A program made the position numbers and the translations under genes. Shown here piece after piece: positions 1 through 64,000 of a stretch of DNA of 64,000 nt (positions are counted from its first letter, which is position 1; every line of letters starts with the position of its first letter). Origin of the DNA: Dactylosporangium siamense (lineage in GTDB: Bacteria; Actinomycetota; Actinomycetes; Mycobacteriales; Micromonosporaceae); the NCBI RefSeq assembly GCF_016862795.1, contig NZ_BONQ01000003.1:1-64000 (forward strand), written 5' to 3'. The notes under the pieces were generated by a model. The model ran no database searches. It saw only the letters and a program-made list of their open reading frames with translations, and had not been told where the DNA came from.

Positions 1-135
1 CCCGACGACTTCGATCACGACCGTCGGGCACCCGCTCCTCACCACCACCCGCCACCCGACCCACGCCCCCCGCTCCCCGTGATCCAAGGAGCGCAGCGGC
101 CGCGTCCACGACCGCCCAACGACTTCGATCACGAG
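1..135. repeat. Direct repeat pair at left edge
   Basis: The 19-20 base string CCC(G/A)ACGACTTCGATCACGA occurs at 1-20 and again at 116-135 with one mismatch. It lies past the recognisable part of the membrane-protein gene and looks like an intergenic repeat. Confidence 0.5.
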
Positions 136-814
136 GCCCGGGCCCGATCGTCACCCCTTGAGCAGCGTCACGGCCGCCGGGCACACGCTGCCCACCAGCG
201 GGCCAGGAGGCGACGGACCAGCCGGGCGGCAGTCGCCACAGCAGGATCGCCGACGCGGTCAGGGCGGCCGTGGCCAGCAGGGTCAGCTGTCGCAGCGGCG
301 ACCACGCGAAGTGGAAGGTCAGCGCCGACAGGGCCAGCAGCACCCCCGTCATCACGGCGAACGTGACCGCGTCCGTGCCCACCCGCCCGCGCACCCGGTG
401 CAGGCCCACGGCGAGCTGGAGCAGGCCGAGCGCCGCAGACCACAGCAGCGCGGCGGCGACCACCCGCCCGCGGTCCGCGACGGTCGCGGCGGCGAACGCG
501 ACGGCGGCGGCGATGACCGGCACGGCGGCGACCCGCAGCACGACCCGGACGACGGCGCTGCCGAGCCGCCGGGCCCGGGGCACCAGCTTGAGGGCGGCCT
601 TCTCACCGCTGGCGGCGACGAACACCGTCCACGCCGACACCCCGACGGCACCGGCGTAGTCGGCGAAGCGGGCCGCGCCCCACGGCACGGCGAGCGCGAG
701 CGGCGTGAGCTGGATGGTCGCCCGGAACGCCCCGCGGCCGGCGAACAGGGCCAGCATCATCCGGCCGCCGGGCGCCGCGGTGCGCGGCTCAGCTCCCGGC
801 GCGAGCAGCGTCAT
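1..814 (-). CDS. Membrane protein of unknown function, partial at left edge
   Basis: This reading frame starts at ATG 814 and stays open to base 1, so no stop is visible. It overlaps the end of the upstream membrane-protein gene by 26 bp and is the last visible member of the cassette that starts near 4.56 kb. Residues about 19-200 contain several hydrophobic stretches rich in Ala, Val and Leu, such as VLRVAAVPVIAAAVAFAAA and VTFAVMTGVLLALSALTF, which suggest a polytopic membrane protein. After about residue 205 the sequence becomes Arg/Gly-rich and runs into a directly repeated intergenic-looking segment. The genuine protein may therefore end near 151-200, where another frame closes with TGA at 151-153, and a small frameshift is possible. 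No family was recognised. Confidence 0.45.
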   Translation of the reverse strand, partial: MTLLAPGAEPRTAAPGGRMMLALFAGRGAFRATIQLTPLALAVPWGAARFADYAGAVGVSAWTVFVAASGEKAALKLVPRARRLGSAVVRVVLRVAAVPVIAAAVAFAAATVADRGRVVAAALLWSAALGLLQLAVGLHRVRGRVGTDAVTFAVMTGVLLALSALTFHFAWSPLRQLTLLATAALTASAILLWRLPPGWSVASWPAGGQRVPGGRDAAQGVTIGPGPRDRSRWAVVDAAAALLGSRGAGGVGRVAGGGEERVPDGRDRSRR

Positions 815-1439
815 GACGGGCCGACGAGGAGTCCGCCGAGGGGCCCGGCCGGGACGGCCTGCGGGCGGGCCAGCACAGCACCGCCAGGGCGAGGGCGAGG
901 TGCACGGCGATGAACACGTACGCCTCGGTGCGGCTGGCGACGTGGCCGAGCCGGACCGTCATGTGGTCGGCCCAGTCCCACCGCTGCGGCACCGGCTGCC
1001 CGCGCCACAGCCAGAACGACAGGTCCTCCAGCCCGGACAGCATGACGAGGATGCTCGCGTAGCTGATCCGCCGCACCGTGGCCGCGGGCGAGCCACCGAG
1101 CCGCTGATGCAGCGCGAACGCCAGGATGAGCAGCGGCGCGAGGATCCGCACCAGGGCGTAGAAGCCGTCGAAGTCCGCCGCGATGACCCGGTCGAACATG
1201 CGCGGGACGAAACCGCAGAACACCGCCGTGAACGTGACGACCCCGATCACCTCCGGCAGCCGCCAGCGGCGCAGCCACTGCGGGTCGAGCGCGGCGATCG
1301 TCTCCGCGGCGAGGACGAACGGCACCAGGTACGCCAGGAACAACCACAACGAGTCCAGTTGTCTGCCGCTCGGGGCGAGGGCGACCAGGAGCACCCCGGA
1401 GACCAGGGTGGCCAGGACGAGGGTGAAGAAGCGTTTCAC
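789..1439 (-). CDS. Six-TM integral membrane protein, unknown family
   Basis: The protein has 216 aa from a GTG at 1439. That GTG overlaps the TGA of the upstream ATP-grasp gene (GTGA), so the two are probably translationally coupled. Hydrophobic segments at about residues 4-22, 30-50, 65-80, 92-110, 125-142 and 172-192 predict six membrane helices, followed by a hydrophilic Arg/Ser/Ala-rich tail. There is a conserved-looking LSGLEDLSFWLWRGQP stretch between helices 5 and 6. I do not recognise the family. Its position after an epimerase, a GT2 transferase and an ATP-grasp enzyme suggests a role in membrane-associated glycoconjugate or lipid modification, but that is inference from context only. 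Confidence 0.75.
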   Translation of the reverse strand: MKRFFTLVLATLVSGVLLVALAPSGRQLDSLWLFLAYLVPFVLAAETIAALDPQWLRRWRLPEVIGVVTFTAVFCGFVPRMFDRVIAADFDGFYALVRILAPLLILAFALHQRLGGSPAATVRRISYASILVMLSGLEDLSFWLWRGQPVPQRWDWADHMTVRLGHVASRTEAYVFIAVHLALALAVLCWPARRPSRPGPSADSSSARHDAARAGS

Positions 1440-2620
1440 GGGCGCACCTCGAAGCGGATGGTCGACAGCAGCCGGTCGGCCGCCCGCCGCAGCTGCGCGG
1501 GGGTGTCGGCGGCCAGCAGGGCGTAGCCGAGCTTGCTGGTCAGGTCGATCGTGGACGTGACGGGGCGGCCGGGCTCGGTGAGCAGCACGACGCGCACCAC
1601 CTCGGGCCGGGCACGGGCCTCCTCGACGCCGTGGACCGCGGTGAGGATGCCGGTGTCGGTGGCGTTGAGCAGCTGCACCATGACCGGTCGCGGCACGGCC
1701 GGGGGCGGCATCGGGGGCAGCGGCGCGCCGACCGCGACGCTGATCGACGCCTCGATCGGGTCGATGCCGTAGCAGTGCCGGGCGAGCTCGCCGAGGGGGT
1801 CGCCGCCGGTGCGGGCGCCCATCTCGATGAGGCGCGGCCGGCCGCCGGTGTCCACGACGAGGTCGAGGTTGAGCGGTCCGCGGCGGTACCCGAGCCGGGC
1901 GCAGAGCGCGTCGACGGCGGCCACGAGCTCGTCGTGGACCCCGCCGGCAACCGCGGCGGGCAGCACGTGTGCGGTGGTGGTCGCCTGCGGGGGCGGGGTG
2001 AGGTGGCGTTCGGTGAGCGCCATGAACACGACCCGCCCGTCGTCGATGACGCATTCACAGCCGCAGTGCTGACCCCGCACCTCCTCCTCGATGACGATGC
2101 CGGCGCCGTAGGAGTGTTCCAGCGCCGCCTCGATCGCCGCGTCCACTGTGGACTCGTCAGGGCAGCGGGTGACGCCGCGGCTGCTCTGCGCGTCGGCGGG
2201 CTTGACGACGAGCGGGAAGCGCAGGCCGGCGGCGCGCCAGTTCGGGCCGTCGATCCAGCGGTACCCGGGCAGCCCGAGCTCGTCGCAGACCGCGCGGAAC
2301 CGCCGCTTGTCCACCGACGCCTCGACCGTCTGCTCGGTCAGCCCGCACGGCAGGCCGAACCGTTCGGTCAGCGTGAGCTGTGTCGGCAGCGCGATGTCGC
2401 TGCTGGGGGCGAGGATCCCGGCGACGTCGCTGCGTCCGCGCAGGATCCCGGTCAGGGCGGACACGTCGCGGGTGCTGACGGGCAGCAGCTCGTCGGCGAG
2501 GGCGACGGCCGGGGCGGTGTCCCGCAGGTCGACGGCGACGGTGCGGTAGCCCAGCGCCCGGGCGGTGCGGTAGGTGGCCATCGCACCGTCGGCGGCGCCG
2601 AGGATGAGCAGGCTCTTCAT
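1436..2620 (-). CDS. ATP-grasp domain ligase
   Basis: This is a 394-aa ATP-grasp protein of the biotin-carboxylase/CarB-like type. The N-terminal Rossmann-like pre-ATP domain begins MKSLLILGAADGAMATYRTA. The central domain has the nucleotide-binding lysine in FPLVVKPADAQSSRG (K140). Metal and phosphate ligands appear in GPLNLDLVVD and RLIEMGARTGGD (E266, R270). Such enzymes join a carboxylate to an amine or thiol through an acylphosphate. The substrate is unknown; context suggests an amino-acylated or carboxylated sugar or lipid. The ATG at 2620 overlaps the TGA of the upstream GT2 gene by 4 bp, and the stop overlaps the next gene by 4 bp, so this is the centre of a coupled operon. Confidence 0.85.
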   Translation of the reverse strand: MKSLLILGAADGAMATYRTARALGYRTVAVDLRDTAPAVALADELLPVSTRDVSALTGILRGRSDVAGILAPSSDIALPTQLTLTERFGLPCGLTEQTVEASVDKRRFRAVCDELGLPGYRWIDGPNWRAAGLRFPLVVKPADAQSSRGVTRCPDESTVDAAIEAALEHSYGAGIVIEEEVRGQHCGCECVIDDGRVVFMALTERHLTPPPQATTTAHVLPAAVAGGVHDELVAAVDALCARLGYRRGPLNLDLVVDTGGRPRLIEMGARTGGDPLGELARHCYGIDPIEASISVAVGAPLPPMPPPAVPRPVMVQLLNATDTGILTAVHGVEEARARPEVVRVVLLTEPGRPVTSTIDLTSKLGYALLAADTPAQLRRAADRLLSTIRFEVRP

Positions 2621-3591
2621 GCGGCGTCCTCACGCTGTGCGGGGATCAGCAGCGCCGTTCCGGCGCCGGGGAACAGCTCGTCGGCGGGGTCGACCCGGAT
2701 CGACGCCTCACGGATGTAGAACATGGCCGGGCGCGGCTGCGCGTCGGCGACGAGCACCGTGTACCGCAGCAGCACCGCACCCCCGCCCAGCGCGAAGCAC
2801 TGCGCGAGCAGCCCACCACCGAGGGCGGCCGCGACGCCGAGCCAGCCGGCGAACGCGGCGACGGCCAGGCCGGCGGTCGCGAGGGCGGCGAGCAGGAGCA
2901 GGATCGCGACCCAGTGCACGGCGCGGCGGGAGAACGCCACGTAGAGCTCCAACGCGTGGCCGATGAGCCGGCCGAGCCGGAACTTCGACGTGCCACGGGT
3001 GCGTGGCCGGTGCTCGACCGGCACGGTGGCGATCCTCGAGGTGAGCAGCGGGACGGTGGCCAGGAAGTACGGCGTGCCGAGCCGCAGCTCGACGACCCGC
3101 CGGGCGAGCTCGGTGCGCAGCACCCGGAACGTGGTCGCGCCAGCCGGGATCCGGATGCGCAGCCGGCGGCCGAGCCAGTGGTACCCGGCCGCGCCCCACC
3201 TGCGGTGCCACGGGTCGTGGCGGGCGCGGCGGACCCCGAACACGGCGTCGTAGCCTTCGAGCGCGCGCTCCACCAGGTGGTGCACCTCGGCGGGCGGAAA
3301 CTGCAGGTCCGCGTCGAGGTGCACGAGCCAGGGCTTCCGGGCGTACTTGTACCCGGCCGAGAACGCCGCCTCGAACCCGAAGTTGCGGCTGAACGACAGG
3401 TACTGGACCCGCGGGTCCGTGGCGGCGAGCCGCCGGATCTCGGCGAGGGTGTCGTCGGCGCTGCCGTCGTCGACGAAGAGGAGCTCCAGGTCGTAGTCGC
3501 CGAGCGCGGCCACGATCTCGGCGTGGGTCTGCGCGACGCTGTCCGCCTCGTCGTAGCAGGGCACGACGGCGGTGAGGCCCAACCGGTGCAT
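2617..3591 (-). CDS. Family 2 glycosyltransferase (DPM/GtrB-like)
   Basis: This 324-aa GT-A enzyme starts MHRLGLTAVVPCYDEADS. It carries the nucleotide-sugar motifs LLFVDDGSADDT (residues 38-48) and the metal-binding DAD in HLDADLQFPP (D93, D95). The SFSRNFGFEAAFSAGY segment is typical of polyprenyl-phosphate glycosyltransferases of the DPM1/GtrB branch. Two hydrophobic helices near residues 228-275 would anchor the C-terminus. It probably moves a sugar from an NDP donor to a lipid carrier at the inner leaflet. ATG 3591 follows the epimerase stop by 8 nt; a longer in-frame ORF upstream lies inside the epimerase gene and was rejected. Confidence 0.88.
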   Translation of the reverse strand: MHRLGLTAVVPCYDEADSVAQTHAEIVAALGDYDLELLFVDDGSADDTLAEIRRLAATDPRVQYLSFSRNFGFEAAFSAGYKYARKPWLVHLDADLQFPPAEVHHLVERALEGYDAVFGVRRARHDPWHRRWGAAGYHWLGRRLRIRIPAGATTFRVLRTELARRVVELRLGTPYFLATVPLLTSRIATVPVEHRPRTRGTSKFRLGRLIGHALELYVAFSRRAVHWVAILLLLAALATAGLAVAAFAGWLGVAAALGGGLLAQCFALGGGAVLLRYTVLVADAQPRPAMFYIREASIRVDPADELFPGAGTALLIPAQREDAA

Positions 3592-3599
3592 GCGGTGCC

Positions 3600-4562
3600 T
3601 CAGCGGGTGGCGAGCGCGAGGGGTGCGGTCCAGTGCTCGCCCTGGGTGGCGATGAACCAGTCCACGGTGCGCTCCAGGCCGGTCTCGAGCGACACCAGGC
3701 CGGCGGGGTCGATCCCGATGGCACGCAGCGTGGAGGCGTCGGCGCTGACGACGGCGCCGGGCTGCTCGCCGGGGCGCATCGGCAGGTCCACGATCTCCGC
3801 CCGCGGGTAGCCCTTGCGCTCGCACAGGTCGATGACGATCTCGGCGGTGTGGCGGATGGTGCTCGACGCGACCGGCCCGCACTCCACCACGTGGTCCAGC
3901 ACGGTGCCGGCCTCGGCGGCCTCGAAGGCGGCGACGAGCGCCTTGGCGACGTCACCGACCCACACCATGTCGGAGACCTGGTGGCCGCCGCCGTAGAGCT
4001 CGACGGGCATCCCGCACAGCGCGCGGCAGATCACCGCGGGCGTGATCTTGCGGACCTTGCCGGGCCCGAACGGCGCGGCGGCGAGCTGCCGCGGCCCGTA
4101 CGCGTTGACGGCGCGCACGGTGTTGACCCGGCTGCCACGGTCGGCGTTGAACATCGACACGAACCGCTCGACGGCGGTCTTGGAGATGGAGTAGCTGTTG
4201 TTCATCCAGTGGTTGCCGACCCCGATGTAGACGCCCGGCAGCTGGTACTGCGTGACCGCCTCGAGGAAGTTGAGCCCGCCGACGAGGTTCGTCTCGGCGG
4301 CCGGGCGCGGGTTGAGGATCGTCTCCTGGGTGCCGAGCACGGCGGCGAGGTGGATGATGCCGTCGCAGTGCGCGGCGAGCTCGACCATGGCGGTCGCGTC
4401 GCGGATGTCGCCGAGCATCACCTCTCGCTCGGGCGTCGCGTCCGGCCCGCGCCGGCCGTGCGCGTGGTGGTCGAACACCAGCACCTCATGCCCTCTGGAT
4501 TCGATCTCCTCGCAGACATACCGCCCGATAAAACCGTTGCCCCCGGTCACGCCGATCTTCAT
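3600..4562 (-). CDS. NAD-dependent epimerase/dehydratase (extended SDR)
   Basis: This 320-aa extended SDR protein has the NAD-binding glycine motif TGGNGFIG (residues 6-13) and the catalytic pair Y124-K128 in NNSYSISK. Acidic D31 after the second strand is consistent with NAD(H). Family members epimerise, dehydrate or oxidise nucleotide sugars, so this enzyme may supply the sugar donor for the adjacent GT2. ATG 4562 is preceded by AAAGGAAA at the right spacing, and it is the first gene of the five-gene minus-strand cassette. The AT-rich stretch just upstream (about 4560-4760) should hold the promoter. Confidence 0.87.
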   Translation of the reverse strand: MKIGVTGGNGFIGRYVCEEIESRGHEVLVFDHHAHGRRGPDATPEREVMLGDIRDATAMVELAAHCDGIIHLAAVLGTQETILNPRPAAETNLVGGLNFLEAVTQYQLPGVYIGVGNHWMNNSYSISKTAVERFVSMFNADRGSRVNTVRAVNAYGPRQLAAAPFGPGKVRKITPAVICRALCGMPVELYGGGHQVSDMVWVGDVAKALVAAFEAAEAGTVLDHVVECGPVASSTIRHTAEIVIDLCERKGYPRAEIVDLPMRPGEQPGAVVSADASTLRAIGIDPAGLVSLETGLERTVDWFIATQGEHWTAPLALATR

Positions 4563-5032
4563 TGGTTGTTTCCTTTCGCTGGAGCGGATCCTCGCCCAAA
4601 GCCGGTTTTCAGGCAGGCCCGTGCCCAGGACGGTGATCCAAGGAGAAGCCCAGCTGAACAGCACAAACACGGCGTGATCTCATCCTCACACGCCGGTCGC
4701 AATCTACCTTCCACGCGCCATTGATCACAGTCCGAACGCAAAAATTTATTGACTCTGTCGTATGTGAGGCATCGTTTTGCCGACGTTGTCCGCCATCCAC
4801 CGGAATTTACGCGAAGCGATGCGGTTTGGGCCCGACCGTTGGACGCCGTTGGACAGCCGGTGGGGGCCGGCGGCACCCGATCGGACGTCGCCGGGACCGG
4901 CGTCCGGCTGCCAGGCTGCTGAGAACCCTGGCAAGTCCCTGGCAAACGCTCCGACCGGCGGGCAGGCGGTCGACGTTGACCCCGTCGGGCCGAACGGCGG
5001 CCCGGCAGCACGGCACCACGGATGGAGCACAC
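4563..5032. promoter_or_regulatory. Divergent intergenic region, promoters likely
   Basis: This 470-bp gene-free region separates the minus-strand epimerase cassette from the plus-strand gene at 5033. It contains the most AT-rich patch of the area (about 4735-4775, with AAAAATTTATTGACT), including a TTGACT -35-like box at 4749 reading plus. The right half, 4840-5030, is GC-rich with several short inverted segments and could be a long structured 5' leader. No known riboswitch class could be matched. Confidence 0.4.
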
Positions 5033-5581
5033 GTGACCTCGATCAGCGGCATCAGCGGCATCTCCGGCTCGTTCGCCACCGCCCAGACGCAGTTGCGCCC
5101 CCCGCCGCCCAGGGACGGCAAGGACCCGATGGCCGCCGTCTCCAAGGCGCTCGGCCTGTCCGGCGACGAGCTCAAGACCAAGCTGGACGGCGGCCAGAGC
5201 CTGACGGAGGTCGCCGAGGAGCAGGGCGTCTCGCACGAGGACCTGATCGCCGCGATCAAGGCCGGCAAGCCCAGCGACACCCCCGCCGCCGTCTCACGCG
5301 CCGCCACCTCGGCGGAGGAGGACGGCGACGCGGCCGCCGAGCAGATCGCCGCGCAGAAGGGCCGGCCTGGCCCGCCGCCCGGCGGACCCCGCGGCGGCGC
5401 CGCCGGCCTGTCGGACGACACCAAACTGCAACAGCTCAGCACCCTGCTGGAGACCGACAGCGAGTCCCTGCGCGGCAGCAGCGCCACCGACGTCGTGAAG
5501 CGCCTGCAGGACAAGGGCATCGACCTGTCCCGGCTACGCTCGGTCCTCAACAGCGGCGACCTGGTCGACTACGCCGCCTGA
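5033..5581 (+). CDS. Small cytosolic helical protein of unknown function
   Basis: The gene encodes 182 aa from GTG 5033, with a GGAG Shine-Dalgarno nine bases upstream. Longer in-frame starts exist, but the upstream residues look non-coding. The N-terminus has an ISGISGIS repeat. Two copies of a small helical repeat follow: LGLSGDELKTKLDGGQSL, and later LSTLLETDSESLRGS with DVVKRLQDKGIDLSRL. This sequence style (SL..VA...GVS..DL..AI) is common in uncharacterised actinobacterial and other bacterial proteins. A Gly/Pro-rich linker joins the halves. No catalytic motif or signal peptide is visible. It is followed 17 nt later by a propeller-like protein and is probably co-transcribed. Confidence 0.75.
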   Translation: MTSISGISGISGSFATAQTQLRPPPPRDGKDPMAAVSKALGLSGDELKTKLDGGQSLTEVAEEQGVSHEDLIAAIKAGKPSDTPAAVSRAATSAEEDGDAAAEQIAAQKGRPGPPPGGPRGGAAGLSDDTKLQQLSTLLETDSESLRGSSATDVVKRLQDKGIDLSRLRSVLNSGDLVDYAA

Positions 5582-5598
5582 GGCTCGCGGGGGGACAC

Positions 5599-6609
5599 AT
5601 GGCAGGCGCATCCGCCGGCGTGGTCGAGACGGCCACGCCGGCGCCCGTCACCGACCTGGCCCCGGTGACCGTCGCCGGCGCGGCGCGGTGGCTGCTGCTG
5701 CTCGGCGACGGCGGGATCGGCCGGTGGGACGTCGCGTCCGGCTCCTTCGAGCAGGTCGCCGCGTCGTCGGTACCGGCGGAAAACGGCGAAACCGGGTCCG
5801 ATGAGCGTCCGCCCCGGCCCCGGCTGCACGCGAGCGCCGACGGGCGGTTCGCCGCCGTCGTCACCGACTACGGCCGCCACGGCCAGGTGCTCGACCTGCG
5901 CACCGGCGAGGTGACCATGACCCTGGACAACGCCTACGGGGAGGAATGGACGGTCCCGTTCGCGCTGGCGTTCCTGTCGCACGCCGGGCGCACGGTGATG
6001 GTGCACCGCACGGAATGGAACCGCCTCGACGTGTCGGACCCGGCCACCGGCGAGCTGCTGACCCCTCGCGATCTCACCGGGCACCACCTGGACTACTTCC
6101 ACGGCGCCCTGCACGTCAGCCCGGACGGCGAGCGGATCCTGGACGACGGCTGGGTCTGGCACCCGTTCGGCGCGCCCACGGTGTGGAGCGTGCCGCGGTG
6201 GCTCACGCACAACGTGTGGGAGTCCGAGGACGCGGCGCTGCCGACCTGCGACCGCGACTACTACTGGGACTGCGCGATGACCTGGATCGACGGGACCCGG
6301 CTCGCGATCGGGGGCCTCGGCAACCACGTCGACGCGATCCTGCCCGGTGCCCGCGTCTTCGAGGTCTCCGGCGCGGCCGCCGTGGAGGTCGCCACGATCC
6401 CCGGTCCGGCCGGCCGCTTCTTCAGCGACGGCGGCTCGCTGTTCAGCACCGACGCCGGCGGGCTGCACCGCTGGGACCCGGCCGGCGGGGAGCGGCTCGG
6501 CACGGTGCCCGGCATCACGCCGACGCATCACCACCGAGCCGGCGGAGTGTTTCTGGAGCTGCGCGGCGACACCGTGCTGACCTGGGCACAGGCTGTGACA
6601 ACGACTTAA
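5599..6609 (+). CDS. Beta-propeller-like protein of unknown function
   Basis: This 336-aa protein starts at ATG 5599 behind a GGGGGGAC ribosome site. Recurring segments such as LLLLGDGGIGRWDVASG, HASADGRFAAVVTDYG, LHVSPDGERILDDGWVW and SLFSTDAGGLHRWDPAGG resemble blades of a WD40/YVTN-type propeller, each with a D-G turn and a terminal W-D. There is no signal peptide, so it is probably cytosolic. No catalytic residues are assignable and the function is unknown. It likely forms a two-gene unit with the gene at 5033. Confidence 0.7.
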   Translation: MAGASAGVVETATPAPVTDLAPVTVAGAARWLLLLGDGGIGRWDVASGSFEQVAASSVPAENGETGSDERPPRPRLHASADGRFAAVVTDYGRHGQVLDLRTGEVTMTLDNAYGEEWTVPFALAFLSHAGRTVMVHRTEWNRLDVSDPATGELLTPRDLTGHHLDYFHGALHVSPDGERILDDGWVWHPFGAPTVWSVPRWLTHNVWESEDAALPTCDRDYYWDCAMTWIDGTRLAIGGLGNHVDAILPGARVFEVSGAAAVEVATIPGPAGRFFSDGGSLFSTDAGGLHRWDPAGGERLGTVPGITPTHHHRAGGVFLELRGDTVLTWAQAVTTT

Positions 6610-6723
6610 TTGGAGACTTACTTTAACTATTAGGGTTCTTTACCTTGTGGTGCCGTCATCGATGGCTGATGATGCGAGGGGAGCGGATCCGCCCGTCCCC
6701 TCCCGCCTACCGAAGGACCCCTC
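6610..6723 (+). promoter_or_regulatory. AT-rich promoter region of ThuA-lectin gene
   Basis: Just after the propeller gene, bases 6607-6645 are unusually AT-rich (ACTTACTTTAACTATTAGGG, then TTCTTTACC). This contrasts sharply with the surrounding coding DNA and probably holds the promoter and regulator site of the secreted gene at 6724. Confidence 0.4.
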
Positions 6724-8043
6724 GTGCTCACGAAGCTCCCCTTGAGCGCGCGACGCCTCGTGCTCGCCGCGCTCGCCCTGGTGACCGCACTGGGGATAGG
6801 CCTGGTCATCAGGCCCACCCTGGCTCTGGCCGCCCCGTTCAAGGTGCTCGCCTTCTACAACGGCACCTGGGACGCGGCGCACATCGACTTCGACAAGGAG
6901 GCCCGGGAGTGGTTCCCGACGGCCGCCGCGCAGAACGGCTTCACCTGGGAGGCGACCACCGACTGGAGCCGGCTCAACACCGGCAGCCTGGCGCAGTACA
7001 AGGTCATCATGTTCCTGGACGACGCGCCGCCGTCGGGGCAGCGGGCCGCGTTCCAGCAGTACATGAACAACGGCGGCGCCTGGATGGGCTTCCACGTCAG
7101 CGCGTTCACCACGGATCCCAACTCGTGGAGCTGGTACTACAACACGTTCCTGGGCTCGGGCGCGTTCCGGACCAACACCTGGGGGCCGACCGCGGTGACG
7201 CTGAAGGTCGAGGACCGGGCGCACCCGTCGACGGTACGGCTACCGGCGACGTTCCGCTCCGCGGTCAGCGAGTGGTACTCGTGGAGCAACGACCTGCGGC
7301 AGAACCCGGCCATCGACATCCTCGCCTCGGTCGACGCGAGCAGCTTCCCGGTCGGCACCGACCCCAACCAGTCGTGGTACAGCGGCTACTACCCGATCCT
7401 GTGGACGAACCGTAACTACAAGATGCTGTACGCCAACTTCGGCCACAACGGCATGAACTACTCGACCAACACCCGCACGTCGTCCACGTTCGCCAGCGCC
7501 GACCAGAACAAGTGGCTGATCGACGGCATCCTGTGGCTGGCCGGCGCCTCGACCACCCCGCCGACGTCCCAGCCGCCCTCGTCGCCGCCCGCGTCGTCGG
7601 GGCCGATCTCGCCGACGGCGTGGTACAGCGTCATCAACAAGAACTCCTCGAAGTGCGTCGACGCGCGGGCCGCCGGCACCACCAACGGCACGGCCATCCA
7701 GCAGTACACGTGCAACGCCAGCAACGCGCAGCAGTACCAGTTCCAGCCGACCAGTGGCGGGTTCGTGCGGATCAACAACCGCGGCAACAGCGCGCAGGCC
7801 CTCGACATCACCAACGTGTCGAGCGCCGACAACGCGCCGATCCAGACCTGGACCTACGGCGGCGGCACCAACCAGCAGTGGCAGCCGGTGTCCGAGGGCG
7901 GTGGCTGGTATCACTTCGTCAGCCGCCTGTCCGGCAAGTGCCTCGACGTGCCGGCCGCGTCCACCGCCAACAGCGTGCAGCTGGTCCAGTACGCCTGCAA
8001 CGGCACGGCGGCGCAGTCGTTCCGCCTGGCGCAGCAACCGTGA
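6724..8043 (+). CDS. Secreted ThuA-domain protein with ricin B lectin
   Basis: The gene encodes 439 aa from GTG 6724, preceded by GAAGGA. A twin-basic signal peptide (residues 1-36, LVLAALALVTALGIGLV) is followed by a ThuA-like domain (about 38-275) with KVLAFYNGTWDAAH, GGAWMGFHVSAF and YANFGHNGMNYS. ThuA proteins have a class-I glutamine-amidotransferase-like fold and are linked to trehalose or other sugar utilisation; their exact reaction is poorly known. A Thr/Pro/Ser linker leads to a C-terminal ricin-type beta-trefoil (about 300-439) with QxW-like repeats (QQYQF, QQWQPV). It is an extracellular carbohydrate-targeted protein, fitting the neighbouring rhamnogalacturonan lyase. Confidence 0.88.
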   Translation: MLTKLPLSARRLVLAALALVTALGIGLVIRPTLALAAPFKVLAFYNGTWDAAHIDFDKEAREWFPTAAAQNGFTWEATTDWSRLNTGSLAQYKVIMFLDDAPPSGQRAAFQQYMNNGGAWMGFHVSAFTTDPNSWSWYYNTFLGSGAFRTNTWGPTAVTLKVEDRAHPSTVRLPATFRSAVSEWYSWSNDLRQNPAIDILASVDASSFPVGTDPNQSWYSGYYPILWTNRNYKMLYANFGHNGMNYSTNTRTSSTFASADQNKWLIDGILWLAGASTTPPTSQPPSSPPASSGPISPTAWYSVINKNSSKCVDARAAGTTNGTAIQQYTCNASNAQQYQFQPTSGGFVRINNRGNSAQALDITNVSSADNAPIQTWTYGGGTNQQWQPVSEGGGWYHFVSRLSGKCLDVPAASTANSVQLVQYACNGTAAQSFRLAQQP

Positions 8044-8187
8044 AAGTTTCGGCCTCCGCAGACCGATTGCCGCATTGACGGCTGGTGATGCGTTGCCCGA
8101 CCTGGGGCCCGGGGCTACGGTTCCGCCGTCCCGGGTCGGGCACATTCTCGTTGCGCGACCCGCCTTTCGCACAGCGAGGAGCGGATC

Positions 8188-10398
8188 GTGCGCTACTTCG
8201 AACACCGGCGGCGGGTCGTCGCCACGCTCGCGGTCGGGGCGGCGGTCGTCGCCGTCGCCGCGGTCGGCGTGACGGTCGCGTCGGCGGCGGCATCCGGCTG
8301 CCGCGTCACGTACACCGTGACCAACTCGTGGCAGGGCGGCTTCGGCGCGAACGTCGACGTGACGAACCTCGGCGATCCCGTCAACGGCTGGACCCTGGCG
8401 TGGACATTCCCGGCCGGGCAGACCGTCACCCAGGCGTGGAACGCGACAGTCACCACCAGCGGCGGGCAGACCCGGGCCACGGACGCCGGCTACAACGCGC
8501 CGATCGCCACGGGCGCCACGGTGTCGTTCGGGTTCAACGGATCGTGGACCGGCTCGAACCCGTCTCCGACATCGTTTACGCTCAACGGCGTCGCGTGTAC
8601 CGGTGCCGCGTCTTCTCCTTCGCCTTCTGCTTCTGCTTCTGCTTCTGCTTCTTCTTCGGCGCCGCCCCCGCCTTCGGGCAGTGCCAAGCAGATGGAGGAT
8701 CTCGACCGCGGCCTCATCTCCGTGCGGTCGGGCAGCGGCAACCTCGTCTCGTGGCGCCTGCTCGGCACCGAGGCCCTGGCGACGCCGTTCGCCGTCTATC
8801 GCGGCACCACCCGGATCGCGACCGTTACCAACTCCACGAACTACCTCGATTCCGGTGCCGCCGCGGATGCGTCCTACACGGTGCGCGCCGTCGTCGGTGG
8901 TGCTGAGCAGGCCGCGTCCGGGGCGTCGCTGCGGTTCGCGTCCGGGTATCTGGACGTCCCGATCTCCTCGCCCGGCTCCGGCTACACGGCCAACGACGCC
9001 TCCGTCGGCGACCTCGACGGTGACGGGCGCTACGAGCTCGTCCTGAAATGGGATCCCGCCGACGCCAAGGACAACTCGCAGTCGGGGGTGACCGGCGTGG
9101 TGTACGTGGACGCCTACCGCCTCGACGGGCAGCGGCTGTGGCGGATCAATCTCGGCCGGAACATCCGCGCCGGGGCGCATTACACGCAGTTCCAGGTGTA
9201 CGACTACGACGGCGACGGGCGCGCCGAGGTGGCCATGAAGACCGCGGACGCCACCGTCGACGGCACGGGACGCGTCATCGGCAGCGCCTCCGCCGACTAC
9301 CGCAACAGCTCCGGCTACGTGCTCAGCGGGCCCGAGTACCTCACCATGTTCAACGGCCTCACCGGCGCCGCGATGTCCACAGTGGACTACGTGCCGCCGC
9401 GGGGCACGGTGTCGTCGTGGGGCGACAGCTACGGCAACCGGGTCGACCGGTTCCTGGCCGGCACCGCATACCTGGACGGGCAGCGGCCCAGCCTGGTCAT
9501 GGCCCGCGGGTACTACACCCGGTCGGTCATCGTCGCCTGGGACTTCCGCAACGGTTCGCTGACCCGGCGCTGGACGTTCGACAGCAGCAGCTCCGGCAAC
9601 AGCGCCTACGCCGGGCAGGGCAACCACCAGCTCTCCGTCGCCGACGTCGATCTCGACGGACGCGACGAAATCGTTTACGGGTCCATGGCCGTCGACGACA
9701 ACGGCGCCCGCCTGTGGAACACCGGCAACGGCCACGGCGACGCCATGCACGTCGGCGACCTCGACCCGTCCCGCCCCGGCCTGGAGGAGTTCAAGGTCGA
9801 CGAGGACGGCAGCAAGCCGTCGTCGTGGATGGCCGACGCCCGCACCGGGCAGGTCCTGTGGACCACCCCCGCCAACGGCGACAACGGCCGCGGCGTGTCC
9901 GGCGACATCTGGGCCGGCAGCGCCGGCGCCGAGTCGTGGTCCTCGGCCGCCGACGGCGTGCGCAACCCCCGCGGCACCGTCGTGTCCTCGCGCAAGCCCG
10001 GCTCGACGAACTTCCTGGCCTGGTGGGACGGCGACACGACCCGGGAGCTCCTGGACGGCACCCACGTCGACAAGTACGGCACCTCCGGCGACACCCGCCT
10101 GCTGACCGCCGCCGGCGTGCACTCCAACAACAGCACGAAGGCCACGCCGTCGCTGTCCGGCGACATCCTCGGCGACTGGCGCGAGGAGGTCGTCTGGCCG
10201 ACGTCGGACAACACCGCGCTGCGCATCTACAGCACCCCCGACCCGACGTCGACCCGGCTGTTCACGCTGATGCACGACCCGCAGTACCGGTGCGCGATCG
10301 CGTGGCAGAACACCGCCTACAACCAGCCGCCGCACCCGTCGTACTTCATCGGCAGCGGCATGTCGACCCCACCGGCGCCGCTGATCTACGTCCGGTAG
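8188..10398 (+). CDS. Rhamnogalacturonan lyase PL11 with N-terminal CBM2
   Basis: This 736-aa secreted enzyme starts at GTG 8188 behind a GAGGAGCGG ribosome site. An N-terminal signal peptide (to about residue 37) precedes a family 2 carbohydrate-binding module (about 38-137: YTVTNSWQGGFGANV, WNATV, FTLNGVACT), which binds cellulose. A Ser/Ala linker leads to the PL11 domain (about 165-736), with the characteristic LDRGLISVRSGSGNLVSWRLLG start and calcium-binding DGDGRYE, DYDGDGRAEV and DVDLDGRDEIVYG loops of its propeller. The enzyme cleaves the rhamnogalacturonan I backbone of pectin by beta-elimination, similar to Bacillus YesW/YesX. The CBM would hold it on plant cell wall. Confidence 0.93.
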   Translation: MRYFEHRRRVVATLAVGAAVVAVAAVGVTVASAAASGCRVTYTVTNSWQGGFGANVDVTNLGDPVNGWTLAWTFPAGQTVTQAWNATVTTSGGQTRATDAGYNAPIATGATVSFGFNGSWTGSNPSPTSFTLNGVACTGAASSPSPSASASASASSSAPPPPSGSAKQMEDLDRGLISVRSGSGNLVSWRLLGTEALATPFAVYRGTTRIATVTNSTNYLDSGAAADASYTVRAVVGGAEQAASGASLRFASGYLDVPISSPGSGYTANDASVGDLDGDGRYELVLKWDPADAKDNSQSGVTGVVYVDAYRLDGQRLWRINLGRNIRAGAHYTQFQVYDYDGDGRAEVAMKTADATVDGTGRVIGSASADYRNSSGYVLSGPEYLTMFNGLTGAAMSTVDYVPPRGTVSSWGDSYGNRVDRFLAGTAYLDGQRPSLVMARGYYTRSVIVAWDFRNGSLTRRWTFDSSSSGNSAYAGQGNHQLSVADVDLDGRDEIVYGSMAVDDNGARLWNTGNGHGDAMHVGDLDPSRPGLEEFKVDEDGSKPSSWMADARTGQVLWTTPANGDNGRGVSGDIWAGSAGAESWSSAADGVRNPRGTVVSSRKPGSTNFLAWWDGDTTRELLDGTHVDKYGTSGDTRLLTAAGVHSNNSTKATPSLSGDILGDWREEVVWPTSDNTALRIYSTPDPTSTRLFTLMHDPQYRCAIAWQNTAYNQPPHPSYFIGSGMSTPPAPLIYVR

Positions 10399-10473
10399 GT
10401 CCCCGTTTGCCGGTTCTTTGCCCCGTCTTTGGGGGACTCGGAACTGTCATACGGGGGCGGTAGGTTGTTGCGC

Positions 10474-12930
10474 ATGAGCGTTGGTGTCACCCGCAGGGTG
10501 GACCGCTGCCTGCTCGTCGGCGACGTGCCGATGTTGCCGGTGGTGCCCGACGGGTGGCTGGCCGTGCTGGTCGACCCGGACCTCGAGGTGACCGCCGACG
10601 ACCTCGCCGAGCCGGTGCGGGCCGGTCTCGGCGGCGACAGTTCCGGCGGGGCCGGGGGCTCCGAGGGCTCCGGGCTCGGCGGCGACAGTGTCCTGCTGCT
10701 CGCCGCCGGGCCGCTCGGTGCGGAGCTCGCCGCCGTGCTTGACCGGCCCGTCGTCGCGCCGGACGGGCCGGTCGTGCAGACCCCAGGCGGCGTCCTGGTC
10801 ACCACCGACATCGCCGGCGGCTGGTGGCGGCACCGCCCCGGCCGCGCACCGGAGCCCCTCGGCCCGCGCTGGCCCTCCCCCGACTGGCAGGCCCTCGTGC
10901 CTCCGGCGCCCTCGTGGCCGACCGCGGTCATCGCCCAGCCGGTGCCCGCCGGGTGGCTGCTCTCCCCCGGCCCGGTCGGCGCCGCGGCCGCCTATGACGG
11001 GGTCGAGTTCGCCGTCGCCGTCGACCCCGAGCGCCCCCGCCTCCTGCTCGACCCGACCCTCACCGCCGACCTGCTCGCCCAGGCCATGACCGCCCTGCCC
11101 ACCAGGGTCCGCCGCGTCGCCGACCTCGTCCCGCTCGGCGCCGGCCAGGGCGCGGGCCGGTTCCTGGCCTTTTCGGCGGCCCGCCTGCTCGGCGAGCCGG
11201 TCCACCTGGTCAACGGGGTGCCGCTGCATCCACCCGCCGGGCCGATCACGGTGTTCGCCCTCGACGCACACCGCCGCCCGGTCTGGGCCGAGCCGGCCTG
11301 GCTGCTGCGGGTCACGCCCGACGGGGCCGAGGAGGTCGTCGCGTCCTCGCCGCCGCATGCGTCGCTGCGACCGCTGGACCCGGCCACGTATGCGATGGAC
11401 CTGGGCTGGCAGGTGCGGTTGAGCGGGGGTGGCATCCACGCGTTCCCGGGCCCGCCGCCACCACCGGCGAAGGGCCGGGCGTCGCTGCCCGACCCGCTCG
11501 GCAAGGGCCGGTCGTTGTCGTTCACCGTCACGGCGCCGGGGGCGCTCGTTCTGGACACCTCCCCCGACGACGGCCCGCCTGGCTCCGGAGGGTCCGGCCC
11601 TGCCGCGGCGGGTGACGCCGCCGTGGCGGGCAGTGGCACCTCAGCCGGCGCCGCTCCATTGGACGGCGGCCTTGCCTCCCCTGGCTCCGTGGGCTCCCTT
11701 GCCTCCACGGGCTCCGCGAGCTCCATGGGCCCTGCGGGCTCGCCTGGCTCCGCGGGCCCCGTGGGCCCCACGGGCTCCCCTGGCTCTGCGGGCTCCCTTG
11801 CCTCCACGGGCTCCGCGAGCTCCATGGGCTCGGCGGGCTCCCCTGGCTCCGCGGGCCCCGTGGGCTCTGCCGGCTCCGCGGGCGTTGGTGTTCCGGACGG
11901 TCGCGCCGGGGTCTACCGGGTCGTCGTCGGCAGTCGTGACGAGACGATCGACGACCTGGTGTGGCCGCCGCTATCAGCGATGTTCACCGCGCTCCTGACC
12001 GACATCCCCGCCGCGGTCGACCTGGTCGTCGAGGGCAAGTCGTCCACGTGGGGCGAGGCGGCGGAGCGGGAGCTCGCCGAGCGGCACCCGGGCAACGGCG
12101 TGACCAGCGGGCAGGCCCGTGAGTTCCAGCGCTGCGACCTGCTGCCCGTGCGGCTCGCGCCGGCACCGGCGGACCCGCCCGCAGTGGTCCGGCACGCCCG
12201 CAACGGGCTGGCGCTGCTGGCCGCCGCGGCGGTGGTCGTCCTGCTGCTCGCCGTCGCCGGGGCGGTCGCGTTCTGGCCACGCGGGGGCGACGGCGCCGAC
12301 CTCGCCGGCGGGAGCGAGCCCCGGACCGCGACCGTCCCCGGCACCGCACCCGGCTCGACGGCCGGATCGGCGGCGATCTCGAGCGGCAGCGCCTCGCCGA
12401 GGCCCAGCGTGTCGGCGTCGCCGCGGCCGGGCGCGTCCACGCAGGCACCGGCCTCCACCAGCCCCGGTGCCCCATCGACGGTGGCGAGCAACCCGCCGCT
12501 GCCCCTCGACACCGCCACCAACGTCGCCGCGGGCCGGGTTACCTCGGAGAGCAGCCACACTGAGGCGTACCGGTCGGATCGGGTCACCGACGGTGATCCC
12601 TTGAGCTACTGGGAGAGCCGCAACAACGCGTTGCCGCAGTGGGTCCAGGTCGACCTGGGCGGGCCGGTCGCGGTGCGCCGCATCGTCCTGCGCCTGCCCC
12701 CGTCGTCGGAGTGGCCGGCGAGGACCCAGACGGTGACGGTGCTCGGCAGCCTCGACGGCTCCACGTTCTCGACCATCGCGGGCGGCTCGTGCCGCTTCGA
12801 CGCCGGCAACGGCCAGCGCGCCACGCTCGGTGTCAGCTCCGGCGAGCAGCGATATGTCCGCATCCTCATCTCGTCGAACTCGATCCAACCGGCCGGGCAA
12901 CTGTCATCCGTCGAGGTCTACCGCGGCTGA
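10474..12930 (+). CDS. Membrane protein with collagen-like repeats and discoidin domain
   Basis: The protein has 818 aa from ATG 10474; an in-frame upstream ATG lies in an unlikely leader. A large N-terminal region (about 1-395) of unknown fold lacks a signal peptide. It is followed by a Gly/Ser/Ala/Pro collagen-like tract (about 398-471) of GSPGSAGPVG-type triplets. A single membrane helix (about 579-602, GLALLAAAAVVVLLLAVAGAV) is followed by a Ser/Pro linker. The C-terminal F5/8 type C domain (about 673-818) has NVAAGRVTSES, PQWVQVDLGGP and RYVRILI motifs. The discoidin domain probably lies outside the cell and binds glycans; the N-terminal part would be cytoplasmic. Function unknown. Confidence 0.8.
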   Translation: MSVGVTRRVDRCLLVGDVPMLPVVPDGWLAVLVDPDLEVTADDLAEPVRAGLGGDSSGGAGGSEGSGLGGDSVLLLAAGPLGAELAAVLDRPVVAPDGPVVQTPGGVLVTTDIAGGWWRHRPGRAPEPLGPRWPSPDWQALVPPAPSWPTAVIAQPVPAGWLLSPGPVGAAAAYDGVEFAVAVDPERPRLLLDPTLTADLLAQAMTALPTRVRRVADLVPLGAGQGAGRFLAFSAARLLGEPVHLVNGVPLHPPAGPITVFALDAHRRPVWAEPAWLLRVTPDGAEEVVASSPPHASLRPLDPATYAMDLGWQVRLSGGGIHAFPGPPPPPAKGRASLPDPLGKGRSLSFTVTAPGALVLDTSPDDGPPGSGGSGPAAAGDAAVAGSGTSAGAAPLDGGLASPGSVGSLASTGSASSMGPAGSPGSAGPVGPTGSPGSAGSLASTGSASSMGSAGSPGSAGPVGSAGSAGVGVPDGRAGVYRVVVGSRDETIDDLVWPPLSAMFTALLTDIPAAVDLVVEGKSSTWGEAAERELAERHPGNGVTSGQAREFQRCDLLPVRLAPAPADPPAVVRHARNGLALLAAAAVVVLLLAVAGAVAFWPRGGDGADLAGGSEPRTATVPGTAPGSTAGSAAISSGSASPRPSVSASPRPGASTQAPASTSPGAPSTVASNPPLPLDTATNVAAGRVTSESSHTEAYRSDRVTDGDPLSYWESRNNALPQWVQVDLGGPVAVRRIVLRLPPSSEWPARTQTVTVLGSLDGSTFSTIAGGSCRFDAGNGQRATLGVSSGEQRYVRILISSNSIQPAGQLSSVEVYRG
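11690..11885 (+). repeat. Short tandem DNA repeat encoding collagen-like tract
   Basis: Near-identical 15-30 bp blocks built from GGCTCC(C)CTGGCTCCGCGGGC and GCCTCCACGGGCTCCGCGAG repeat through this stretch and encode the Gly-X-Y-like part of the gene at 10474. Such arrays are prone to length change. Confidence 0.75.
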
Positions 12931-13067
12931 CCCGATCGACGGTCCGCGGCGCATCCCGTTCCGGACGGGCACCGCGTATCGCCCGCAAGCGATCTCGTGC
13001 GCGTTCGACCTCAGCACCGAGCCCGTGGGGCCGTCTGATGCCTGCTGTCTCCCGTCGTCGGCCGCAG

Positions 13068-13287
13068 GTGTTCGGTGGGGTCGCCCGGCTGCTGGTGGTC
13101 GTGACCGTCGTTGTGATCGTGCCGCGCGCATCGTCGCCGGACGGGCCGGTGAGGTCGTCGGCGCGTACATCGAGGCGGTGCGGGACAGGTCATGCTGAAC
13201 GCTCACCGCGCCGGTGGCAGTTCGAGCGACAAGCTGTTCACGCTCGAGCACGCCGGCGGCGGCTGGTCGATCCGCGACTTCGCGTGA
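13068..13287 (+). pseudogene. Decayed small membrane-anchored protein gene
   Basis: Protein-like pieces lie in three different frames in a row. A membrane helix VFGGVARLLVVVTVVVIV begins at GTG 13068. AARIVAGRAGEVVGAYIEAV follows in a second frame, closing at 13198. The tail SSSDKLFTLEHAGGGWSIRDFA lies in a third frame, ending with TGA at 13285-13287. The order helix, then GEVVGAYIEAV, then GGGWSIRDF matches small actinobacterial proteins with a lumazine-binding/DUF4878-like fold, so this looks like a remnant broken by at least two frameshifts. Confidence 0.45.
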
Positions 13288-13332
13288 CGCCGTGGGGCGC
13301 CGGGACGCGCACGCGCTCGTAGAGTTGCGGGT

Positions 13333-13779
13333 GTGCGGATCCGGATCGAGGGCAGCGACCTGCCGGGGCGGCGGGCCGGGGCGGAGGCCGACGCGCTGCG
13401 GCTCGGTGGCGTCCACGTCGGTGTCCAGCGTAAGGCCGAGGTGGTCGACCGGGTGGCGGCCGACGCGGCGCAGGTGGCGTGGGAGTTCGAGGTGACCAGC
13501 CGCGAGATCGACGGGCTGCTCGACGTCGGCGGGCCGTGGGTGCACGGCCGCCCCGGCGCGAGGTTCCTCTACCTCAGCTGGGGCGCGGTGACCGGCGACG
13601 AGTTCGCGATGTTCCGCCGGGCGAAGCTGATGTTCGGCGACATCCCGACGGAGCTCCTGCGCGCCGCTCACGAGGCCGCCGGCCAGAAGCTCGTCGGGCG
13701 GCTCGGGCTGACCGACGCGGCGGGCGGGCCGGTGTGCGCACGGGTCCGGCCGCCCGCCATCACCTGGACCCTGGAGTAG
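13333..13779 (+). CDS. DUF5990 family protein
   Basis: The gene encodes 148 aa from GTG 13333. The sequence matches the DUF5990 pattern closely: start VRIRIEGSDLPG, then VHVGVQRKAEVVD, GPWVHGRPGARFLYLSWG, EFAMFRRAKLMFGDI and the C-terminal CARVRPPAITW. DUF5990 proteins are small cytosolic proteins common in actinobacteria with no known function. It is monocistronic as far as can be seen, with a decayed gene upstream and intergenic repeats downstream. Confidence 0.9.
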   Translation: MRIRIEGSDLPGRRAGAEADALRLGGVHVGVQRKAEVVDRVAADAAQVAWEFEVTSREIDGLLDVGGPWVHGRPGARFLYLSWGAVTGDEFAMFRRAKLMFGDIPTELLRAAHEAAGQKLVGRLGLTDAAGGPVCARVRPPAITWTLE

Positions 13780-13990
13780 TGCTCACCAAAGCGGCGATCG
13801 AGCCCGGAGCACGCAGGAACAGCGCCCAAAGGCAGCGATCGAGCCGGAGCATCCAGGAGCAGGGCCCAAAGGCAGCGATCGACTCCGGGGCGCCCTGGAG
13901 CAGGACTCACCGAGAGCGACGATCAAGTCCGGAGCGCCCTGGAGCACAGCTCACAGAGCGGCGATCGACTCCGGGGCGCGCTCGCGCCGG
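13780..13990. repeat. Five imperfect 40-44 bp tandem repeats
   Basis: Units built around GCGATCGA(G/C)(C/T)CCGG(A/G)GC recur with their GATC cores at 13796, 13837, 13877, 13921 and 13963. The last copy reads into the 3' end of the minus-strand gene ending at 13951 and encodes its C-terminal ERAPESIAAL. The array separates two convergent genes. Confidence 0.7.
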
Positions 13991-14577
13991 GCGAGGGCGC
14001 GGATCACCGGTAGTGGGCCGTGCCGCCACGTCGCGAGCCGGCCGAGCAGCTCGACCGTGGCGTCGGCCGCGGCGGGGGACGGTGCCGGGGTCGGCAGGTC
14101 CAGGCTGACCGCCAGGTCGTCGGTGTGCACGACCAGCTCCAGGACCCGGGTGAGCAGGAAGTCGTCGACCTGGAGCCCCCAGTCGCCGAGGTCGACGACG
14201 CGGTCCTCGGACTGTGCCGGCACGGTGCTGCGCAGTTCGGCCAGCGCCGCGTCGACCTCGGCGGCGAGGTCGGCGGGAGTGGTCTGACCAGCGGCGGACT
14301 CACCCCGTTCGAGGATGCCCCGATTATCCGAGCTGTCCACGCCGGAGGTGACCCAGCCCGCGCCGGTGAAGTGGTCCAGGACCGGGATCGCGGTGCCGCC
14401 GGGCGGGGCGGACAGCAGCATGAGGGTGCGGGTCACCTGGTTGGCGAGGTGGCGGGCGAGCCCGCCGACCGTGAAGCCGGGCAGCGCGCTCGGTGCGGAC
14501 CACGAGGCGGCTACGGCGGGGTCGCGCACCAGCGTCGCCGCGGTCGCCGAGGAATCGAGGAAGGCGTTTCGGATCAC
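13951..14577 (-). CDS. Maleylpyruvate isomerase N-terminal/DinB-fold protein
   Basis: The protein has 208 aa from GTG 14577. The arrangement FLDSSATAATLVRDPAVAASWSAPSALPGFTVGGLARHLANQV, with a histidine in the second helix and ELVVHTDDLAVSLDLP later, matches the mycothiol-dependent maleylpyruvate isomerase/DinB four-helix fold. Here His46-type and HTDD residues could bind metal. Most such actinobacterial paralogues have no defined substrate. Its last codons are formed by an intergenic repeat unit, so the C-terminus may have been remodelled by repeat insertion. Confidence 0.8.
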   Translation of the reverse strand: MIRNAFLDSSATAATLVRDPAVAASWSAPSALPGFTVGGLARHLANQVTRTLMLLSAPPGGTAIPVLDHFTGAGWVTSGVDSSDNRGILERGESAAGQTTPADLAAEVDAALAELRSTVPAQSEDRVVDLGDWGLQVDDFLLTRVLELVVHTDDLAVSLDLPTPAPSPAAADATVELLGRLATWRHGPLPVIRALARRERAPESIAAL

Positions 14578-14601
14578 CCGACGACAGTAGCCGCACAGCG
14601 T

Positions 14602-14636
14602 GAGGCCCAGGGGGCCGTCAGCACCCCCTGGGCCTC
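14602..14636. terminator. Hairpin terminator after sugar ABC operon
   Basis: A perfect 13-bp stem (GAGGCCCAGGGGG paired with CCCCCTGGGCCTC) with a 9-nt loop lies 58 bp beyond the permease stop on the minus strand. There is no clear T-run, which is common in high-GC genomes. Confidence 0.8.
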
Positions 14637-14693
14637 ATTCATCCGCTGGTAAGCGTCCCGCCCGGACCACGTACCAGGGAAACCACCGGAAAC

Positions 14694-15917
14694 TCAGCGG
14701 GACCGGCCGGCTCGGCGCTTGGCCCAGACGTCGAAGGCGACCGCGGCCAGCAGGACCAGGCCCTTGACGAGCATGACGCGTTCGCTGGGTGAGCCGATCA
14801 GTGACATGCCGTTGTTGATGACGGCCATGATGAGGCCGCCGGTGATGGCGCCGACGACCTTGCCGACGCCGCCCTGGACGGCGGCGCCGCCGATGAAGGC
14901 GGCCGCGATCGCGTCGAGTTCGAAGGCGTTGCCGGCGGTGGGGCCGGCCTGGTTGAGGCGGCCGGCGAAGATGATGCCGGCGACCGAGGCGAGCAGGCCC
15001 ATGTTCACGAAGATCCAGAACGTGACCGACTTGACCTTCACGCCCGAGAGTCCCGCGGCCTGCAGGTTGCCGCCGACGGCGTAGATGTGCCGGCCGAAGA
15101 CGGTGCGCTGGGAGATCAGGGTGTACGTGAGCACGAGCGCTGCCAGCAGCACCAGCACCCAGGGCAGGTTCTTGAACCTGGCCAGCTGGACGACGATGAA
15201 CATCAGCACGACGGACGCGCCGGCGATCTTCAAACCGAAGACCAGAGGCGTGTCGACCGCCTGGCCGTAGCCGATGCGGGCGCGGCGGGCCCGCCACTGC
15301 ACGGCCACGATGCCGGCGACGGCGGCGAGGCCGACGAGCAGGGTGAAGAGGTCGGCGCCACCGAGGACGCCGAGGCCGATGTTCTTCAGGAACCCGGGCG
15401 TGAAGCCGTTGGCGAGGGTCCGCACGTCGTCGGGGAACGGGCCGATGCCCTGGTTGCCCAGGACCGTCATGGTGAGTGCCCGGAAGACGAGCATGCCGGC
15501 GAGGGTGACGATGAACGCGGGGATGCCGAAGTACGCGATCCAGAAGCCCTGCCACGCGCCGATCAGCGCGCCCACGACCAGGGTCGCGAGGATGGCGAGG
15601 GGCCACGGCACGTCCAGGTTGACCATGAGGACCGCGGCGACGGCGCCGGTGACGGCGACGACGGAGCCCGCGGACAGGTCGATGTGCCCGGCGATGATGA
15701 TCAGGATCATGCCGATGGCGAGGATCAGGATGTATGAGTTCTGCACGACGATGTTCGAGATGTTCTGCGGTTCCAGCAGCGAGCCGGACGTCAGGATCTC
15801 GAACAGGACCACGATCGCGGCGAACGCGATGTAGATCCCGCTCTGGCGCAGGTTGACCGAGAACCGGGTCGGCGCCGTGACCGCGGTCTCCGGGTCGGCC
15901 TCCACGATGGTCGTCAT
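14694..15917 (-). CDS. mmsB: Monosaccharide ABC transporter permease
   Basis: This 407-aa polytopic protein of the BPD_transp_2 type has about ten hydrophobic helices and the signature [21 protein letters not shown] near residue 75. Other conserved segments are [33 protein letters not shown] and [15 protein letters not shown]. It forms the channel for sugar uptake with the ATPase encoded just upstream, whose stop overlaps this ATG by 4 bp. The length and motifs fit the XylH/MmsB branch, which carries xylose, arabinose, glucose or galactose; the exact sugar cannot be told. Confidence 0.92.
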
Positions 15918-17452
15918 GAGCGTTCCTTCAAGCTGGTCATGAGCTGCATGAGCCGCTCGGGGGTCGCGTCGGCGCGGGACAGCTCGCCGGTGACCCGGCC
16001 CGCCGACAGGGCGTAGATGCGGTCGCAGATGCCGAGCAGTTCCGGCAGCTCGGAGGAGATGACGAGGATCGCCTTGCCCTCGTCGGCGAGCCGGTTGATG
16101 ATCGTGTAGATCTCGTACTTGGCGCCGATGTCGATGCCGCGGGTCGGCTCGTCCAGGATCAGCACGTCAGGGTTCGTGAAGATCCATTTGGCGAGGACGA
16201 CCTTCTGCTGGTTGCCGCCGCTGAGGGTGCCGGTGACCGCGCCGACGCCGGGTGCCTTGATGTTGAGGCTGTGCCGGTACTCCTCGGCGACCTGGAACTC
16301 TCGGTTGTCGTCGACCCAGCCGCCCTTTGCCAGAAGGGACAGCGCGGCTCCGGAGACGTTGCGCTGGATGTCCTCGATGAGGTTCAGGCCGTAGCGTTTA
16401 CGGTCCTCGGTGGCGTACGCGATACCGTGCGCGATCGCGTCGCCGACGGTGCGCAGCTGCACCGGGACACCGTCCTTGTACACCTGGCCGGTGATGCCGG
16501 TGCCGTAGCTGCGGCCGAAGACGCTCATCGCCAGCTCGGTGCGCCCGGCGCCCATGAGCCCGGCGAGACCGACGATCTCGCCGCGCCGCACGGACAGGTT
16601 CGCCCGGTCGACGATCGTCCGCCCGTGCTGGGTCGGGCTGTGCACGGTCCAGTCCTCGATCCGCAACGCCTCTTCGCCGACAACAGAGGTGTGCGGCGGG
16701 AAGCGGTGCGACAGGTCCCGGCCGACCATGCCGGAGATGATCCGGTCCTCGGACACGTCCTTGCCCCGCATGTCGAGGGTCTCGATGGTGCGGCCGTCCC
16801 GCAGGATCGTGGTGGTGTCGGCGACCGCCTCGATCTCGTTGAGCTTGTGCGAGATGATCACGCAGGTGATGCCGCGCTCGCGGAACTCCAGCAGCAGGTC
16901 CAGCAGGTGCCGGGAGTCCGACTCGTTGAGCGCCGCGGTCGGCTCGTCGAGGATGAGCAGCCGCACCTCCTTCGACAGCGCCTTGGCGATCTCGACGAGC
17001 TGCTGCTTGCCGACGCCGAGGTCCATCGCCGGGGTGACCGGGTTGTCCCGCAGGCCGACCCGGCGCAGGAGCGCGCCGGCTTCGGCGTTGGTGCGGTTCC
17101 AGTCGATCAGGCCCCGGTGGACCCGCTCGTTGCCGAGGAAGATGTTCTCCGCGATCGACATGTGCGGGATGAGCGCCAGCTCCTGGTGGATGATGACGAT
17201 CCCGCGCCGCTCGCTGTCGCGGATCCCGCCGAAATGGCAGGGCTCCCCGTCGAACTCGATCTCACCGCTGTAGGAGCCGTGCGGGTACACCCCGGACAGC
17301 ACCTTCATGAGGGTCGACTTCCCGGCGCCGTTCTCGCCGCAGATCGCGTGGATCTCCCCGCGGCGCACCTCGAGGTTCACATCCTGCAGCGCGGCAACGC
17401 CGGGAAACGTCTTGGTGATGCCGCGCATCCGCAGAATTACATCAGAGGACAT
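15914..17452 (-). CDS. mmsA: Monosaccharide ABC transporter ATP-binding protein
   Basis: This 512-aa duplicated ATPase of the RbsA/XylG/MmsA type starts at ATG 17452, 2 nt after the stop of the binding-protein gene. The first half has Walker [10 protein letters not shown], the signature [15 protein letters not shown] and Walker [12 protein letters not shown]. The second half has [10 protein letters not shown] in place of a normal Walker A, with signature LSGGNQQKV and Walker [13 protein letters not shown]. The degenerate Walker A in the second domain is normal for this family. It energises uptake through the MmsB channel. Confidence 0.94.
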
Positions 17453-17454
17453 CG

Positions 17455-18582
17455 TTACTTGACGTCGTTCTCGGTGTAGTAGCCCGAGTCGATGAGGACC
17501 GACTTGTAGTTGGTCTTGTAGACGATCACCGGCTCGAGCAGGTAGGACGGGACGACCTTGTTGCCGTTGTCGTAGTCCTTGGTGTTGTTGGTCTCGGGCT
17601 TGCCGCCCTTGAGCACCGCGTCGGACATCTTGACGGTGACGTCGGCGAGCTTGCGGGTGTCCTTGTAGATCGTCGCGTACTGCTCGCCGGCGATGATCGA
17701 CTTGACCGACGCCTTCTCCGCGTCCTGGCCGGTCACGATCGGGTACGCCTGGCCGGCCGTGCCGTAGCCGCTGCTCTTCAGCGCGGACAGGATGCCGATC
17801 GACAGGCCGTCGTACGGCGACAGCACACCCTGGACCTTGGTGCCGCCGACGTAGGTCTTGGTGATGATGTCCTCCATGCGCTTCTGCGCCGTGGCGGGGT
17901 CCCACCGCAGGATCGCCACGGTCTTGAAGTCGACCTGGCCGGACTTCACGACGAGCGTGCCCTTGTCGATGTACGGCTTGAGCGTCGCCATCGCACCGTT
18001 GAAGAAGAACGTGGCGTTGTTGTCGTCCGGCGAACCGGCGAACAGCTCGATGTTGAACGGTCCGGTGGCGGTGCCGTCGGAGCCGTCCTCCTTCTTCAGG
18101 CCGAGGCCGACCAGCAGCGACGTGGCCTGCTGCACACCGACCTTGTAGTTGTCGAAGGTGGCGTAGTAGTCGACGTTGGGCGAGTTGCGGATCAGCCGGT
18201 CGTAGGCGATGACCGGGATCTTCTTGTCCGCCGCCTGCTGCAGCTGTGTGGTGATCGCGGTGCCGTCGATCGAGGCGACGATGAGCAGCTTCGCGCCCTT
18301 GGTGATCTGGTTCTCGATCTGGTTCACCTGCGTCGGGATGTCGTTCTCCGCGTACTGCAGGTCGACCTTGTAGCCGAGCTTCTCCAGGGCCGCCTTGACG
18401 TTGTTGCCGTCGGCGATCCACCGCTCCGAAGACTTGGTCGGCATGGTCACGCCGATGAGGCTGCCCGCCCCGGCGGCCTGCCCGGCCTCCTTGTCGGCGG
18501 TCTTCTCGGCGTCACCGCACGCGGTGACGCTCAGCGCCAAGGCCAGGCCGAGGCCGGCGACCAGTGCTCTGGGGAACTTCAT
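17455..18582 (-). CDS. chvE: Multiple-sugar-binding lipoprotein (ChvE-like)
   Basis: The gene encodes 375 aa from ATG 18582, chosen because GGAGG stands just upstream and the lipoprotein signal [18 protein letters not shown] with VTAC (Cys22) follows directly. The mature protein has the periplasmic-binding fold I pattern [19 protein letters not shown], then [16 protein letters not shown] and [14 protein letters not shown], as in Agrobacterium ChvE. It would capture monosaccharides outside the membrane and deliver them to MmsAB. As first gene of the operon it lies behind two LacI-type operators. Confidence 0.92.
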
Positions 18583-18631
18583 GGGATGTCCTCCACCTGT
18601 TACGCAGGGTGCAGCGACCGCCGACGGCACC

Positions 18632-18645
18632 TGTGAGCGCTATCA
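18632..18645. promoter_or_regulatory. LacI-type operator 1 of the sugar ABC operon
   Basis: TGTGAGCGCTATCA is a near palindrome of the LacI-family type. It lies 50 bp upstream of the binding-protein ATG, between it and the second matching site, where a sugar-responsive repressor would control the chvE-mmsAB operon. No LacI gene adjoins it, so the regulator is encoded elsewhere. Confidence 0.6.
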
Positions 18646-18741
18646 ACGGTCCTGGACAGAAATCTGTGGGCGTCTTGGTCTTGAACGACTTGAAAGCACG
18701 ACAACGTTTCAAGCCGGTGGCGGGGGTGTTGCTCGGGACAG

Positions 18742-18755
18742 TGTTAACGCTCACA
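18742..18755. promoter_or_regulatory. LacI-type operator 2 of the sugar ABC operon
   Basis: TGTTAACGCTCACA is the reverse orientation of TGTGAGCGTTAACA and matches operator 1 at 12 of 14 positions. Its centre is 110 bp from operator 1 (about 10.5 helical turns), a spacing that allows DNA looping. It also lies 50 bp before the divergent acyl-CoA ligase start. Confidence 0.6.
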
Positions 18756-18805
18756 AATGGAGGTGTCAAGACGGCGCCACATCACGAAATGGCACGATGG
18801 TGGCC

Positions 18806-20140
18806 ATGCGCCTGATCGCCGGCACCACCGGCCCGGGATCCGCCGACCGTCCCGACGCGGTGTCCGTCGCCGGTCGGACCCTGTCCTCCGAGGCCCTGCT
18901 GGGCGCGTCACTCGCCGTCGCCGATGAGGTGCACGGCGCGACGGTCGTCGCGGTGGACGCGACCCCGACCCTCGAAACGGTGGTGGCGGTGCTCGGCGGC
19001 CTGCTCGCCGGCGCCGCGGTCGTGCCCGTGCCCGCCGACGCCGGCCCCGCCGAACGCGAGCACATCCTGCGCGACTCCGGCGCCCACCATACGTTGACCG
19101 ACGTCGACGTCACCCGCCGCTCATCGAGCAGCTACCCCGTGCCGGCCCCGGACGACGCGGCGCTCATCATGTACACCTCCGGCACGACCGGCGCGCCCAA
19201 GGGCGTCGTCCACACGCACGCGTCCCTCGAGGCCGGGGTCGACGCGGTCGCCGAGGCGTGGGACTGGACCCCGGACGACCGGCTGGTGCACGGGCTGCCA
19301 CTGTTCCACGTGCACGGCCTCGTGCTCGGGGTGCTGGGGGCGACCAGAGCCGGCTCGCCGCTCGTACACACGGGAAAACCGCAACCGGAGCGCTATGCGG
19401 CCGCCGGTGGGACCCTCTACTTCGGCGTGCCGACCGTGTGGTCCCGGGTGTGCGCGCAGCCCGCCGCGGCCCGTGCCCTGACCCGCGCCCGGCTCCTCGT
19501 GTCCGGCAGCGCCGCACTGCCCGTGCCGGTGTTCGAGCGGCTGCACGCGCTGACCGGGCACCGGCCCGTCGAGCGCTACGGGATGACCGAAACCCTGATC
19601 ACGATCAGCAGCCGCGCCGACGGCCCGCGCCGCGCCGGCCATGTCGGCTTCCCCGTGCGCGGCGTGCAGACCCGCGTCGACGCCGAGGACGGCGCGATCG
19701 GTGAGCTCTCGGTGCGCGGTCCGATGCTGCTGCGGCGGTACGTCCATCAGCCCGCCGATCTCGTCGACGGCTGGTTCCGCACCGGCGACATCGCCCGCAA
19801 GGACCCCGACGGCTGGCACCGCATCGTCGGGCGGGCCTCCACCGACCTCATCAAGTCCGGTGGCTACCGCATCGGCGCCGGCGAGGTCGAGGACGCGCTC
19901 CTGGCGCATCCGGCGGTGCGGGAGGCGGCCGTGATCGGCACCCCGCACGCGGACCTCGGTGAGGCAGTGACCGCATACGTCGTCGTGTCCACCACCGTCG
20001 GTGACGGTGAGCTCGCGGATTTCGTCGCCCGCCACCTTTCGATCCACAAGCGTCCCCGGATCGTGCACCTGGTCGAGGCGCTACCGCGCAACGCCATGGG
20101 CAAGGTGCAGAAGAAGCGCCTCGGTGGTCCTATGCTCTGA
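18806..20140 (+). CDS. Acyl-CoA synthetase (malonyl-CoA synthetase-like)
   Basis: This ANL-superfamily adenylate-forming enzyme has 444 aa from ATG 18806; an ATG three codons earlier is also possible. It has the AMP-binding loop LIMYTSGTTGAPKGVVHTH, motif YGMTETL, hinge region WFRTGDIARKDPDGWHRIVGR and the C-terminal catalytic lysine in LPRNAMGKVQKKRL. It activates a carboxylic acid to an acyl-AMP and then an acyl-CoA. The short length and HGLPLFHVHGL segment resemble malonyl/methylmalonyl-CoA synthetases (MatB), but substrate choice is uncertain. It is divergent from the sugar ABC operon and shares its control region. Confidence 0.88.
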   Translation: MRLIAGTTGPGSADRPDAVSVAGRTLSSEALLGASLAVADEVHGATVVAVDATPTLETVVAVLGGLLAGAAVVPVPADAGPAEREHILRDSGAHHTLTDVDVTRRSSSSYPVPAPDDAALIMYTSGTTGAPKGVVHTHASLEAGVDAVAEAWDWTPDDRLVHGLPLFHVHGLVLGVLGATRAGSPLVHTGKPQPERYAAAGGTLYFGVPTVWSRVCAQPAAARALTRARLLVSGSAALPVPVFERLHALTGHRPVERYGMTETLITISSRADGPRRAGHVGFPVRGVQTRVDAEDGAIGELSVRGPMLLRRYVHQPADLVDGWFRTGDIARKDPDGWHRIVGRASTDLIKSGGYRIGAGEVEDALLAHPAVREAAVIGTPHADLGEAVTAYVVVSTTVGDGELADFVARHLSIHKRPRIVHLVEALPRNAMGKVQKKRLGGPML

Positions 20141-20188
20141 GTGCCGGGCCCCGGACGCGGGCCGGTTCGATGGCTGGTGGTGGTCGTG

Positions 20189-20623
20189 GTGGAGACAGGC
20201 AGAATTCTGCGGTTCGACGAGGTGCGTGGTTACGGGTTCATCGCACCCAACGCGGGCGGCGAGGACGTGTTCGTCCACGCCAACGATTTCGGTGAGCAGC
20301 GGCACCTCGTGCATCCCGGCATGCGGGTCGAATACGAGGTCGAGGAGGGCGAGCGCGGGCTGAAGGTCGCCACCGTGCGCATCCTGGACGCCCCGGCCCG
20401 CCGCGAGCACACCCGGCCGGTCCGGCCCGTCCATGACCCGGACGACGACGCGGAGCCCGGCGACGACGACGGCCTCTGCGACGTGCTGAGCAGCCGCGAG
20501 TTCTCCGCCGAGGTGACCGAGCTGCTCATCCAGCACGTCCCGTCACTGACCGGCAGCCAGATCGCGCAGGCCCGGCAGCACCTGGTGAGCTTCGCACGCA
20601 CGCACGGATGGGTGGAGAGCTGA
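20189..20623 (+). CDS. Cold-shock-domain protein with C-terminal extension
   Basis: The gene encodes 144 aa from GTG 20189; GTG 20186 or an upstream start are alternatives. The N-terminal cold-shock fold carries RNP1-like GYGFIAPN and RNP2-like EDVFVHANDF, and so should bind single-stranded nucleic acid. An acidic Asp-rich linker follows (about residues 80-95). A 50-residue C-terminal helical domain (LLIQHVPSLTGSQIAQARQHL) is not present in ordinary Csp proteins. It ends 1 nt before the SDR gene, so both are one transcript. Confidence 0.85.
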   Translation: METGRILRFDEVRGYGFIAPNAGGEDVFVHANDFGEQRHLVHPGMRVEYEVEEGERGLKVATVRILDAPARREHTRPVRPVHDPDDDAEPGDDDGLCDVLSSREFSAEVTELLIQHVPSLTGSQIAQARQHLVSFARTHGWVES

Positions 20624-20624
20624 G

Positions 20625-21605
20625 TTGAAGGTCCTGTTCATCGGCGGCAGCGGCATCATCAGCTCCGCCTGCACCGCCCTGGCCGTGCGGCGCGGCATCG
20701 ACCTGCACGTGCTCAACCGCGGCGAGAGCACCACCCGCCCGCTCCCGCCCGAGGTCACCGTCCTGCGCGGCGACATCCGCGACCCGGCGTCGGCGCGGGC
20801 CGCCCTCGCCGGTCACACGTTCGACGCCGTCGTGGACTGGGTCGCCTTCACCCCCTCGCACGTGCTGGCTGACATCGAGCTGTTCCGCGGCCGCACCGGG
20901 CAGTACGTGTTCATCAGCTCCGCGTCGGCGTACCAGACCCCACCGGCCCGGCTGCCCGTCGTCGAGTCCTCGCCGCTGCGCAACCCGTTCTGGCAGTACA
21001 GCCGCGACAAGATCGCCTGTGAGGACCTCCTCGTGCAGGTGTACCGCGACAAGGGTTTCCCGGCCACGATCGTGCGCCCCTCGCACACCTACGACCGCAC
21101 CCTCACGCCGTTCGACGGCGGCTGGACGGCCTGCGCGCGCCTGCGCCAGGGCCGCGAGGTCGTCATCCACGGCGACGGCACGTCCCTGTGGACCCTCACC
21201 CACCACGAGGACTTCGCCAAGGGTTTCGTGCCGCTGCTCGGCCACCCCCGCGCCATCGGCGACGTCTTCCAGATCACCAGCGACGACGTCCTGACGTGGA
21301 ACCAGATCGCCGAGCACATGGCGGCGGCGTTGGGGGTGCCGGCGAAGCTCGTGCACGTGCCCTCCGACGCGATCGCCGCCGCCGATCCGGAATGGGGAGC
21401 CGGCCTGCTCGGCGACAAGGCCCACTCGATGGTCTTCGACAACAGCAAGCTGCGCGCCCTGGTCCCCGACTACGTCGCCACGATCCCGTTCCACGCGGGG
21501 GCGCGGGAGATCGTCGCCTGGTTCGACGAGGACCCGGCCCGCCAGATCATCGACGAACGCCTCGACAAGGTGATGGACGACCTGGTCGCCCGCTACCGCG
21601 TCTGA
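20625..21605 (+). CDS. NAD-dependent epimerase/dehydratase (SDR)
   Basis: This 326-aa protein starts at TTG 20625, one base after the upstream stop; TTG is unusual, but the Rossmann start LKVLFIGGSGIISS is immediate. The glycine motif is GGSGIIS (the third glycine is replaced by serine) and the catalytic pair YSRDK lies after FISSASAYQTPP. The layout resembles the atypical SDR branch that includes CSP41/isoflavone-reductase-like proteins. The reaction is unknown; a nucleotide-sugar or polyketide-type substrate is possible. Confidence 0.83.
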   Translation: MKVLFIGGSGIISSACTALAVRRGIDLHVLNRGESTTRPLPPEVTVLRGDIRDPASARAALAGHTFDAVVDWVAFTPSHVLADIELFRGRTGQYVFISSASAYQTPPARLPVVESSPLRNPFWQYSRDKIACEDLLVQVYRDKGFPATIVRPSHTYDRTLTPFDGGWTACARLRQGREVVIHGDGTSLWTLTHHEDFAKGFVPLLGHPRAIGDVFQITSDDVLTWNQIAEHMAAALGVPAKLVHVPSDAIAAADPEWGAGLLGDKAHSMVFDNSKLRALVPDYVATIPFHAGAREIVAWFDEDPARQIIDERLDKVMDDLVARYRV

Positions 21606-21885
21606 ACCCTCGTCCGCACCGCACGACGCCGCGTTGCGGGCGCGGCGAGGGGCACCGCCATCAACTCGGCATTGCGGGCGGAGGTCGGGTCACCACACGA
21701 CACTGCGTTACGGGCGGGGCGGGGGTCGGGTCACCGCCATCGGCTCAGCATTGCGGGCGGAGGTCGGGTCACCACACGACACTGCGTTACGGGCGGGGCG
21801 AGGATCGGGTCACCGCCATCGGCTCAGCGTTGGAGGCGGGGCGGGGTCACCGCACGACGCGGCGTTGCGGGCGAGGCGGGGTCAT
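21606..21885. repeat. 79-bp tandem repeat with alternating half units
   Basis: The string ATTGCGGGCGGAGGTCGGGT occurs at 21671 and again at 21750, a 79-bp period. Each unit is itself two related halves of about 40 bp, ending in CACCACACGACACTGCGTTA or CACCGCCATCGGCTCAGC. Degenerate half units continue to about 21885 and form the last codons of the histidine kinase gene (TPPRPQRRVVR). Confidence 0.75.
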
Positions 21886-23160
21886 CACCATCGGTTCCAG
21901 GACGATCGCGACCCTGGCACCGCGCAGCGGGCCGCGCTCCACGACGAGCCGGCCCCCGGCGGTCTCCGCGACCCGGCGGACGATGTCCAGCCCGAGCCCG
22001 GTGGAGCCGGCGCCGCTGGAGCCGCGGCGCAGCGCCCTGGCCGGATCGGCGATGCCCGGCCCCGCGTCGTCGACGGTGAGCCCGCGCGGGGAGACCTGCA
22101 CCTCGAAGCCGGTGCCCTCCGGGGTGTGCTGGAAGACGTTGCCGAGCATGCAGTCCACCGCGGACACCAGGTCGGACTCGGCGACCGGCACCCACACCGG
22201 CTCCTGACCGCCGACGACCCGCCATGGACGCTGCTGGTCCTCGGCGAGCACCGACCAGAACGCGAGCCGGTCCGCGACGACCTCGACCAGGTCGGTGCTC
22301 TCCGGCACCCGGTCCGCCGCCGAGCGCCGCGCGGTCGTGATGATCTGCTCGATCTCGTCGTCGAGGGCGTCGAACGCCTGCCGCATCCGCTCCCCGATCG
22401 GGCCGGGCGGCATCGCGTCGGCGTCCAGGCGGAGCGCGGTCAGCGGGGTGCGCAACCGGTGCGACAGGTCCGCGGCGAGCTCGCGTTCGGCGTCGGCGAA
22501 GGCGACCATCTGGTCCGCCATCCGGTTGAAGCTGCGCGCCGCGTCCCGCAGCTCCGGCGGGCCGTCCGGCTCGACCCGGGCGTGCAGGTCGCCGTCGCCG
22601 AACGCCCGCGCCCCCTCCGCCAGCTGCTTCGTCGACTTCACGATCTGCGCGCCGAGCCGGTCCGCGACCAGCGTCGAGCCGCCGATGAGGACGACCGCGA
22701 GCCCGACCAGGGCCAGCCACGCCGCGCCGACGCCACGGCTGAGGTCGGCGTCGGAGACGTACACCTCCACGACCGCGCTCCGGTCGCCGTCCAGGACCAC
22801 GGTCTGCAGGTATGCCAGCCCGCCGGGCGCGTCCACGGTCAGCGACCGGCCCTGCGCGGCGGCCCGGTCGACCTCCGCCGCCGGGGCATGGCTGGTGCCG
22901 ACCGTGGGCTCGCCCACAAGGTGCACGGCAAGGCGGCCGCTCTGCCCTGCCGGTACCGTGGCAACCGCGCGATCCAAGGCGCCGGATCCGTTGCCGGAGG
23001 CGGATGCGAGGGCGGCCACCATCGCGTCGGCCTGGTAACGCGCCTCGGCGAGGGCCCGGTCGTGCGCGATCTCCTTGGTGACATACGCGAGGGGGACCAG
23101 GAACGCCAGCGCGATCATCGAGGTGATCGCGAACGACAGGCGCATCAGCGCGTTCCTCAT
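21847..23160 (-). CDS. HAMP-domain sensor histidine kinase
   Basis: This 437-aa kinase starts at ATG 23160, overlapping the response-regulator stop (ATGA). A first membrane helix (about 5-25) and a second (about 148-168, WLALVGLAVVLIGGSTLV) frame a roughly 120-residue extracytoplasmic sensor domain. A HAMP domain is followed by the dimerisation helix with the phospho-histidine in LSHRLRTPLTALRLD. The ATPase has N (CMLGNVFQHTPEG), G1 (VDDAGPGI) and G2 (STGLGLDIVRR) boxes. The usual HE after the phospho-histidine is HR. The ligand is unknown. Confidence 0.92.
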   Translation of the reverse strand: MRNALMRLSFAITSMIALAFLVPLAYVTKEIAHDRALAEARYQADAMVAALASASGNGSGALDRAVATVPAGQSGRLAVHLVGEPTVGTSHAPAAEVDRAAAQGRSLTVDAPGGLAYLQTVVLDGDRSAVVEVYVSDADLSRGVGAAWLALVGLAVVLIGGSTLVADRLGAQIVKSTKQLAEGARAFGDGDLHARVEPDGPPELRDAARSFNRMADQMVAFADAERELAADLSHRLRTPLTALRLDADAMPPGPIGERMRQAFDALDDEIEQIITTARRSAADRVPESTDLVEVVADRLAFWSVLAEDQQRPWRVVGGQEPVWVPVAESDLVSAVDCMLGNVFQHTPEGTGFEVQVSPRGLTVDDAGPGIADPARALRRGSSGAGSTGLGLDIVRRVAETAGGRLVVERGPLRGARVAIVLEPMVMTPPRPQRRVVR

Positions 23161-23870
23161 GGCTGCGCGGGCGCCTGTTCCGGGTCCACGAGCATGACCC
23201 CGACCCCGCGGAACGTGCGCAGATACCGCGGCGCGGTGGCGCTCTCCCCCAGCTTGCGCCGCAGCCACGACACGTGCACGTCGATCGTCTGGTCCTCGCC
23301 GGAGCTGTCCGGCCGCTGCCACACCTCGGTCAGCAGTTCCCGCCGGCTCACCACCCGCCCAGCCCGCTGCGCCAGGTACGCCAGCAGATCGAACTCCTTC
23401 TTCGTCAGCTGCAACGGCTGCCCTTGTATCGACGCGAAGCGCTGCTGCGGGTTGACGTGCAGTGCACCGATCGTCACCCCGGCCGGCACCGCGGCGGGCC
23501 CCGGGGTGCCCTGCCCGCGACGCAGGACCGCGTTGATCCGAGCCGACATCTGCGCGCTGGAGAACGGCTTCGTCACGTAGTCGTCGGCACCCGCGTCCAG
23601 CAGCCGGATGATGTCCCGCTCCGAGCGCCGGGCGGTGGCCACGATGACCGGCGCGTTGGAGATGCCGCGCAGCATCCGCAGCACGTCCAGACCGTCCATG
23701 TCGGGCAGCCCCAGATCGAGAATGACCAGGTCCGGCGGGTCGGTCGCGATGACCCGCAGGGCGGATCCGGCGTTGCCGACCGGACGCACGACATGGCCGG
23801 CGTCGGTCAACGCCCGGGAAAGGGCGCCGGAGACGGCGACGTCGTCCTCGACGAGCAGGATCAGCGGCAT
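23157..23870 (-). CDS. OmpR/PhoB-family response regulator
   Basis: The gene encodes 237 aa from ATG 23870. The receiver domain has acidic D9-D10, phospho-acceptor D52 in LVILDLGLPDMDG and K101 in YVTKPFSS. The C-terminal winged helix (LQLTKKEFDLLAYLAQRAGRV, then TIDVHVSWLRRKLG and RTFRGVGVML) binds DNA. It is the partner of the HAMP kinase, whose start codon overlaps its stop. A divergent membrane-anchored protein gene at 23929 is a natural target or sensor partner. Confidence 0.95.
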   Translation of the reverse strand: MPLILLVEDDVAVSGALSRALTDAGHVVRPVGNAGSALRVIATDPPDLVILDLGLPDMDGLDVLRMLRGISNAPVIVATARRSERDIIRLLDAGADDYVTKPFSSAQMSARINAVLRRGQGTPGPAAVPAGVTIGALHVNPQQRFASIQGQPLQLTKKEFDLLAYLAQRAGRVVSRRELLTEVWQRPDSSGEDQTIDVHVSWLRRKLGESATAPRYLRTFRGVGVMLVDPEQAPAQP

Positions 23871-23928
23871 GGCAACACCGTAACGCCGGGTTTGACGCTG
23901 ACAACGGTGCGGGTGAGAAGATCTGCCG

Positions 23929-24504
23929 GTGCGGGTCAGACGAGCGGCGGTGCCGGTGCTGCTGTGGTGCCTGGCGACCGCGGCGAGCATCGCCGTGGCG
24001 TCACTGGCGCTGCGCCCCGTGCTGCACACGGCCGTGCCGTCGGACTCGCTGCCGGTGCCCGCCGCCGAGGCCCGCGGCCCGGGCGACCTCATCCCACAGC
24101 CCCCGGCCCCCTCGTTCACTTCCCCTGCCACCTCCACCACTTCCCCCGCCGCCACTTCAGCCGCGCCACGCACCTCCGCCCCACCCCCCACCGCCAAGGC
24201 CACCACGGCCGCCCCGGCCCGCGTCGTGGACGGCTGGACGGTGACAACGGATGGCGATGGCGTGGACACGTACCTGCGCTCGTTCCGCTCCGAGGGCGGC
24301 GACGCGGTCATCCGCATCCACGCCGCCGTCGTCTCCCTCGTCACCGCCACCGCTCGCAGCGGCTACTCCGTGTCCCGGGCCCAGACCGAGCCAACCCGCC
24401 TGGTCGTGCAGTTCATCTCCGACGGCGGCAACGCCGCCTACCTCGTAGACGCCATGTGGTGGCAAGAATCCCCCCACGGCACCGTGACCCGCATCGGCAC
24501 ATAG
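23929..24504 (+). CDS. Membrane-anchored extracytoplasmic protein, unknown
   Basis: The protein has 191 aa from GTG 23929 and appears leaderless or nearly so. An N-terminal signal anchor (VPVLLWCLATAASIAVASLAL) is followed by a Pro/Thr/Ser/Ala linker (about 50-95). A compact C-terminal domain of about 95 residues follows (VVDGWTVTTDGDGVDTYLRSF, AVIRIHAAVVSLV, LVVQFISDGGNAAYLVDAMWW). No family was recognised. Its divergent position 58 bp from the two-component operon makes it a plausible target or input protein. Confidence 0.72.
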   Translation: MRVRRAAVPVLLWCLATAASIAVASLALRPVLHTAVPSDSLPVPAAEARGPGDLIPQPPAPSFTSPATSTTSPAATSAAPRTSAPPPTAKATTAAPARVVDGWTVTTDGDGVDTYLRSFRSEGGDAVIRIHAAVVSLVTATARSGYSVSRAQTEPTRLVVQFISDGGNAAYLVDAMWWQESPHGTVTRIGT

Positions 24505-24751
24505 CCCCTGATCGCGTGGCCCATACGACGAGATCCGCTCCCACAACGACCCGCCACGTTCTCACCACCCGCGACACTGACTCCATCCAGACAGCACCCC
24601 TTCGGACATCTCACGCCATGCTCCGGGCCGGCAGGCGCACACCGCGTTCCGAGCCGGCAGGCTCACACCGCGTTCCGAGCCGGCAGGCTCACACCGCACG
24701 GAGGCTCACGTTGCGTCCGGGGCAGCTCACATCGCGTGCGGGGGCGAACCG

Positions 24752-24987
24752 TGCCCTGTCCCAGCGGACCGCACGCACTGGACCGGCTATATCGTGCCGG
24801 GCGGATCACGTCGCCTCCGGCGTGACCGGTGCCCTGCCCCAGCAGACCGCACGCACCGGACCGGGCCACGTCATGCCGGGCGGAACACACCGCGTCCGGC
24901 GACACCGGTGTCCTGCCTCAGCAGACCGCACGCACCGGACCGGGCCACGTCGTGGCGGGGCGGAACGCACCGCGTCAGGGCGGATCA
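24752..24987. repeat. Three imperfect 78-79 bp tandem repeats
   Basis: Units begin TG(C/T)CCTG(T/C)C(C/T)CAGC(G/A)GACCGC at 24752, 24830 and 24909. They continue CACGCACCGGACCGGGCCAC and end near a GCGTCCGGC-like segment. They lie in the gene-poor region. Confidence 0.7.
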
Positions 24988-25366
24988 GGTCGTGCCAGCA
25001 CGAGCGCGGCCATGCCCTGTCCTCGCGGACCACGCGTGCCGGTCGGGCCACCTCCAAGTCCCGGCAGACCACCGGATGTCCGGGCGGCCCACGTCGGATT
25101 CGGGCAAGGGCGCTGCGCTTGGCGGCTTGAGAAGCATCCGACGCCACGTCCAGCCCGACGCCACGGTGCCAGTTGTCGCCACACTGCGGACACTCGGCGC
25201 ATCACATCCGGTTCGCCGACGCAGTGGCGGGCCGGCGCACACGGAGCCCCGACGTCGTGACGACACGATCGCCGTTGGTGCACAGGAGGGGTCGGACCTC
25301 GGTCAACCACCCGCCCTGCCGCGTGAACAACACCTGGAGTAATCCGTCCAGACGCAACGTGTCCAC
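24806..25366 (-). pseudogene. Degenerate reading frame with in-frame TGA
   Basis: From GTG 25366 the minus strand reads a protein-like stretch (VDTLRLDGLLQVLFTRQGG, then EVRPLLCTNGDRVVTTSG) until TGA at 25202-25204. The same frame continues past the stop with CAECPQCGDNWHRG, a C-x2-C-like zinc-ribbon signature, and on to about 24806, where it enters the tandem repeats. This looks like the ruin of a small gene broken by a nonsense change and later invaded by repeats. Low confidence. Confidence 0.25.
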
Positions 25367-25400
25367 CGCCGCACGGACGCGACGGTGTCATGAACGGGGC

Positions 25401-27007
25401 TCAGGTCAAGGTGGACGCGACCCGAGGCGCGCCAAGCAACGGCCGCCCGCCATGTCGTGATGGCCGACCCTGCTCAGATGGCCCAGACGGCGCTGGAAAC
25501 GATCCCGGTGCGGAAGGCGCCACCGTTCGGTGCCTGGGACGGTGGCCGTCCGCCGCACAGGCCACGGCGGGAACGATGTCGCCACGTCCGACGACGGCGA
25601 AACGGCGCAACTGCCGGTCCCGCACCTCGCCAGAGCGGCCCGGTCCGATGCCTGCGGTTGGCGACATTGGGCCAGCCCTCGGCGCCGCCCCCAAGGTCTG
25701 AGAAACGTCCCCGCCCCCGCCGAAGCAAGTAGCGATGGCTGCGAGGGCGACGAAGGCGGCAACAGCGTTGGTGAAGACGGTGCCCGTGACGGCGGTGGCT
25801 TCGACGGCAACGGTGTCGACGGTGGTGGCGGCAGCAGCGACGGTGGCGGCAGTAGCGACGGCGGCGGCGGGCACGGCGACGGCGGCGGCGGGCACGGCGA
25901 CGGCGGCGGCGGCGGTGGCGGCGGGGACGGCGGGGACGGCGGGGACGGGGACAGTAGCGGGGATCCCTGCATGGAAGCTGGCGGCGACGTCTGCGGCGGC
26001 GCCGGTCGCACCGAAGGCAACAGCGGCGACCGCGGCAACAGTGCCGACACAGCCGCGACCGACGGCGTGGATGGAGGCGGACGCCGCAACGGATGTGACG
26101 GTGGAGGCGGCTGCTGCGATGGAGGCAATTGCGATTGCAGCGGAGGTGAAGGCGGCGATGGAAGTGGCCCCTGCACCGAAACCGGCGACAACGTCCGCGA
26201 CGGCGCTGGCCGCGCCGGGGACAGCAACGGCAACCGCAGCGGCGATGCCGACGGCACCGGCACGGCCACAGCTGATGCCGGAATCGGAACCGATGGCGAT
26301 GGCGCTGGTGGTGGCACTGGTAGTGGTGGCGATGGCGGCGGTGGTGACGATGGCGGCGGCGGTGGTGGTGGTGGTGACGAAGGAGCGTGACCCGCTTGCC
26401 GGGGCGGAGTCCGAGCTGGTGTCGAAGCCAGCGGTGGAGCTGACGGCGCGGCGGGGCTCATCGTTGGTGCTGCAGCCGAGGGCGGAGTTGACGTCACAGG
26501 CGGAGGTGAGGTCGGCCGCGTTGCCGGAGTCGGCGCTGACGTCGCGTCCGGCGGCGCCTGCATCGTGGGCGGTGCAGTCCTCATCCGACGCTGCGGAGCA
26601 GGGCGCGACACGGCCGTGGAAGCAACAGCAGGGCGCGACACGGCCGTGGAAGCAAGAACAGGGCTCGGCACGGCCGTGGAAGCAAGAACAGGGCTCGGCA
26701 CGGCCGTGGAAGCAACAACAGGGCTCGGCACGGCTGCGGAAGCAACAACAGGGCTCGGCACGGCTGCGGGAGCAAGAGCAGGGTTGGCTTTCGGCTGTGT
26801 CCGGGCCGCCTGGAGCCGGGCCAGTTTGGTCGCGTGGCGGGCGGCCAGGCCATGCCTGCGAGCCTCGGCGAACTCGGCCCTGACCCGCAGCTTCTCTTCG
26901 CGCCGGCGGTTGGACTCGGCGTGTTGTGCGGCGAAGTGGGCGGTCCAGTCGAAGTCCTCGGCTGGGCTGGAGTCTGGTGCGTCCAACGAAAAGTACGGTC
27001 GTGGCAC
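25401..27007 (-). pseudogene. Low-complexity repeat protein gene, apparently frameshifted
   Basis: GTG 27007 follows an excellent GGGGGAGG ribosome site. The first 67 residues look like a real charged domain (PYFSLDAPDSSPAEDFDW, then RREEKLRVRAEFAEARRHG). Six copies of a 10-residue unit AVPSPV(V/L)AST follow, each encoded by 30 bp. After the repeats this frame becomes a Pro/Ser run with low GC at third positions. The neighbouring minus frame (ending TGA 25401-25403), from about 26585 on, has nearly all G/C third positions and encodes an Ala/Val/Thr-rich low-complexity chain. The simplest reading is one gene with a frameshift at the end of the repeat array. Function unknown. Confidence 0.45.
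26585..26785 (-). repeat. 30-bp tandem repeat array in coding sequence
   Basis: About six copies of GCCGTGCCGAGCCCTGTT(G/C)TTGCTTCC(G/A)C(G/A) (minus strand) encode the AVPSPVVAST-type decapeptides. The two copies nearest the 3' side read TCGCGCCCTGCT instead. A 30-bp period preserves frame, so the frame change seen here needs a separate indel. Confidence 0.8.
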
Positions 27008-27199
27008 GGGCTGCCTCCCCCCGGTAGGCCGCTGCCCTCCAGTTTCGAGGTCGCACAGCGTGGTGTCCAGTCGGGCGGGGGGCCAAAGACGGCACGGGAA
27101 AAGTTGTTATCGGCGCAGGTGGAAAACGTCGGGGGTGTCTGCGGGAATCTTAAAGTTCGTCTAATCCTATCCGCAGGTTCGGGCGCTTACCGTCGATGC

Positions 27200-30035
<2,836 letters not shown>

Positions 30036-30084
30036 CCGAAACACTGGCCGAAACACAAAGGCCGGAACACAAAAGCCGAAAACG

Positions 30085-30684
30085 CTAGATGCCGACCCGG
30101 GCCCTGATCACCGTGATCAGGGCCCCCTGCACGTCGGCGAGAGACCGGTCCGGTTCGAACACCAGCCAGTCCACCGCCACCACGAGACACACCCCGAACA
30201 GCGCCGCCGCCGCCATCCGCACGTCCAGCGCCGCGTCGAAGTGCCCCTCGTCCACGCCGCGCCGCAGCACCTGGGCGATCACGTCGACCGCCTCGCCCCG
30301 CAACAGCTGCAGGGTCTGGTGCCACTCGCGGTTGGTGCGCCACATCTCCGACAGCAGCAGTTGCGCGAATGAGCGGTGGCGCTCGATGTACGCCAGCTCC
30401 GCCCGGATGAGCGCCAGGACCGCCTCCGGCGGCGCCAAACCGCCCGCGGCGGCCCGGAAGTCGGCGGTGAGCAGCCCGACCCCATGCCGCAGCAGCTCCT
30501 CGAACAGCGCGTTCTTCGACGGGAAGTTGTAGTAGACGGTGCCCTTGGCGACGCCGGCGCGCAGGGCGATGTCCTCGACGGTCGTGGCGGAGAACCCGTG
30601 CTCGGCGATGAGGTCCATCGCGGCCTCGTACAGCCGCTGCCTGGTGTCGGTGCGTCGCCGGGTCCGGCCGTCTACCACGTACAA
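30085..30684 (-). CDS. TetR-family transcriptional regulator
   Basis: The protein has 199 aa from TTG 30684, with GTG 30678 as an alternative start. The N-terminal helix-turn-helix is classical: RQRLYEAAMDLIAEHGFSAT, then TVEDIALRAGVAKGTVYYNF and PSKNALFEELL. The C-terminal ligand domain is all helical. It is the last gene of the ABC/YhgE unit, 4 nt after the YhgE stop, and very likely represses that unit through the palindrome at 33415-33428. The inducer is probably a hydrophobic toxic compound. Confidence 0.92.
   Translation of the reverse strand: MYVVDGRTRRRTDTRQRLYEAAMDLIAEHGFSATTVEDIALRAGVAKGTVYYNFPSKNALFEELLRHGVGLLTADFRAAAGGLAPPEAVLALIRAELAYIERHRSFAQLLLSEMWRTNREWHQTLQLLRGEAVDVIAQVLRRGVDEGHFDAALDVRMAAAALFGVCLVVAVDWLVFEPDRSLADVQGALITVIRARVGI
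30099..30125. terminator. Palindrome at TetR 3' end, likely bidirectional terminator
   Basis: A 13-bp perfect inverted repeat (GGGCCCTGATCAC paired with GTGATCAGGGCCC) around one unpaired base lies inside the last codons of tetR and 64 bp after the convergent cellulase gene. It can end transcription from both sides while coding for the regulator's C-terminus. Confidence 0.6.
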
Positions 30685-30688
30685 CCCC

Positions 30689-32836
30689 CTACATCACCAG
30701 ATCCGGGTGCAGCTTCGACGGCGTCAGCAGCCGCCCCCGCCACGCGGCCAGGGTCGTCAGCGCGAACGCGAGCGCGGCGAAACCGGCCAGGACCACGGCC
30801 CCGGTGACGACCGTACCGCCCGGCCCGCCGTTGACGAGGTGCCGCACCCCTGACACGACGTACGTCATCGGCAGGAACGGGTGGACCGCCTGCAGGACGC
30901 CCGGCGTGGTCTCGATCGGGTACGTGCCGCCGGACGACGTGAGCTGCAGCATCAGCACGGCCAGGGCGGCCAGGCGGCCGGCCGCACCGAGCCTGGCGCC
31001 GAACCATTGCACGATCGCGGTGAACGCGACCGCGGTGAGGCACAGGAACCCGTACATCGCCAGGGGGTGCGCCGGGTGCAGGCCGAGCGCGAACCGGACG
31101 ACCAGGAACAGAGCCGTCGCCTGGACCACGCCGACCATGAGGCCGGGCAGCCAGCCGGCCAGGGCCACGCGGTGGGCGGGCGCGCCGGACATCAGGTGCC
31201 GGCGGGTCAGCGGGCGCAGCACCATGTAGCTGATCATCGCGCCGACCCACAGGGCGAGGCCGAGGAAGTACGGCGCGAACCCGGCCCCGTACGTGGCGGC
31301 GGGGTGTTCGGTGGAGCGGTCCAGGGCGACGGGGTCACCGAGGACGCCGGCGCGTTCGGCCCGGGTGTCGGGGTCGTAGCCGGGGATCTTCGCCGCGCCG
31401 TCGGACAGGCCGCGGGCCAGCCGGCTGGCGCCGTCGGACAGCTCGCCGAGGCCGCCGGCGAGCCGGTGCCCGCCGTCGGAGAGGGCGCCGAGGCCGTCGT
31501 CGAGCTGCCGGGCGCCGGTGGACAGCCGGAACAACCCGCCGTTCAGCTCGCGGGCGCCGTCAGCCGCGGCGCCGGTGCCGGCGTGCAGCTGGGCGGCGCC
31601 GTCGGCGAGCCGGTCGAGGCCGGCGGCGAGCTGGTCGACCTGCGCGCGGGCGGCGGCGACGTCGTCGGCGAGGTGCGGGGCGGCCGCCGCGACCTGCCGG
31701 GCGATCTTCGACGCGCGGTCCAGGTCGGCACGGACGGCGGCCAGGTCGCCGGTTTCCAGGCGGTGCTCCACCGAAGCGGCGGCGGCGACGGCGGCGTCCG
31801 CAGCCGCGACGGCGGCCTGGTATTCGGCGCCGTCGACGATCTGCGGATACCGCGAACCCAACCGTGAAAGCGCGGCCCGCGTCGCGGTCGCCCGCTGGGT
31901 CGCCGTCGTGGCCAGGGCGGGCAGCGCGTCGAGGTGCTCGCGCAGCAGGTCGGCGCCGTCGGCGATGGTGGTCGCCGCGGCCTCGATCAGCGCCGCGTTG
32001 TCGCGCAGGACCGGCTCGGCGGTGTCGGCGGCGGCGCCGACCCTGGTCGCCAGGAGCCGCCCGCCGGCGGCGGCCTGCGCGGTGCCGTCGGCGAGCTGCG
32101 CGGCGCCCTGGTCGAGCGCGACGAGCCCGTCGTACAGCTGCTGCGAACCTTTCGTGGCCTGGTCGAGGCCGCTCGTCAAGGCGCCGGCACCGCCCGCGGC
32201 CTGGTCGAGTCCGCTCACGAGCGAGCCGGCGCCGGCGCCGGCCTGGGTGGCGCCGGCGGCGAGTTGGCCCGCGGCGTCGGCGGCCTGCGCCGTCTGCGAC
32301 TTGAGGTCGGTGAAGCCGATCAGCATCCGGTCGAAGTAGCCGCCGGCGACGGACGCGGCGGCGCTGGCCCGCACCTCGGTGAAGACGCTGCGGGACAGCT
32401 GGCCGGTGAGGTAGTTGGTGGCGTCGTCGTTGACGACGAGGAGCCGCCCGCCGATCGGATCCCGGTCCGGGTCCGGCGGAGTGACGAGCGAGGCGGAGAA
32501 GTCCGCCGGGATCTCGAAGACGACCTCGAAACGCCCCTCCGCGAGGCCTTTGCGGGCCGCCTCGGCGGTGGTCTCCTGCCAGCCGAACACGTCGCGGCGC
32601 AGCAGCTTGGTGGTGAGGTCGGCGCCGGCGCGCACGGTGCTGCCGTCGGTGGCGGTCGCGGGTCGGTCCGCGTTGACCACGGCCACCGGGATGTGGCGCA
32701 TGTTGCCGTACGGATCCCAGAACGCCCACAGGTACAGCGCCCCGTACAGCAGCGGGATCAGCGCCAGGACGGCGAGCGCGGCGACGGTGATCGGTGCGCG
32801 GGTGAAGCGCCGCAGCTCGAACAGCGCGAGTCTCAT
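30689..32836 (-). CDS. YhgE/Pip-family ABC-2-type membrane protein
   Basis: The gene encodes 715 aa from ATG 32836, overlapping the ABC ATPase stop by 4 bp. The N-terminus RLALFELRRFTRAPIT with a membrane helix ending LYLWAFWDPYGNM is the YhgE/Pip signature. A large extracytoplasmic region (about 40-480) holds long helices with heptad-like LxxGxxQLxxG repeats (AGQLAAGATQAGAG, TGARQLDDGLGALSDG). Five or six C-terminal helices (about 500-700) form the ABC-2 permease part. Family members are phage receptors or subunits of lipid/drug exporters. The unit looks like a TetR-controlled exporter. Confidence 0.9.
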   Translation of the reverse strand: MRLALFELRRFTRAPITVAALAVLALIPLLYGALYLWAFWDPYGNMRHIPVAVVNADRPATATDGSTVRAGADLTTKLLRRDVFGWQETTAEAARKGLAEGRFEVVFEIPADFSASLVTPPDPDRDPIGGRLLVVNDDATNYLTGQLSRSVFTEVRASAAASVAGGYFDRMLIGFTDLKSQTAQAADAAGQLAAGATQAGAGAGSLVSGLDQAAGGAGALTSGLDQATKGSQQLYDGLVALDQGAAQLADGTAQAAAGGRLLATRVGAAADTAEPVLRDNAALIEAAATTIADGADLLREHLDALPALATTATQRATATRAALSRLGSRYPQIVDGAEYQAAVAAADAAVAAAASVEHRLETGDLAAVRADLDRASKIARQVAAAAPHLADDVAAARAQVDQLAAGLDRLADGAAQLHAGTGAAADGARELNGGLFRLSTGARQLDDGLGALSDGGHRLAGGLGELSDGASRLARGLSDGAAKIPGYDPDTRAERAGVLGDPVALDRSTEHPAATYGAGFAPYFLGLALWVGAMISYMVLRPLTRRHLMSGAPAHRVALAGWLPGLMVGVVQATALFLVVRFALGLHPAHPLAMYGFLCLTAVAFTAIVQWFGARLGAAGRLAALAVLMLQLTSSGGTYPIETTPGVLQAVHPFLPMTYVVSGVRHLVNGGPGGTVVTGAVVLAGFAALAFALTTLAAWRGRLLTPSKLHPDLVM

Positions 32837-33396
32837 CGGTGTCCCTCCAGCGCGAACGTCGGGCCCGTCAGGCACTCGCGGGCGGCGGTGACGACGGCGA
32901 CCCCGTCGTCCGTGAGCGCACGGAGTGCCTCGTCGAGCCGGGCACGCTCCACCGTGGACAGTCCACTGTCGACATCGTCGACGACGACCGCGGCGGGGCC
33001 GGCGATGCGGGCGAGGGTCAGGCCGAGCAGGTGCCGGCCCAGGGCGTCGAGGTCGCGGCCGAGGATCCCGGGGTCCAAGGGCAGGTCGTCGAAGCGGCGC
33101 GCGCGCCGGCCCAGCAGGAGGCGCCGCTCCTCGACGTGCTCGGCGACGGTCAGCGCGGGCTCCGGCTCGTGCACTCCGGGCACGTGGCCGAGCGCGACGA
33201 CGCCCGTGCGCCGGACCGTGCCGGCGCTGGTCCTGAAGCAGCCGGCGAGGGCGAGCAGCAGCGACGTGCGCCCGCTGCCGGCCGGGCCGGTGACGGTGAG
33301 CCGCTCCCCCGCCGCGACGTCGAGGTCGACGTCCTGGAACACCCAGCCGCGCCGGGTGCGGGCACCGAGCCCGCGCGCTTCCACAACCGTGGTCAC
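32833..33396 (-). CDS. ABC-type ATPase with degenerate nucleotide site
   Basis: This short 187-aa protein starts at GTG 33396. It has the ABC beta core (VEARGLGARTRRGWVFQDVDL) but a Walker A reading GPAGSGRTS, with Arg where the phosphate-binding Lys should be. There is no LSGGQ signature (the position reads LGRHLLGLTLARIAG). Walker B is AAVVVDDVDSG, with Asp-Val-Asp in place of the Asp-Glu pair. It may be a structural or regulatory partner of the YhgE protein rather than a true ATPase. Its stop overlaps the YhgE start. It is the first gene after the TetR operator. Confidence 0.82.
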   Translation of the reverse strand: MTTVVEARGLGARTRRGWVFQDVDLDVAAGERLTVTGPAGSGRTSLLLALAGCFRTSAGTVRRTGVVALGHVPGVHEPEPALTVAEHVEERRLLLGRRARRFDDLPLDPGILGRDLDALGRHLLGLTLARIAGPAAVVVDDVDSGLSTVERARLDEALRALTDDGVAVVTAARECLTGPTFALEGHR

Positions 33397-33414
33397 AACA
33401 GCCCCCTGACTTGT

Positions 33415-33428
33415 ACTGACCAGTCAGT
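33415..33428. promoter_or_regulatory. TetR operator palindrome
   Basis: ACTGACCAGTCAGT is a perfect 6-bp inverted repeat with a 2-base centre, typical of TetR-family sites, 19 bp upstream of the ABC ATPase start. The AT-rich TCTAAAAACAT beside it belongs to the promoter. It should be bound by the TetR protein encoded at the end of the same unit, giving feedback control. Confidence 0.75.
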
Positions 33429-33474
33429 CTAAAAACATGGGACTGCGATGACGCAAATGGATGTGCCCGAGGTC

Positions 33475-35112
33475 TCAGACCCGGAAGCCGGCCACCAGGG
33501 TCTGCACCTCGTGCGACATGCGGGCCAGCTCGGCCGACGTGCGCTGCGACTCCGCCACGCCCTCGGTCGTGACCTGGGCCGCAGTGGCGACCGCGCCGAT
33601 GCTGCCGGCGATCTCGCTGACGCCCCCGGCCGCCTCGGCGACCCCGCGGTTCATCTCGGCGGTGGTGGCGGTCTGCTCCTCCACCGCGGAGGCGATGGTC
33701 AGCTGGTAGTCGTTGACCTTCGCGATGATCTCGCCGATGTTCCGGATCGCGGTGACGGCCGTGTCCGTGTCGGTCTGGATGCTGGCGACCCGGCGCGAGA
33801 TGTCCTCGGTCGCCCGCGCGGTCTCCTGCGCCAGGTCCTTGACCTCGGTGGCCACGACCGCGAACCCCTTGCCGGCGTCCCCCGCACGGGCCGCCTCGAT
33901 CGTCGCGTTGAGCGCCAGGAGGTTGGTCTGCTCGGCGATCGACGTGATCGTCTTGACCACGTTGCCGATCTCCTGCGACGACTCGCCGAGCTTGGACACC
34001 GTGGCGTCGGTGGCCTTCGCCGCGGACACCGCCTCGCCGACGACGAGTGCGGCCTCGTTGGCGTTCTGCGAGATCTCCCGGATCGACAGGCTCAACTCCT
34101 GCGAGCCCGCCGAGACCGTGTGCACGTTGCGGGCCACCTCGTCGGCGGCGGTCACCACCACGGCGACCTGGCCGCTGGTCTGCGCCGCGCTCCCGGCGAT
34201 CTGGGTGCTGGCCCCCGACAGCTGCTCGGCCGCCGCGGCGAGCGAGGACGAGGTCAGCCCGAGCGTCTGCACCGCCGTGCGCATGCTCCGCGTCGCGCGG
34301 TTCAACGCGCCGGCCATGGTGCCGACCTCGTCCCGGGTGTCGACGTCGAGCCGCCCGGTGAGGTCGCCGTCGGCCATCCTCGTCAGCACCCCGCCGACCA
34401 GGCGGATCGGCCCCACGATGCGGCGCACCGTGACCCAGCCGAGCAACGCGGCGACCAGGCAGCCGGAGACCAGGCAGGCGATGATGGCGGCCCGGCTGTT
34501 CGAGTACTGACTGGCGTTGTGTCTCGCGGCGGCGGCGGCCTGCTCCGACTCGTGTCCGGCGAGCGCGTCGAGGGCCTTGTCGGCCGCGGCGATCGGAGCG
34601 GCGGCGCCGGCGTCGTAGGCCTTCCCGAACGCGGCGTTGTCGCTGTTGACGGCGGCCGGGATCAGCTGGGCGTCACGGACCTTGTGCAGGTTGGCGACCG
34701 CCTGCCGCAGCGCGGCGATCAGGGACTGCTGCGTGGCGTCCAGGCCGAGGGCCGCGTAGGCGTCGATGCCCGACTGCAACCGCTGCGCCGCATCGAGCGC
34801 GTGCTTGCGCTGCTCCTCGGTCGCCGCCGGACTGCTGGCGATGTTCATCAGGGCCAGCCCGTTGACCTCGTCGCTGAGCGCGCCCTGGGTGGCGTTGAGC
34901 ATGGTGGTCGACACCAGGTTGTCGGCGTAGATCGAGGTGGCGTTGGCGTTGGCGGTGCTGAGCGCGCTGAGCCCGGCCCAGGCCACGACGCCGCCCGCGA
35001 GCAGCCCGACCGCCAGCGCTCCGGTGATCTTCACCCCGATCCGCAGGTCACCGAACCACCGGGCGGGTCCGCCGGCGCGGCGGGGCGTCGTGACTTCGCT
35101 GTCAGACGGCAT
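33475..35112 (-). CDS. Methyl-accepting chemotaxis protein
   Basis: The protein has 545 aa from ATG 35112, with GATGAGG upstream. A membrane helix at about 28-52 ([21 protein letters not shown]) and another at about 210-232 frame a four-helix sensor domain (about 55-205). HAMP follows ([22 protein letters not shown]). The signalling domain has the hairpin tip [32 protein letters not shown] with the [14 protein letters not shown] segment. It lacks a C-terminal NWETF tether. No che genes are in the window, so its chemotaxis or other signalling partners are elsewhere. Confidence 0.93.
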
Positions 35113-35175
35113 GGGAACCTCATCTGTCGCAGGGCTGCCTGTCCGTTCGGCGCCCGGCACACCCACCTGAGCAAA

Positions 35176-36075
35176 TCAATGTCCGAACCGCCGCACCCGG
35201 TGCGCGTCGACCAGGTCGAGCAGCGCCCGGACCGCCGCGCTCGGCCGGCGGGCGGACCCGGTCGCGACCCCGAACGTCCAGCGCAGCCGCGCCCCGCTGA
35301 CCGCCGGCGTGCGCAGGCCGTCCGCCGACCCGACGGAGAAGCGCGGGAGCAGCGCGACGCCGAGGCCGTTGCGCACATACTGGGCGACGGTGGCGATGTC
35401 GGCGACCTCCAGCGCCACCCTGCGCCGCAGCCCGGCGGCGGCGAACCCCCGGTCGACCTCGGTGCGGTTGCCGTAGCCGGGCGGCGAGTCGACGAACGGC
35501 TCGTCGGCGAGGTCGGCCAGGCTCACCGTGGCCCGCCCGGCCAGGGGATGCCCGTCCGGCAGCACCGCGACGATCGGCTCGGCGACGAGGACGCGCACCG
35601 ACAGCCCCGCGGGGGGCCGGCCGGCGAGCGACACGAACGCCACGTCGAGCTCCCCGTCCAGCAGCGACCTGGCCAGGCCCGCCGATCCCGTCGGTGCCGC
35701 CCGCAGCCGCAGGTCGACGCCGGGGTGCTCGGCCCGGAACTGGCCGAGCAGGCCCGGCAGGTCGATGAACCCGACCGAGATCAGCGTGCCGATGCGCAAC
35801 GTGCCCCGCAGCCCGCCGCGGACCTCGTCGACGGCGTCCCGGGCGGCCTGGGCCGCGTCGATGGTGGCCCGGGCCTCGGGCAGCAGCGCCGCACCCGCGT
35901 CGGTCAGCGCGACCCGCTGCGAGCTGCGCTCGAACAGCTGCGCGCCCAGCTCGCGCTCCAGGGACCGGATCGCGGCGGACACCCCGGACTGCACGACCCG
36001 CAGCCGCTCGGCGGCGCGCGAGAAGTTGCGCTCCTCGGCGACCGCCACGAAATACATGAGATGCCGCAGCTCCAT
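35176..36075 (-). CDS. LysR-family transcriptional regulator
   Basis: The gene encodes 299 aa from ATG 36075; a GTG codon just upstream is also in frame. The helix-turn-helix start MELRHLMYFVAVAEERNFS, then AAERLRVVQSGVSAAIRSLE and LGAQLFERSSQRVALTDAG, is classical. The effector domain (about 90-295) is of the periplasmic-binding type. It is transcribed divergently from an MFS exporter gene 70 bp away, the usual target arrangement. The inducer is unknown. Confidence 0.94.
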   Translation of the reverse strand: MELRHLMYFVAVAEERNFSRAAERLRVVQSGVSAAIRSLERELGAQLFERSSQRVALTDAGAALLPEARATIDAAQAARDAVDEVRGGLRGTLRIGTLISVGFIDLPGLLGQFRAEHPGVDLRLRAAPTGSAGLARSLLDGELDVAFVSLAGRPPAGLSVRVLVAEPIVAVLPDGHPLAGRATVSLADLADEPFVDSPPGYGNRTEVDRGFAAAGLRRRVALEVADIATVAQYVRNGLGVALLPRFSVGSADGLRTPAVSGARLRWTFGVATGSARRPSAAVRALLDLVDAHRVRRFGH

Positions 36076-36145
36076 CACGTTTCATGATAGTGCCCAGCAC
36101 GAACATTCGTCGCCGGTGCTGATGGTTCGCGGGCACAGTGTCCGC

Positions 36146-37375
36146 ATGACCACCCTGCTCGCCCGGCCCACCCCTGCCACCCCGACCGAAACCCGAGCCA
36201 GTCGCCACGAGCGGGGGTTCTGGACGATCGCGGTCGCGTTCGCGGTGTCCCTGGCGTTCACCGTCGTGCCGACCCCGCTGTGGGCGATCTACCAGCGCCA
36301 CGACGGCTACTCCACGATCGCGGTGACGATCGCGTTCGCCGCGTACGCCGTCGGCGTCATCGTCAGCCTCTTCCTCGCCGGGCACCTGTCGGACCGCTGG
36401 GGCCGGCGCCGGGTGCTGCTCCCCGCGATCCTGCTCGAGGCGGCCGCGGCGGCACTGTTCCTGACCTCGACGTCGCTCGGCGTGGTGATCGTCGCCCGGG
36501 TGCTGTCCGGCCTCGGCGTCGGCATGCTCACCGCGACGGCGACCGCGCACCTGTCGGAGCTGCACGCCGCCGCCCGACCGGCCGCCGGCCGGGCCCGGGC
36601 CGACCTGGTGGCGACGGTGGCCAACCTCGGCGGGTTCGCGTTCGGCCCGCTCGTCGCCGGCCTCCTCGCGCAATACGTCACGGCGCCGCTGCGCACGCCG
36701 TATGCCGTCTTCCTGGTGCTGCTGCTCGCGGCGGCCGTCGCCGTCGCGCGGGTCCCCGAGACCGTGTCCGTTCCGACGCTGCGGCAGCGGTACCGCCCAC
36801 AGCGCGTCACCGTGCCGGCGGCCGCCCGGCCCCGCTACTTCGCGGCCGGCGGTGGCGCGTTCGCCGCCCTGTCGGTGCTCGGGCTGTTCACGTCGCTCGC
36901 GCCGGCCTTCGTCGCCGGCACGCTGCACCACCCGTCCCGCGCCCTCGCCGGGCTGGTCGCGTCGATGGTGTTCGCCAGCGGCGCCGCCGCGCAGATCGTG
37001 CTGCGCCGCCAGCCGGTCCGCCGCCAGGTCGCCGGCGGCCTGGCGCTCATGACCGCCGGACTGCTCACGGTGACCGCCGGCGTGTGGGCGGCGAGCCTGC
37101 CGGTGTTCCTGCTCGGCGGCGCGGTCGCGGGTGCCGGCGCGGGCGCGCTGCTCAAGGGTGCCCTGTCCACGGTCGTCGACCTCGCGCCGCCGTCGACCCG
37201 CGGCGAGGCCCTGGCCGGGGTGTTCCTGGGCGGATACCTGGGGCTCGCGGTCCCCGTCCTCGGCCTGGGCGTGGCGACGCAGTTCCTGCCGGCGAGGGTG
37301 GCGCTGCTCGGCTTCGCCACCGTCATCGTCGTCGTGATCGCCGCCGTCAGCCGCCGGCTGCTGCGCTCGTCGTAG
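36146..37375 (+). CDS. MFS transporter
   Basis: This 409-aa major facilitator starts at ATG 36146, with about twelve hydrophobic segments. The loop 2-3 motif GHLSDRWGRRRVLLPA is the MFS signature (G-x3-D-R-x-G-R-R). The central loop is short. The final segments include GALLKGALSTVVDLAPPSTRGEAL. It is probably a drug or metabolite exporter controlled by the divergent LysR regulator. Its 3' end overlaps the convergent DUF305 lipoprotein gene by 29 bp. Confidence 0.92.
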   Translation: MTTLLARPTPATPTETRASRHERGFWTIAVAFAVSLAFTVVPTPLWAIYQRHDGYSTIAVTIAFAAYAVGVIVSLFLAGHLSDRWGRRRVLLPAILLEAAAAALFLTSTSLGVVIVARVLSGLGVGMLTATATAHLSELHAAARPAAGRARADLVATVANLGGFAFGPLVAGLLAQYVTAPLRTPYAVFLVLLLAAAVAVARVPETVSVPTLRQRYRPQRVTVPAAARPRYFAAGGGAFAALSVLGLFTSLAPAFVAGTLHHPSRALAGLVASMVFASGAAAQIVLRRQPVRRQVAGGLALMTAGLLTVTAGVWAASLPVFLLGGAVAGAGAGALLKGALSTVVDLAPPSTRGEALAGVFLGGYLGLAVPVLGLGVATQFLPARVALLGFATVIVVVIAAVSRRLLRSS

Positions 37376-37958
37376 GGGCGGCCGCGGGCAGGGTGGCCAG
37401 GCCCGCGGACCTGGACTCGGCGACCTGCCGGGCGAGGACCTTCACTGACGCGCTGGTGCCGTTGGCGAGTTCGGACCGGGCCAGGTTGGCCAGCTGGTCC
37501 AGGTGCTCCCGCAGGCAGGCGGTGACCTTGCGGTCGAACTCGGCCGCGCCGCCGGTCGCGCCGATCGCGGCGAGGGTGTCGGCGTCGACCAGGCCCGGCA
37601 TCCGGTGTCCGGCGTGCGGGTTGCTGTCGTCGAGGCCCGCCTTGGCGCGCAGTGCCTTCAGTTCCTGGATCTCCGTGGTGTACCGGGTCCGAAGCTCCCC
37701 CGCGAGCCGCGTCAACGCGGGGTCGGCAGAGCGTTGCGACACCAGGTCGAGCACGGGCAGCAGCTGCTGGTCCATCGGGATCATCAGCTGCACCCAGGCG
37801 ATGTCGGTGCCACCGAAGTCGGTGCTGACGACGCCGGTCGCGGGTGCGCTCGTGGCTGCCGGATCGCTCGCGCAGGCGGTGACGGTGGCAACGGTCAGCG
37901 CTACGGCCACCGCTGTCGTGACGAGCCGCCTGGCGGGGCGGCGGGGTCTGGGTAGCAC
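37347..37958 (-). CDS. DUF305 lipoprotein
   Basis: The protein has 203 aa from GTG 37958, chosen for the AAGGAG site nine bases upstream. The signal PRPRRPARRLVTTAVAVALT ends in lipobox VTAC. The mature DUF305 domain has GTDIAWVQLMIPMDQQLLPV, SADPALTRLAGELRTRYTTE and the motif HAGHRMPGLVD. Such four-helix lipoproteins are often linked to copper or redox metal handling. It shares the order PTDIAY/GTDIAW, DPALT, HAGH.PG with the membrane-anchored paralogue at 27412. Confidence 0.85.
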   Translation of the reverse strand: MLPRPRRPARRLVTTAVAVALTVATVTACASDPAATSAPATGVVSTDFGGTDIAWVQLMIPMDQQLLPVLDLVSQRSADPALTRLAGELRTRYTTEIQELKALRAKAGLDDSNPHAGHRMPGLVDADTLAAIGATGGAAEFDRKVTACLREHLDQLANLARSELANGTSASVKVLARQVAESRSAGLATLPAAAPTTSAAAGG

Positions 37959-38377
37959 GGCTGCGGGCTCCTTCCGAGGGCCGGCCGCGGTCCCGCAGTT
38001 GCGGCGGTCAGGGCGCCCAGAGCCCGGAGCGACCGCCACAACTGCGGAATCGATGCACGGAACGGTCGCTCTCGCGGTCGTCCCGCCGGCGGCGACCCCA
38101 ACCCGGTCACCGTCGGTGATGTACAGGTGGAGCGGCCCGGAAATGCCCGGACTGCCGCACCCGGCCGGCACCGTGAGCGCGGTCCGCGGGCCGTGGAGAC
38201 GGCCTCAGCGTCCCGGCACCCGACGGACGACGTTTCGAGCAGCCCCCGCCTGGACGACCGGCCCGAACCGCCGGTCCTACGGCGTCGGTCAGGTGACCCG
38301 ACCAACCCCCGTCGATCCGTTCGAATCGTGCGGCCGGCCACCTTCGGCGCTGCTCCCCGCCGGCACCCGACCCGGCT

Positions 38378-38391
38378 GGAGAGCGCTCTCC
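38378..38391 (-). promoter_or_regulatory. Orphan CebR-type operator with TTGACA box, minus-facing
   Basis: A perfect GGAGAGCGCTCTCC lies 32 bp downstream of a minus-strand TTGACACGTGG (TTGACA at 38428-38423). This is the same architecture as the promoter of the giant glycosidase at 44152. The nearest downstream start on this strand is the DUF305 lipoprotein, 420 bp away. Confidence 0.75.
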
Positions 38392-38547
38392 GTAAGGGAA
38401 GTTTCCCGCTGGCCAGGCCACGTGTCAACACCTGAGCAGCCACTCCTGACCGAATCCTGATCTTTACCGGAACAGACCGCACCGGAAGCGCGCAAGAACG
38501 TGGCGGGTTGACGAACCAGGCCCGGACCGGCAGACTCGGGACATCTC

Positions 38548-38561
38548 GGAGAGCGCTCTCC
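38548..38561 (+). promoter_or_regulatory. Orphan CebR-type operator with TTGACG box, plus-facing
   Basis: A second perfect GGAGAGCGCTCTCC sits in an almost perfect 24-bp palindrome, 34 bp after TTGACG (38508). That box has a CAGACT -10-like element 17 bp on, the layout of the GH1 promoter. The plus-strand DNA downstream holds no gene; the next gene is antisense. Confidence 0.7.
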
Positions 38562-38665
38562 AAGATGTTGACCAGCCACCACACCCACGCACTCAGCCCG
38601 CGTGAGACTGCCGGCGCGCGTCACTGACTCCATGTCGCGGCGCGCGCCGGTTCACCACGACGGCG

Positions 38666-39526
38666 CTACTCCGGCAGCAGGACCTGGGCCAGGGCGTGCG
38701 CGGCGATCGCGGCCATCTCCGGGTTGTCGGCCGAGCCCTCCGCGACGGCCGAGCCGATGCTCAACGCCCACCCCCTCGCCCGCTGCCACGTCGCCTCGTC
38801 GAGCGGTGCCAGCTCCGACAGCGCCGCGCGGAACGCCGCCCGGCCCGGGGCGTCGAACACCATCCAGGCCGCGGCGAGGTCGGTGGCCGGGTCGCCGGAC
38901 GTCAGGTCGCCGAAGTCGATGAGCCCGGCCAGCCCGCCGCCGGCGCCGACGAGGAGGTTGGCCGGATGCGGATCGGCGTGCAGCCACACCGGCGGACCGG
39001 TCCACGGCGGCGCCTCGAGGGCGTGCTCCCAGACCTGACGCAACGGCGCCGGGAACCCGTCACCGGCCAGGCGCTCCCGCACGGCCACGGCCCGGCCGGA
39101 CAGCGGCACCCCGCGGAACGCGTTCGCCGGGGCGTCCGGTGGCGCCGGCACGTGCAGCGCGGCGAAGCAACGGGCCAGGTCGGCGGCGAAGGCGATCCGT
39201 GCCGCGACCGGCACCGCCGAGGCGGGACGTCCGGGCAGCCACGGGTTGATGCTCCACGGCCACGGGTACTCCCCCGCCGGCCCGCCCACCGCGGCCGGGA
39301 CCGGCACCGGGACCGGCAGCAGGGGCGCGAGGTGCGGCAGCCAGCGTTGCTCGTTGACCAGGAGCGGCACCGCGACCTCGCGGTGGGGCAGGCGCACGGA
39401 CCACGAGGAGCCGAGCCGGTAGACGGTGTTGTCCCAGCCGCTGGCGACCAGTCGCAGCGGGGCGATGAACGACGGGTGCTGGGTCCGCACCAGCGACGCC
39501 ACGAGTGCGGCGGGAACGGGGGTCAT
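38666..39526 (-). CDS. APH-family phosphotransferase
   Basis: The protein has 286 aa from ATG 39526, overlapping the cebR stop (ATGA), so it is co-translated with the regulator. It has the aminoglycoside-phosphotransferase/choline-kinase fold: GWDNTVYRLGSSWSVRLPHR with the ATP lysine replaced by Arg, Brenner-type motif VWLHADPHPANLLV and metal-binding DFGDLTSGDPATDLA. The family phosphorylates aminoglycosides, sugars or other alcohols. Coupling to a CebR-like regulator favours a sugar-related or simply piggybacked role over antibiotic resistance. Confidence 0.86.
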   Translation of the reverse strand: MTPVPAALVASLVRTQHPSFIAPLRLVASGWDNTVYRLGSSWSVRLPHREVAVPLLVNEQRWLPHLAPLLPVPVPVPAAVGGPAGEYPWPWSINPWLPGRPASAVPVAARIAFAADLARCFAALHVPAPPDAPANAFRGVPLSGRAVAVRERLAGDGFPAPLRQVWEHALEAPPWTGPPVWLHADPHPANLLVGAGGGLAGLIDFGDLTSGDPATDLAAAWMVFDAPGRAAFRAALSELAPLDEATWQRARGWALSIGSAVAEGSADNPEMAAIAAHALAQVLLPE

Positions 39527-40566
39527 GCGGACTGGCGCACGACGAGCTTGGGGTCGAAGATCACCGACTCGACCCGCAGCGATGGATCGTCGATGCGGGC
39601 CAGGACCAGGCGGGCGCTCTCCGCCGCCATGTCCTCGAGAGGATGCCGGACGGTGGTGAGCTGCGGGCGGGCGTCCAGGGCGGCACTGCTGTCGTCGAAG
39701 CCGACGACCGCCACGTCGTCGGGGACCCGGAGCTCGCGGCCGCGCAGCGCCATCACGGCCGCCTGCGCCATGACGTCGTTGGCGACGAAGAGCCCGTCGA
39801 GCTCCGGCTGCCGCTCCAGCAGCTCGAGCAGCGCGGTCTCCCCCGACTCATACGTGAAGCCGCCCTCCACGGTCGGGAACCAGGCGTGGCCGTGCCGGGC
39901 AAGGGCCTGCCGGAAGCCGGTGAGCCGGTCCTGGCTGGCGGGGACGTGCGCCGGACCGGTGATCATGCCGAGGCGGGTGCAGCCGCGGCCGATGAGGTGC
40001 TCGGCGGCCAGGACGCCGCCGGCGTCGTTGGCGAGGTCCACGTAGCTGATCGGCACCGGCTGGGCCGGGCGGCCGACGAGGGCCGCGGCGATGCCGGCCT
40101 CGTAGAGCTGGTGCGGCAGCGTGTCGTCGGGGTGCAGGGACAGCACGACCGCGCCGTCGGCCTGGCCCTGGCCGAGGTCGCCGACGAGCCGGCCACGGGC
40201 GTCGTCGGTGCCGACGATCTGCAGCGCGAGCTGGATACCGCGAGGGCGCAGGACCGACATGACGCCGCCGACGATCCGGCCGAAGAACGGGTCAGCGAAG
40301 AAGCGGCGCATGAACGGGTCGTCGTCGTGGCTGACCGCGTCGGAGACGACGAGGGCGACCGTGCCGCTGCGGCGGGTGACCAGCGAGCGGGCGGCGCGGT
40401 TGGGCACGTAGCCGGTGGCGTCCACGGCCTGCCACACGATCGCGTGCAGCTTCGGGTCGACGTTGCGAACACCGTTGATGACGCGCGACACCGTCGCCCG
40501 GGAGACGCCGGCGGCTTCCGCGACGTCTTCAAGGGTGGGTTTGCGGGCCGAACGTGGATCGCTCAT
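39523..40566 (-). CDS. cebR: CebR-like LacI-family repressor
   Basis: The gene encodes 347 aa from ATG 40566. The LacI helix-turn-helix and hinge are clear: TLEDVAEAAGVSRATVSRVI and NRAARSLVTRRS. They are followed by a periplasmic-binding-type effector domain ending VVGFDDSSAALDARPQLTTV. A perfect GGAGAGCGCTCTCC palindrome lies 25 bp upstream of its start, and the same site precedes the GH1 and GH16-like genes. It therefore very likely represses itself and the glucan genes and releases on cellobiose-like sugars, as CebR does in Streptomyces. Direct evidence for the ligand is lacking. Confidence 0.88.
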   Translation of the reverse strand: MSDPRSARKPTLEDVAEAAGVSRATVSRVINGVRNVDPKLHAIVWQAVDATGYVPNRAARSLVTRRSGTVALVVSDAVSHDDDPFMRRFFADPFFGRIVGGVMSVLRPRGIQLALQIVGTDDARGRLVGDLGQGQADGAVVLSLHPDDTLPHQLYEAGIAAALVGRPAQPVPISYVDLANDAGGVLAAEHLIGRGCTRLGMITGPAHVPASQDRLTGFRQALARHGHAWFPTVEGGFTYESGETALLELLERQPELDGLFVANDVMAQAAVMALRGRELRVPDDVAVVGFDDSSAALDARPQLTTVRHPLEDMAAESARLVLARIDDPSLRVESVIFDPKLVVRQSA

Positions 40567-40590
40567 GGCCGGTTTTATAGCACGGAGCAT

Positions 40591-40604
40591 GGAGAGCGCT
40601 CTCC
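40591..40604. promoter_or_regulatory. CebR-type operator of cebR
   Basis: A perfect GGAGAGCGCTCTCC lies 25 bp upstream of the repressor ATG, in an AT-rich promoter region, indicating autoregulation. Confidence 0.85.
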
Positions 40605-40643
40605 ACTACATAGCACGAAATTCGCTGAAAAATACAGACGAAA

Positions 40644-40669
40644 GGGCGGGTGGCGCTCGCCACCCGCCC
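40644..40669 (-). terminator. Rho-independent terminator of giant glycosidase gene
   Basis: A perfect 12-bp stem (GGGCGGGTGGCG paired with CGCCACCCGCCC) with a 2-nt loop is followed on the minus strand by TTTCGTCTGTATTTTT. It lies 13 bp beyond the stop at 40682. Confidence 0.9.
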
Positions 40670-40681
40670 AAATCGCCGCTC

Positions 40682-43600
40682 CTACCGGTAGACCCCGAAC
40701 TCCCACAGCGAGTAGCCGTAGGCCGTGGCCTTCGCCGTGCCGTTCACGCGCACGTACCGGGCGTTGCCGTTGACGTTGATGTCGTCGAAGCCGCCGTTAC
40801 CGGTGGTCGTCGACCAGATCGTCGCCCAGTTGTTGTTGTCGTCGGACGTCTGGATCTGGTAGCCGGTCGCGTACGCCGCCTCCCAGGCCAGGAAGACCTT
40901 GTTGAAGGTCTGCTTGCTGCCCAGGTCCACCGTGATCCAGGCGGTGGCGACCCACTCCGACGCCCAGCGGGTGCCGTAGTTGTTGTCGACCGCGTAGGAC
41001 GGCAGCTGCGGGCCGTTGGTGCCGGTCGGCTGGTAGGTCGACGCGGTCACGGTCTTGCCCTGGGCGACGTTGGTGCCGGCGATGACCGGCGGGACCACCT
41101 TGAAGGACTTGGTCTCGATGCCGACGTTGCCCTGGCCGTCGAAGGCGTAGACGTAGACCTTCCACACGCCGAGCGTCTCCGGAGCGGTCACCGTGAAGGT
41201 GGAGCCGTTCTGGGTGAACTTGACGTTGCGGAAGCCGGTGTTGCCGGTGATGTGCTTGTCGCTGATCATCACGTTGTACCGGATGGTGTCGTTGTTCGGG
41301 TCGGTCGCGGCGACGTTCACCGTGAACGTGCCACCGGCCGGCACGGCGGTCTGGTTGCCGACCGTCATGCTGGTGATCTCCGGCGCGGTGTTGGCCAGCG
41401 GCGTGCCGGTGTAGGCCTGCTTCAGCGCGCCGTACCCGAGGCGACGCCATCCGCCGCCGTAGGTGTTGAGCCAGACGCCGCCGAAGTCGTTCTCCAGGCC
41501 GTAGTGGAACTCGGTCGCGCCGAGCGCCACGCCGGGGTGTCCCTTGATGGCGTTCCAGCTGGCCGTGTAGCCCGCCCGCTTCTGCAGGTCGGTCGGCTCG
41601 GTCGGCACGCCGTTGACGTCGTTCGGGACCTCCCACTCACCGGACGGGCCGGCCTCGGTGACCACGTACGGCTTGGTGTAACCGCCGGCGATCCAGTCCG
41701 GCTTGATGTTGTTGATCGCGCCGTAGGAGTTGACCGCCAGCAGGTCCAGCGCCGGGGCGTTGTTCTTGTAGTAGGGCCACGCACCGGTGTACGCGTCGGT
41801 CGAGGTGACCGGGTGGTTCGGGTCGGCGGCGTGGATCGCGACCGCCAGCTCGTTGACGAACTTGGCGTACGCCACCCGGCGGGCCTCGACCGTCGCGGCG
41901 TCCAGGCCGTGGTCCTGCATCGTGAGGATGACCTCGTTGCCGACGTCCCACATCAGCACGCCCGGGTTGTTCTTGAGCGCGTTGACCCGGTTCACGACCT
42001 CGGTCTTGGTCGCGGTCTTGTACGCGGTGTCGTTGACGTAGTCGGCGCCCTGGTTGAGCCAGTGCCCGACGATCACCTTGATGCCCTGCTGCGCGGCCCG
42101 GTTGAGCAGCGTCGGGGTGTTCGCGTCGTCCACGCCCCAGGTGCGGATCGTGTTGACGCCCATGTTCTTCAGGTCGCGCATGTAGCCGTCGGCGGCCGCC
42201 TGCGGCGGGCCGTAGGTCAGGCCGCGCACCTCGTAGGGCTGGCCGCCGACCTGCAGCTGCCAGTTGCCCTGCGAGCCGGTGACCTTCACGACGCTCGGGC
42301 CGGCCGGCGTGGCCGGGTCGGTCATCGCGGCCGGGGTGGTGCCGGTCTGCTTGGACACCGTGACGGAGTCGACGGACAGGATGCCGCCGGACGTGGTGTC
42401 CGGGGTCGGGACGGTGTAGCCGGCGATCGCGTTCGGCCACGCGCCGCCGATCGCGAGGTCGAGGCGCAGGTAGAAGCCGTGCTGGACGGCCGCGTTCCAC
42501 GCGGTGACGCCGACCTGGCTCTTGCGCACGATCCAGGACTGCTTGCCGTCGAGGTAGAAGCGGATCTCCTCGTCGGTCTTCGTGCGGTCGATGACCTGGG
42601 TGTACTCGTGGTAGCCGGTCTGGCAGCCGGTGCAACTGGCCAGGCCCGAGGTGCGGCCGTTGTACTCGCCGCACGGGCCGTCGGGGGCGGTGCCGCAGTG
42701 CAGGGTCTGCGACAGCTGGCTGCGGCCGTTGGCGTCGGTCATGATGTCGGTCTCGCCGACACCCGGCCAGTTGGTGTAGTTGCCGCGGTAGGCGGCGCCG
42801 GTGGCCCGGAAGCCCGGCCAGTAGCCGTCGCCGTTGGCGACGTCCGGCTGCTTGAGCACGGCGGTGAACTTGACCTGCTCGCCCGCGGCGGCCTGGAAGT
42901 CGGTCCGCTGGGTCTCGATCCGGCCCGACGTCCACGCGCCGGCGCCGTCACGGACGGCCTTGATGTTGAGCTTGCCGGCGCCGTCGAGGTAGACGTTGGC
43001 GGTCGACGCGCTGGCCGTCTCGACCGAGCCGGTGCCCCAGTTCGCGGCGCCGCCCGGGTACTGGGTGCCGGTCCGCAGCAGCCAGTTGGCCGCGTTCGGC
43101 GACGTGTTGGCCGCGCCGTCGAAGGTGTCGGTCCAGACCTGCGTCCAGTTCGGGTCCTGCGACGGCGGGGTGCTCGGCGACGGGCTGGTGCTGGTCGGCG
43201 GGGTGGTCGTGGTGCCGCCGCCGCCGAGGGCGATCTTGAACTCCCACAGCGAGTAGCCGTAGCCGCCGGGGCGGGCGGTGCCGTACATCCGCACGTAGCG
43301 GCCGGCGCCCGTCACCGGGATGGTCTGGGTGCCGCCGGTGCCGGTGCTGGTCGAGTAGACGTCCGTCCAGCTGGTGGCGTTGTCGGAGACCTGGATCTGG
43401 AAGGCCTTGCCGTAGGCACCCTCCCACTGCAGGACGACCTGGCAGATGTTCTGCTTCGAGCCGAGGTCCACCTGCAGCCACTGCGGGTCGCTGAACTGGC
43501 TGCCCCAGCGCGTGCCGGCGTTCCCGTCGACGGCGTTGGCGGCGACGACGTCAGCGCCCTCGACGCTCGAGGCGGTGGCGGTCTTGCCCTGTGCGGCGTT

Positions 43601-44152
43601 GGTACCGGTGTTACAGGTCCCCGGGTTGGTGGTGCCGTCCAGGGAGCCGTACACCTTGAACTCGTACAGCGAGTAGCCGTAGCCGGTGCCGCGCTCGGTG
43701 CCACTCAGGCGCACGTAGCGGCCGGAGCCGGAGACGTTGAGCGTCTGCGTGCCGCCGGTGCCGGTCGTGGTGGTGTAGACGTCGGTCCAGGTGCTGTCGT
43801 TGCTCGACGTCTGGATCTTGAAGGACTTGCCGTAGGCGCCCTCCCACTGCAGCACGACCTGGCTGATGGTGGCGGGACCACCCAGGTCGATGCGGATCCA
43901 CTGCGGGTCGCTCCACTGGCTGCTCCAGCGGGTGCCAGCGTTGCCGTCGTTGACGAAGCTGGCGGCCACGTCGGGCGCCTGGTCCGACGACGACGTGACG
44001 GGTTTGCCCTGCGAGATCAGGCTGTCCGCGGCGCGCGCGAAGGGCGCGACCACGACAGCGACGGCGGCGACGACGGCGACGACCAGGGCGATGCGCCATC
44101 GCGAACTGAGCAGTCTCCGCCAGGCGGGGGCGGAAGCGTGTGCCGGTTGCAC
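40682..44152 (-). CDS. Giant secreted multidomain glycosidase (CBM32, GH16-like, TIM barrel)
   Basis: The protein has 1156 aa from GTG 44152, preceded by AAGGAG. A signal peptide (to about 39) is followed by two F5/8C/CBM32 modules (about 41-174 and 180-308, each with QWIRIDLGG or QWLQVDLGS and YGYSL.EFK) and a Thr/Pro linker. A laminarinase-type GH16 fold (about 330-605) has the catalytic motif ETDIMT, where E and D remain but the acid/base Glu is Thr. A clan-A TIM barrel (about 620-918) has GNEV (about 736) and TEAGP (about 831), both catalytic glutamates present. An Ig-like domain and a third CBM32 (about 1029-1156) complete it. It is controlled by the CebR operator at 44198. It is probably a beta-glucan enzyme. 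Confidence 0.88.
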   Translation of the reverse strand: MQPAHASAPAWRRLLSSRWRIALVVAVVAAVAVVVAPFARAADSLISQGKPVTSSSDQAPDVAASFVNDGNAGTRWSSQWSDPQWIRIDLGGPATISQVVLQWEGAYGKSFKIQTSSNDSTWTDVYTTTTGTGGTQTLNVSGSGRYVRLSGTERGTGYGYSLYEFKVYGSLDGTTNPGTCNTGTNAAQGKTATASSVEGADVVAANAVDGNAGTRWGSQFSDPQWLQVDLGSKQNICQVVLQWEGAYGKAFQIQVSDNATSWTDVYSTSTGTGGTQTIPVTGAGRYVRMYGTARPGGYGYSLWEFKIALGGGGTTTTPPTSTSPSPSTPPSQDPNWTQVWTDTFDGAANTSPNAANWLLRTGTQYPGGAANWGTGSVETASASTANVYLDGAGKLNIKAVRDGAGAWTSGRIETQRTDFQAAAGEQVKFTAVLKQPDVANGDGYWPGFRATGAAYRGNYTNWPGVGETDIMTDANGRSQLSQTLHCGTAPDGPCGEYNGRTSGLASCTGCQTGYHEYTQVIDRTKTDEEIRFYLDGKQSWIVRKSQVGVTAWNAAVQHGFYLRLDLAIGGAWPNAIAGYTVPTPDTTSGGILSVDSVTVSKQTGTTPAAMTDPATPAGPSVVKVTGSQGNWQLQVGGQPYEVRGLTYGPPQAAADGYMRDLKNMGVNTIRTWGVDDANTPTLLNRAAQQGIKVIVGHWLNQGADYVNDTAYKTATKTEVVNRVNALKNNPGVLMWDVGNEVILTMQDHGLDAATVEARRVAYAKFVNELAVAIHAADPNHPVTSTDAYTGAWPYYKNNAPALDLLAVNSYGAINNIKPDWIAGGYTKPYVVTEAGPSGEWEVPNDVNGVPTEPTDLQKRAGYTASWNAIKGHPGVALGATEFHYGLENDFGGVWLNTYGGGWRRLGYGALKQAYTGTPLANTAPEITSMTVGNQTAVPAGGTFTVNVAATDPNNDTIRYNVMISDKHITGNTGFRNVKFTQNGSTFTVTAPETLGVWKVYVYAFDGQGNVGIETKSFKVVPPVIAGTNVAQGKTVTASTYQPTGTNGPQLPSYAVDNNYGTRWASEWVATAWITVDLGSKQTFNKVFLAWEAAYATGYQIQTSDDNNNWATIWSTTTGNGGFDDINVNGNARYVRVNGTAKATAYGYSLWEFGVYR

Positions 44153-44197
44153 GTGAGCTCCTTGCTGAGGGGTGAGGAGGCGCGGCGGGCGGGTTTT

Positions 44198-44211
44198 GGA
44201 GAGCGCTCTCC
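44198..44211 (-). promoter_or_regulatory. CebR-type operator of giant glycosidase
   Basis: A perfect GGAGAGCGCTCTCC lies 46 bp upstream of the GTG start and 34 bp downstream of a minus-strand TTGACACGTGG, placing it over or just past the transcription start, where a repressor would act. Confidence 0.85.
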
Positions 44212-44351
44212 GATAGGTCGCAGTGTTGCCCCGTGGTTTCCCACGTGTCAAGAGTCCTGGATTTCTTTGGTGGCAATTTGTCCGGTACGCGGTGAAGCGC
44301 GCGCTCCCATGCCTTGACACTCGGACACGCGACGTCGCAGTCTGGTGACAC

Positions 44352-44375
44352 GGCTTGGAGAGCGCTCTCCAAGCC
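44352..44375 (+). promoter_or_regulatory. 24-bp perfect CebR-type palindrome before GH1 gene
   Basis: The GGAGAGCGCTCTCC core (44357-44370) is extended by five complementary bases on each side (GGCTT...AAGCC), making a 24-bp perfect palindrome, the best site in the window. It lies 37 bp past TTGACA (44314-44319) and 36 bp before the GH1 start. Confidence 0.88.
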
Positions 44376-44411
44376 ACCTATCTGTTGACGTACGGGGAAG
44401 TGGTGGTGGGT

Positions 44412-45815
44412 GTGAGCACGACAGCGGTGCAGACCGCGAAGGGCGTCCTGACGTTTCCCTCGGGCTTCTGGTGGGGCGCGGCGACCGCCGCCTACCAGAT
44501 CGAGGGCTCCGTGGACGTCGACGGCCGCACCCCGTCGATCTGGGACACCTTCGCCGCCCAGCCGGGCCGCATCGACAACGGCGACACCGGCGCCCACACC
44601 ACCGGGCATTACCAGCGCTACCGCGACGACGTCGCGCTCATGAAGGACCTCGGGCTGTCGGCGTACCGGTTCTCGATCGCGTGGCCGCGGATCCGGCCGG
44701 CCGGCGGATCCGGGGTCAACGAGGCCGGGCTCGACTTCTACGACCGCCTGGTGGACGAGCTCCTCGCCGCCGGGGTGCGGCCCACCGCGACGCTGTATCA
44801 CTGGGACCTGCCCCAGGAGCTGGAGGACGCCGGCGGCTGGACCAACCGGGACACCGCGCTGCGCTTCGGGGACTACGCGGCGACCGTCGCCGCCCGGCTC
44901 GGCGACCGGGTCGCGCTGTGGAACACGCTCAACGAGCCGTGGTGCTCGGCATTCCTCGGATACGGCACCGGCGGGCACGCCCCGGGCCGGCGCGGCCACC
45001 TCAACGCCCTCGTCGCGACCCACCACCTGCTGCTCGCCCACGGCCTCGGTGTCGCGGCGCTACGGTCGGCGGGGGTCACCGGGCAGGTGTCGGTGGCGTT
45101 GAACGCCGGCGCCGTGCGACCGTTCACCGACGCCCCCGCCGATCTGGACGCGGCGCGGCGCATCGACGGCCTGCTGAACCGCATCTTCTTCGAACCGATC
45201 CTGCGCGGCACGTACCCCGCCGACACCGTTGCCGACATTGCCGATATCACGGATATGTCGTATGTGCGGGCGGGCGACCTGGACCTGGTGTCGCAGCCGG
45301 TCGACGCCGTGTGCGTGAACTACTACCAGCCCGACCTGGTCAGCGCCGCGACGGACGGCACCCTGGACGAGGGCACCCCGTATCCGACGGCGCAGCACGT
45401 CCGCTTCCACCCGACCCCCGGCCCCGTCACGCACATGGGCTGGTCCGTCGACCCGACCGGCCTGCGCGACCTGCTGCTGCGCATCCGCACCGACTACGGC
45501 GACCGCCCGATCTACGTCACGGAGAACGGCGCCGCCTACGACGACCGTCCCACCGCCGACGGCGCGATCCACGACCCCGAGCGCATCGAGTACCTGCGCG
45601 GCCACCTCGCCGCGGTCCACGAGGCCATCACCGCCGGCGTCGACCTGCGCGGCTACTTCGCCTGGTCGCTGCTCGACAACTTCGAGTGGGCCTTCGGCTT
45701 CAGCCGCCGCTTCGGCCTCATCCACGTCGACTACGACACCCTGCGCCGCACCGTGAAGTCCTCCGGGCACTGGCTCGCCGAGGCCATCATCCGCAACGCC
45801 ATCGACGCCCCCTGA
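44412..45815 (+). CDS. GH1 beta-glucosidase
   Basis: The gene encodes 467 aa from GTG 44412; nearby in-frame GTGs at 44400-44406 are alternatives, and the longer ORF start lies inside the operator. It is a cytosolic GH1 TIM-barrel enzyme without a signal peptide: [29 protein letters not shown], acid/base Glu in [16 protein letters not shown] (about 173), nucleophile Glu in [12 protein letters not shown] (about 371), and [17 protein letters not shown] closing the sugar pocket. It would hydrolyse cellobiose and short beta-glucosides after uptake. A 24-bp CebR palindrome precedes it, so it is a core member of the regulon. Confidence 0.94.
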
Positions 45816-45828
45816 CCCCGCAGCCCAT

Positions 45829-45876
45829 GATCCGGAAGAGGTTGTGCACCCTGGAGTGCGCAACCTCTTCCGGATC
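45829..45876. terminator. Long hairpin between convergent genes, family copy 1
   Basis: A perfect 16-bp stem (GATCCGGAAGAGGTTG paired with CAACCTCTTCCGGATC) surrounds a 16-nt loop between the convergent GH1 and CheY-like genes. A related hairpin lies at 47671-47724 with the same GATCCGGAAGA/TCTTCCGGATC base and a similar loop. Confidence 0.85.
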
Positions 45877-45884
45877 ACGGGCCG

Positions 45885-46340
45885 TCAGGCGGTGACGTTG
45901 CGCCGCACGCTGACGTAGAACGTCTCGATCCGGCGCACGACGTGCATCAGGCTGGTGAAGTCGACGGGCTTGCCGATGTACGTGTCCACCCGCAGCTCAT
46001 GGCTGCGCAGGAAGTCCTCCTCGGCGACGGAGCTGGTGAGCACCACCACGGGGATGTCATTGAGCGCGGGGTCGGCGTGGATCGCCTCGAGGACCGCGCG
46101 ACCGTCGACGCCGGGCAGGTTGAGGTCGAGCAGCACGATGTCGGGCCGGGTCGCGCCCGCGTGCGCACCCTCGCGGCGCAGAAACCGCAGCGCGTCGGCG
46201 CCGTCGGTGCAGACGGTCAGCCGGTTGGACACCTTGTGCTCGGCGAACGCCTCCCGCGTGATCAGCACGTCACCCGGGTCGTCCTCGACCAGCAGGATCT
46301 CGATCGGCACGCCCGGCAGCGCGTCGTCCACGGTGCTCAT
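45885..46340 (-). CDS. Single-domain response regulator (Rcp1-like)
   Basis: This 151-aa protein consists only of a receiver domain: acidic ED D at 19-21, phospho-acceptor D72 in IVLLDLNLPGVDG, T102 in VVLTSSVAEEDF and K124 in YIGKPVDF. The DPGDVLITREAF start resembles cyanobacterial Rcp1, which receives phosphate from phytochrome kinases. No kinase adjoins it. It lies next to a STAS protein, so it may feed the same stress-signalling network. Confidence 0.92.
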   Translation of the reverse strand: MSTVDDALPGVPIEILLVEDDPGDVLITREAFAEHKVSNRLTVCTDGADALRFLRREGAHAGATRPDIVLLDLNLPGVDGRAVLEAIHADPALNDIPVVVLTSSVAEEDFLRSHELRVDTYIGKPVDFTSLMHVVRRIETFYVSVRRNVTA

Positions 46341-46437
46341 CGAGCGGCCTCCCCCACTGCACGTCCCGGCCCCACGATAACGCCAGGCGCAAGACCGGCT
46401 ACCGTCATACCGCTACCCATGAAGTGGAGATTGTCCG

Positions 46438-46773
46438 ATGACGTTCTCGGTCTCGACGTTCCAGGGGCACAGCGTGGTCCGGGCGGACGGCGAACTCGAC
46501 GTCAGCACCGCGCCGCAGCTGCGCCAGACGATCACCAGCGCGCTCGACGACGCCGGCGACAAGGTGATCGTCGACCTGAGCGCGGTCACGTTCATGGACT
46601 CCACCACCCTCGGCGTCCTCATCGGCGCCCACAACCGGGTCCGCGAGAGCGGCGGCTTCCTCGGCCTCGTCTGCCCCGACGACAAGATCCGCAGGGTGTT
46701 CCGGATCACCGGTCTGGACAACGTCTTCACCCTGTACGACACCGTCCCCGACGCCGCGACCGCACTGGCCTGA
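46438..46773 (+). CDS. STAS-domain anti-sigma factor antagonist
   Basis: The gene encodes 111 aa. The STAS fold starts VVRADGELDVSTAPQLRQTI. The regulatory phospho-serine motif is VTFMDSTTLGVLIGA (Ser55), as in RsbV/SpoIIAA. It would be phosphorylated by an RsbW-type kinase and dephosphorylated by a PP2C phosphatase, freeing or blocking a sigma factor. The large SpoIIE/RsbW sensor protein at 55638-59453 carries both activities and could act on it, which is inference. Confidence 0.93.
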   Translation: MTFSVSTFQGHSVVRADGELDVSTAPQLRQTITSALDDAGDKVIVDLSAVTFMDSTTLGVLIGAHNRVRESGGFLGLVCPDDKIRRVFRITGLDNVFTLYDTVPDAATALA

Positions 46774-46819
46774 GCGGCGGCGGTGCCCGGTCGCCCCACG
46801 CGTCTGGCACCATCGGGGG

Positions 46820-47659
46820 GTGGAGCGTTCACCTGCCGCCGGTTGCGAGGCCTTCCGCGAGGCGCTGTCGGCGCGTCTCGACGGCGAGGCCGAGCCGATC
46901 GACGCCGCCCTGACGGACGCGCACCTGCTGCGCTGCGCCGGCTGCCGCACGTGGCACGCCGACGCGGCCGACGCCACCCGACTGGTCCGGGTCCAGCAGG
47001 TGTCCACCCAGCCGGCCGGTTCCGACGCCCTCCTCGCCGCCCTGGACGCCCACGGCGTGCTGCCCGTCCCACCGGTCCCGCCGGTTCCGTCGAATTCCCG
47101 CATTTCCCGCATTTCGCCGTTCTTGTCGTTCTTGCCGCGCGGTCGCCGGGCGCTGGTGCTGGCGCTCCGCGTGCTGCTGGGCGCGTTCGGCGCGGCCCAG
47201 TTCGTCCTCGGCATCGCCCAGGTCACCAGCGCCACCACCGCCACCGAGCAGCACGGCTCCGGCTCCGGCCACCTGTGGCACGAGTCCGCCGCCTGGAACG
47301 TCGCCATCGGCGCCGGCTTCGGCTGGATCGCCAGCCGCCGGGGCCGCCCGGCCGGCGCCCTGCCGATGCTGACCGCGTTCGTCGCGCTGCTCGCCCTGCT
47401 CAGCGTCAACGACGTCATCGCCGGCCGGGTCGAGACCGAGCGGTTACTGAGCCACGGTTTCGTGCTGGCGGGCTACGCGATCGTCCTCGCCCTCACCCGC
47501 CCGGCGCTCGACCCGGACCGCCCGGGCTCCTCGTCCTCCGGGGCCGGCTCCGGTTCCAGCTCCGGCTCCGGCGCCGGCTCCGGCGCCACTCCCCCGCCCC
47601 GCCGGCTGCGCCTCGTCCCGGGCCAGGCGACCGCCCACACCGACCGCGAAGCCGCCTGA
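46820..47659 (+). CDS. zf-HC2 anti-sigma-like membrane protein
   Basis: The protein has 279 aa from GTG 46820. The N-terminal zinc-binding ZAS motif CEAFREALSARLDGEAEP...DAHLLRCAGCRTWHA has the H-x3-C-x2-C pattern. A Pro-rich linker follows, then about four membrane helices (about 110-225: ALVLALRVLLGAFGAAQFVLG, ESAAWNVAIGAGFGWI, MLTAFVALLALLSVN, AGYAIVLAL). The C-terminal tail is Ser/Gly-rich. The domain order is that of actinobacterial zf-HC2 membrane proteins thought to bind sigma factors; no ECF sigma gene adjoins it. Confidence 0.82.
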   Translation: MERSPAAGCEAFREALSARLDGEAEPIDAALTDAHLLRCAGCRTWHADAADATRLVRVQQVSTQPAGSDALLAALDAHGVLPVPPVPPVPSNSRISRISPFLSFLPRGRRALVLALRVLLGAFGAAQFVLGIAQVTSATTATEQHGSGSGHLWHESAAWNVAIGAGFGWIASRRGRPAGALPMLTAFVALLALLSVNDVIAGRVETERLLSHGFVLAGYAIVLALTRPALDPDRPGSSSSGAGSGSSSGSGAGSGATPPPRRLRLVPGQATAHTDREAA

Positions 47660-47670
47660 CTCGCCTTTCT

Positions 47671-47724
47671 CATGATCCGGAAGACCTTGTGGACCCCAGG
47701 GTGCGCAGGGTCTTCCGGATCATG
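47671..47724. terminator. Long hairpin between convergent genes, family copy 2
   Basis: A perfect 16-bp stem (CATGATCCGGAAGACC paired with GGTCTTCCGGATCATG) with a 22-nt loop lies between the convergent zf-HC2 and paaK genes and covers the last bases of paaK. It shares the stem base and loop pattern (TTGTG.ACC..., GTGCGCA) with the hairpin at 45829. Confidence 0.85.
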
Positions 47725-49075
47725 AGGGGCGGTTGTCGACGACGCGGCGCATCTTGCCGGCGGAGCGCTCGACGCCGCCGGGGTCCAGGACCCGGACCGT
47801 CACCGTCACCCCGATGACGTCCTTCACCAGCGACTCCAGGCGGTCGCCCGCGGCCGGGGCGTCGTCGGGGTGGCTGCCGGGCCGGCGTTCGACCTGGACC
47901 GTGAGCGTGTCGAGGCGGTCGGGCCGGGTCAGGACGCACTGGAAGTGCGGGGCGAGGGCCGGCACGCGCAGCAGCAGCTCCTCGATCTGGGTCGGAAAGA
48001 CGTTCACCCCGCGGACGATCATCATGTCGTCGGAGCGGCCGGTGATGCGTTCCATGCGGCGCATCGTGCGGGCGGTGCCGGGCAGCAGCCGGGTGAGGTC
48101 CCGGGTGCGATACCGGATGACCGGCATCGCCTCCTTCGTCAGCGACGTCAGGACCAGCTCGCCGACCTCCCCGTCGGGCAGGACCGCGCCGGTGACCGGG
48201 TCGATGATCTCGGGATAGAAGTGGTCCTCCCACAAGTGCAGGCCGTCCTTGGTCTCGGCGCACTCGACGGCGACCCCCGGGCCCATCACCTCGGACAGGC
48301 CGTAGATGTCAACGGCGTGCATGTCCAGGCGCGACTCGATCTCGGTGCGCATGTCGCCGGTCCACGGCTCGGCGCCGAGGATGCCGACCGACAGCGACGT
48401 CGCGGCCGGGTCGATGCCCTGCCGGTGCATCTCGTCGACGATGGCGAGCAGATACGACGGGGTCACCATGATGACGTCCGGCCGGAAGTCCTGGATGAGC
48501 ATGACCTGCCGCTCGGTCATACCACCGGAGACGGGCACGACGGTGCAGCCGAGCCGCTCCGCGCCGTAGTGGGCGCCGAGACCGCCGGTGAACAGGCCGT
48601 AGCCGTAGGCGACGTGGACCACATCGCCGGGGCGCCCGCCGGCGGCGCGGATCGAGCGGGCCATGAGGGCCGACCAGGTGTCGATGTCGGCGGCCGTGTA
48701 CCCCGCGACGGTGGGCCGCCCGGTGGTGCCCGAGGAGGCGTGCACCCGCACGACCCGCTCCCGCGGCACGGCGAACATGCCGAACGGGTACCGCCGCCGC
48801 AGGTCCTCCTTGGTCGTGCACGGAAACGCGGCGAGGTCCGCCAGCGAGCGCAGGTCGTCGGGGTGCACACCGGCCGCGTCGAACGTCTCGCGGTAGTGCG
48901 GCACGTGTTGGTACACCCGCTGCAGCGTCTGTCGCAGGCGGGCGAACTGCAGCTCGGTGAGCTCGTCCCGGGAGGCGGTCTCAACCGGGTCGAGCGAGGC
49001 GGGGTCGACGTCGATGTCGCGCACCCCTGCATCCTGCCCCACCGGTGCGTGTCGCGTCTCACCATCGATTCGCAT
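47720..49075 (-). CDS. paaK: Phenylacetate-CoA ligase
   Basis: This 451-aa ANL enzyme starts at ATG 49075 and is of standard PaaK length. It has the AMP-binding loop VRVHASSGTTGRPTVAGYT, the YGLSEVMGPGVAVEC motif, the family segment LWEDHFYPEIIDP, and the catalytic/hinge region ELVLTSLTKEAMPVIRYRTRDLT with GRSDDMMIVRGVNVFPTQIEELL. It activates phenylacetate to phenylacetyl-CoA with ATP. No other paa genes are in the window, so it may serve an isolated salvage or natural-product role. Confidence 0.94.
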   Translation of the reverse strand: MRIDGETRHAPVGQDAGVRDIDVDPASLDPVETASRDELTELQFARLRQTLQRVYQHVPHYRETFDAAGVHPDDLRSLADLAAFPCTTKEDLRRRYPFGMFAVPRERVVRVHASSGTTGRPTVAGYTAADIDTWSALMARSIRAAGGRPGDVVHVAYGYGLFTGGLGAHYGAERLGCTVVPVSGGMTERQVMLIQDFRPDVIMVTPSYLLAIVDEMHRQGIDPAATSLSVGILGAEPWTGDMRTEIESRLDMHAVDIYGLSEVMGPGVAVECAETKDGLHLWEDHFYPEIIDPVTGAVLPDGEVGELVLTSLTKEAMPVIRYRTRDLTRLLPGTARTMRRMERITGRSDDMMIVRGVNVFPTQIEELLLRVPALAPHFQCVLTRPDRLDTLTVQVERRPGSHPDDAPAAGDRLESLVKDVIGVTVTVRVLDPGGVERSAGKMRRVVDNRPS

Positions 49076-49136
49076 GTGATGATCTTTCTGAATCGATACA
49101 GTAGGCGTCAGGACCACACAGATGAAGGAGTCAACG

Positions 49137-49382
49137 ATGGCCACCCAGACCACCGCGAGCCGGGTTCGCAACGCGGTCACCAGCCGTTTCGAGGCCCGCC
49201 GGGCGCGGCGCACCCTGGCCCGGGAGATCGCCGCGTATCGGACGCCGGCGGAGCGACTGGAGCTCGACCTGATCCTCGGCCGCCACACCGCCGAGGAGAC
49301 CCGCGAGATCGACGAGATCCTGCGCGCCCAGGCCGCCGCCGAGCGGTCGGCCTTCCAGGCCCTGCGGGTCGACCAGACCTAA
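49137..49382 (+). CDS. Small helical protein of unknown function
   Basis: The gene encodes 81 aa from ATG 49137, with GAAGGAG correctly spaced. It is predicted all-helical and highly charged (RFEARRARRTLAREIAAY, then TAEETREIDEILRAQ). No membrane segment or motif is visible. It is divergent from paaK and 34 bp before the TetR gene. Small proteins of this kind with an RELALAL-like body are common and uncharacterised in actinobacteria. Confidence 0.7.
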   Translation: MATQTTASRVRNAVTSRFEARRARRTLAREIAAYRTPAERLELDLILGRHTAEETREIDEILRAQAAAERSAFQALRVDQT

Positions 49383-49388
49383 CCGCGC

Positions 49389-49418
49389 CATGCTGTACCA
49401 ACTAGTATGTACAGCATG
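49389..49418. promoter_or_regulatory. Autoregulatory TetR palindrome
   Basis: A 10-bp perfect inverted repeat (CATGCTGTAC and GTACAGCATG) with a 10-bp spacer overlaps the start codon region of the TetR gene. The spacer contains TAGTAT, a likely -10 box, so the regulator would shut off its own nearly leaderless transcript. Confidence 0.8.
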
Positions 49419-49967
49419 GACACCGCCGAGCGACTCATCGAGAGCACCCGCGCCCTGCTGTGGGAACGCGGATACACCGGCACCAGCCCCCGCGCCATCC
49501 AGTCCCTGGCTGGCGCGGGTCAGGGCAGCATGTATCACCACTTCCGCGGCAAACCGGACCTGGCCGCGGTCGCGATCCTGCGCACGGCCGACGAGCTGCG
49601 GTCCCGCGCTGCCGCCCTGCTCGACGGTCCCGGCGGCGCGGTGGAGCGGATCACCGCGTACCTGACCCTGGACCGCGACGTGCTGCGCGGCTGCCCCATC
49701 GGCCGGCTCACCCAGGATCCCGACGTCCTCGCCGACCCCACGCTGCACTACCCCGTCGCCGAGACGTTCACCTGGCTCTGCGACCGGCTGTCCGCGGTGC
49801 TGTCGTCCGGCGGGCTGCGCAGCCCCCTCGATCCGGACGACACGGCCGCCGCGATCGTGGCCATGCTGCAGGGCGGCTATGTCCTCGCCCGCGCGGCGGG
49901 CTCCCGCGAGCCGTTCGACCGGGCCGTCCGCGGCGCACTCGGCCTGCTCCGATCGGGGGCCGCCTGA
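49416..49967 (+). CDS. TetR-family regulator of DUF4865 gene
   Basis: The protein has 183 aa from ATG 49416; ATG 49407 inside the operator is an alternative. The DNA-binding domain is RLIESTRALLWERGYTGTSP, then RAIQSLAGAGQGSMYHHFRGKPDL, typical of the YxaF/LmrA-like branch with GCPIGRLTQDP in the ligand domain. Its TGA overlaps the ATG of the DUF4865 gene (TGATG), making a two-gene autoregulated unit. Branch members often sense electrophiles or quinones. Confidence 0.92.
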   Translation: MDTAERLIESTRALLWERGYTGTSPRAIQSLAGAGQGSMYHHFRGKPDLAAVAILRTADELRSRAAALLDGPGGAVERITAYLTLDRDVLRGCPIGRLTQDPDVLADPTLHYPVAETFTWLCDRLSAVLSSGGLRSPLDPDDTAAAIVAMLQGGYVLARAAGSREPFDRAVRGALGLLRSGAA

Positions 49968-50551
49968 TGTTCGCGATGCAGTACTCACTGACCCTGCCCG
50001 CCGACTACGACATGGGCATCATCCGCGACCGCGTCCGCCGCAACGGCCACGCCCTGGACAACCGTGCCGGCCTGGCCCTGAAGGCGTACCTGATCCGTTC
50101 CCGTGGCATCGACGGCTCCCAGGTGAACCAGTACGCCCCGTTCTACCTGTGGAACTCCGCGGCCGCGATGACGCACTTCCTGATCGGCGGGGGCGGCTTC
50201 CAGAACATCGTCCGCGACTTCGGCCGTCCGCCGGTGTCCCAGTGGACGGGCATCGCCACCGTCCGCGGCCGCGCTGCCGGCCCGCCGGTGGCCGCGTCAC
50301 GACGCATCACCGCACTGCCACAACCGACGCACGGCGACGCGGCCGTGTCGATCGACGACGCGCTGGCGGAGCTGCGCACGCTTGCCGACTCACGTGACGT
50401 GCACACAGCGGCGCTCGCCTTCGACCCGCGCGACTGGCAACTGCTGCTCGTCACCCTGTGGGCCGATCAGGTGCCGGCGAACGATCCGGCGGACGACCGC
50501 TACGAGGTGCTGCACCTGTCCGCGCCGGAGCTGGCACTCGCCGTTCAGTAA
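49967..50551 (+). CDS. DUF4865 family protein
   Basis: The gene encodes 194 aa. The sequence matches DUF4865 throughout: MFAMQYSLTLPADYDMGIIR, GLALKAYLIRSRG, GSQVNQYAPFYLWNS, HFLIGGGGFQNIVRDFGRP and VSQWTG. The fold is thought to be a dimeric alpha-beta barrel related to monooxygenases, but the function is unknown. Its genes are widely paired with a TetR regulator of the type encoded here, which suggests an inducible detoxification role. Confidence 0.92.
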   Translation: MFAMQYSLTLPADYDMGIIRDRVRRNGHALDNRAGLALKAYLIRSRGIDGSQVNQYAPFYLWNSAAAMTHFLIGGGGFQNIVRDFGRPPVSQWTGIATVRGRAAGPPVAASRRITALPQPTHGDAAVSIDDALAELRTLADSRDVHTAALAFDPRDWQLLLVTLWADQVPANDPADDRYEVLHLSAPELALAVQ

Positions 50552-50647
50552 CCACCGGACCTGAGATGCGCGATGACGTCCACAGATGACGATCAGACCT
50601 GGCACATGAGCAGGTGGCAGGGCCACGGACCCGTAGCCCGGACGGTC

Positions 50648-51100
50648 CTACGTCAGCCGTAGCCGGGGGACGGACGGGTCCGGGTCGGCACCGGCGACGA
50701 CCGTGCGGGCCCAGGCGACCAGGCCCGGGCCGTCGATCTGGTGCGGGGCGGGACCGAACGCCTCGATGCGGTCGGCGGCGCGGGACAGCAGCGCGGCCGC
50801 CCCCGTGGCGTTGCCACGGCGCAGGTGGGTCAGGCCGACCGCGAGCTGCGCCAGCCCCCGCCACAGCTCGCGTTCCGATGGTGGGGCGCTCTTCCAGGCG
50901 GCCTCCAGGACCTCATGGGCGTGAAACGGACGGCCCTCGTCGAGCAGCGACTGCGCCAGCGCGAGCGCGGAGGACGGTGTGACCTCCAGGTCGTCCGGCA
51001 TCGTCGGGATGCCTGTCGCACCGCGGGGCAGGGGGCGGCCCAGGCCGTCGCGGGGGCGGGCGTTGCGGGCCCGGCCGGCGTTGTCGCGATCGCGTTCCAC
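50648..51100 (-). CDS. DUF309 family protein
   Basis: The protein has 150 aa from GTG 51100. It carries the DUF309 helical repeat signature EGRPFHAHEVLEAAWK, then ERELWRGLAQLAVGLTHLRRGN and GAAALLSRAADRIEAFG. This TPR-like small fold has conserved His/Glu residues that may bind metal; no reaction is known. It is divergent from a small gene at 51158 with only 57 bp between. Confidence 0.9.
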   Translation of the reverse strand: MERDRDNAGRARNARPRDGLGRPLPRGATGIPTMPDDLEVTPSSALALAQSLLDEGRPFHAHEVLEAAWKSAPPSERELWRGLAQLAVGLTHLRRGNATGAAALLSRAADRIEAFGPAPHQIDGPGLVAWARTVVAGADPDPSVPRLRLT

Positions 51101-51157
51101 GGCTCCAACGTAGTACCAGGCCACTGCTCCGGTTCGATGTCCGGCATGATGGACGGT

Positions 51158-51421
51158 GTGACGCAATGGGAGTACGCACGACTGGAGTACCGGGCCGCCG
51201 GGACGCTGGGCACGGACAAGTTCGAGGACTGGGACGCGGTGTTCCACTACCCGGGTGGCGTCCAGCGGTGGGGGACCGACGAGCGGTTCAATGACCTGCG
51301 GCATCTCAACCGGGCCGGCGCGGAGGGCTGGCAGGCGTATGACCGGGCCGCGCTCGTCATCGGGCAGCCGCACCGGTTGCACGCCATCACGTACTCCCTG
51401 CGCCGGCCGATCCAGCGATAG
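51158..51421 (+). CDS. Small conserved protein of unknown function
   Basis: The gene encodes 87 aa from GTG 51158; ATG 51149 or 51137 would add 3-7 residues. The sequence VTQWEYARLEYRAAGTLG, then VQRWGTDERFNDLRHLNRAG and EGWQAYD resembles small actinobacterial proteins that begin with a W-E-Y strand (DUF4177-like). Its stop overlaps the phosphotransferase start (TAGTG). Confidence 0.68.
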   Translation: MTQWEYARLEYRAAGTLGTDKFEDWDAVFHYPGGVQRWGTDERFNDLRHLNRAGAEGWQAYDRAALVIGQPHRLHAITYSLRRPIQR

Positions 51422-52272
51422 TGCCGTTCCCGTTCCCCGGGGATGCCCTGGCCGAGCACTGGGCGTTGGGGGCGGCGGACGTACATCCGCACCACGGCGG
51501 AATGAACTCCGCGACCTGGTTCGTCACAACGGATCAAGGGCGCTACGTCGCCAAGGCCGTCACCGGGTCCGTGATCACGCCGGCCGACCCCGCGCTGTGG
51601 TTCCGGGGAGGGATCGCGGTCGCCGATGCCCTCGCGGCACGGGGGTTCCGGTCCGGGGCCCCGGTGCGCACCGCCGGCGGCGCGTTGACGGTGCCGTGGG
51701 ACGGCGGTGCGCTGGCCGTGTTGACGATGGTGCCCGAAACGCCGGCGGACGACCGGCGCGCGATCGGCGCCACCCTCGCCGGGGCGCACCGCCTGCTGCG
51801 GGACGTGCGCGTCGAGGGTGAGGTCGGGATGGACTGGGTCGACCCTGGTGCCGCGCACCTCGGGCTGCGGCCCTGGCTCCGGGACGCGGTCGCCGGTGCG
51901 GTGCGCGACCTCGCCGCGGCCGGCCCGCTCACGACCGGCCTGCTGCACGCCGACCCGGCGCCGGAGGCGTTCATCGGCGGCGGTCTCATCGACTGGGGCG
52001 TGGCCATGCGGGGTCCGCTGCTGTACGACATCGCCTCCGCCCTCATGTACCTGGCCGAGGACGGCGCCGGCTTCCTCGACGGATACCGGGCCGGCGGGGC
52101 GGTCCCCGACGCCGAGCTGCGCGACGCGCTGCCGGTCCTGCTGCGGTTCCGCTACGCGGTGCAGGCCGACTACTTCGCGCGCCGGATCGTGATGAACGAC
52201 CTGACGGGCATCGCCGACGGCGCGGACAACGAGCGCGGCCTGGAGGACGCCCGGCGCGGGCTGCACAGGTAG
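51421..52272 (+). CDS. Phosphotransferase enzyme family protein
   Basis: The protein has 283 aa from GTG 51421, coupled to the preceding stop. It has the APH/ChoK kinase-like fold with the ATP lysine in GRYVAKAVTG, catalytic-loop equivalent GLLHADPAPEAFIGG (Asp present, but Glu where Asn is usual) and metal-binding LIDWGVAMRGPLLYDIA. It resembles ThrB-type (homoserine kinase II-like) phosphotransferases. The substrate is unknown. Confidence 0.85.
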   Translation: MPFPFPGDALAEHWALGAADVHPHHGGMNSATWFVTTDQGRYVAKAVTGSVITPADPALWFRGGIAVADALAARGFRSGAPVRTAGGALTVPWDGGALAVLTMVPETPADDRRAIGATLAGAHRLLRDVRVEGEVGMDWVDPGAAHLGLRPWLRDAVAGAVRDLAAAGPLTTGLLHADPAPEAFIGGGLIDWGVAMRGPLLYDIASALMYLAEDGAGFLDGYRAGGAVPDAELRDALPVLLRFRYAVQADYFARRIVMNDLTGIADGADNERGLEDARRGLHR

Positions 52273-52354
52273 CTCACAGGCGGCTGCCAAGGGGAACGCA
52301 GGCGGCGCTTCAAGACTCGGGGCAGCAGACAGCTTCGGGTGGAGGGAGCGCACC

Positions 52355-52609
52355 GTGGATCGGGCACAGGGGCTACGCCGTGCGACAGGGCTCACCGGCC
52401 TGCTCGCCGCGTTCGGGGTGGCGGGGTCGCTCGCGGTGGCGACGGTCGCGTACGCCGCCCGCAACGACAACCAGAGCACCGGCGACAACCAGGGCACCAG
52501 CGACGGCATCACAAGCACCGACAGCAGCACCGACAACGGCTCCGCCTGGCCCGAGCTGAGCAGCGACGACGGCGGCGGGCAGCGCGACGCCACATCGGGC
52601 GGGTCCTGA
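52355..52609 (+). CDS. Small membrane protein with near-match flavinylation motif
   Basis: The gene encodes 84 aa from GTG 52355, preceded by GGAGGGAG. A positively charged start is followed by one membrane helix (about 13-34, LTGLLAAFGVAGSLAVATVAY). An extracytoplasmic tail rich in Asp, Asn, Ser and Thr follows. The last residues, DATSGGS, differ by one residue from the D-x2-(S/T)-G-A-(S/T) sequence to which ApbE attaches FMN. Its stop is 1 nt before the apbE start. It could be a small flavinylated electron carrier, which is inference. Confidence 0.75.
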   Translation: MDRAQGLRRATGLTGLLAAFGVAGSLAVATVAYAARNDNQSTGDNQGTSDGITSTDSSTDNGSAWPELSSDDGGGQRDATSGGS

Positions 52610-52610
52610 C

Positions 52611-53522
52611 ATGGCGGCCCTGGAGCACGGTGCCGCGCAGTGGGAGACCTGGAGCACCACCGTCCGGCTCGTCGTCACCGACCCGGCCGCGCTGCCGGAA
52701 GCCGAGGAGCTGGTCCGAGCCGAGCTGGCCGCCGTCGACCTGGCGTGCAGCCGGTTCCGCGACGACAGCGAGCTGCACCACGTCCACCAGACCGCGGGCC
52801 GGCCCGTCGAGGTCAGCGAGCTCCTCGCCGAGCTGGTCGCGGTCGCGCTGCGGGCCGCGCGGGACACCGGCGGCGACGTCGACCCGACCGTGGGCGCGGC
52901 CATCGCCGACCTGGGATACGACCGCGACTTCGCGGAGATCGACGCGCCGGCCGGCAACTCGGGCACCCGGCTCATCGTGTATCCGACCGCGAACTGGCGG
53001 CACGTGCGGCTGCGGGGCCGGCGCCTCACCGTGCCGCCCGGCGTGACCCTCGACCTGGGCGCGACCGCGAAGGCCTGGGCCGCCGACCGCTGCGCCAGGC
53101 TGGTCGCGGCCGCCACCGGCGCCGGCGTCCTGGTCTCTCTCGGCGGCGACATCGCGACCGCCGGCCCGGCCCCCGCCGGCGGCTGGCGGGTGCTGGTGCA
53201 GGACCGGCCCGGCGAGCCGGGCTGCACGGTCCGGCTGCCCGGCGGCGCCGCGCTCGCCTCGTCGAGCACGATCAGCCGCCAGTGGCTCGGCCCGCACGGC
53301 GTGCTGCACCACATCCTCGACCCGCGGACCGGGATGCCGGCGCCACGGGTGTGGCGGACCGTGTCGGTCGCCGCCCGCAGCTGCGTGCACGCCAACACGC
53401 TCAGCACCGCGGCGGTCGTGCGCGGTCGCGCGGCGCACGGATGGCTGGCCCGGCAGGGAGCGCCGGCGCGACTGGTTTCGCAGCGGCGCCAGGTGTACGC
53501 GACCACGGGCTGGCCGTTGTGA
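52611..53522 (+). CDS. apbE: FAD:protein FMN transferase
   Basis: This 303-aa ApbE-family enzyme transfers FMN from FAD to a Thr/Ser of target proteins, using Mg. Motifs are CSRFRDDSELHHVHQTAG (substrate loop), DPTVGAAIADLGYDRDF, VTLDLGATAKAWAADRCARL (the family LGGIAKGYA-like core), VSLGGDIATAG and HHILDPRTGMPA near the C-terminus. No signal peptide is evident, so flavin transfer may be cytoplasmic. It is embedded in the redox operon between the small membrane protein and the ferric-reductase-like protein, whose start overlaps its stop (GTGA). Confidence 0.93.
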   Translation: MAALEHGAAQWETWSTTVRLVVTDPAALPEAEELVRAELAAVDLACSRFRDDSELHHVHQTAGRPVEVSELLAELVAVALRAARDTGGDVDPTVGAAIADLGYDRDFAEIDAPAGNSGTRLIVYPTANWRHVRLRGRRLTVPPGVTLDLGATAKAWAADRCARLVAAATGAGVLVSLGGDIATAGPAPAGGWRVLVQDRPGEPGCTVRLPGGAALASSSTISRQWLGPHGVLHHILDPRTGMPAPRVWRTVSVAARSCVHANTLSTAAVVRGRAAHGWLARQGAPARLVSQRRQVYATTGWPL

Positions 53523-54070
53523 ACGACGCGCTGTGGTACCTCGCGAGGGGCACCGGCGTCACCTCGCTGGTGCTGCTGACCGTGGTGGTCGCGCTCGGGA
53601 TCGCGAACCGGGCCGGCCGGCCGGCGTTCGGGCTGCCGCGGTTCGGGGTGGCGCAGGTGCACCGGGACGCGTCGCTGCTGGCGGTGGGATTCGTGCTGGT
53701 GCACGTGATCAGCCTGTTCTTCGACGTGTACGCGCAGCTGGAGCTCTTCGACCTGATCGTGCCGTTCGGGGCGACGTACCGTCCGATGTGGACGGGTCTC
53801 GGGACCCTCGCCGTGGACCTGCTGATCGCGCTGGTCGGGACGAGCCTGCTGCGGCACCGGCTGGGGTTGCGGGCGTGGCGGGTGACGCACTGGCTGGCGT
53901 ACGCGTGCTGGCCGCTCGCGTTCGCGCACGCGCTCGGCTCCGGCTCCGACGCGGGCGCGTGGTGGCTGCGGACCGTCGCGGGCGCCTGTCTCGTCGCGGT
54001 CGTCGCCGCCGTCACCTGGCGGCTGTCCACCAGCGCCCGCGCCACCGTCCTCAGTGGAGACACCCGATGA
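53519..54070 (+). CDS. Ferric-reductase-like transmembrane protein
   Basis: The protein has 183 aa from GTG 53519, coupled to the apbE stop. Six hydrophobic segments are visible. His residues in GVAQVHRDAS, LLAVGFVLVHVISLFF, WRVTHWLAYACWPLAFAHALGSG are placed like the haem ligands of the ferric reductase/NADPH-oxidase membrane domain. It lacks the FAD and NAD-binding domains of full ferric reductases; the separate NuoF-like protein encoded next probably supplies electrons. It would pass electrons across the membrane to a flavin or external acceptor. Confidence 0.87.
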   Translation: MNDALWYLARGTGVTSLVLLTVVVALGIANRAGRPAFGLPRFGVAQVHRDASLLAVGFVLVHVISLFFDVYAQLELFDLIVPFGATYRPMWTGLGTLAVDLLIALVGTSLLRHRLGLRAWRVTHWLAYACWPLAFAHALGSGSDAGAWWLRTVAGACLVAVVAAVTWRLSTSARATVLSGDTR

Positions 54071-54111
54071 CCGCGGCAGCGGGCCGCACCGTCCTCAGTG
54101 GAGGTTCATGA
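54067..54111 (+). CDS. 14-codon micro-ORF linking ferric reductase and flavoprotein genes
   Basis: ATG 54067 overlaps the TGA of the upstream gene (ATGA), and its own TGA (54109-54111) overlaps the start of the next gene (ATGATG). It would encode MTAAAGRTVLSGGS. It arose by a 44-bp duplication of the junction (CACCGTCCTCAGTGGA at 54043 and 54087), which also duplicated the ribosome site and ATGACCGCGG. It probably serves to hand ribosomes on; the peptide itself may have no role. Confidence 0.5.
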   Translation: MTAAAGRTVLSGGS

Positions 54112-55307
54112 TGACCGCGGTCCTGACCGCCGGGCGGCTGCTCGGCGCCGGCCACCCCGACCTCCGTGGACACGACACCGCGCACGGGCCGCTGCCGCGG
54201 TTGCCGCACGACGTGCTGATCGGGGTCGTGCGGGACGCCGGGCTCACCGGGCACGGCGGCGCCGGGTTCCCGACGCACGTGAAACTGGCCGCGGTGCGCG
54301 GGCACGCCGGCGGGCGCAGGCCACCGGTGGTCGTCGGCAACGGCGCCGAGGGCGAGCCGGGCAGCGCGAAGGACCGCACGCTGCTGGCCCGCGCGCCGCA
54401 CCTGGTGCTCGACGGGCTGCAGCTGGCCGCGGCCGCGGTCGGGGCGGCGAAGGCGCACCTGTACGTGCGGCCGGCGTCGGCCGGGCCACTCGCGCGGGCC
54501 GTGCGGGAGCGGCGGGCGGCGGGGCGGGACCCGGTGCCGGTGGTCGTGCACCAGGCGCAGGAGGCGTTCCTGTCCGGCGAGGAATCCGCGGTGGTGTCCG
54601 TCCTGAGCGGTGGACGCGCCGTGCCGCGCGACAAGCTGCGCCGGGTCACGGAGTCCGGGGTGGGCGGGGCGCCGACGCTGGTGCAGAACGTGGAGACCCT
54701 GGCGCAGCTGGCGCTCGTGGCGCGGCACGGCGCGGACTGGTTCCGGCGGTCCAGGACGTTCCTGGCGACCGTCACCGGCCCGGTCGGGCGGCCCGGGGTG
54801 TACGAGGTGCCGCACGGCGTCGCCCTCACCGCGCTGCTCGCCGCCGCGGGCGGTCCGGTCGCGGCGCCGCGGGCGGTGCTCGTCGGCGGCTTCCACGGCG
54901 CGTGGGTGCCGGCCGCCGCGGTGGACGTGCCGATGAGCCGGGAGGGGCTGGCACCGTACGGGGCGTCGCCCGGCGCCGGGGTCGTCATCCCTCTCGCCGC
55001 CGGGGAGTGCGGCCTCGCCCGGACGGCGCGGATCGTCGGGTACCTCGCCGGGGCGGGCGCGAAGCAGTGCGGGCCGTGCCTGAACGGCCTGCCGCGGCTG
55101 GCGGCGACCATGGCGGCGCTGGCCCGGATGGAGGGCGACCCGTCGCTGCCGGCGGGGGTGGCCCGGCTGGCGGCGCTGGTGCGCGGCCGCGGCGCCTGCG
55201 GCCACCCCGACGGCACGGTCCGCCTCATCCGCAGCGCCATGACGGTGTTCGCCGACGACGTGACCGCCCACCTGCACGGCAGCTGCCTCGATGGAGCCCG
55301 GCCATGA
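54111..55307 (+). CDS. NuoF/RnfC-like NADH-binding flavoprotein
   Basis: The gene encodes 398 aa from ATG 54111 (GTGGAGG six bases upstream; ATG 54108 is an alternative). It resembles the 51-kDa NADH-binding subunit of complex I: glycine-rich GHGGAGFPTHVKL, VVVGNGAEGEPGSAKDR for FMN/NADH, FLSGEESAVVSVL, TLVQNVETLAQLALVARHG and the SLBB-type VGRPGVYEVPHGV. Four cysteines near the C-terminus (ECGLA, KQCGPC, GACGH) can hold a 4Fe-4S cluster. It probably takes electrons from NAD(P)H to the ferredoxin or the membrane reductase of the same operon. Confidence 0.9.
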   Translation: MTAVLTAGRLLGAGHPDLRGHDTAHGPLPRLPHDVLIGVVRDAGLTGHGGAGFPTHVKLAAVRGHAGGRRPPVVVGNGAEGEPGSAKDRTLLARAPHLVLDGLQLAAAAVGAAKAHLYVRPASAGPLARAVRERRAAGRDPVPVVVHQAQEAFLSGEESAVVSVLSGGRAVPRDKLRRVTESGVGGAPTLVQNVETLAQLALVARHGADWFRRSRTFLATVTGPVGRPGVYEVPHGVALTALLAAAGGPVAAPRAVLVGGFHGAWVPAAAVDVPMSREGLAPYGASPGAGVVIPLAAGECGLARTARIVGYLAGAGAKQCGPCLNGLPRLAATMAALARMEGDPSLPAGVARLAALVRGRGACGHPDGTVRLIRSAMTVFADDVTAHLHGSCLDGARP

Positions 55308-55348
55308 ACCGCCCGCACAGCAGCTGCCTCGAAGGAGCCCGGCCATGA
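55304..55348 (+). CDS. Micro-ORF 1 on 41-bp repeat
   Basis: ATG 55304 overlaps the flavoprotein stop (ATGA), with GATGGAG upstream. It encodes MNRPHSSCLEGARP and its TGA overlaps the next ATG. Since the repeat period is 41 bp, each following copy is in the next frame and the chain can only be read by repeated termination and re-initiation. Confidence 0.5.
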   Translation: MNRPHSSCLEGARP

Positions 55349-55389
55349 ACCGCCCGCACAGCAGCTGCCTCGAAGGGACCCGGCCATGA
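55345..55389 (+). CDS. Micro-ORF 2 on 41-bp repeat
   Basis: ATG 55345, with GAAGGAG upstream, encodes MNRPHSSCLEGTRP, ending in a TGA that overlaps ATG 55386. It differs from micro-ORF 1 by one residue. Confidence 0.5.
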   Translation: MNRPHSSCLEGTRP

Positions 55390-55430
55390 ACCGCCCGCAC
55401 GGCACCCGCGTGGAAGGAGCCCGGCCATGA
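55386..55430 (+). CDS. Micro-ORF 3 on 41-bp repeat
   Basis: ATG 55386 has a weakened site (GAAGGGAC). It encodes MNRPHGTRVEGARP, and its TGA overlaps the ferredoxin ATG 55427. This most diverged copy still keeps length, frame and both overlaps. Confidence 0.5.
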   Translation: MNRPHGTRVEGARP

Positions 55431-55636
55431 CCCGGCTGCACGTCGACTGGACCGCCTGTCAGGGGCGGGGGCACTGCACGGAGCTGCTGCCCGAACTGCT
55501 CGCGCCGGACGAGTGGGGGTACCCCCGCAGCACCGACGACACCAAGGAGCCCGCGGTGCCGGTGGCGCTGCTCCCCCATGCCCGGCGGGCCGTCCGGCAC
55601 TGCCCGCGGCTCGCGCTGCACCTGGTGGGGCCGTAG
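55427..55636 (+). CDS. 3Fe-4S ferredoxin
   Basis: This 69-aa small ferredoxin starts at ATG 55427 behind GAAGGAG. Cysteines in the order ACQGRGHC (C-x5-C) and RHCPRLAL (C-P) are those of bacterial single-cluster ferredoxins. The protein starts with the usual LHVDWTAC and has an ELLPELLAPDEWGYP centre. It is the last gene of the redox operon and is probably the soluble electron carrier for the flavoprotein or membrane reductase. The convergent sensor gene ends 1 nt after its stop. Confidence 0.92.
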   Translation: MTRLHVDWTACQGRGHCTELLPELLAPDEWGYPRSTDDTKEPAVPVALLPHARRAVRHCPRLALHLVGP

Positions 55637-55637
55637 C

Positions 55638-58600
55638 TCAGATCGAGCGCATGCACCACACGGCCTTGCCGTCGGCCGTGGGGCGGGTGCCCCAGCGGTC
55701 GCACAGCGAGGACACCAGCTGCAGCCCGCGGCCGTGCTCGTCGTCGGGGGTCGGGCGCTGCTTGCGCGGCAGGTAGGTCGCGGTGTCGTGCAGCTCCAGC
55801 ACGACGTGGGTGCCGCCGTTGCGCAGCCGCAGCTGGATCGGCGGGCGGCCGTGCAGGACGGCGTTGGCGGCCAGCTCGCTCACCACGAGGACGAGGTCGT
55901 CGATGACGCGCGCCGGGACGTCCCACCGGCGCAGGGTGGTGCCGACCAGCTGGCGGGCGGTCCGCACGGACTGCTCCTCGGCGGGGATGTCGTGGATGAC
56001 GGACCGCTCCTCGCCGGGCTCGGCGACGACCCGGGCGAGCAGCACGGTGATGTCGTCGTCGGGCCCGTCGGGCAGCAGCGCGGCGACCAGCCGGTCCGGC
56101 ACGTCGGCGAGCGGTCCCGCCTGATCGCCCTTGATGGCGCCGACGTGCGCCGCGAGCGCGTCGATGCCGGTGTCGAGGTCCCGGTCGCGGTGCTCGACGA
56201 GGCCGTCGGTGTACAGCGTCAGCAGCGCACCGACGGGCAGCTCGACGCGCTCCTCGGTGAGGGTCAGCGGGCCCGTGCCCAGCGGTGGGCCGGAGACCGA
56301 GAGGTGCCGGACCGTGCCGCCGGGGAGCAGCAGCAGCGGCGGGAGGTGCCCGGCGTTGGCGTAGGTGAGGCTGCGTTCGCCCGGGTCGTAGACGGCGTAG
56401 ACGACGGTGACGATCTGGTCCTCACGCAGGTCCCGCACGACGCCGTCGAGGAACTCCAGGACGTCGGCGGGCGGCAGGTCCAGCCGCGCGTAGGCCCGGA
56501 CCGCGGCCCGCAGCTGCCCCATGACGGCGGCGGCGGGGACGCCCCGGCCCATGACGTCGCCCATGACGAGGGCGGTGCGGTCGGCGCCGAGCTCGATCAC
56601 GTCATACCAGTCGCCGCCGACCTGGGTGCCTGCCACACCGGGCCGGTAGTAGGTGGCGACCTCCAGGTGCTCGGGGTCGAACGTCAGCGGCGGCATCAGG
56701 CTGCGCTGCAGCTCGTCGGCGATGCGGTGCTCCCGGGCGGCGGCCTCCTGCAGGCCGCTGGCGGCGGCGAGGGCCTGCTCCGCCCGGCGCTGCTCGGTGA
56801 TGTCCTGGTTGGAGCCGCGCAGCCGGACCGGGACGCCGGCGGCATCGCGTTCCAGCTCGCCGATGGTGCGGAAGACCCGCAGCGTGCCGTCGGGCTGGAA
56901 GACCCGGGCCTCGTAGTCCAGGGGTTCGCCGGTGACCGCGGCGGCCATGGCCGCGTCGACGTGCGCCCGGTCGCCGGGATGGAGCCGGGCGTTGGTGACG
57001 TCGCGGGCCACCGGGTCGAGCAGCTCCGCCGCGGTCATGCCCATCTGGCGCAGGAACTCCTCGGAGCCGTGGACGTCGCCGGTGGCGAGGTCCAGCTCCC
57101 AGCTGCCGACGGACGCGAGGCGCTGCGCCTGGTCCAGCAGCTCGCGGCTGCGCTGCAGCTCGTCGCGGGTGCGCCGGACCCGGTCGAACTCCAGGTTGGC
57201 CCGGACCCTGGCCCGCAGCTCCCGGGGCGAGAACGGCTTGATGAGGTAGTCGTCGGCGCCGGCGTCGAGCCCTTCGACGGTCGCCTCGTCGCCGGCCCGG
57301 GCCGACAGCATGATGACCGGCAGGTGCGCGGCGGTGCTGTCCGCGCGCAGGGCGGCGACCAGGCCGAAGCCGTCCAGCTCCGGCATCATCACGTCGGTGA
57401 GGACGAGGTCGGGCTGGGTGCCCCGCAGCGTCCGCAGCGCGGCCGCGCCGTCGGAAGCCTCCACGACCTGGTAGTCGGCCTCGAGGATGGTGCGGATGTA
57501 GTCGCGCATGTCGGTGTTGTCGTCGACCACCAGGACCGTCGGCGCGGTGGACGGCACCACGGCGGCCGGCGCCGGCGCCGGGGTGATCCACCGCTCGACC
57601 TCGGCCAGGAACCCGGGCACGACCCGGTCCGCGGCGGCGGGCCGGTCACCGAACTCGTCGGCGGGGGGCGCCGGGGTCCGCTCCGGCTCACCGAACGGCA
57701 GCCGGACCGTGAACGTGCTGCCGGCGCCCGGCGCGCTGCGGACGCCGACCGTGCCGCCGTGCAGCACCGCCAGCTCGGCGACGAGGGCCAGGCCGATGCC
57801 GGAGCCCTCGTGGGTGCGGGAGCGGGCGCCCATGATGCGGTGGAACCGGTCGAACAGGTTGGCCTGGTCGCCCGCGTCGATCCCGACACCGGTGTCGGTG
57901 ACGCAGAGCTCCGCGGCGCCGTCGACGGCCGCGACCCGGACCGTGATCGACCCCTCGAACGTGAACTTCAACGCGTTGGACAGCAGGTTCAGCGTGATCT
58001 TCGCCCACATCTCGCGATCGGCGAGGACCGGCCGGGACAGCGGCGGGCAGTCCACGACCAGGTCCAGCCCGGCCCGGCGGGCCGCCGAGTCGAACATGCC
58101 GGCCAGCTCGGCGGTCGCCGTGCCCAGGTCGAGCGGCTCGAAGCGGGGCTCGACCTTCCCGGACTCCAGCTGCGAGAAGTCCAGCAGCGTGTTGACGAGC
58201 TTCAGCAGCCGCTCGGCGTTGCGGTGCACGACCTCGACGCGTTCGCGCTGGCCGGGCGGCAGCGGCGCGCTCCGGTCGGTCAGGGCGTCCTCGGCCGGGC
58301 CGAGCAGCAGCGTCAGCGGCGTGCGGAACTCGTGGCTGACGTTGGTGAAGAACGCCGTCTTGGCCCGGTCGAGCTCGGCGAGGGACTCGGCCCGGCGACG
58401 CTCGGCGGCGTAGGCGCGGGCGGTGCCGATCCTCGCCGCGAGCTGCCCGGCGATGAGGTCGATGAAGCCGGCGTACGCGGCGTCGAAGGGCCGGTAACGG
58501 TTGAGCCCGACGACGAGGAACCCGTAGGGCCGACCGCCTCCGGGCGCCGGCAGCGGCACGAGCCGGACCTCGGTCGGCGGCTCGTCCCAGGCGCCGGCGG

Positions 58601-59453
58601 GCAGGTCGGTGTAGCCGCCGAGGGTGAGCGGCACGCCCCGGGCGAGCTCGGCGACCGGCCAGAACGGCTCGCCGGCCGGGTCGAGGACCTCGGGCGCCAT
58701 CGGGGTGCCGGCCGCCACGCCGCTGCGGCCCGCGAGGTGCGCCGCGTCGCCGTCCTCGTCGAAGAGATAGGTGAGGGTGAACGGCAGGTCGTCGGCGCGG
58801 GCGCTCAGGTGCCGGGCGGCGGCGGCGAAGACGCTCTCCTCGGTGACCCCGTCCCGGTTGCCGCGCTCGCCGCTCACCGCGTCGGCGCCTTCGGTGTCGG
58901 CGCCTTCGGTGTCGGCGCCTTCGGTGTCGGCGCCTTCGGTGTCGGCGCCTTCGGTGTCGGCGCTCAGGTCGCGCAGCGTCGCCATGCGGCGCTCGCCGAT
59001 GACCCGGTCGGTGTCCTCGCTGACCACGCAGAGCATGCCGGCGATGTCGCCGGCGTCGTCGGTGAGCGGGCTGTAGGAGAACGTGTGGTAGGTCTCCTCG
59101 GTGAAGCCGCTGCGGCCGAGGAACAGCCGCAGCGCCACGTCCCAGGTGGCGGTGCCGGTCGCCATGACCGCGTCGATGCGGGGACCGATCTCGGGCCAGA
59201 TCTCGGCCCACACGTCACGGGCCGGTTTGCCCAGCGCCCACGGGTACTTCTTGCCGAGGGTGTCGCGCCGGTAGGCGTCGTTGCAGAAGAACGTCAGCTC
59301 GGGGCCCCACGCCATCCACATCGAGAACCGTGAGCCGAGCAGGATCCGCACGACCGACCGCAGGCTCTGTGGCCAGTCCGCGGGTGCGCCGAGCGGCGTG
59401 GCCGCCCAGTCGACCGCGCCGAGGTCACGGCTCACCTCGGAATCGTCGGTCAT
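55638..59453 (-). CDS. Hybrid sensor kinase/PP2C phosphatase/RsbW mega-protein
   Basis: The protein has 1271 aa from ATG 59453; upstream in-frame GTGs at 59474 and 59501 are possible. Domain order: PAS-like sensor (about 10-155, WPQSLRSVVRILLGSRFSMW), five DTEGA repeats (about 163-188), GAF (about 200-350), HisKA with SHEFRTPLTLLLGPA, HATPase with NLLSNALKFTFEG and GVGIDAG, receiver (about 637-755, VLVVDDNTDMRDYI, DLVLTDVMMPELDG), PAS (about 770-885), SpoIIE/RsbU PP2C (about 920-1125, VGGDWYDVIELG, LVMGDVMGRGVPAA, DDITVLLARVV) and a final RsbW-like ATPase (VVSELAANAVLHGRPP). It can sense, phosphorelay and switch anti-anti-sigma partners. Confidence 0.93.
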   Translation of the reverse strand: MTDDSEVSRDLGAVDWAATPLGAPADWPQSLRSVVRILLGSRFSMWMAWGPELTFFCNDAYRRDTLGKKYPWALGKPARDVWAEIWPEIGPRIDAVMATGTATWDVALRLFLGRSGFTEETYHTFSYSPLTDDAGDIAGMLCVVSEDTDRVIGERRMATLRDLSADTEGADTEGADTEGADTEGADTEGADAVSGERGNRDGVTEESVFAAAARHLSARADDLPFTLTYLFDEDGDAAHLAGRSGVAAGTPMAPEVLDPAGEPFWPVAELARGVPLTLGGYTDLPAGAWDEPPTEVRLVPLPAPGGGRPYGFLVVGLNRYRPFDAAYAGFIDLIAGQLAARIGTARAYAAERRRAESLAELDRAKTAFFTNVSHEFRTPLTLLLGPAEDALTDRSAPLPPGQRERVEVVHRNAERLLKLVNTLLDFSQLESGKVEPRFEPLDLGTATAELAGMFDSAARRAGLDLVVDCPPLSRPVLADREMWAKITLNLLSNALKFTFEGSITVRVAAVDGAAELCVTDTGVGIDAGDQANLFDRFHRIMGARSRTHEGSGIGLALVAELAVLHGGTVGVRSAPGAGSTFTVRLPFGEPERTPAPPADEFGDRPAAADRVVPGFLAEVERWITPAPAPAAVVPSTAPTVLVVDDNTDMRDYIRTILEADYQVVEASDGAAALRTLRGTQPDLVLTDVMMPELDGFGLVAALRADSTAAHLPVIMLSARAGDEATVEGLDAGADDYLIKPFSPRELRARVRANLEFDRVRRTRDELQRSRELLDQAQRLASVGSWELDLATGDVHGSEEFLRQMGMTAAELLDPVARDVTNARLHPGDRAHVDAAMAAAVTGEPLDYEARVFQPDGTLRVFRTIGELERDAAGVPVRLRGSNQDITEQRRAEQALAAASGLQEAAAREHRIADELQRSLMPPLTFDPEHLEVATYYRPGVAGTQVGGDWYDVIELGADRTALVMGDVMGRGVPAAAVMGQLRAAVRAYARLDLPPADVLEFLDGVVRDLREDQIVTVVYAVYDPGERSLTYANAGHLPPLLLLPGGTVRHLSVSGPPLGTGPLTLTEERVELPVGALLTLYTDGLVEHRDRDLDTGIDALAAHVGAIKGDQAGPLADVPDRLVAALLPDGPDDDITVLLARVVAEPGEERSVIHDIPAEEQSVRTARQLVGTTLRRWDVPARVIDDLVLVVSELAANAVLHGRPPIQLRLRNGGTHVVLELHDTATYLPRKQRPTPDDEHGRGLQLVSSLCDRWGTRPTADGKAVWCMRSI
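58881..58960 (-). repeat. 15-bp tandem repeat encoding DTEGA
   Basis: Five copies of GACACCGAAGGCGCC (minus strand) encode the DTEGA linker between the PAS-like and GAF domains of the sensor. The array is unit-length in frame, so copy-number change would alter linker length without breaking the protein. Confidence 0.9.
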
Positions 59454-59542
59454 CGACCAGGCCGCCTCACCCACCCGACCAGCGTACGCAGTTGCGCGCA
59501 CTCTCGGCGACGCTGCGCGGGCGGGTTGCGGCGGGCCAGTGC

Positions 59543-59593
59543 GCCATCGGCGGTGCGGCCGCCCCCGTCTGCATCAGCCGCACCGCCGATGGC
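59543..59593. repeat. 17-bp perfect inverted repeat between divergent genes
   Basis: GCCATCGGCGGTGCGGC (59543-59559) and its exact complement GCCGCACCGCCGATGGC (59577-59593) flank a 17-bp spacer. It lies upstream of both the sensor gene (minus) and the GntR gene (plus), so it is not a normal terminator for either. It may be an operator, a transcriptional insulator or the relic of a mobile element. Confidence 0.65.
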
Positions 59594-59636
59594 GAACCAG
59601 CTGCGGGAATGTGAGGATGACTCTGCCCTCCATCCG

Positions 59637-59648
59637 ATCGTATATGAT
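59637..59648. promoter_or_regulatory. AT-rich near-palindrome in GntR promoter
   Basis: ATCGTATATGAT is symmetric at 10 of 12 positions and includes a TATATGAT -10-like element, 40 bp before the GntR start. It could be the self-operator of this FadR-like regulator. Confidence 0.4.
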
Positions 59649-59687
59649 TGTGTGGGTGCCGGTCCCTGTCAAGAGCGGAACTTGCAC

Positions 59688-60377
59688 GTGCAGCCTGAGC
59701 ACAGCAGCACCGGGCCGTCCGGGCCCTCGAAACACGAACTCGCCTATCGCCGGATCCGTCAGCGCATCCTCGACGGGCGATACCAGCCGGGGCACCGCCT
59801 GGTCCTCAGCACCCTGGCCCGGGAGCTGGACGTCTCCCCCGTCCCCGTGCGGGAGGCGATCCGCCGCCTCGAGGCCGAGGGACTGGTCAGCTTCGAGCGC
59901 AACGTCGGCGCGCGGGTGGCCACGCTCGGCGACGACGACTGGGTGCAGCTGGTGGAGATGCTGGCGCTGCTGGACGGTTACGCGTTCGCGGCCGCGGCGC
60001 CGCAGATGACCGCGGAGCTGATCCGGACCGCCCGGGACCTCAACGCCCAGCTGCGCCTCGAGCAGACCCACGAGCGGGTCATGGCGCTGCACCGGGAGTT
60101 CCACCGCACGATCTACCGGTGTTGCGGCAACCGGCACGTGATCGAGGCCCTGGAATGGATCTGGGACCGCATCGACGCGTCGCGGGTCCTGGCGTCGCTG
60201 TATCCGCTGCTTCGGGTGCGGACCGCCGTCGACGAGCACGACGCGCTGCTCGACCAGCTGGAGCGGGGCGAGGACGACGCCCGGGTGCTGGAGGCGTGCG
60301 CCCGGGAGCACAACCTCAACACGATCCGTGCCATCCGGGCGTCCGGCACCATGAAGGTCGCCGGGTCCGGACATTAA
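59688..60377 (+). CDS. GntR-family regulator (FadR/FCD type)
   Basis: The gene encodes 229 aa from GTG 59688; a longer frame reaches 59526 through non-coding-looking sequence with an inverted repeat. The winged helix is KHELAYRRIRQRILDGRYQP, then LARELDVSPVPVREAIRRLE and EGLVSFERNVGARVA. The FCD effector domain (about 85-220) has D, H and H residues suitable for metal in HREFHRTIYRCCGNRH and REHNLNTI. It would sense an organic acid or similar metabolite. Target genes cannot be told from context. Confidence 0.92.
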   Translation: MQPEHSSTGPSGPSKHELAYRRIRQRILDGRYQPGHRLVLSTLARELDVSPVPVREAIRRLEAEGLVSFERNVGARVATLGDDDWVQLVEMLALLDGYAFAAAAPQMTAELIRTARDLNAQLRLEQTHERVMALHREFHRTIYRCCGNRHVIEALEWIWDRIDASRVLASLYPLLRVRTAVDEHDALLDQLERGEDDARVLEACAREHNLNTIRAIRASGTMKVAGSGH

Positions 60378-60378
60378 G

Positions 60379-60411
60379 AAGACCGGCATCCACGGGGGAA
60401 GATGCCGGTCT
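60379..60411 (+). terminator. Terminator hairpin after GntR gene
   Basis: The stem AGACCGGCATC paired with GATGCCGGTCT around a 10-nt loop begins 3 nt after the GntR stop and also faces the convergent DUF2127 gene. Confidence 0.85.
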
Positions 60412-60420
60412 CGCGTTCAA

Positions 60421-61275
60421 CTATACGACGCCCACACGATTCCCGCCAGTGGTGAGTTCGGCGGAAGGACCGTCCGGCGGCCCGCCCGGGGACTTCGGGT
60501 TGCGCAGCCCGTGCGGCAGGGTCGGTTCGCTGGCCGCGATCTCGACCTCGATGAGGCTCGTCTCGTGCCGCTCCGCGGCGTAGGCGGCGTGGCCGCCCCG
60601 CAGCCCGAAGAGGCGCTTCGACAGCAGGATGTAGAGCACGGCGACGATGTTGACCACCAGGGCGCCGATCCGCAGCCAGGTGACCTTCTCCGACAGCTCG
60701 TAGATCTCCACCGGCAGGCCGAGGGAGGTGGCGACGACGGCGAAGTACTCGCCCCAGCGCTTCAGCATCCACAGGCCGACGCCCTCGACGAGCTGCAGGA
60801 CGCCGTAGAACATCAGCCCGAGCGCGACCCACAGCAGGGTCTTGGACTCCGCCTCGATGACCGTCCGGATCGTGTGGATCATCGCGGAGTCCTCGAACTT
60901 CCAGCCGATCCGGTCCGTGAACGGCCGCAGCAACGGCAGGTCCTCGTTGAAGGCGCGCTCGACGCCGTCGCGGTGGGTGCGGAAGCGGAACACGCCGTAG
61001 CCGGCGAGCAGCACGACGATGCCCTTGAGGAACCGCTCGATCGACAGCAGTCGCAGCACGAGGGCGTCGCGCAGCGCCCGGCCGCGCAGCACGATGGGGG
61101 CGCGCTCGGCGGGGCCGGCCGACTGCGGCTCGCCGATGACGAAGTCACCGCACCGCAGGCAGCGCCAGGCCGCGCCGACGGGGGTGGCGGTGTGCAGCCG
61201 CTCCCGGAAGGGTGTCTCGTCGGGCGCGTACGTGACGTGGCCGCGCCGCGCGCAGGTGCGTAGATTCCAGTCCAC
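60421..61275 (-). CDS. DUF2127 membrane protein
   Basis: The protein has 284 aa from GTG 61275. The N-terminus has a zinc-ribbon-like pair (CARRGH and CLRCGD). The DUF2127 membrane part (about 68-225) follows: LRLLSIERFLKGIVVLLAGYGVFRF, ALGLMFYGVLQLVEGVGLWMLKRWGEYFAVVATSLGLPVEIYEL and IVAVLYILLSKRLFGLRGG. Its helices, with an E-GLW..KRW.EY-F signature, are typical of the family. Function is unknown; some relatives lie near genes for cell-envelope homeostasis. Confidence 0.88.
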   Translation of the reverse strand: MDWNLRTCARRGHVTYAPDETPFRERLHTATPVGAAWRCLRCGDFVIGEPQSAGPAERAPIVLRGRALRDALVLRLLSIERFLKGIVVLLAGYGVFRFRTHRDGVERAFNEDLPLLRPFTDRIGWKFEDSAMIHTIRTVIEAESKTLLWVALGLMFYGVLQLVEGVGLWMLKRWGEYFAVVATSLGLPVEIYELSEKVTWLRIGALVVNIVAVLYILLSKRLFGLRGGHAAYAAERHETSLIEVEIAASEPTLPHGLRNPKSPGGPPDGPSAELTTGGNRVGVV

Positions 61276-61313
61276 GCGCTATTCGTACCCCACCTCCGCC
61301 AGTGCGCAGAGGA

Positions 61314-62207
61314 TCAGGTCGGCTTTCCAACCTTCTGCGGGTGGCCGCTGCTGTCGGAGATCGTGTCGCCGAGCGTGGCCAGGTAGGCGGCCTCACCGAC
61401 GGCCAGGTACTCCAGGTTGCGGCGCAGCTGCACCGGGATCCGCACGGGTGGCGGCTCGGCGCGCCGGGTCCGGCCGACCAGGAACAGCAGCGCGCCGACC
61501 AGGATCGCGCCGATGATGCCGTCCAGCCAGTAGTGGTTGGCGGTGCCGACCACGACGATCATCGTGAGCACCGGGTGGGCCAGCCACAGCCAGCGCCACC
61601 GGCTGCTGGTCGCGATGATCAGCCCGCAGGCGACCACGAGCGCCCAGCCGACGTGCAGCGACGGCATCGCCGCGTACTGGTTGCTCAGCGTGTCGGTCTG
61701 CGGTGGCCCGTACACCGAAGGCCCGAACTTCGCCGCGGTGTCGACCATGCCGATCCCGGCCAGCATCCGCGGCGGTGCGAGCGGGAACGCGAAGTGCATC
61801 GCAAGCCCCGCCGCGGTCAGCCACGCGAGGATGCGCCGGAAGCGCAGGTAATGTGCGGGGCGGAAGATGTACATGAACAGCAGGAAGGCGATCGTCGCCG
61901 GGAAGTGCACCACCGCGTAGTAGACGTTGGCGGAGCGGATGACGACCTCGGAGGCGAGGAGCAGGTGCTGCAGGTCCACCTCGTCGGGCAGCCACAGGGC
62001 CCGCTCGGCGTGCCAGACGAGCTTCGCGTTCTCGTAGGCCTCCCCGACGCGGCCGTCGACGAGCAACCGCCCCATCTTGTAGGCGAGGAACAACCCGACG
62101 ACCAGCAGCAGCTCGGCCCAGGCACGGGGGCGCACCCGCGCCTGCTTCTGGGCTGCGGTTGGCGTGGCGGCGTTGTCCCGTTCACGCAACCCCGGCCCCG
62201 TGTTCAC
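61314..62207 (-). CDS. PAP2-type phosphatase (AUR1-like) membrane protein
   Basis: The gene encodes 297 aa from GTG 62207; the TTG at 62300 would add a poor leader. About six membrane helices are predicted. The PAP2 catalytic motifs are MPSLHVGWALVV (C2, with the proton-donor His) and GTANHYWLDGIIGA (C3, His and Asp). C1 is reduced to RRAEPPP-like or absent. Members of the AUR1/inositolphosphorylceramide-synthase branch dephosphorylate or transfer lipid phosphates outside the membrane. Actinobacterial relatives are abundant with unknown substrate. Confidence 0.88.
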   Translation of the reverse strand: MNTGPGLRERDNAATPTAAQKQARVRPRAWAELLLVVGLFLAYKMGRLLVDGRVGEAYENAKLVWHAERALWLPDEVDLQHLLLASEVVIRSANVYYAVVHFPATIAFLLFMYIFRPAHYLRFRRILAWLTAAGLAMHFAFPLAPPRMLAGIGMVDTAAKFGPSVYGPPQTDTLSNQYAAMPSLHVGWALVVACGLIIATSSRWRWLWLAHPVLTMIVVVGTANHYWLDGIIGAILVGALLFLVGRTRRAEPPPVRIPVQLRRNLEYLAVGEAAYLATLGDTISDSSGHPQKVGKPT

Positions 62208-62335
62208 GATCGACAACGTACCTGATGTTGCCAACCCGGCAATATTGCTGAACGGGCAGAACCCGCCATGGCCTGCATCACAAACTTGTTTATCCTTCAA
62301 GGAAATAGTCGATATCCAAGGGTTGAGGGAGCACG
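62208..62335. promoter_or_regulatory. AT-rich divergent promoter region
   Basis: This 128-bp spacer between the PAP2 and DinB-type genes is AT-rich for this genome (CAATATTGCTGAAC, TTTATCCTTCAAGGAAATAG) and should carry both promoters. No clear operator palindrome is visible. Confidence 0.5.
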
Positions 62336-63127
62336 ATGACCAGCCGAGCCGATCAGGCGATCGCCGCCCTGCGCAAGGGGCACGAAGACCTCACCGCTCT
62401 CGTCCGCGGGCTCACGTCTGAGCAGCTCACCGGGCCTTCAGCGGCCAGTGAGTGGGATCTCTCCCAGGTGATCAGCCACCTGGGCAGCGGCGCCGAGATC
62501 AACCTGGAGGCGGTCCGCGCCTCCCTCGAGGGGCGGCCCGCCCCGGAGTTCGAGTTCAACAAGGGCGTCTGGGCCCGCTGGGACGGCATGACCCCGGACG
62601 AGCGCGCTGTCGAGTTTCCGATCGCGAACCAGCGCCTGGTCGAGGCGTACGAGGCGTTCGACGCCACCCAGCGCGCCGAGCACCGCATCGACATCGGCTG
62701 GATGCCCGAGCCCGTCGACGTGGCGACGTCGGCCGTGCTGCGGCTCACCGAGTTCGGCTACCACGACTGGGACGTGCGGGCCGGCCTCGACCCGTCGGCG
62801 ACGCTCGCCCCGGAGGCGGCCGTCCTGATCGACGACCGGATCGAGGGGCTCTTCGGGTGGATCGCGAAGCCGGCCTACCTCGACGGCCGCACCGCCGACC
62901 TGCTCGTCACGCTCACCGACCTCGGCGAGCAGCGCGGCCTGCACCTCAAGGACCCGGTCACCCTGGGCGCCGCGCCGGCGTCACCGGACGGCGAGCTGAG
63001 CCTGACTCTGGAGGCGTTCCTGCGCCTCGCCGCCGGGCGCCTGTCCGTGCAGCACACCCCCGCCGACGTGAAGATCACGGGGCCGATCAGCCTCGACGAC
63101 CTGCGCGCCGTCTTCCCGGGCTACTGA
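62336..63127 (+). CDS. Maleylpyruvate isomerase-family mycothiol-dependent protein
   Basis: The protein has 263 aa from ATG 62336. The N-terminal DinB-like four-helix domain (MDMPI-N) shows ALVRGLTSEQLTGPSAASEWDLSQVISHLGSGAEIN, with a metal-type His49, and EFGYHDWDVRAGLDP with further metal ligands. An extra C-terminal domain (about 175-263) contains LTLEAFLRLAAGRL, common in MDMPI-C proteins. Such proteins use mycothiol in actinobacteria, but the reaction here is unknown. Confidence 0.87.
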   Translation: MTSRADQAIAALRKGHEDLTALVRGLTSEQLTGPSAASEWDLSQVISHLGSGAEINLEAVRASLEGRPAPEFEFNKGVWARWDGMTPDERAVEFPIANQRLVEAYEAFDATQRAEHRIDIGWMPEPVDVATSAVLRLTEFGYHDWDVRAGLDPSATLAPEAAVLIDDRIEGLFGWIAKPAYLDGRTADLLVTLTDLGEQRGLHLKDPVTLGAAPASPDGELSLTLEAFLRLAAGRLSVQHTPADVKITGPISLDDLRAVFPGY

Positions 63128-63142
63128 CCGCACCCGCAGAGC

Positions 63143-63174
63143 GACCCCGGCACCGGAAGCTCCGGGCCGGGGTC
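63143..63174 (+). terminator. Terminator hairpin after DinB-type gene
   Basis: GACCCCGGC paired with GCCGGGGTC around a 14-nt loop lies 16 nt after the stop at 63127. Confidence 0.7.
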
Positions 63175-63269
63175 GACGGGGGTGGTGGGGGCGTGGTGCG
63201 AAAGTCAATGTGGGGTGCGGCGGCGCCTGCCGGAGCGCCTGGATCAATGCCGCTGCCCCTGACGCCGGA

Positions 63270-63599
63270 TCAGGCCTTGAGGGACTGCAGGCAGAGCACG
63301 TCGCCGTTCTTGCCCGGCTTGCCCTCCCAGTAGACGTTCGTGGTCGCTTCGAACGCGTTGCACACCGTCGAGTTGGCGCCCATGGCTTCGGACTCCGGCT
63401 TGTTGTCGACCTTGCCGACGACCTTGAAGTCGGCGTCAGAGGCGTCGCACTTGACGATCTTCAGCTCGTTGGCGGAAACCTGGTGCACACAGTCACCGGA
63501 CTTGGCGTTGAGCGCCGCGTCGCGGTTGAGGTACCAGCCGACGCCAGCGAGGATGGCGAGTACTACGAGGGAACCAACGAACTTGACAACCTTGGACAT
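63270..63599 (-). CDS. LppU/SCO3897-like membrane-anchored protein
   Basis: The gene encodes 109 aa from ATG 63599. It starts with an N-terminal membrane anchor (VVKFVGSLVVLAILAGVGWYL). The extracytoplasmic domain has the SGDCVHQVSANELKIVKCDASDADFKVVGKV pattern of the LppU/SCO3897 family, with four cysteines (CVH, VKC, VCNA, LCLQ) that could form two disulfides. The family is small, secreted or membrane-tethered, and has no known role. Confidence 0.85.
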   Translation of the reverse strand: MSKVVKFVGSLVVLAILAGVGWYLNRDAALNAKSGDCVHQVSANELKIVKCDASDADFKVVGKVDNKPESEAMGANSTVCNAFEATTNVYWEGKPGKNGDVLCLQSLKA

Positions 63600-63691
63600 G
63601 CGGAAGTTTCTACCGGTCACACTGCGTTCCCGCTGCCCCCCGATCGTATCGGTTGCATCACACCTCACCTGTTAGCTGACCTGCACGGAAA

Positions 63692-63719
63692 CGGGCGAGG
63701 GACAATAGCCCCTCGCCCG
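63692..63719 (-). terminator. Terminator hairpin of P-domain protein gene
   Basis: CGGGCGAGGG paired with CCCTCGCCCG, with an 8-nt loop, lies 46 bp past the stop at 63766 on the minus strand and is followed by TTTCC. Confidence 0.8.
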
Positions 63720-63765
63720 CACCCACAGTGATCGTCATGCCACGATCAGCGTGTCTTCCGTCGAT

Positions 63766-64000
63766 TTAGAGGGTGAGCGTCCAGGTGTCGATGCGTCCCG
63801 TGTCGAGGCTGGCGGCGTCGCGGACCCGCAGGGTCCAGGTGCCGTTGGCGGCCTCGGAGGACAGGTTGACGGTGAACGTCTGGTTGATGTTGTCGGCGCT
63901 GCCGCCGGTCCGGTTCGCCAGGTTGTAGACCGAGCCGTCGGGAGCGACGAGGTCGACGACCAGGTCACCACGGTAGGTGTGGATGATGTTGACCGCCACG
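63766..64000 (-). CDS. C-terminal proprotein-convertase P-domain, partial
   Basis: Only the last 78 or so residues are in the window; the gene continues past the right edge. The visible sequence, VNIIHTYRGDLVVDLVAPDG, then NLANRTGGSADNIN and EAANGTWTLRVRDAASLDTG and IDTWTL, is a P-domain (P_proprotein), the jelly-roll domain found at the C-terminus of secreted subtilisin-, trypsin- or metalloprotease-type proteins in actinobacteria. The catalytic part should lie immediately to the right. Confidence 0.9.
   Translation of the reverse strand, partial: VAVNIIHTYRGDLVVDLVAPDGSVYNLANRTGGSADNINQTFTVNLSSEAANGTWTLRVRDAASLDTGRIDTWTLTL

Follow-up and report, generated by a model that had tools for sequence, protein, structure and literature searches.

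In many actinomycetes, an enzyme that attaches flavin is paired with a small, floppy, membrane-anchored protein whose C-terminal few residues resemble the attachment site of that enzyme. In the window, by which we mean the whole 64,000-nucleotide stretch of Dactylosporangium siamense DNA that was analysed, such a pair opens an operon that probably specifies a compact transmembrane electron-transfer chain, in which the small protein (here called the tail protein) would be a natural flavin tag carrying FMN on its last Ser. The features of the operon are as follows.

52355..52609, + strand: tail protein gene, first gene of the operon (84 aa, GTG start)
52586..52606, + strand: codons of the tail protein C-terminal motif D-A-T-S-G-G-S (from the sequence and family statistics)
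52611..53522, + strand: apbE (PF02424, E 3.3e-48; PDB 1vrm profile, E 3e-41)
53519..54070, + strand: Ferric_reduct (MsrQ-like) membrane cytochrome, 183 aa (PF01794, 3.7e-10)
54067..54111, + strand: 14-codon mini-ORF linking the cytochrome gene to nuoF via ATGA overlaps (from the sequence)
54108..55307, + strand: nuoF-like flavoprotein gene (PF01512, 3.8e-33; SLBB; NADH_4Fe-4S, PF10589; four conserved Cys)
55304..55430, + strand: three chained 14-codon mini-ORFs, a 41-bp tandem repeat where nuoF joins the ferredoxin gene (from the sequence)
55427..55636, + strand: small single-cluster ferredoxin gene (PF13459, 5.5e-12; three invariant Cys)

The initial annotation described five genes in one direction at 52355-55636, and the open reading frames, together with profile matches for four of the five products, agree with it; the haem membrane protein, NuoF-like flavoprotein and ferredoxin that it named were confirmed by PF01794, by PF01512, SLBB and NADH_4Fe-4S, and by PF13459, respectively. 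Its claim of 1-4 bp junctions holds for the first (1 bp) and second (a 4-bp overlap) of the four junctions but not for the other two, where gaps of 37 bp (cytochrome to nuoF, with its ATG at 54108) and 119 bp (nuoF to ferredoxin) are occupied by one and three copies, respectively, of the 14-codon mini-ORFs chained by ATGA overlaps. In the cytochrome, H48, H62, H124 and H137 are invariant, the four His being present in 129/129 aligned relatives, and they would be expected to hold two haems b. The NuoF-like protein, which has a Nuo51 FMN/NADH domain, is the likely NAD(P)H entry point, and the three Cys of the ferredoxin are kept in 100/100 aligned relatives.

The tail protein consists of a basic N-terminus (GLRRATGLT), one hydrophobic segment and a low-complexity S/T/D/G tail ending in DATSGGS-COOH, in line with the 84 aa, single membrane helix and terminal sequence first reported for it. 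This end departs from the ApbE target motif D-x2-[ST]-G-A-[ST], with Gly in place of Ala. The window's tail protein matched no Pfam or NCBIfam family at curated cut-off, and none of the five operon products matched FMN_bind (PF04205). At an E of 0.01, 63 scanned tail proteins gave scattered weak matches to five Pfam families (one or two members each), PF04205 not among them, and to seven NCBIfam families (one to three members each); we take these as low-complexity noise, the curated cut-offs having been shown for the window's member alone.

A whole-protein search with the tail protein found few relatives (in 3 of 41 genomes), and relatives were therefore gathered through apbE. The tail counts cover 192 of 199 apbE loci, seven with less than 400 nt upstream having been left out and five duplicate proteins merged; since identical proteins alone were merged, some genomes may be counted twice, from two sources (e.g. 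L046/L148 and window/L154), and some tail candidates may be wrong frames (e.g. L199, L227 and L243). A one-helix frame with a low-complexity tail lies directly upstream of apbE at 173 of the 192 related loci (168 unique proteins) and at 152 of the 160 loci that also have the cytochrome; none was found in that position at 19 of the 192. Five of the 19 (L123, L187, L200, L202 and L045) have a tail-like frame elsewhere in the stretch, a search that required the motif and is therefore no evidence for it. The related loci come from many actinobacterial genera, from metagenome-assembled genomes (MAGs) labelled Chloroflexi, Dormibacterota and Acidobacteria, and from plasmids. A sensor kinase with a regulator is present at 24 of the 80 named loci.

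Although the 168 tail proteins were picked without using the motif, 138 of them have [ST]-x-[GA]-[ST] as their C-terminus, versus 442 of 10,861 cuts made inside these tails, and the motif is present in 134 of the 164 unique last-12 strings. The exact ApbE core [ST]GA[ST] falls within the last eight residues of 25/168 (14 of 11,029 internal positions), and the canonical Dxx[ST]GA[ST] stands at or near the end of 6/168 (0 of 10,861 internal cuts); one relative with the canonical end, L039, reads DASSGAS. At the same loci the C-terminal motif occurs in 1/191 ApbE, 0/173 cytochrome, 2/142 NuoF and 1/137 ferredoxin proteins. The last residue is Ser in 149 of the 168, encoded by five codons from both Ser families; position -2 is Gly, not Ala, in 122, and position -7 is Asp in 18, His (56) and Gln (25) being commoner. 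Of the D-x2-S-G-(G/A)-S pattern whose conservation the initial annotation proposed to look for, the Ser thus stood and the Asp did not. Loss of the Asp, which the initial annotation named as a refuting outcome, is a weak refuter of tail flavinylation because an Asp-to-Ala change in the ApbE motif had minor effects only, according to a review (PMC12052999). The same review reports that the seven-residue motif is enough for flavinylation, that tags perform best when placed at either terminus of a protein, and that ApbE prefers Thr over Ser, the last of which counts against a Ser-ended tail. Along the tail protein, the best conserved parts are the C-terminal end, the basic N-terminus and the helix. 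Net charge is higher before the helix than after it in 166/168, a bias that would place the tail outside. As regards possible Tat export, RR occurs before or at the helix in 115/168, a count that has no control set.

The ApbE assignment was upheld by the family profiles (PF02424 and PDB 1vrm) and by the catalytic Ser, His, Arg and Lys, and FMN transfer is the predicted activity; the spacings Ser-16-His-28 match published numbering. The Mg-binding Asp is replaced by Asn (N262), at the site of Asp285 in V. cholerae and Asp301 in FmnB. Ala at the Mg ligands of FmnB is reported to have strongly cut or abolished activity (PMC8906456). Across the ApbE relatives, nearly every sequence retains the FAD-site Ser, His, Arg and Lys, and the Mg-binding Asp column holds Asn in 163/163 scoring at least 200 bits and Glu in 32/32 below, Asp being retained in 15/15 other ApbEs from such genomes. 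We rejected the idea that the Asp of a GG[ND] motif compensates for the loss because the same column is Asp in all 15 control ApbEs too. In a tree of 74 ApbE sequences (a sample of 35 Asn-type sequences, every one of the 32 Glu-type sequences and the 7 of the 15 Asp controls with sufficient length), the Asn group came out as monophyletic; the split that best fits the Glu group includes the Asp controls as well, and we therefore make no claim for two independent origins. At Glu-group loci the motif is strictly terminal in only 11 of 31 tails, and in 22 of 31 when up to four extra residues are allowed. The window's ApbE shows no signal peptide, its first start leaving no space for one, and a hydrophobic N-terminus occurs in 3/168 ApbE relatives. 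Some apbE copies (L086, L087, L096, L180 and L188) are accompanied by a ferredoxin alone.

At FMN_bind-type apbE loci the slot before apbE holds a helix-plus-FMN_bind protein in 14 of 14 cases, none with the tail motif, and the motif was found at 0 of 15 control apbE loci. The controls came from 20 stretches, five of which (L255, L256, L260, L261 and L271) were dropped for zero ApbE match at E 1e-5; L268, among the 15 used, has no FMN_bind in its stretch. This comparison supports the view that the tail protein occupies the slot that this protein takes at ordinary actinobacterial apbE loci. The proposal that a tiny protein replaces the FMN-binding domain is thus well supported by comparison, namely by the slot, by the conserved end and by the six canonical motifs, whereas the departure of ApbE at its Mg-binding Asp and the loss of the motif Asp from most tails speak against it. 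Genome-wide, 20 of 64 genomes have one PF02424 gene, with a tail protein upstream, and zero PF04205 match; matches to NqrB/RnfD and DUF3570 in these 20 were zero as well, and DUF2271 gave a single sub-cut-off match. The genome of the window has three FMN_bind places, and among its FMN_bind stretches L254-L256 only L254 gave an apbE match, an Asp-type ApbE.

Four other readings were weighed against flavinylation of the tail, which itself has to accommodate the rare Asp at -7, the Gly for Ala at -2, the many Glu-group tails that do not end strictly in the motif, the 19/192 loci where no tail frame was found directly upstream and the apbE copies accompanied by a ferredoxin alone. The tail protein could act without flavin, as an anchor or assembly factor that offers its last residues as a docking handle to ApbE or to the cytochrome. 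The flavin on the tail is only predicted, this ApbE type lacks the Mg-binding Asp and the motif Asp is usually absent, all of which would fit; we nevertheless regard this reading as unlikely, as the conserved C-terminus fits the core of the ApbE target, exact [ST]GA[ST] versions included, the protein takes the FMN_bind slot, and the 20/64 genomes have no other substrate above cut-off among the four substrate families searched. Alternatively, the C-terminal Ser may be modified by an ApbE lineage with altered chemistry, for example with a different flavin or nucleotide as donor group or with metal used in another way. The Asn (163) or Glu (32) at the Mg site in 195/195 relatives favours such a lineage, but conservation of the FAD-site residues (Ser, His, Arg and Lys) points the other way and Asn or Glu can still bind Mg, and we consider it quite improbable.

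That this is a conventional MsrQ-like operon, with an ApbE that serves an FMN_bind protein from another place in the genome, is suggested by the three FMN_bind places of the window's genome. It is very improbable given the 20/64 genomes in which such an apbE is the sole ApbE gene and FMN_bind gives no match, and given that the L254 FMN_bind stretch has its own Asp-type enzyme. Hardly credible is the notion that the Gly-Gly-Ser end is nothing more than the in-frame translation of the ribosome-binding site that serves apbE downstream, although one mini-ORF of this operon does end in SGGS because of GGAGG, and most tail genes abut or overlap apbE (163/168 could start at most 20 nt away). The motif is present in 118/142 tail genes whose last 15 nt contain no Shine-Dalgarno-like 4-mer and in 20/26 of those that do contain one, and it is written in many codons, with Ala at -2 and both Ser families among them. 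It is absent from the C-termini of the other operon proteins, and it keeps its place at the stop codon, whereas the gap to the start of the apbE model ranges from -28 to 194. Where apbE lies at least 20 nt from the tail gene the motif is present in 3/5, a subset too small to weigh. The codon and 4-mer counts largely refute a ribosome-binding-site origin.

Under the flavin-tag reading, the tail protein would be membrane-anchored and disordered, with its C-terminal [ST]-x-[GA]-Ser serving as the ApbE site and FMN joined to the last Ser. We infer that attachment would precede export of the tail because this ApbE has no signal peptide. NAD(P)H would then feed electrons to the NuoF-like protein, and the ferredoxin would relay them to the cytochrome haems in the membrane; from there they would reach the FMN on the outside tether and finally an extracytoplasmic acceptor, ferric iron being one possibility. 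A link to iron was too weak to name the acceptor, with VIT-type genes at 1/80 and DUF2231 at 3/80 of the named loci. More broadly, we lean towards a widespread swinging-arm class of fold-less, membrane-tethered, low-complexity tails with FMN on a C-terminal Ser, served by ApbE lineages whose metal site has been rebuilt (Asp to Asn or Glu). Such tails would act as flexible redox arms between a membrane cytochrome and outside acceptors and would explain part of the "orphan" apbE genomes. The remaining orphans (4%, 670) suggest unidentified substrates according to Meheust et al. (PMC8238504); 20 of the 64 genomes here have one ApbE, no FMN_bind match and a tail protein upstream.

If it is a flavin carrier, the tail protein would be a previously unrecognised kind of electron-carrying protein; among the matches listed from the open-licence PMC literature we found no earlier description of it. 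ApbE substrates in the cited literature are folded domains or their extensions, and a flavin tag that occurs naturally at the C-terminus of a disordered tether would represent a new design for an electron carrier. The operon shares apbE and a PF01794 cytochrome with the MsrQ-like flavinylation clusters of Actinobacteria (Meheust et al. 2021, PMC8238504). Those clusters typically include a gene for an FMN-binding domain, whereas in the window this slot is taken by a tail protein in which no domain is recognised; the NuoF-like PF10589, present here, occurs in 31/1797 of theirs. Like FMN_bind (PF04205) substrates, the tail protein is membrane-anchored, is encoded directly before an apbE without signal peptide and has an ApbE-type motif, but it has no FMN_bind domain, its motif forms the very end of a low-complexity tail and the Asp is mostly absent. 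FMN_red proteins (PMC11334425) likewise have their flavinylation motif on an unstructured C-terminal extension, yet they have a folded flavin-binding domain, which the tail protein lacks, and are found mainly in Firmicutes. The tail resembles the Flavin-tag (PMC12052999) in its short terminal motif, which in the Flavin-tag is sufficient for FMN attachment; the Flavin-tag is an engineered seven-residue sequence, whereas the motif of the tail is natural and degenerate.

Family searches of the products encoded at 52355-55636 bear out the five-gene, one-strand redox operon proposed in the initial annotation. The second gene clearly encodes an ApbE (PF02424, 3.3e-48), the third a Ferric_reduct membrane protein (the cytochrome; PF01794, 3.7e-10), the fourth a NuoF-like protein (PF01512, 3.8e-33, plus SLBB and NADH_4Fe-4S) and the fifth a small ferredoxin (PF13459, 5.5e-12). 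The 84-aa product of the first gene, here called the tail protein, matched no family above its cut-off. Junctions of 1 to 4 bp had been described, which is right for the first two (1 bp and a 4-bp overlap) but not for the last two (37 bp and 119 bp), which are occupied by 14-codon mini-ORFs that are joined via ATGA overlaps and derive from a duplication and a tandem repeat:

54043-54120, operon strand: duplication with 44-bp spacing at the cytochrome/nuoF junction, with the 14-codon mini-ORF 54067-54111
55268-55431, operon strand: 41-bp tandem repeat between nuoF and the ferredoxin gene, with three chained 14-codon mini-ORFs, each linked to the next by ATGA

The repeat at 55268-55431 is a duplicated translational-coupling junction, and mini-ORF 54067-54111 happens to end in SGGS because of a GGAGG ribosome-binding site. 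The same genome carries a second NuoF-like gene of the operon type (L052, contig C31 of G000); it shares its frame with the ferredoxin, a cytochrome-like frame lies upstream, and the stretch showed no apbE.

The tail protein is too short and simple to serve as a search query and found relatives in only 3 of 41 genomes. The search was therefore made with 13 aligned ApbEs from operons of this type. It gave 80 named loci, the top 80 of at least 572 relatives, and at E 1e-40 it matched 89 of the 394 genomes in the class, spread over 57 of 138 genera; stretches were also fetched for matches without a locus. Of 199 loci with an ApbE match, 192 had at least 400 nt upstream. A tail frame there had to have a start codon, a low-complexity tail and, close to the N-terminus, a hydrophobic segment; the C-terminal motif was not a criterion. 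Such frames were found in 173 of the 192 loci (168 unique proteins) and in 152 of the 160 that also carry the cytochrome. The consensus of 63 tail proteins begins with a basic stretch that includes G-x-R-R and T, has little in the middle and ends in A-x-S-G-G-S. The expected D-x2-S-G-(G/A)-S ending is conserved in its Ser, the final residue of 149/168 proteins versus 2240/10,861 internal cuts of the same tails, but not in its Asp, since position -7 is His in 56, Gln in 25 and Asp in 18. The strict motif [ST]-x-[GA]-[ST] ends 138/168 proteins versus 442/10,861 internal cuts, the exact ApbE core [ST]GA[ST] falls within the last eight residues of 25/168 (14 in 11,029 internal positions), and the full Dxx[ST]GA[ST] stands at or near the end of six (L039, L115, L118, L209, L231 and L234) versus 0/10,861 internal cuts. 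A same-genus homologue (L034, 10793-11041, minus strand) has an internal DDASGGS besides its C-terminal HATTGGS, and its apbE contains a repeat-rich insertion.

A motif at the very end of a gene preceding apbE could instead be the ribosome-binding site of apbE. Yet of 142 tail genes whose last 15 nt lack a Shine-Dalgarno-like 4-mer, 118 have the motif, compared with 20 of the 26 in which such a 4-mer occurs. Five different codons, drawn from both Ser families, encode the last Ser, and residue -2 is Ala in 23 proteins. Other C-termini of the same loci rarely carry the motif (ApbE, 1/191; cytochrome, 0/173; NuoF, 2/142; ferredoxin, 1/137). Only five tail genes end at least 20 nt from any possible apbE start, too few to weigh (motif in three). 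The 4-mer counts, codon variety and other C-termini largely rule out a translation-signal origin. These comparisons indicate that selection acts on the tail end as protein sequence, conserving it as a predicted ApbE site.

The genomic setting points the same way. PF04205 (FMN_bind) was searched in 65 genomes, 64 of which were also searched with PF02424. Of these 64, 44 had an FMN_bind match, more than one ApbE, or both; the other 20 had a single ApbE gene and no match to FMN_bind, 3 of these 20 falling short of ≥90% complete and ≤5% contaminated. A tail frame precedes the sole apbE in all 20, with the strict motif in 19; the exception, L046, ends in TGSS. The four substrate families searched in the 20 were FMN_bind, NQR2/RnfD, DUF3570 and DUF2271; NQR2/RnfD and DUF3570 gave no match and DUF2271 one, below cut-off. 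The control set comprised 20 stretches, each surrounding an FMN_bind or another apbE gene, in genomes that have the tail-type enzyme as well. Fifteen gave an ApbE match, 14 with FMN_bind beside apbE (L268 had none in its stretch). The frame just before apbE bears a helix in all 14 and has an internal Dxx[ST]GA[ST] in 13; none of the 15 upstream frames ends in the tail motif. Like the window's ApbE, the control enzymes show no signal peptide, as judged by eye. Pairing an ApbE that lacks a signal with a membrane-anchored substrate is therefore ordinary in the class, and the tail protein occupies the place of FMN_bind. The proposal that it stands in for the FMN-binding domain is thus upheld across a large family, with flavin attachment as a prediction, and this central idea holds up better than the motif first proposed.

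The strongest point against simple FMN transfer is a changed Mg-binding residue. The window ApbE aligns to 13 PDB ApbE sequences (best 3e-41) and retains the Ser, His, Arg and Lys of the FAD site. Its spacing Ser-16-His-28-X matches Ser241-His257-Asp285 of the V. cholerae enzyme and Ser257-His273-Asp301 of FmnB (numbering from PMC12052999, available text). Among 195 relatives with a residue at X, that residue is Asn in 163/163 scoring at least 200 bits, with a scoring alignment that contained Asn alone there, Glu in 32/32 below, and Asp in none; it is Asp in 15/15 control ApbEs. The corresponding Asp of FmnB coordinates both Mg ions, and replacing the Mg ligands by Ala strongly lowers or abolishes activity (PMC8906456, available text). 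No compensating Asp in the GG[ND] motif is specific to the tail-type group. The changed residue is a testable signature of the ApbEs that accompany tail proteins.

The partner proteins keep their expected ligands. Four cytochrome His are conserved in 129/129, the number expected for two haems b; four NuoF Cys are each kept in at least 101/105, and three ferredoxin Cys in 100/100. Judged by charge bias, 166/168 tail proteins have their N-terminus inside and their tail outside. From family knowledge, electrons would pass from NAD(P)H through NuoF, ferredoxin and the haems to FMN on the tail and on to an outside acceptor; flavin attachment would necessarily precede export. An RR pair before or at the helix, counted without a control in 115/168, would fit Tat export, though not universally.

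Record titles place tail-type loci in many actinobacterial genera and in MAGs labelled Chloroflexi, Dormibacterota and Acidobacteria, labels that may be wrong. Tail-type apbE occurs in nine plasmid records. All five fetched plasmid loci (Rhodococcus twice, Cnuibacter, Arthrobacter and Gordonia) have a tail frame before apbE, ending in SAGS, SAGS, TKGS, TRAS and TAAS, respectively; the first is annotated as a hypothetical protein. Plasmid-borne copies (L274 and L276) have VIT-family, DUF2231 and two-component genes in their vicinity and, in Cnuibacter, metal-efflux genes; these neighbours may hint at a metal or iron function. At five loci (L086, L087, L096, L180 and L188) the tail-type ApbE is followed by the same small ferredoxin; cytochrome, NuoF and tail gene were not found in those stretches.

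Among the matches listed, the literature searches showed no previous description of the tail protein. The available text of a 2025 review (PMC12052999) gives seven residues as the minimal ApbE motif, with Ser accepted, a minor effect of losing the Asp, and tagging best at protein ends. In the available text of Meheust et al. 2021 (PMC8238504), the first screen kept only genes with a predicted signal or lipid site, and an orphan apbE remained in 4% of genomes. The same text describes MsrQ-like clusters in Actinobacteria, with a NuoF-like protein in 31 of 1797. Those clusters typically carry an FMN-binding domain gene, whereas the operon described here has the tail protein in its place.
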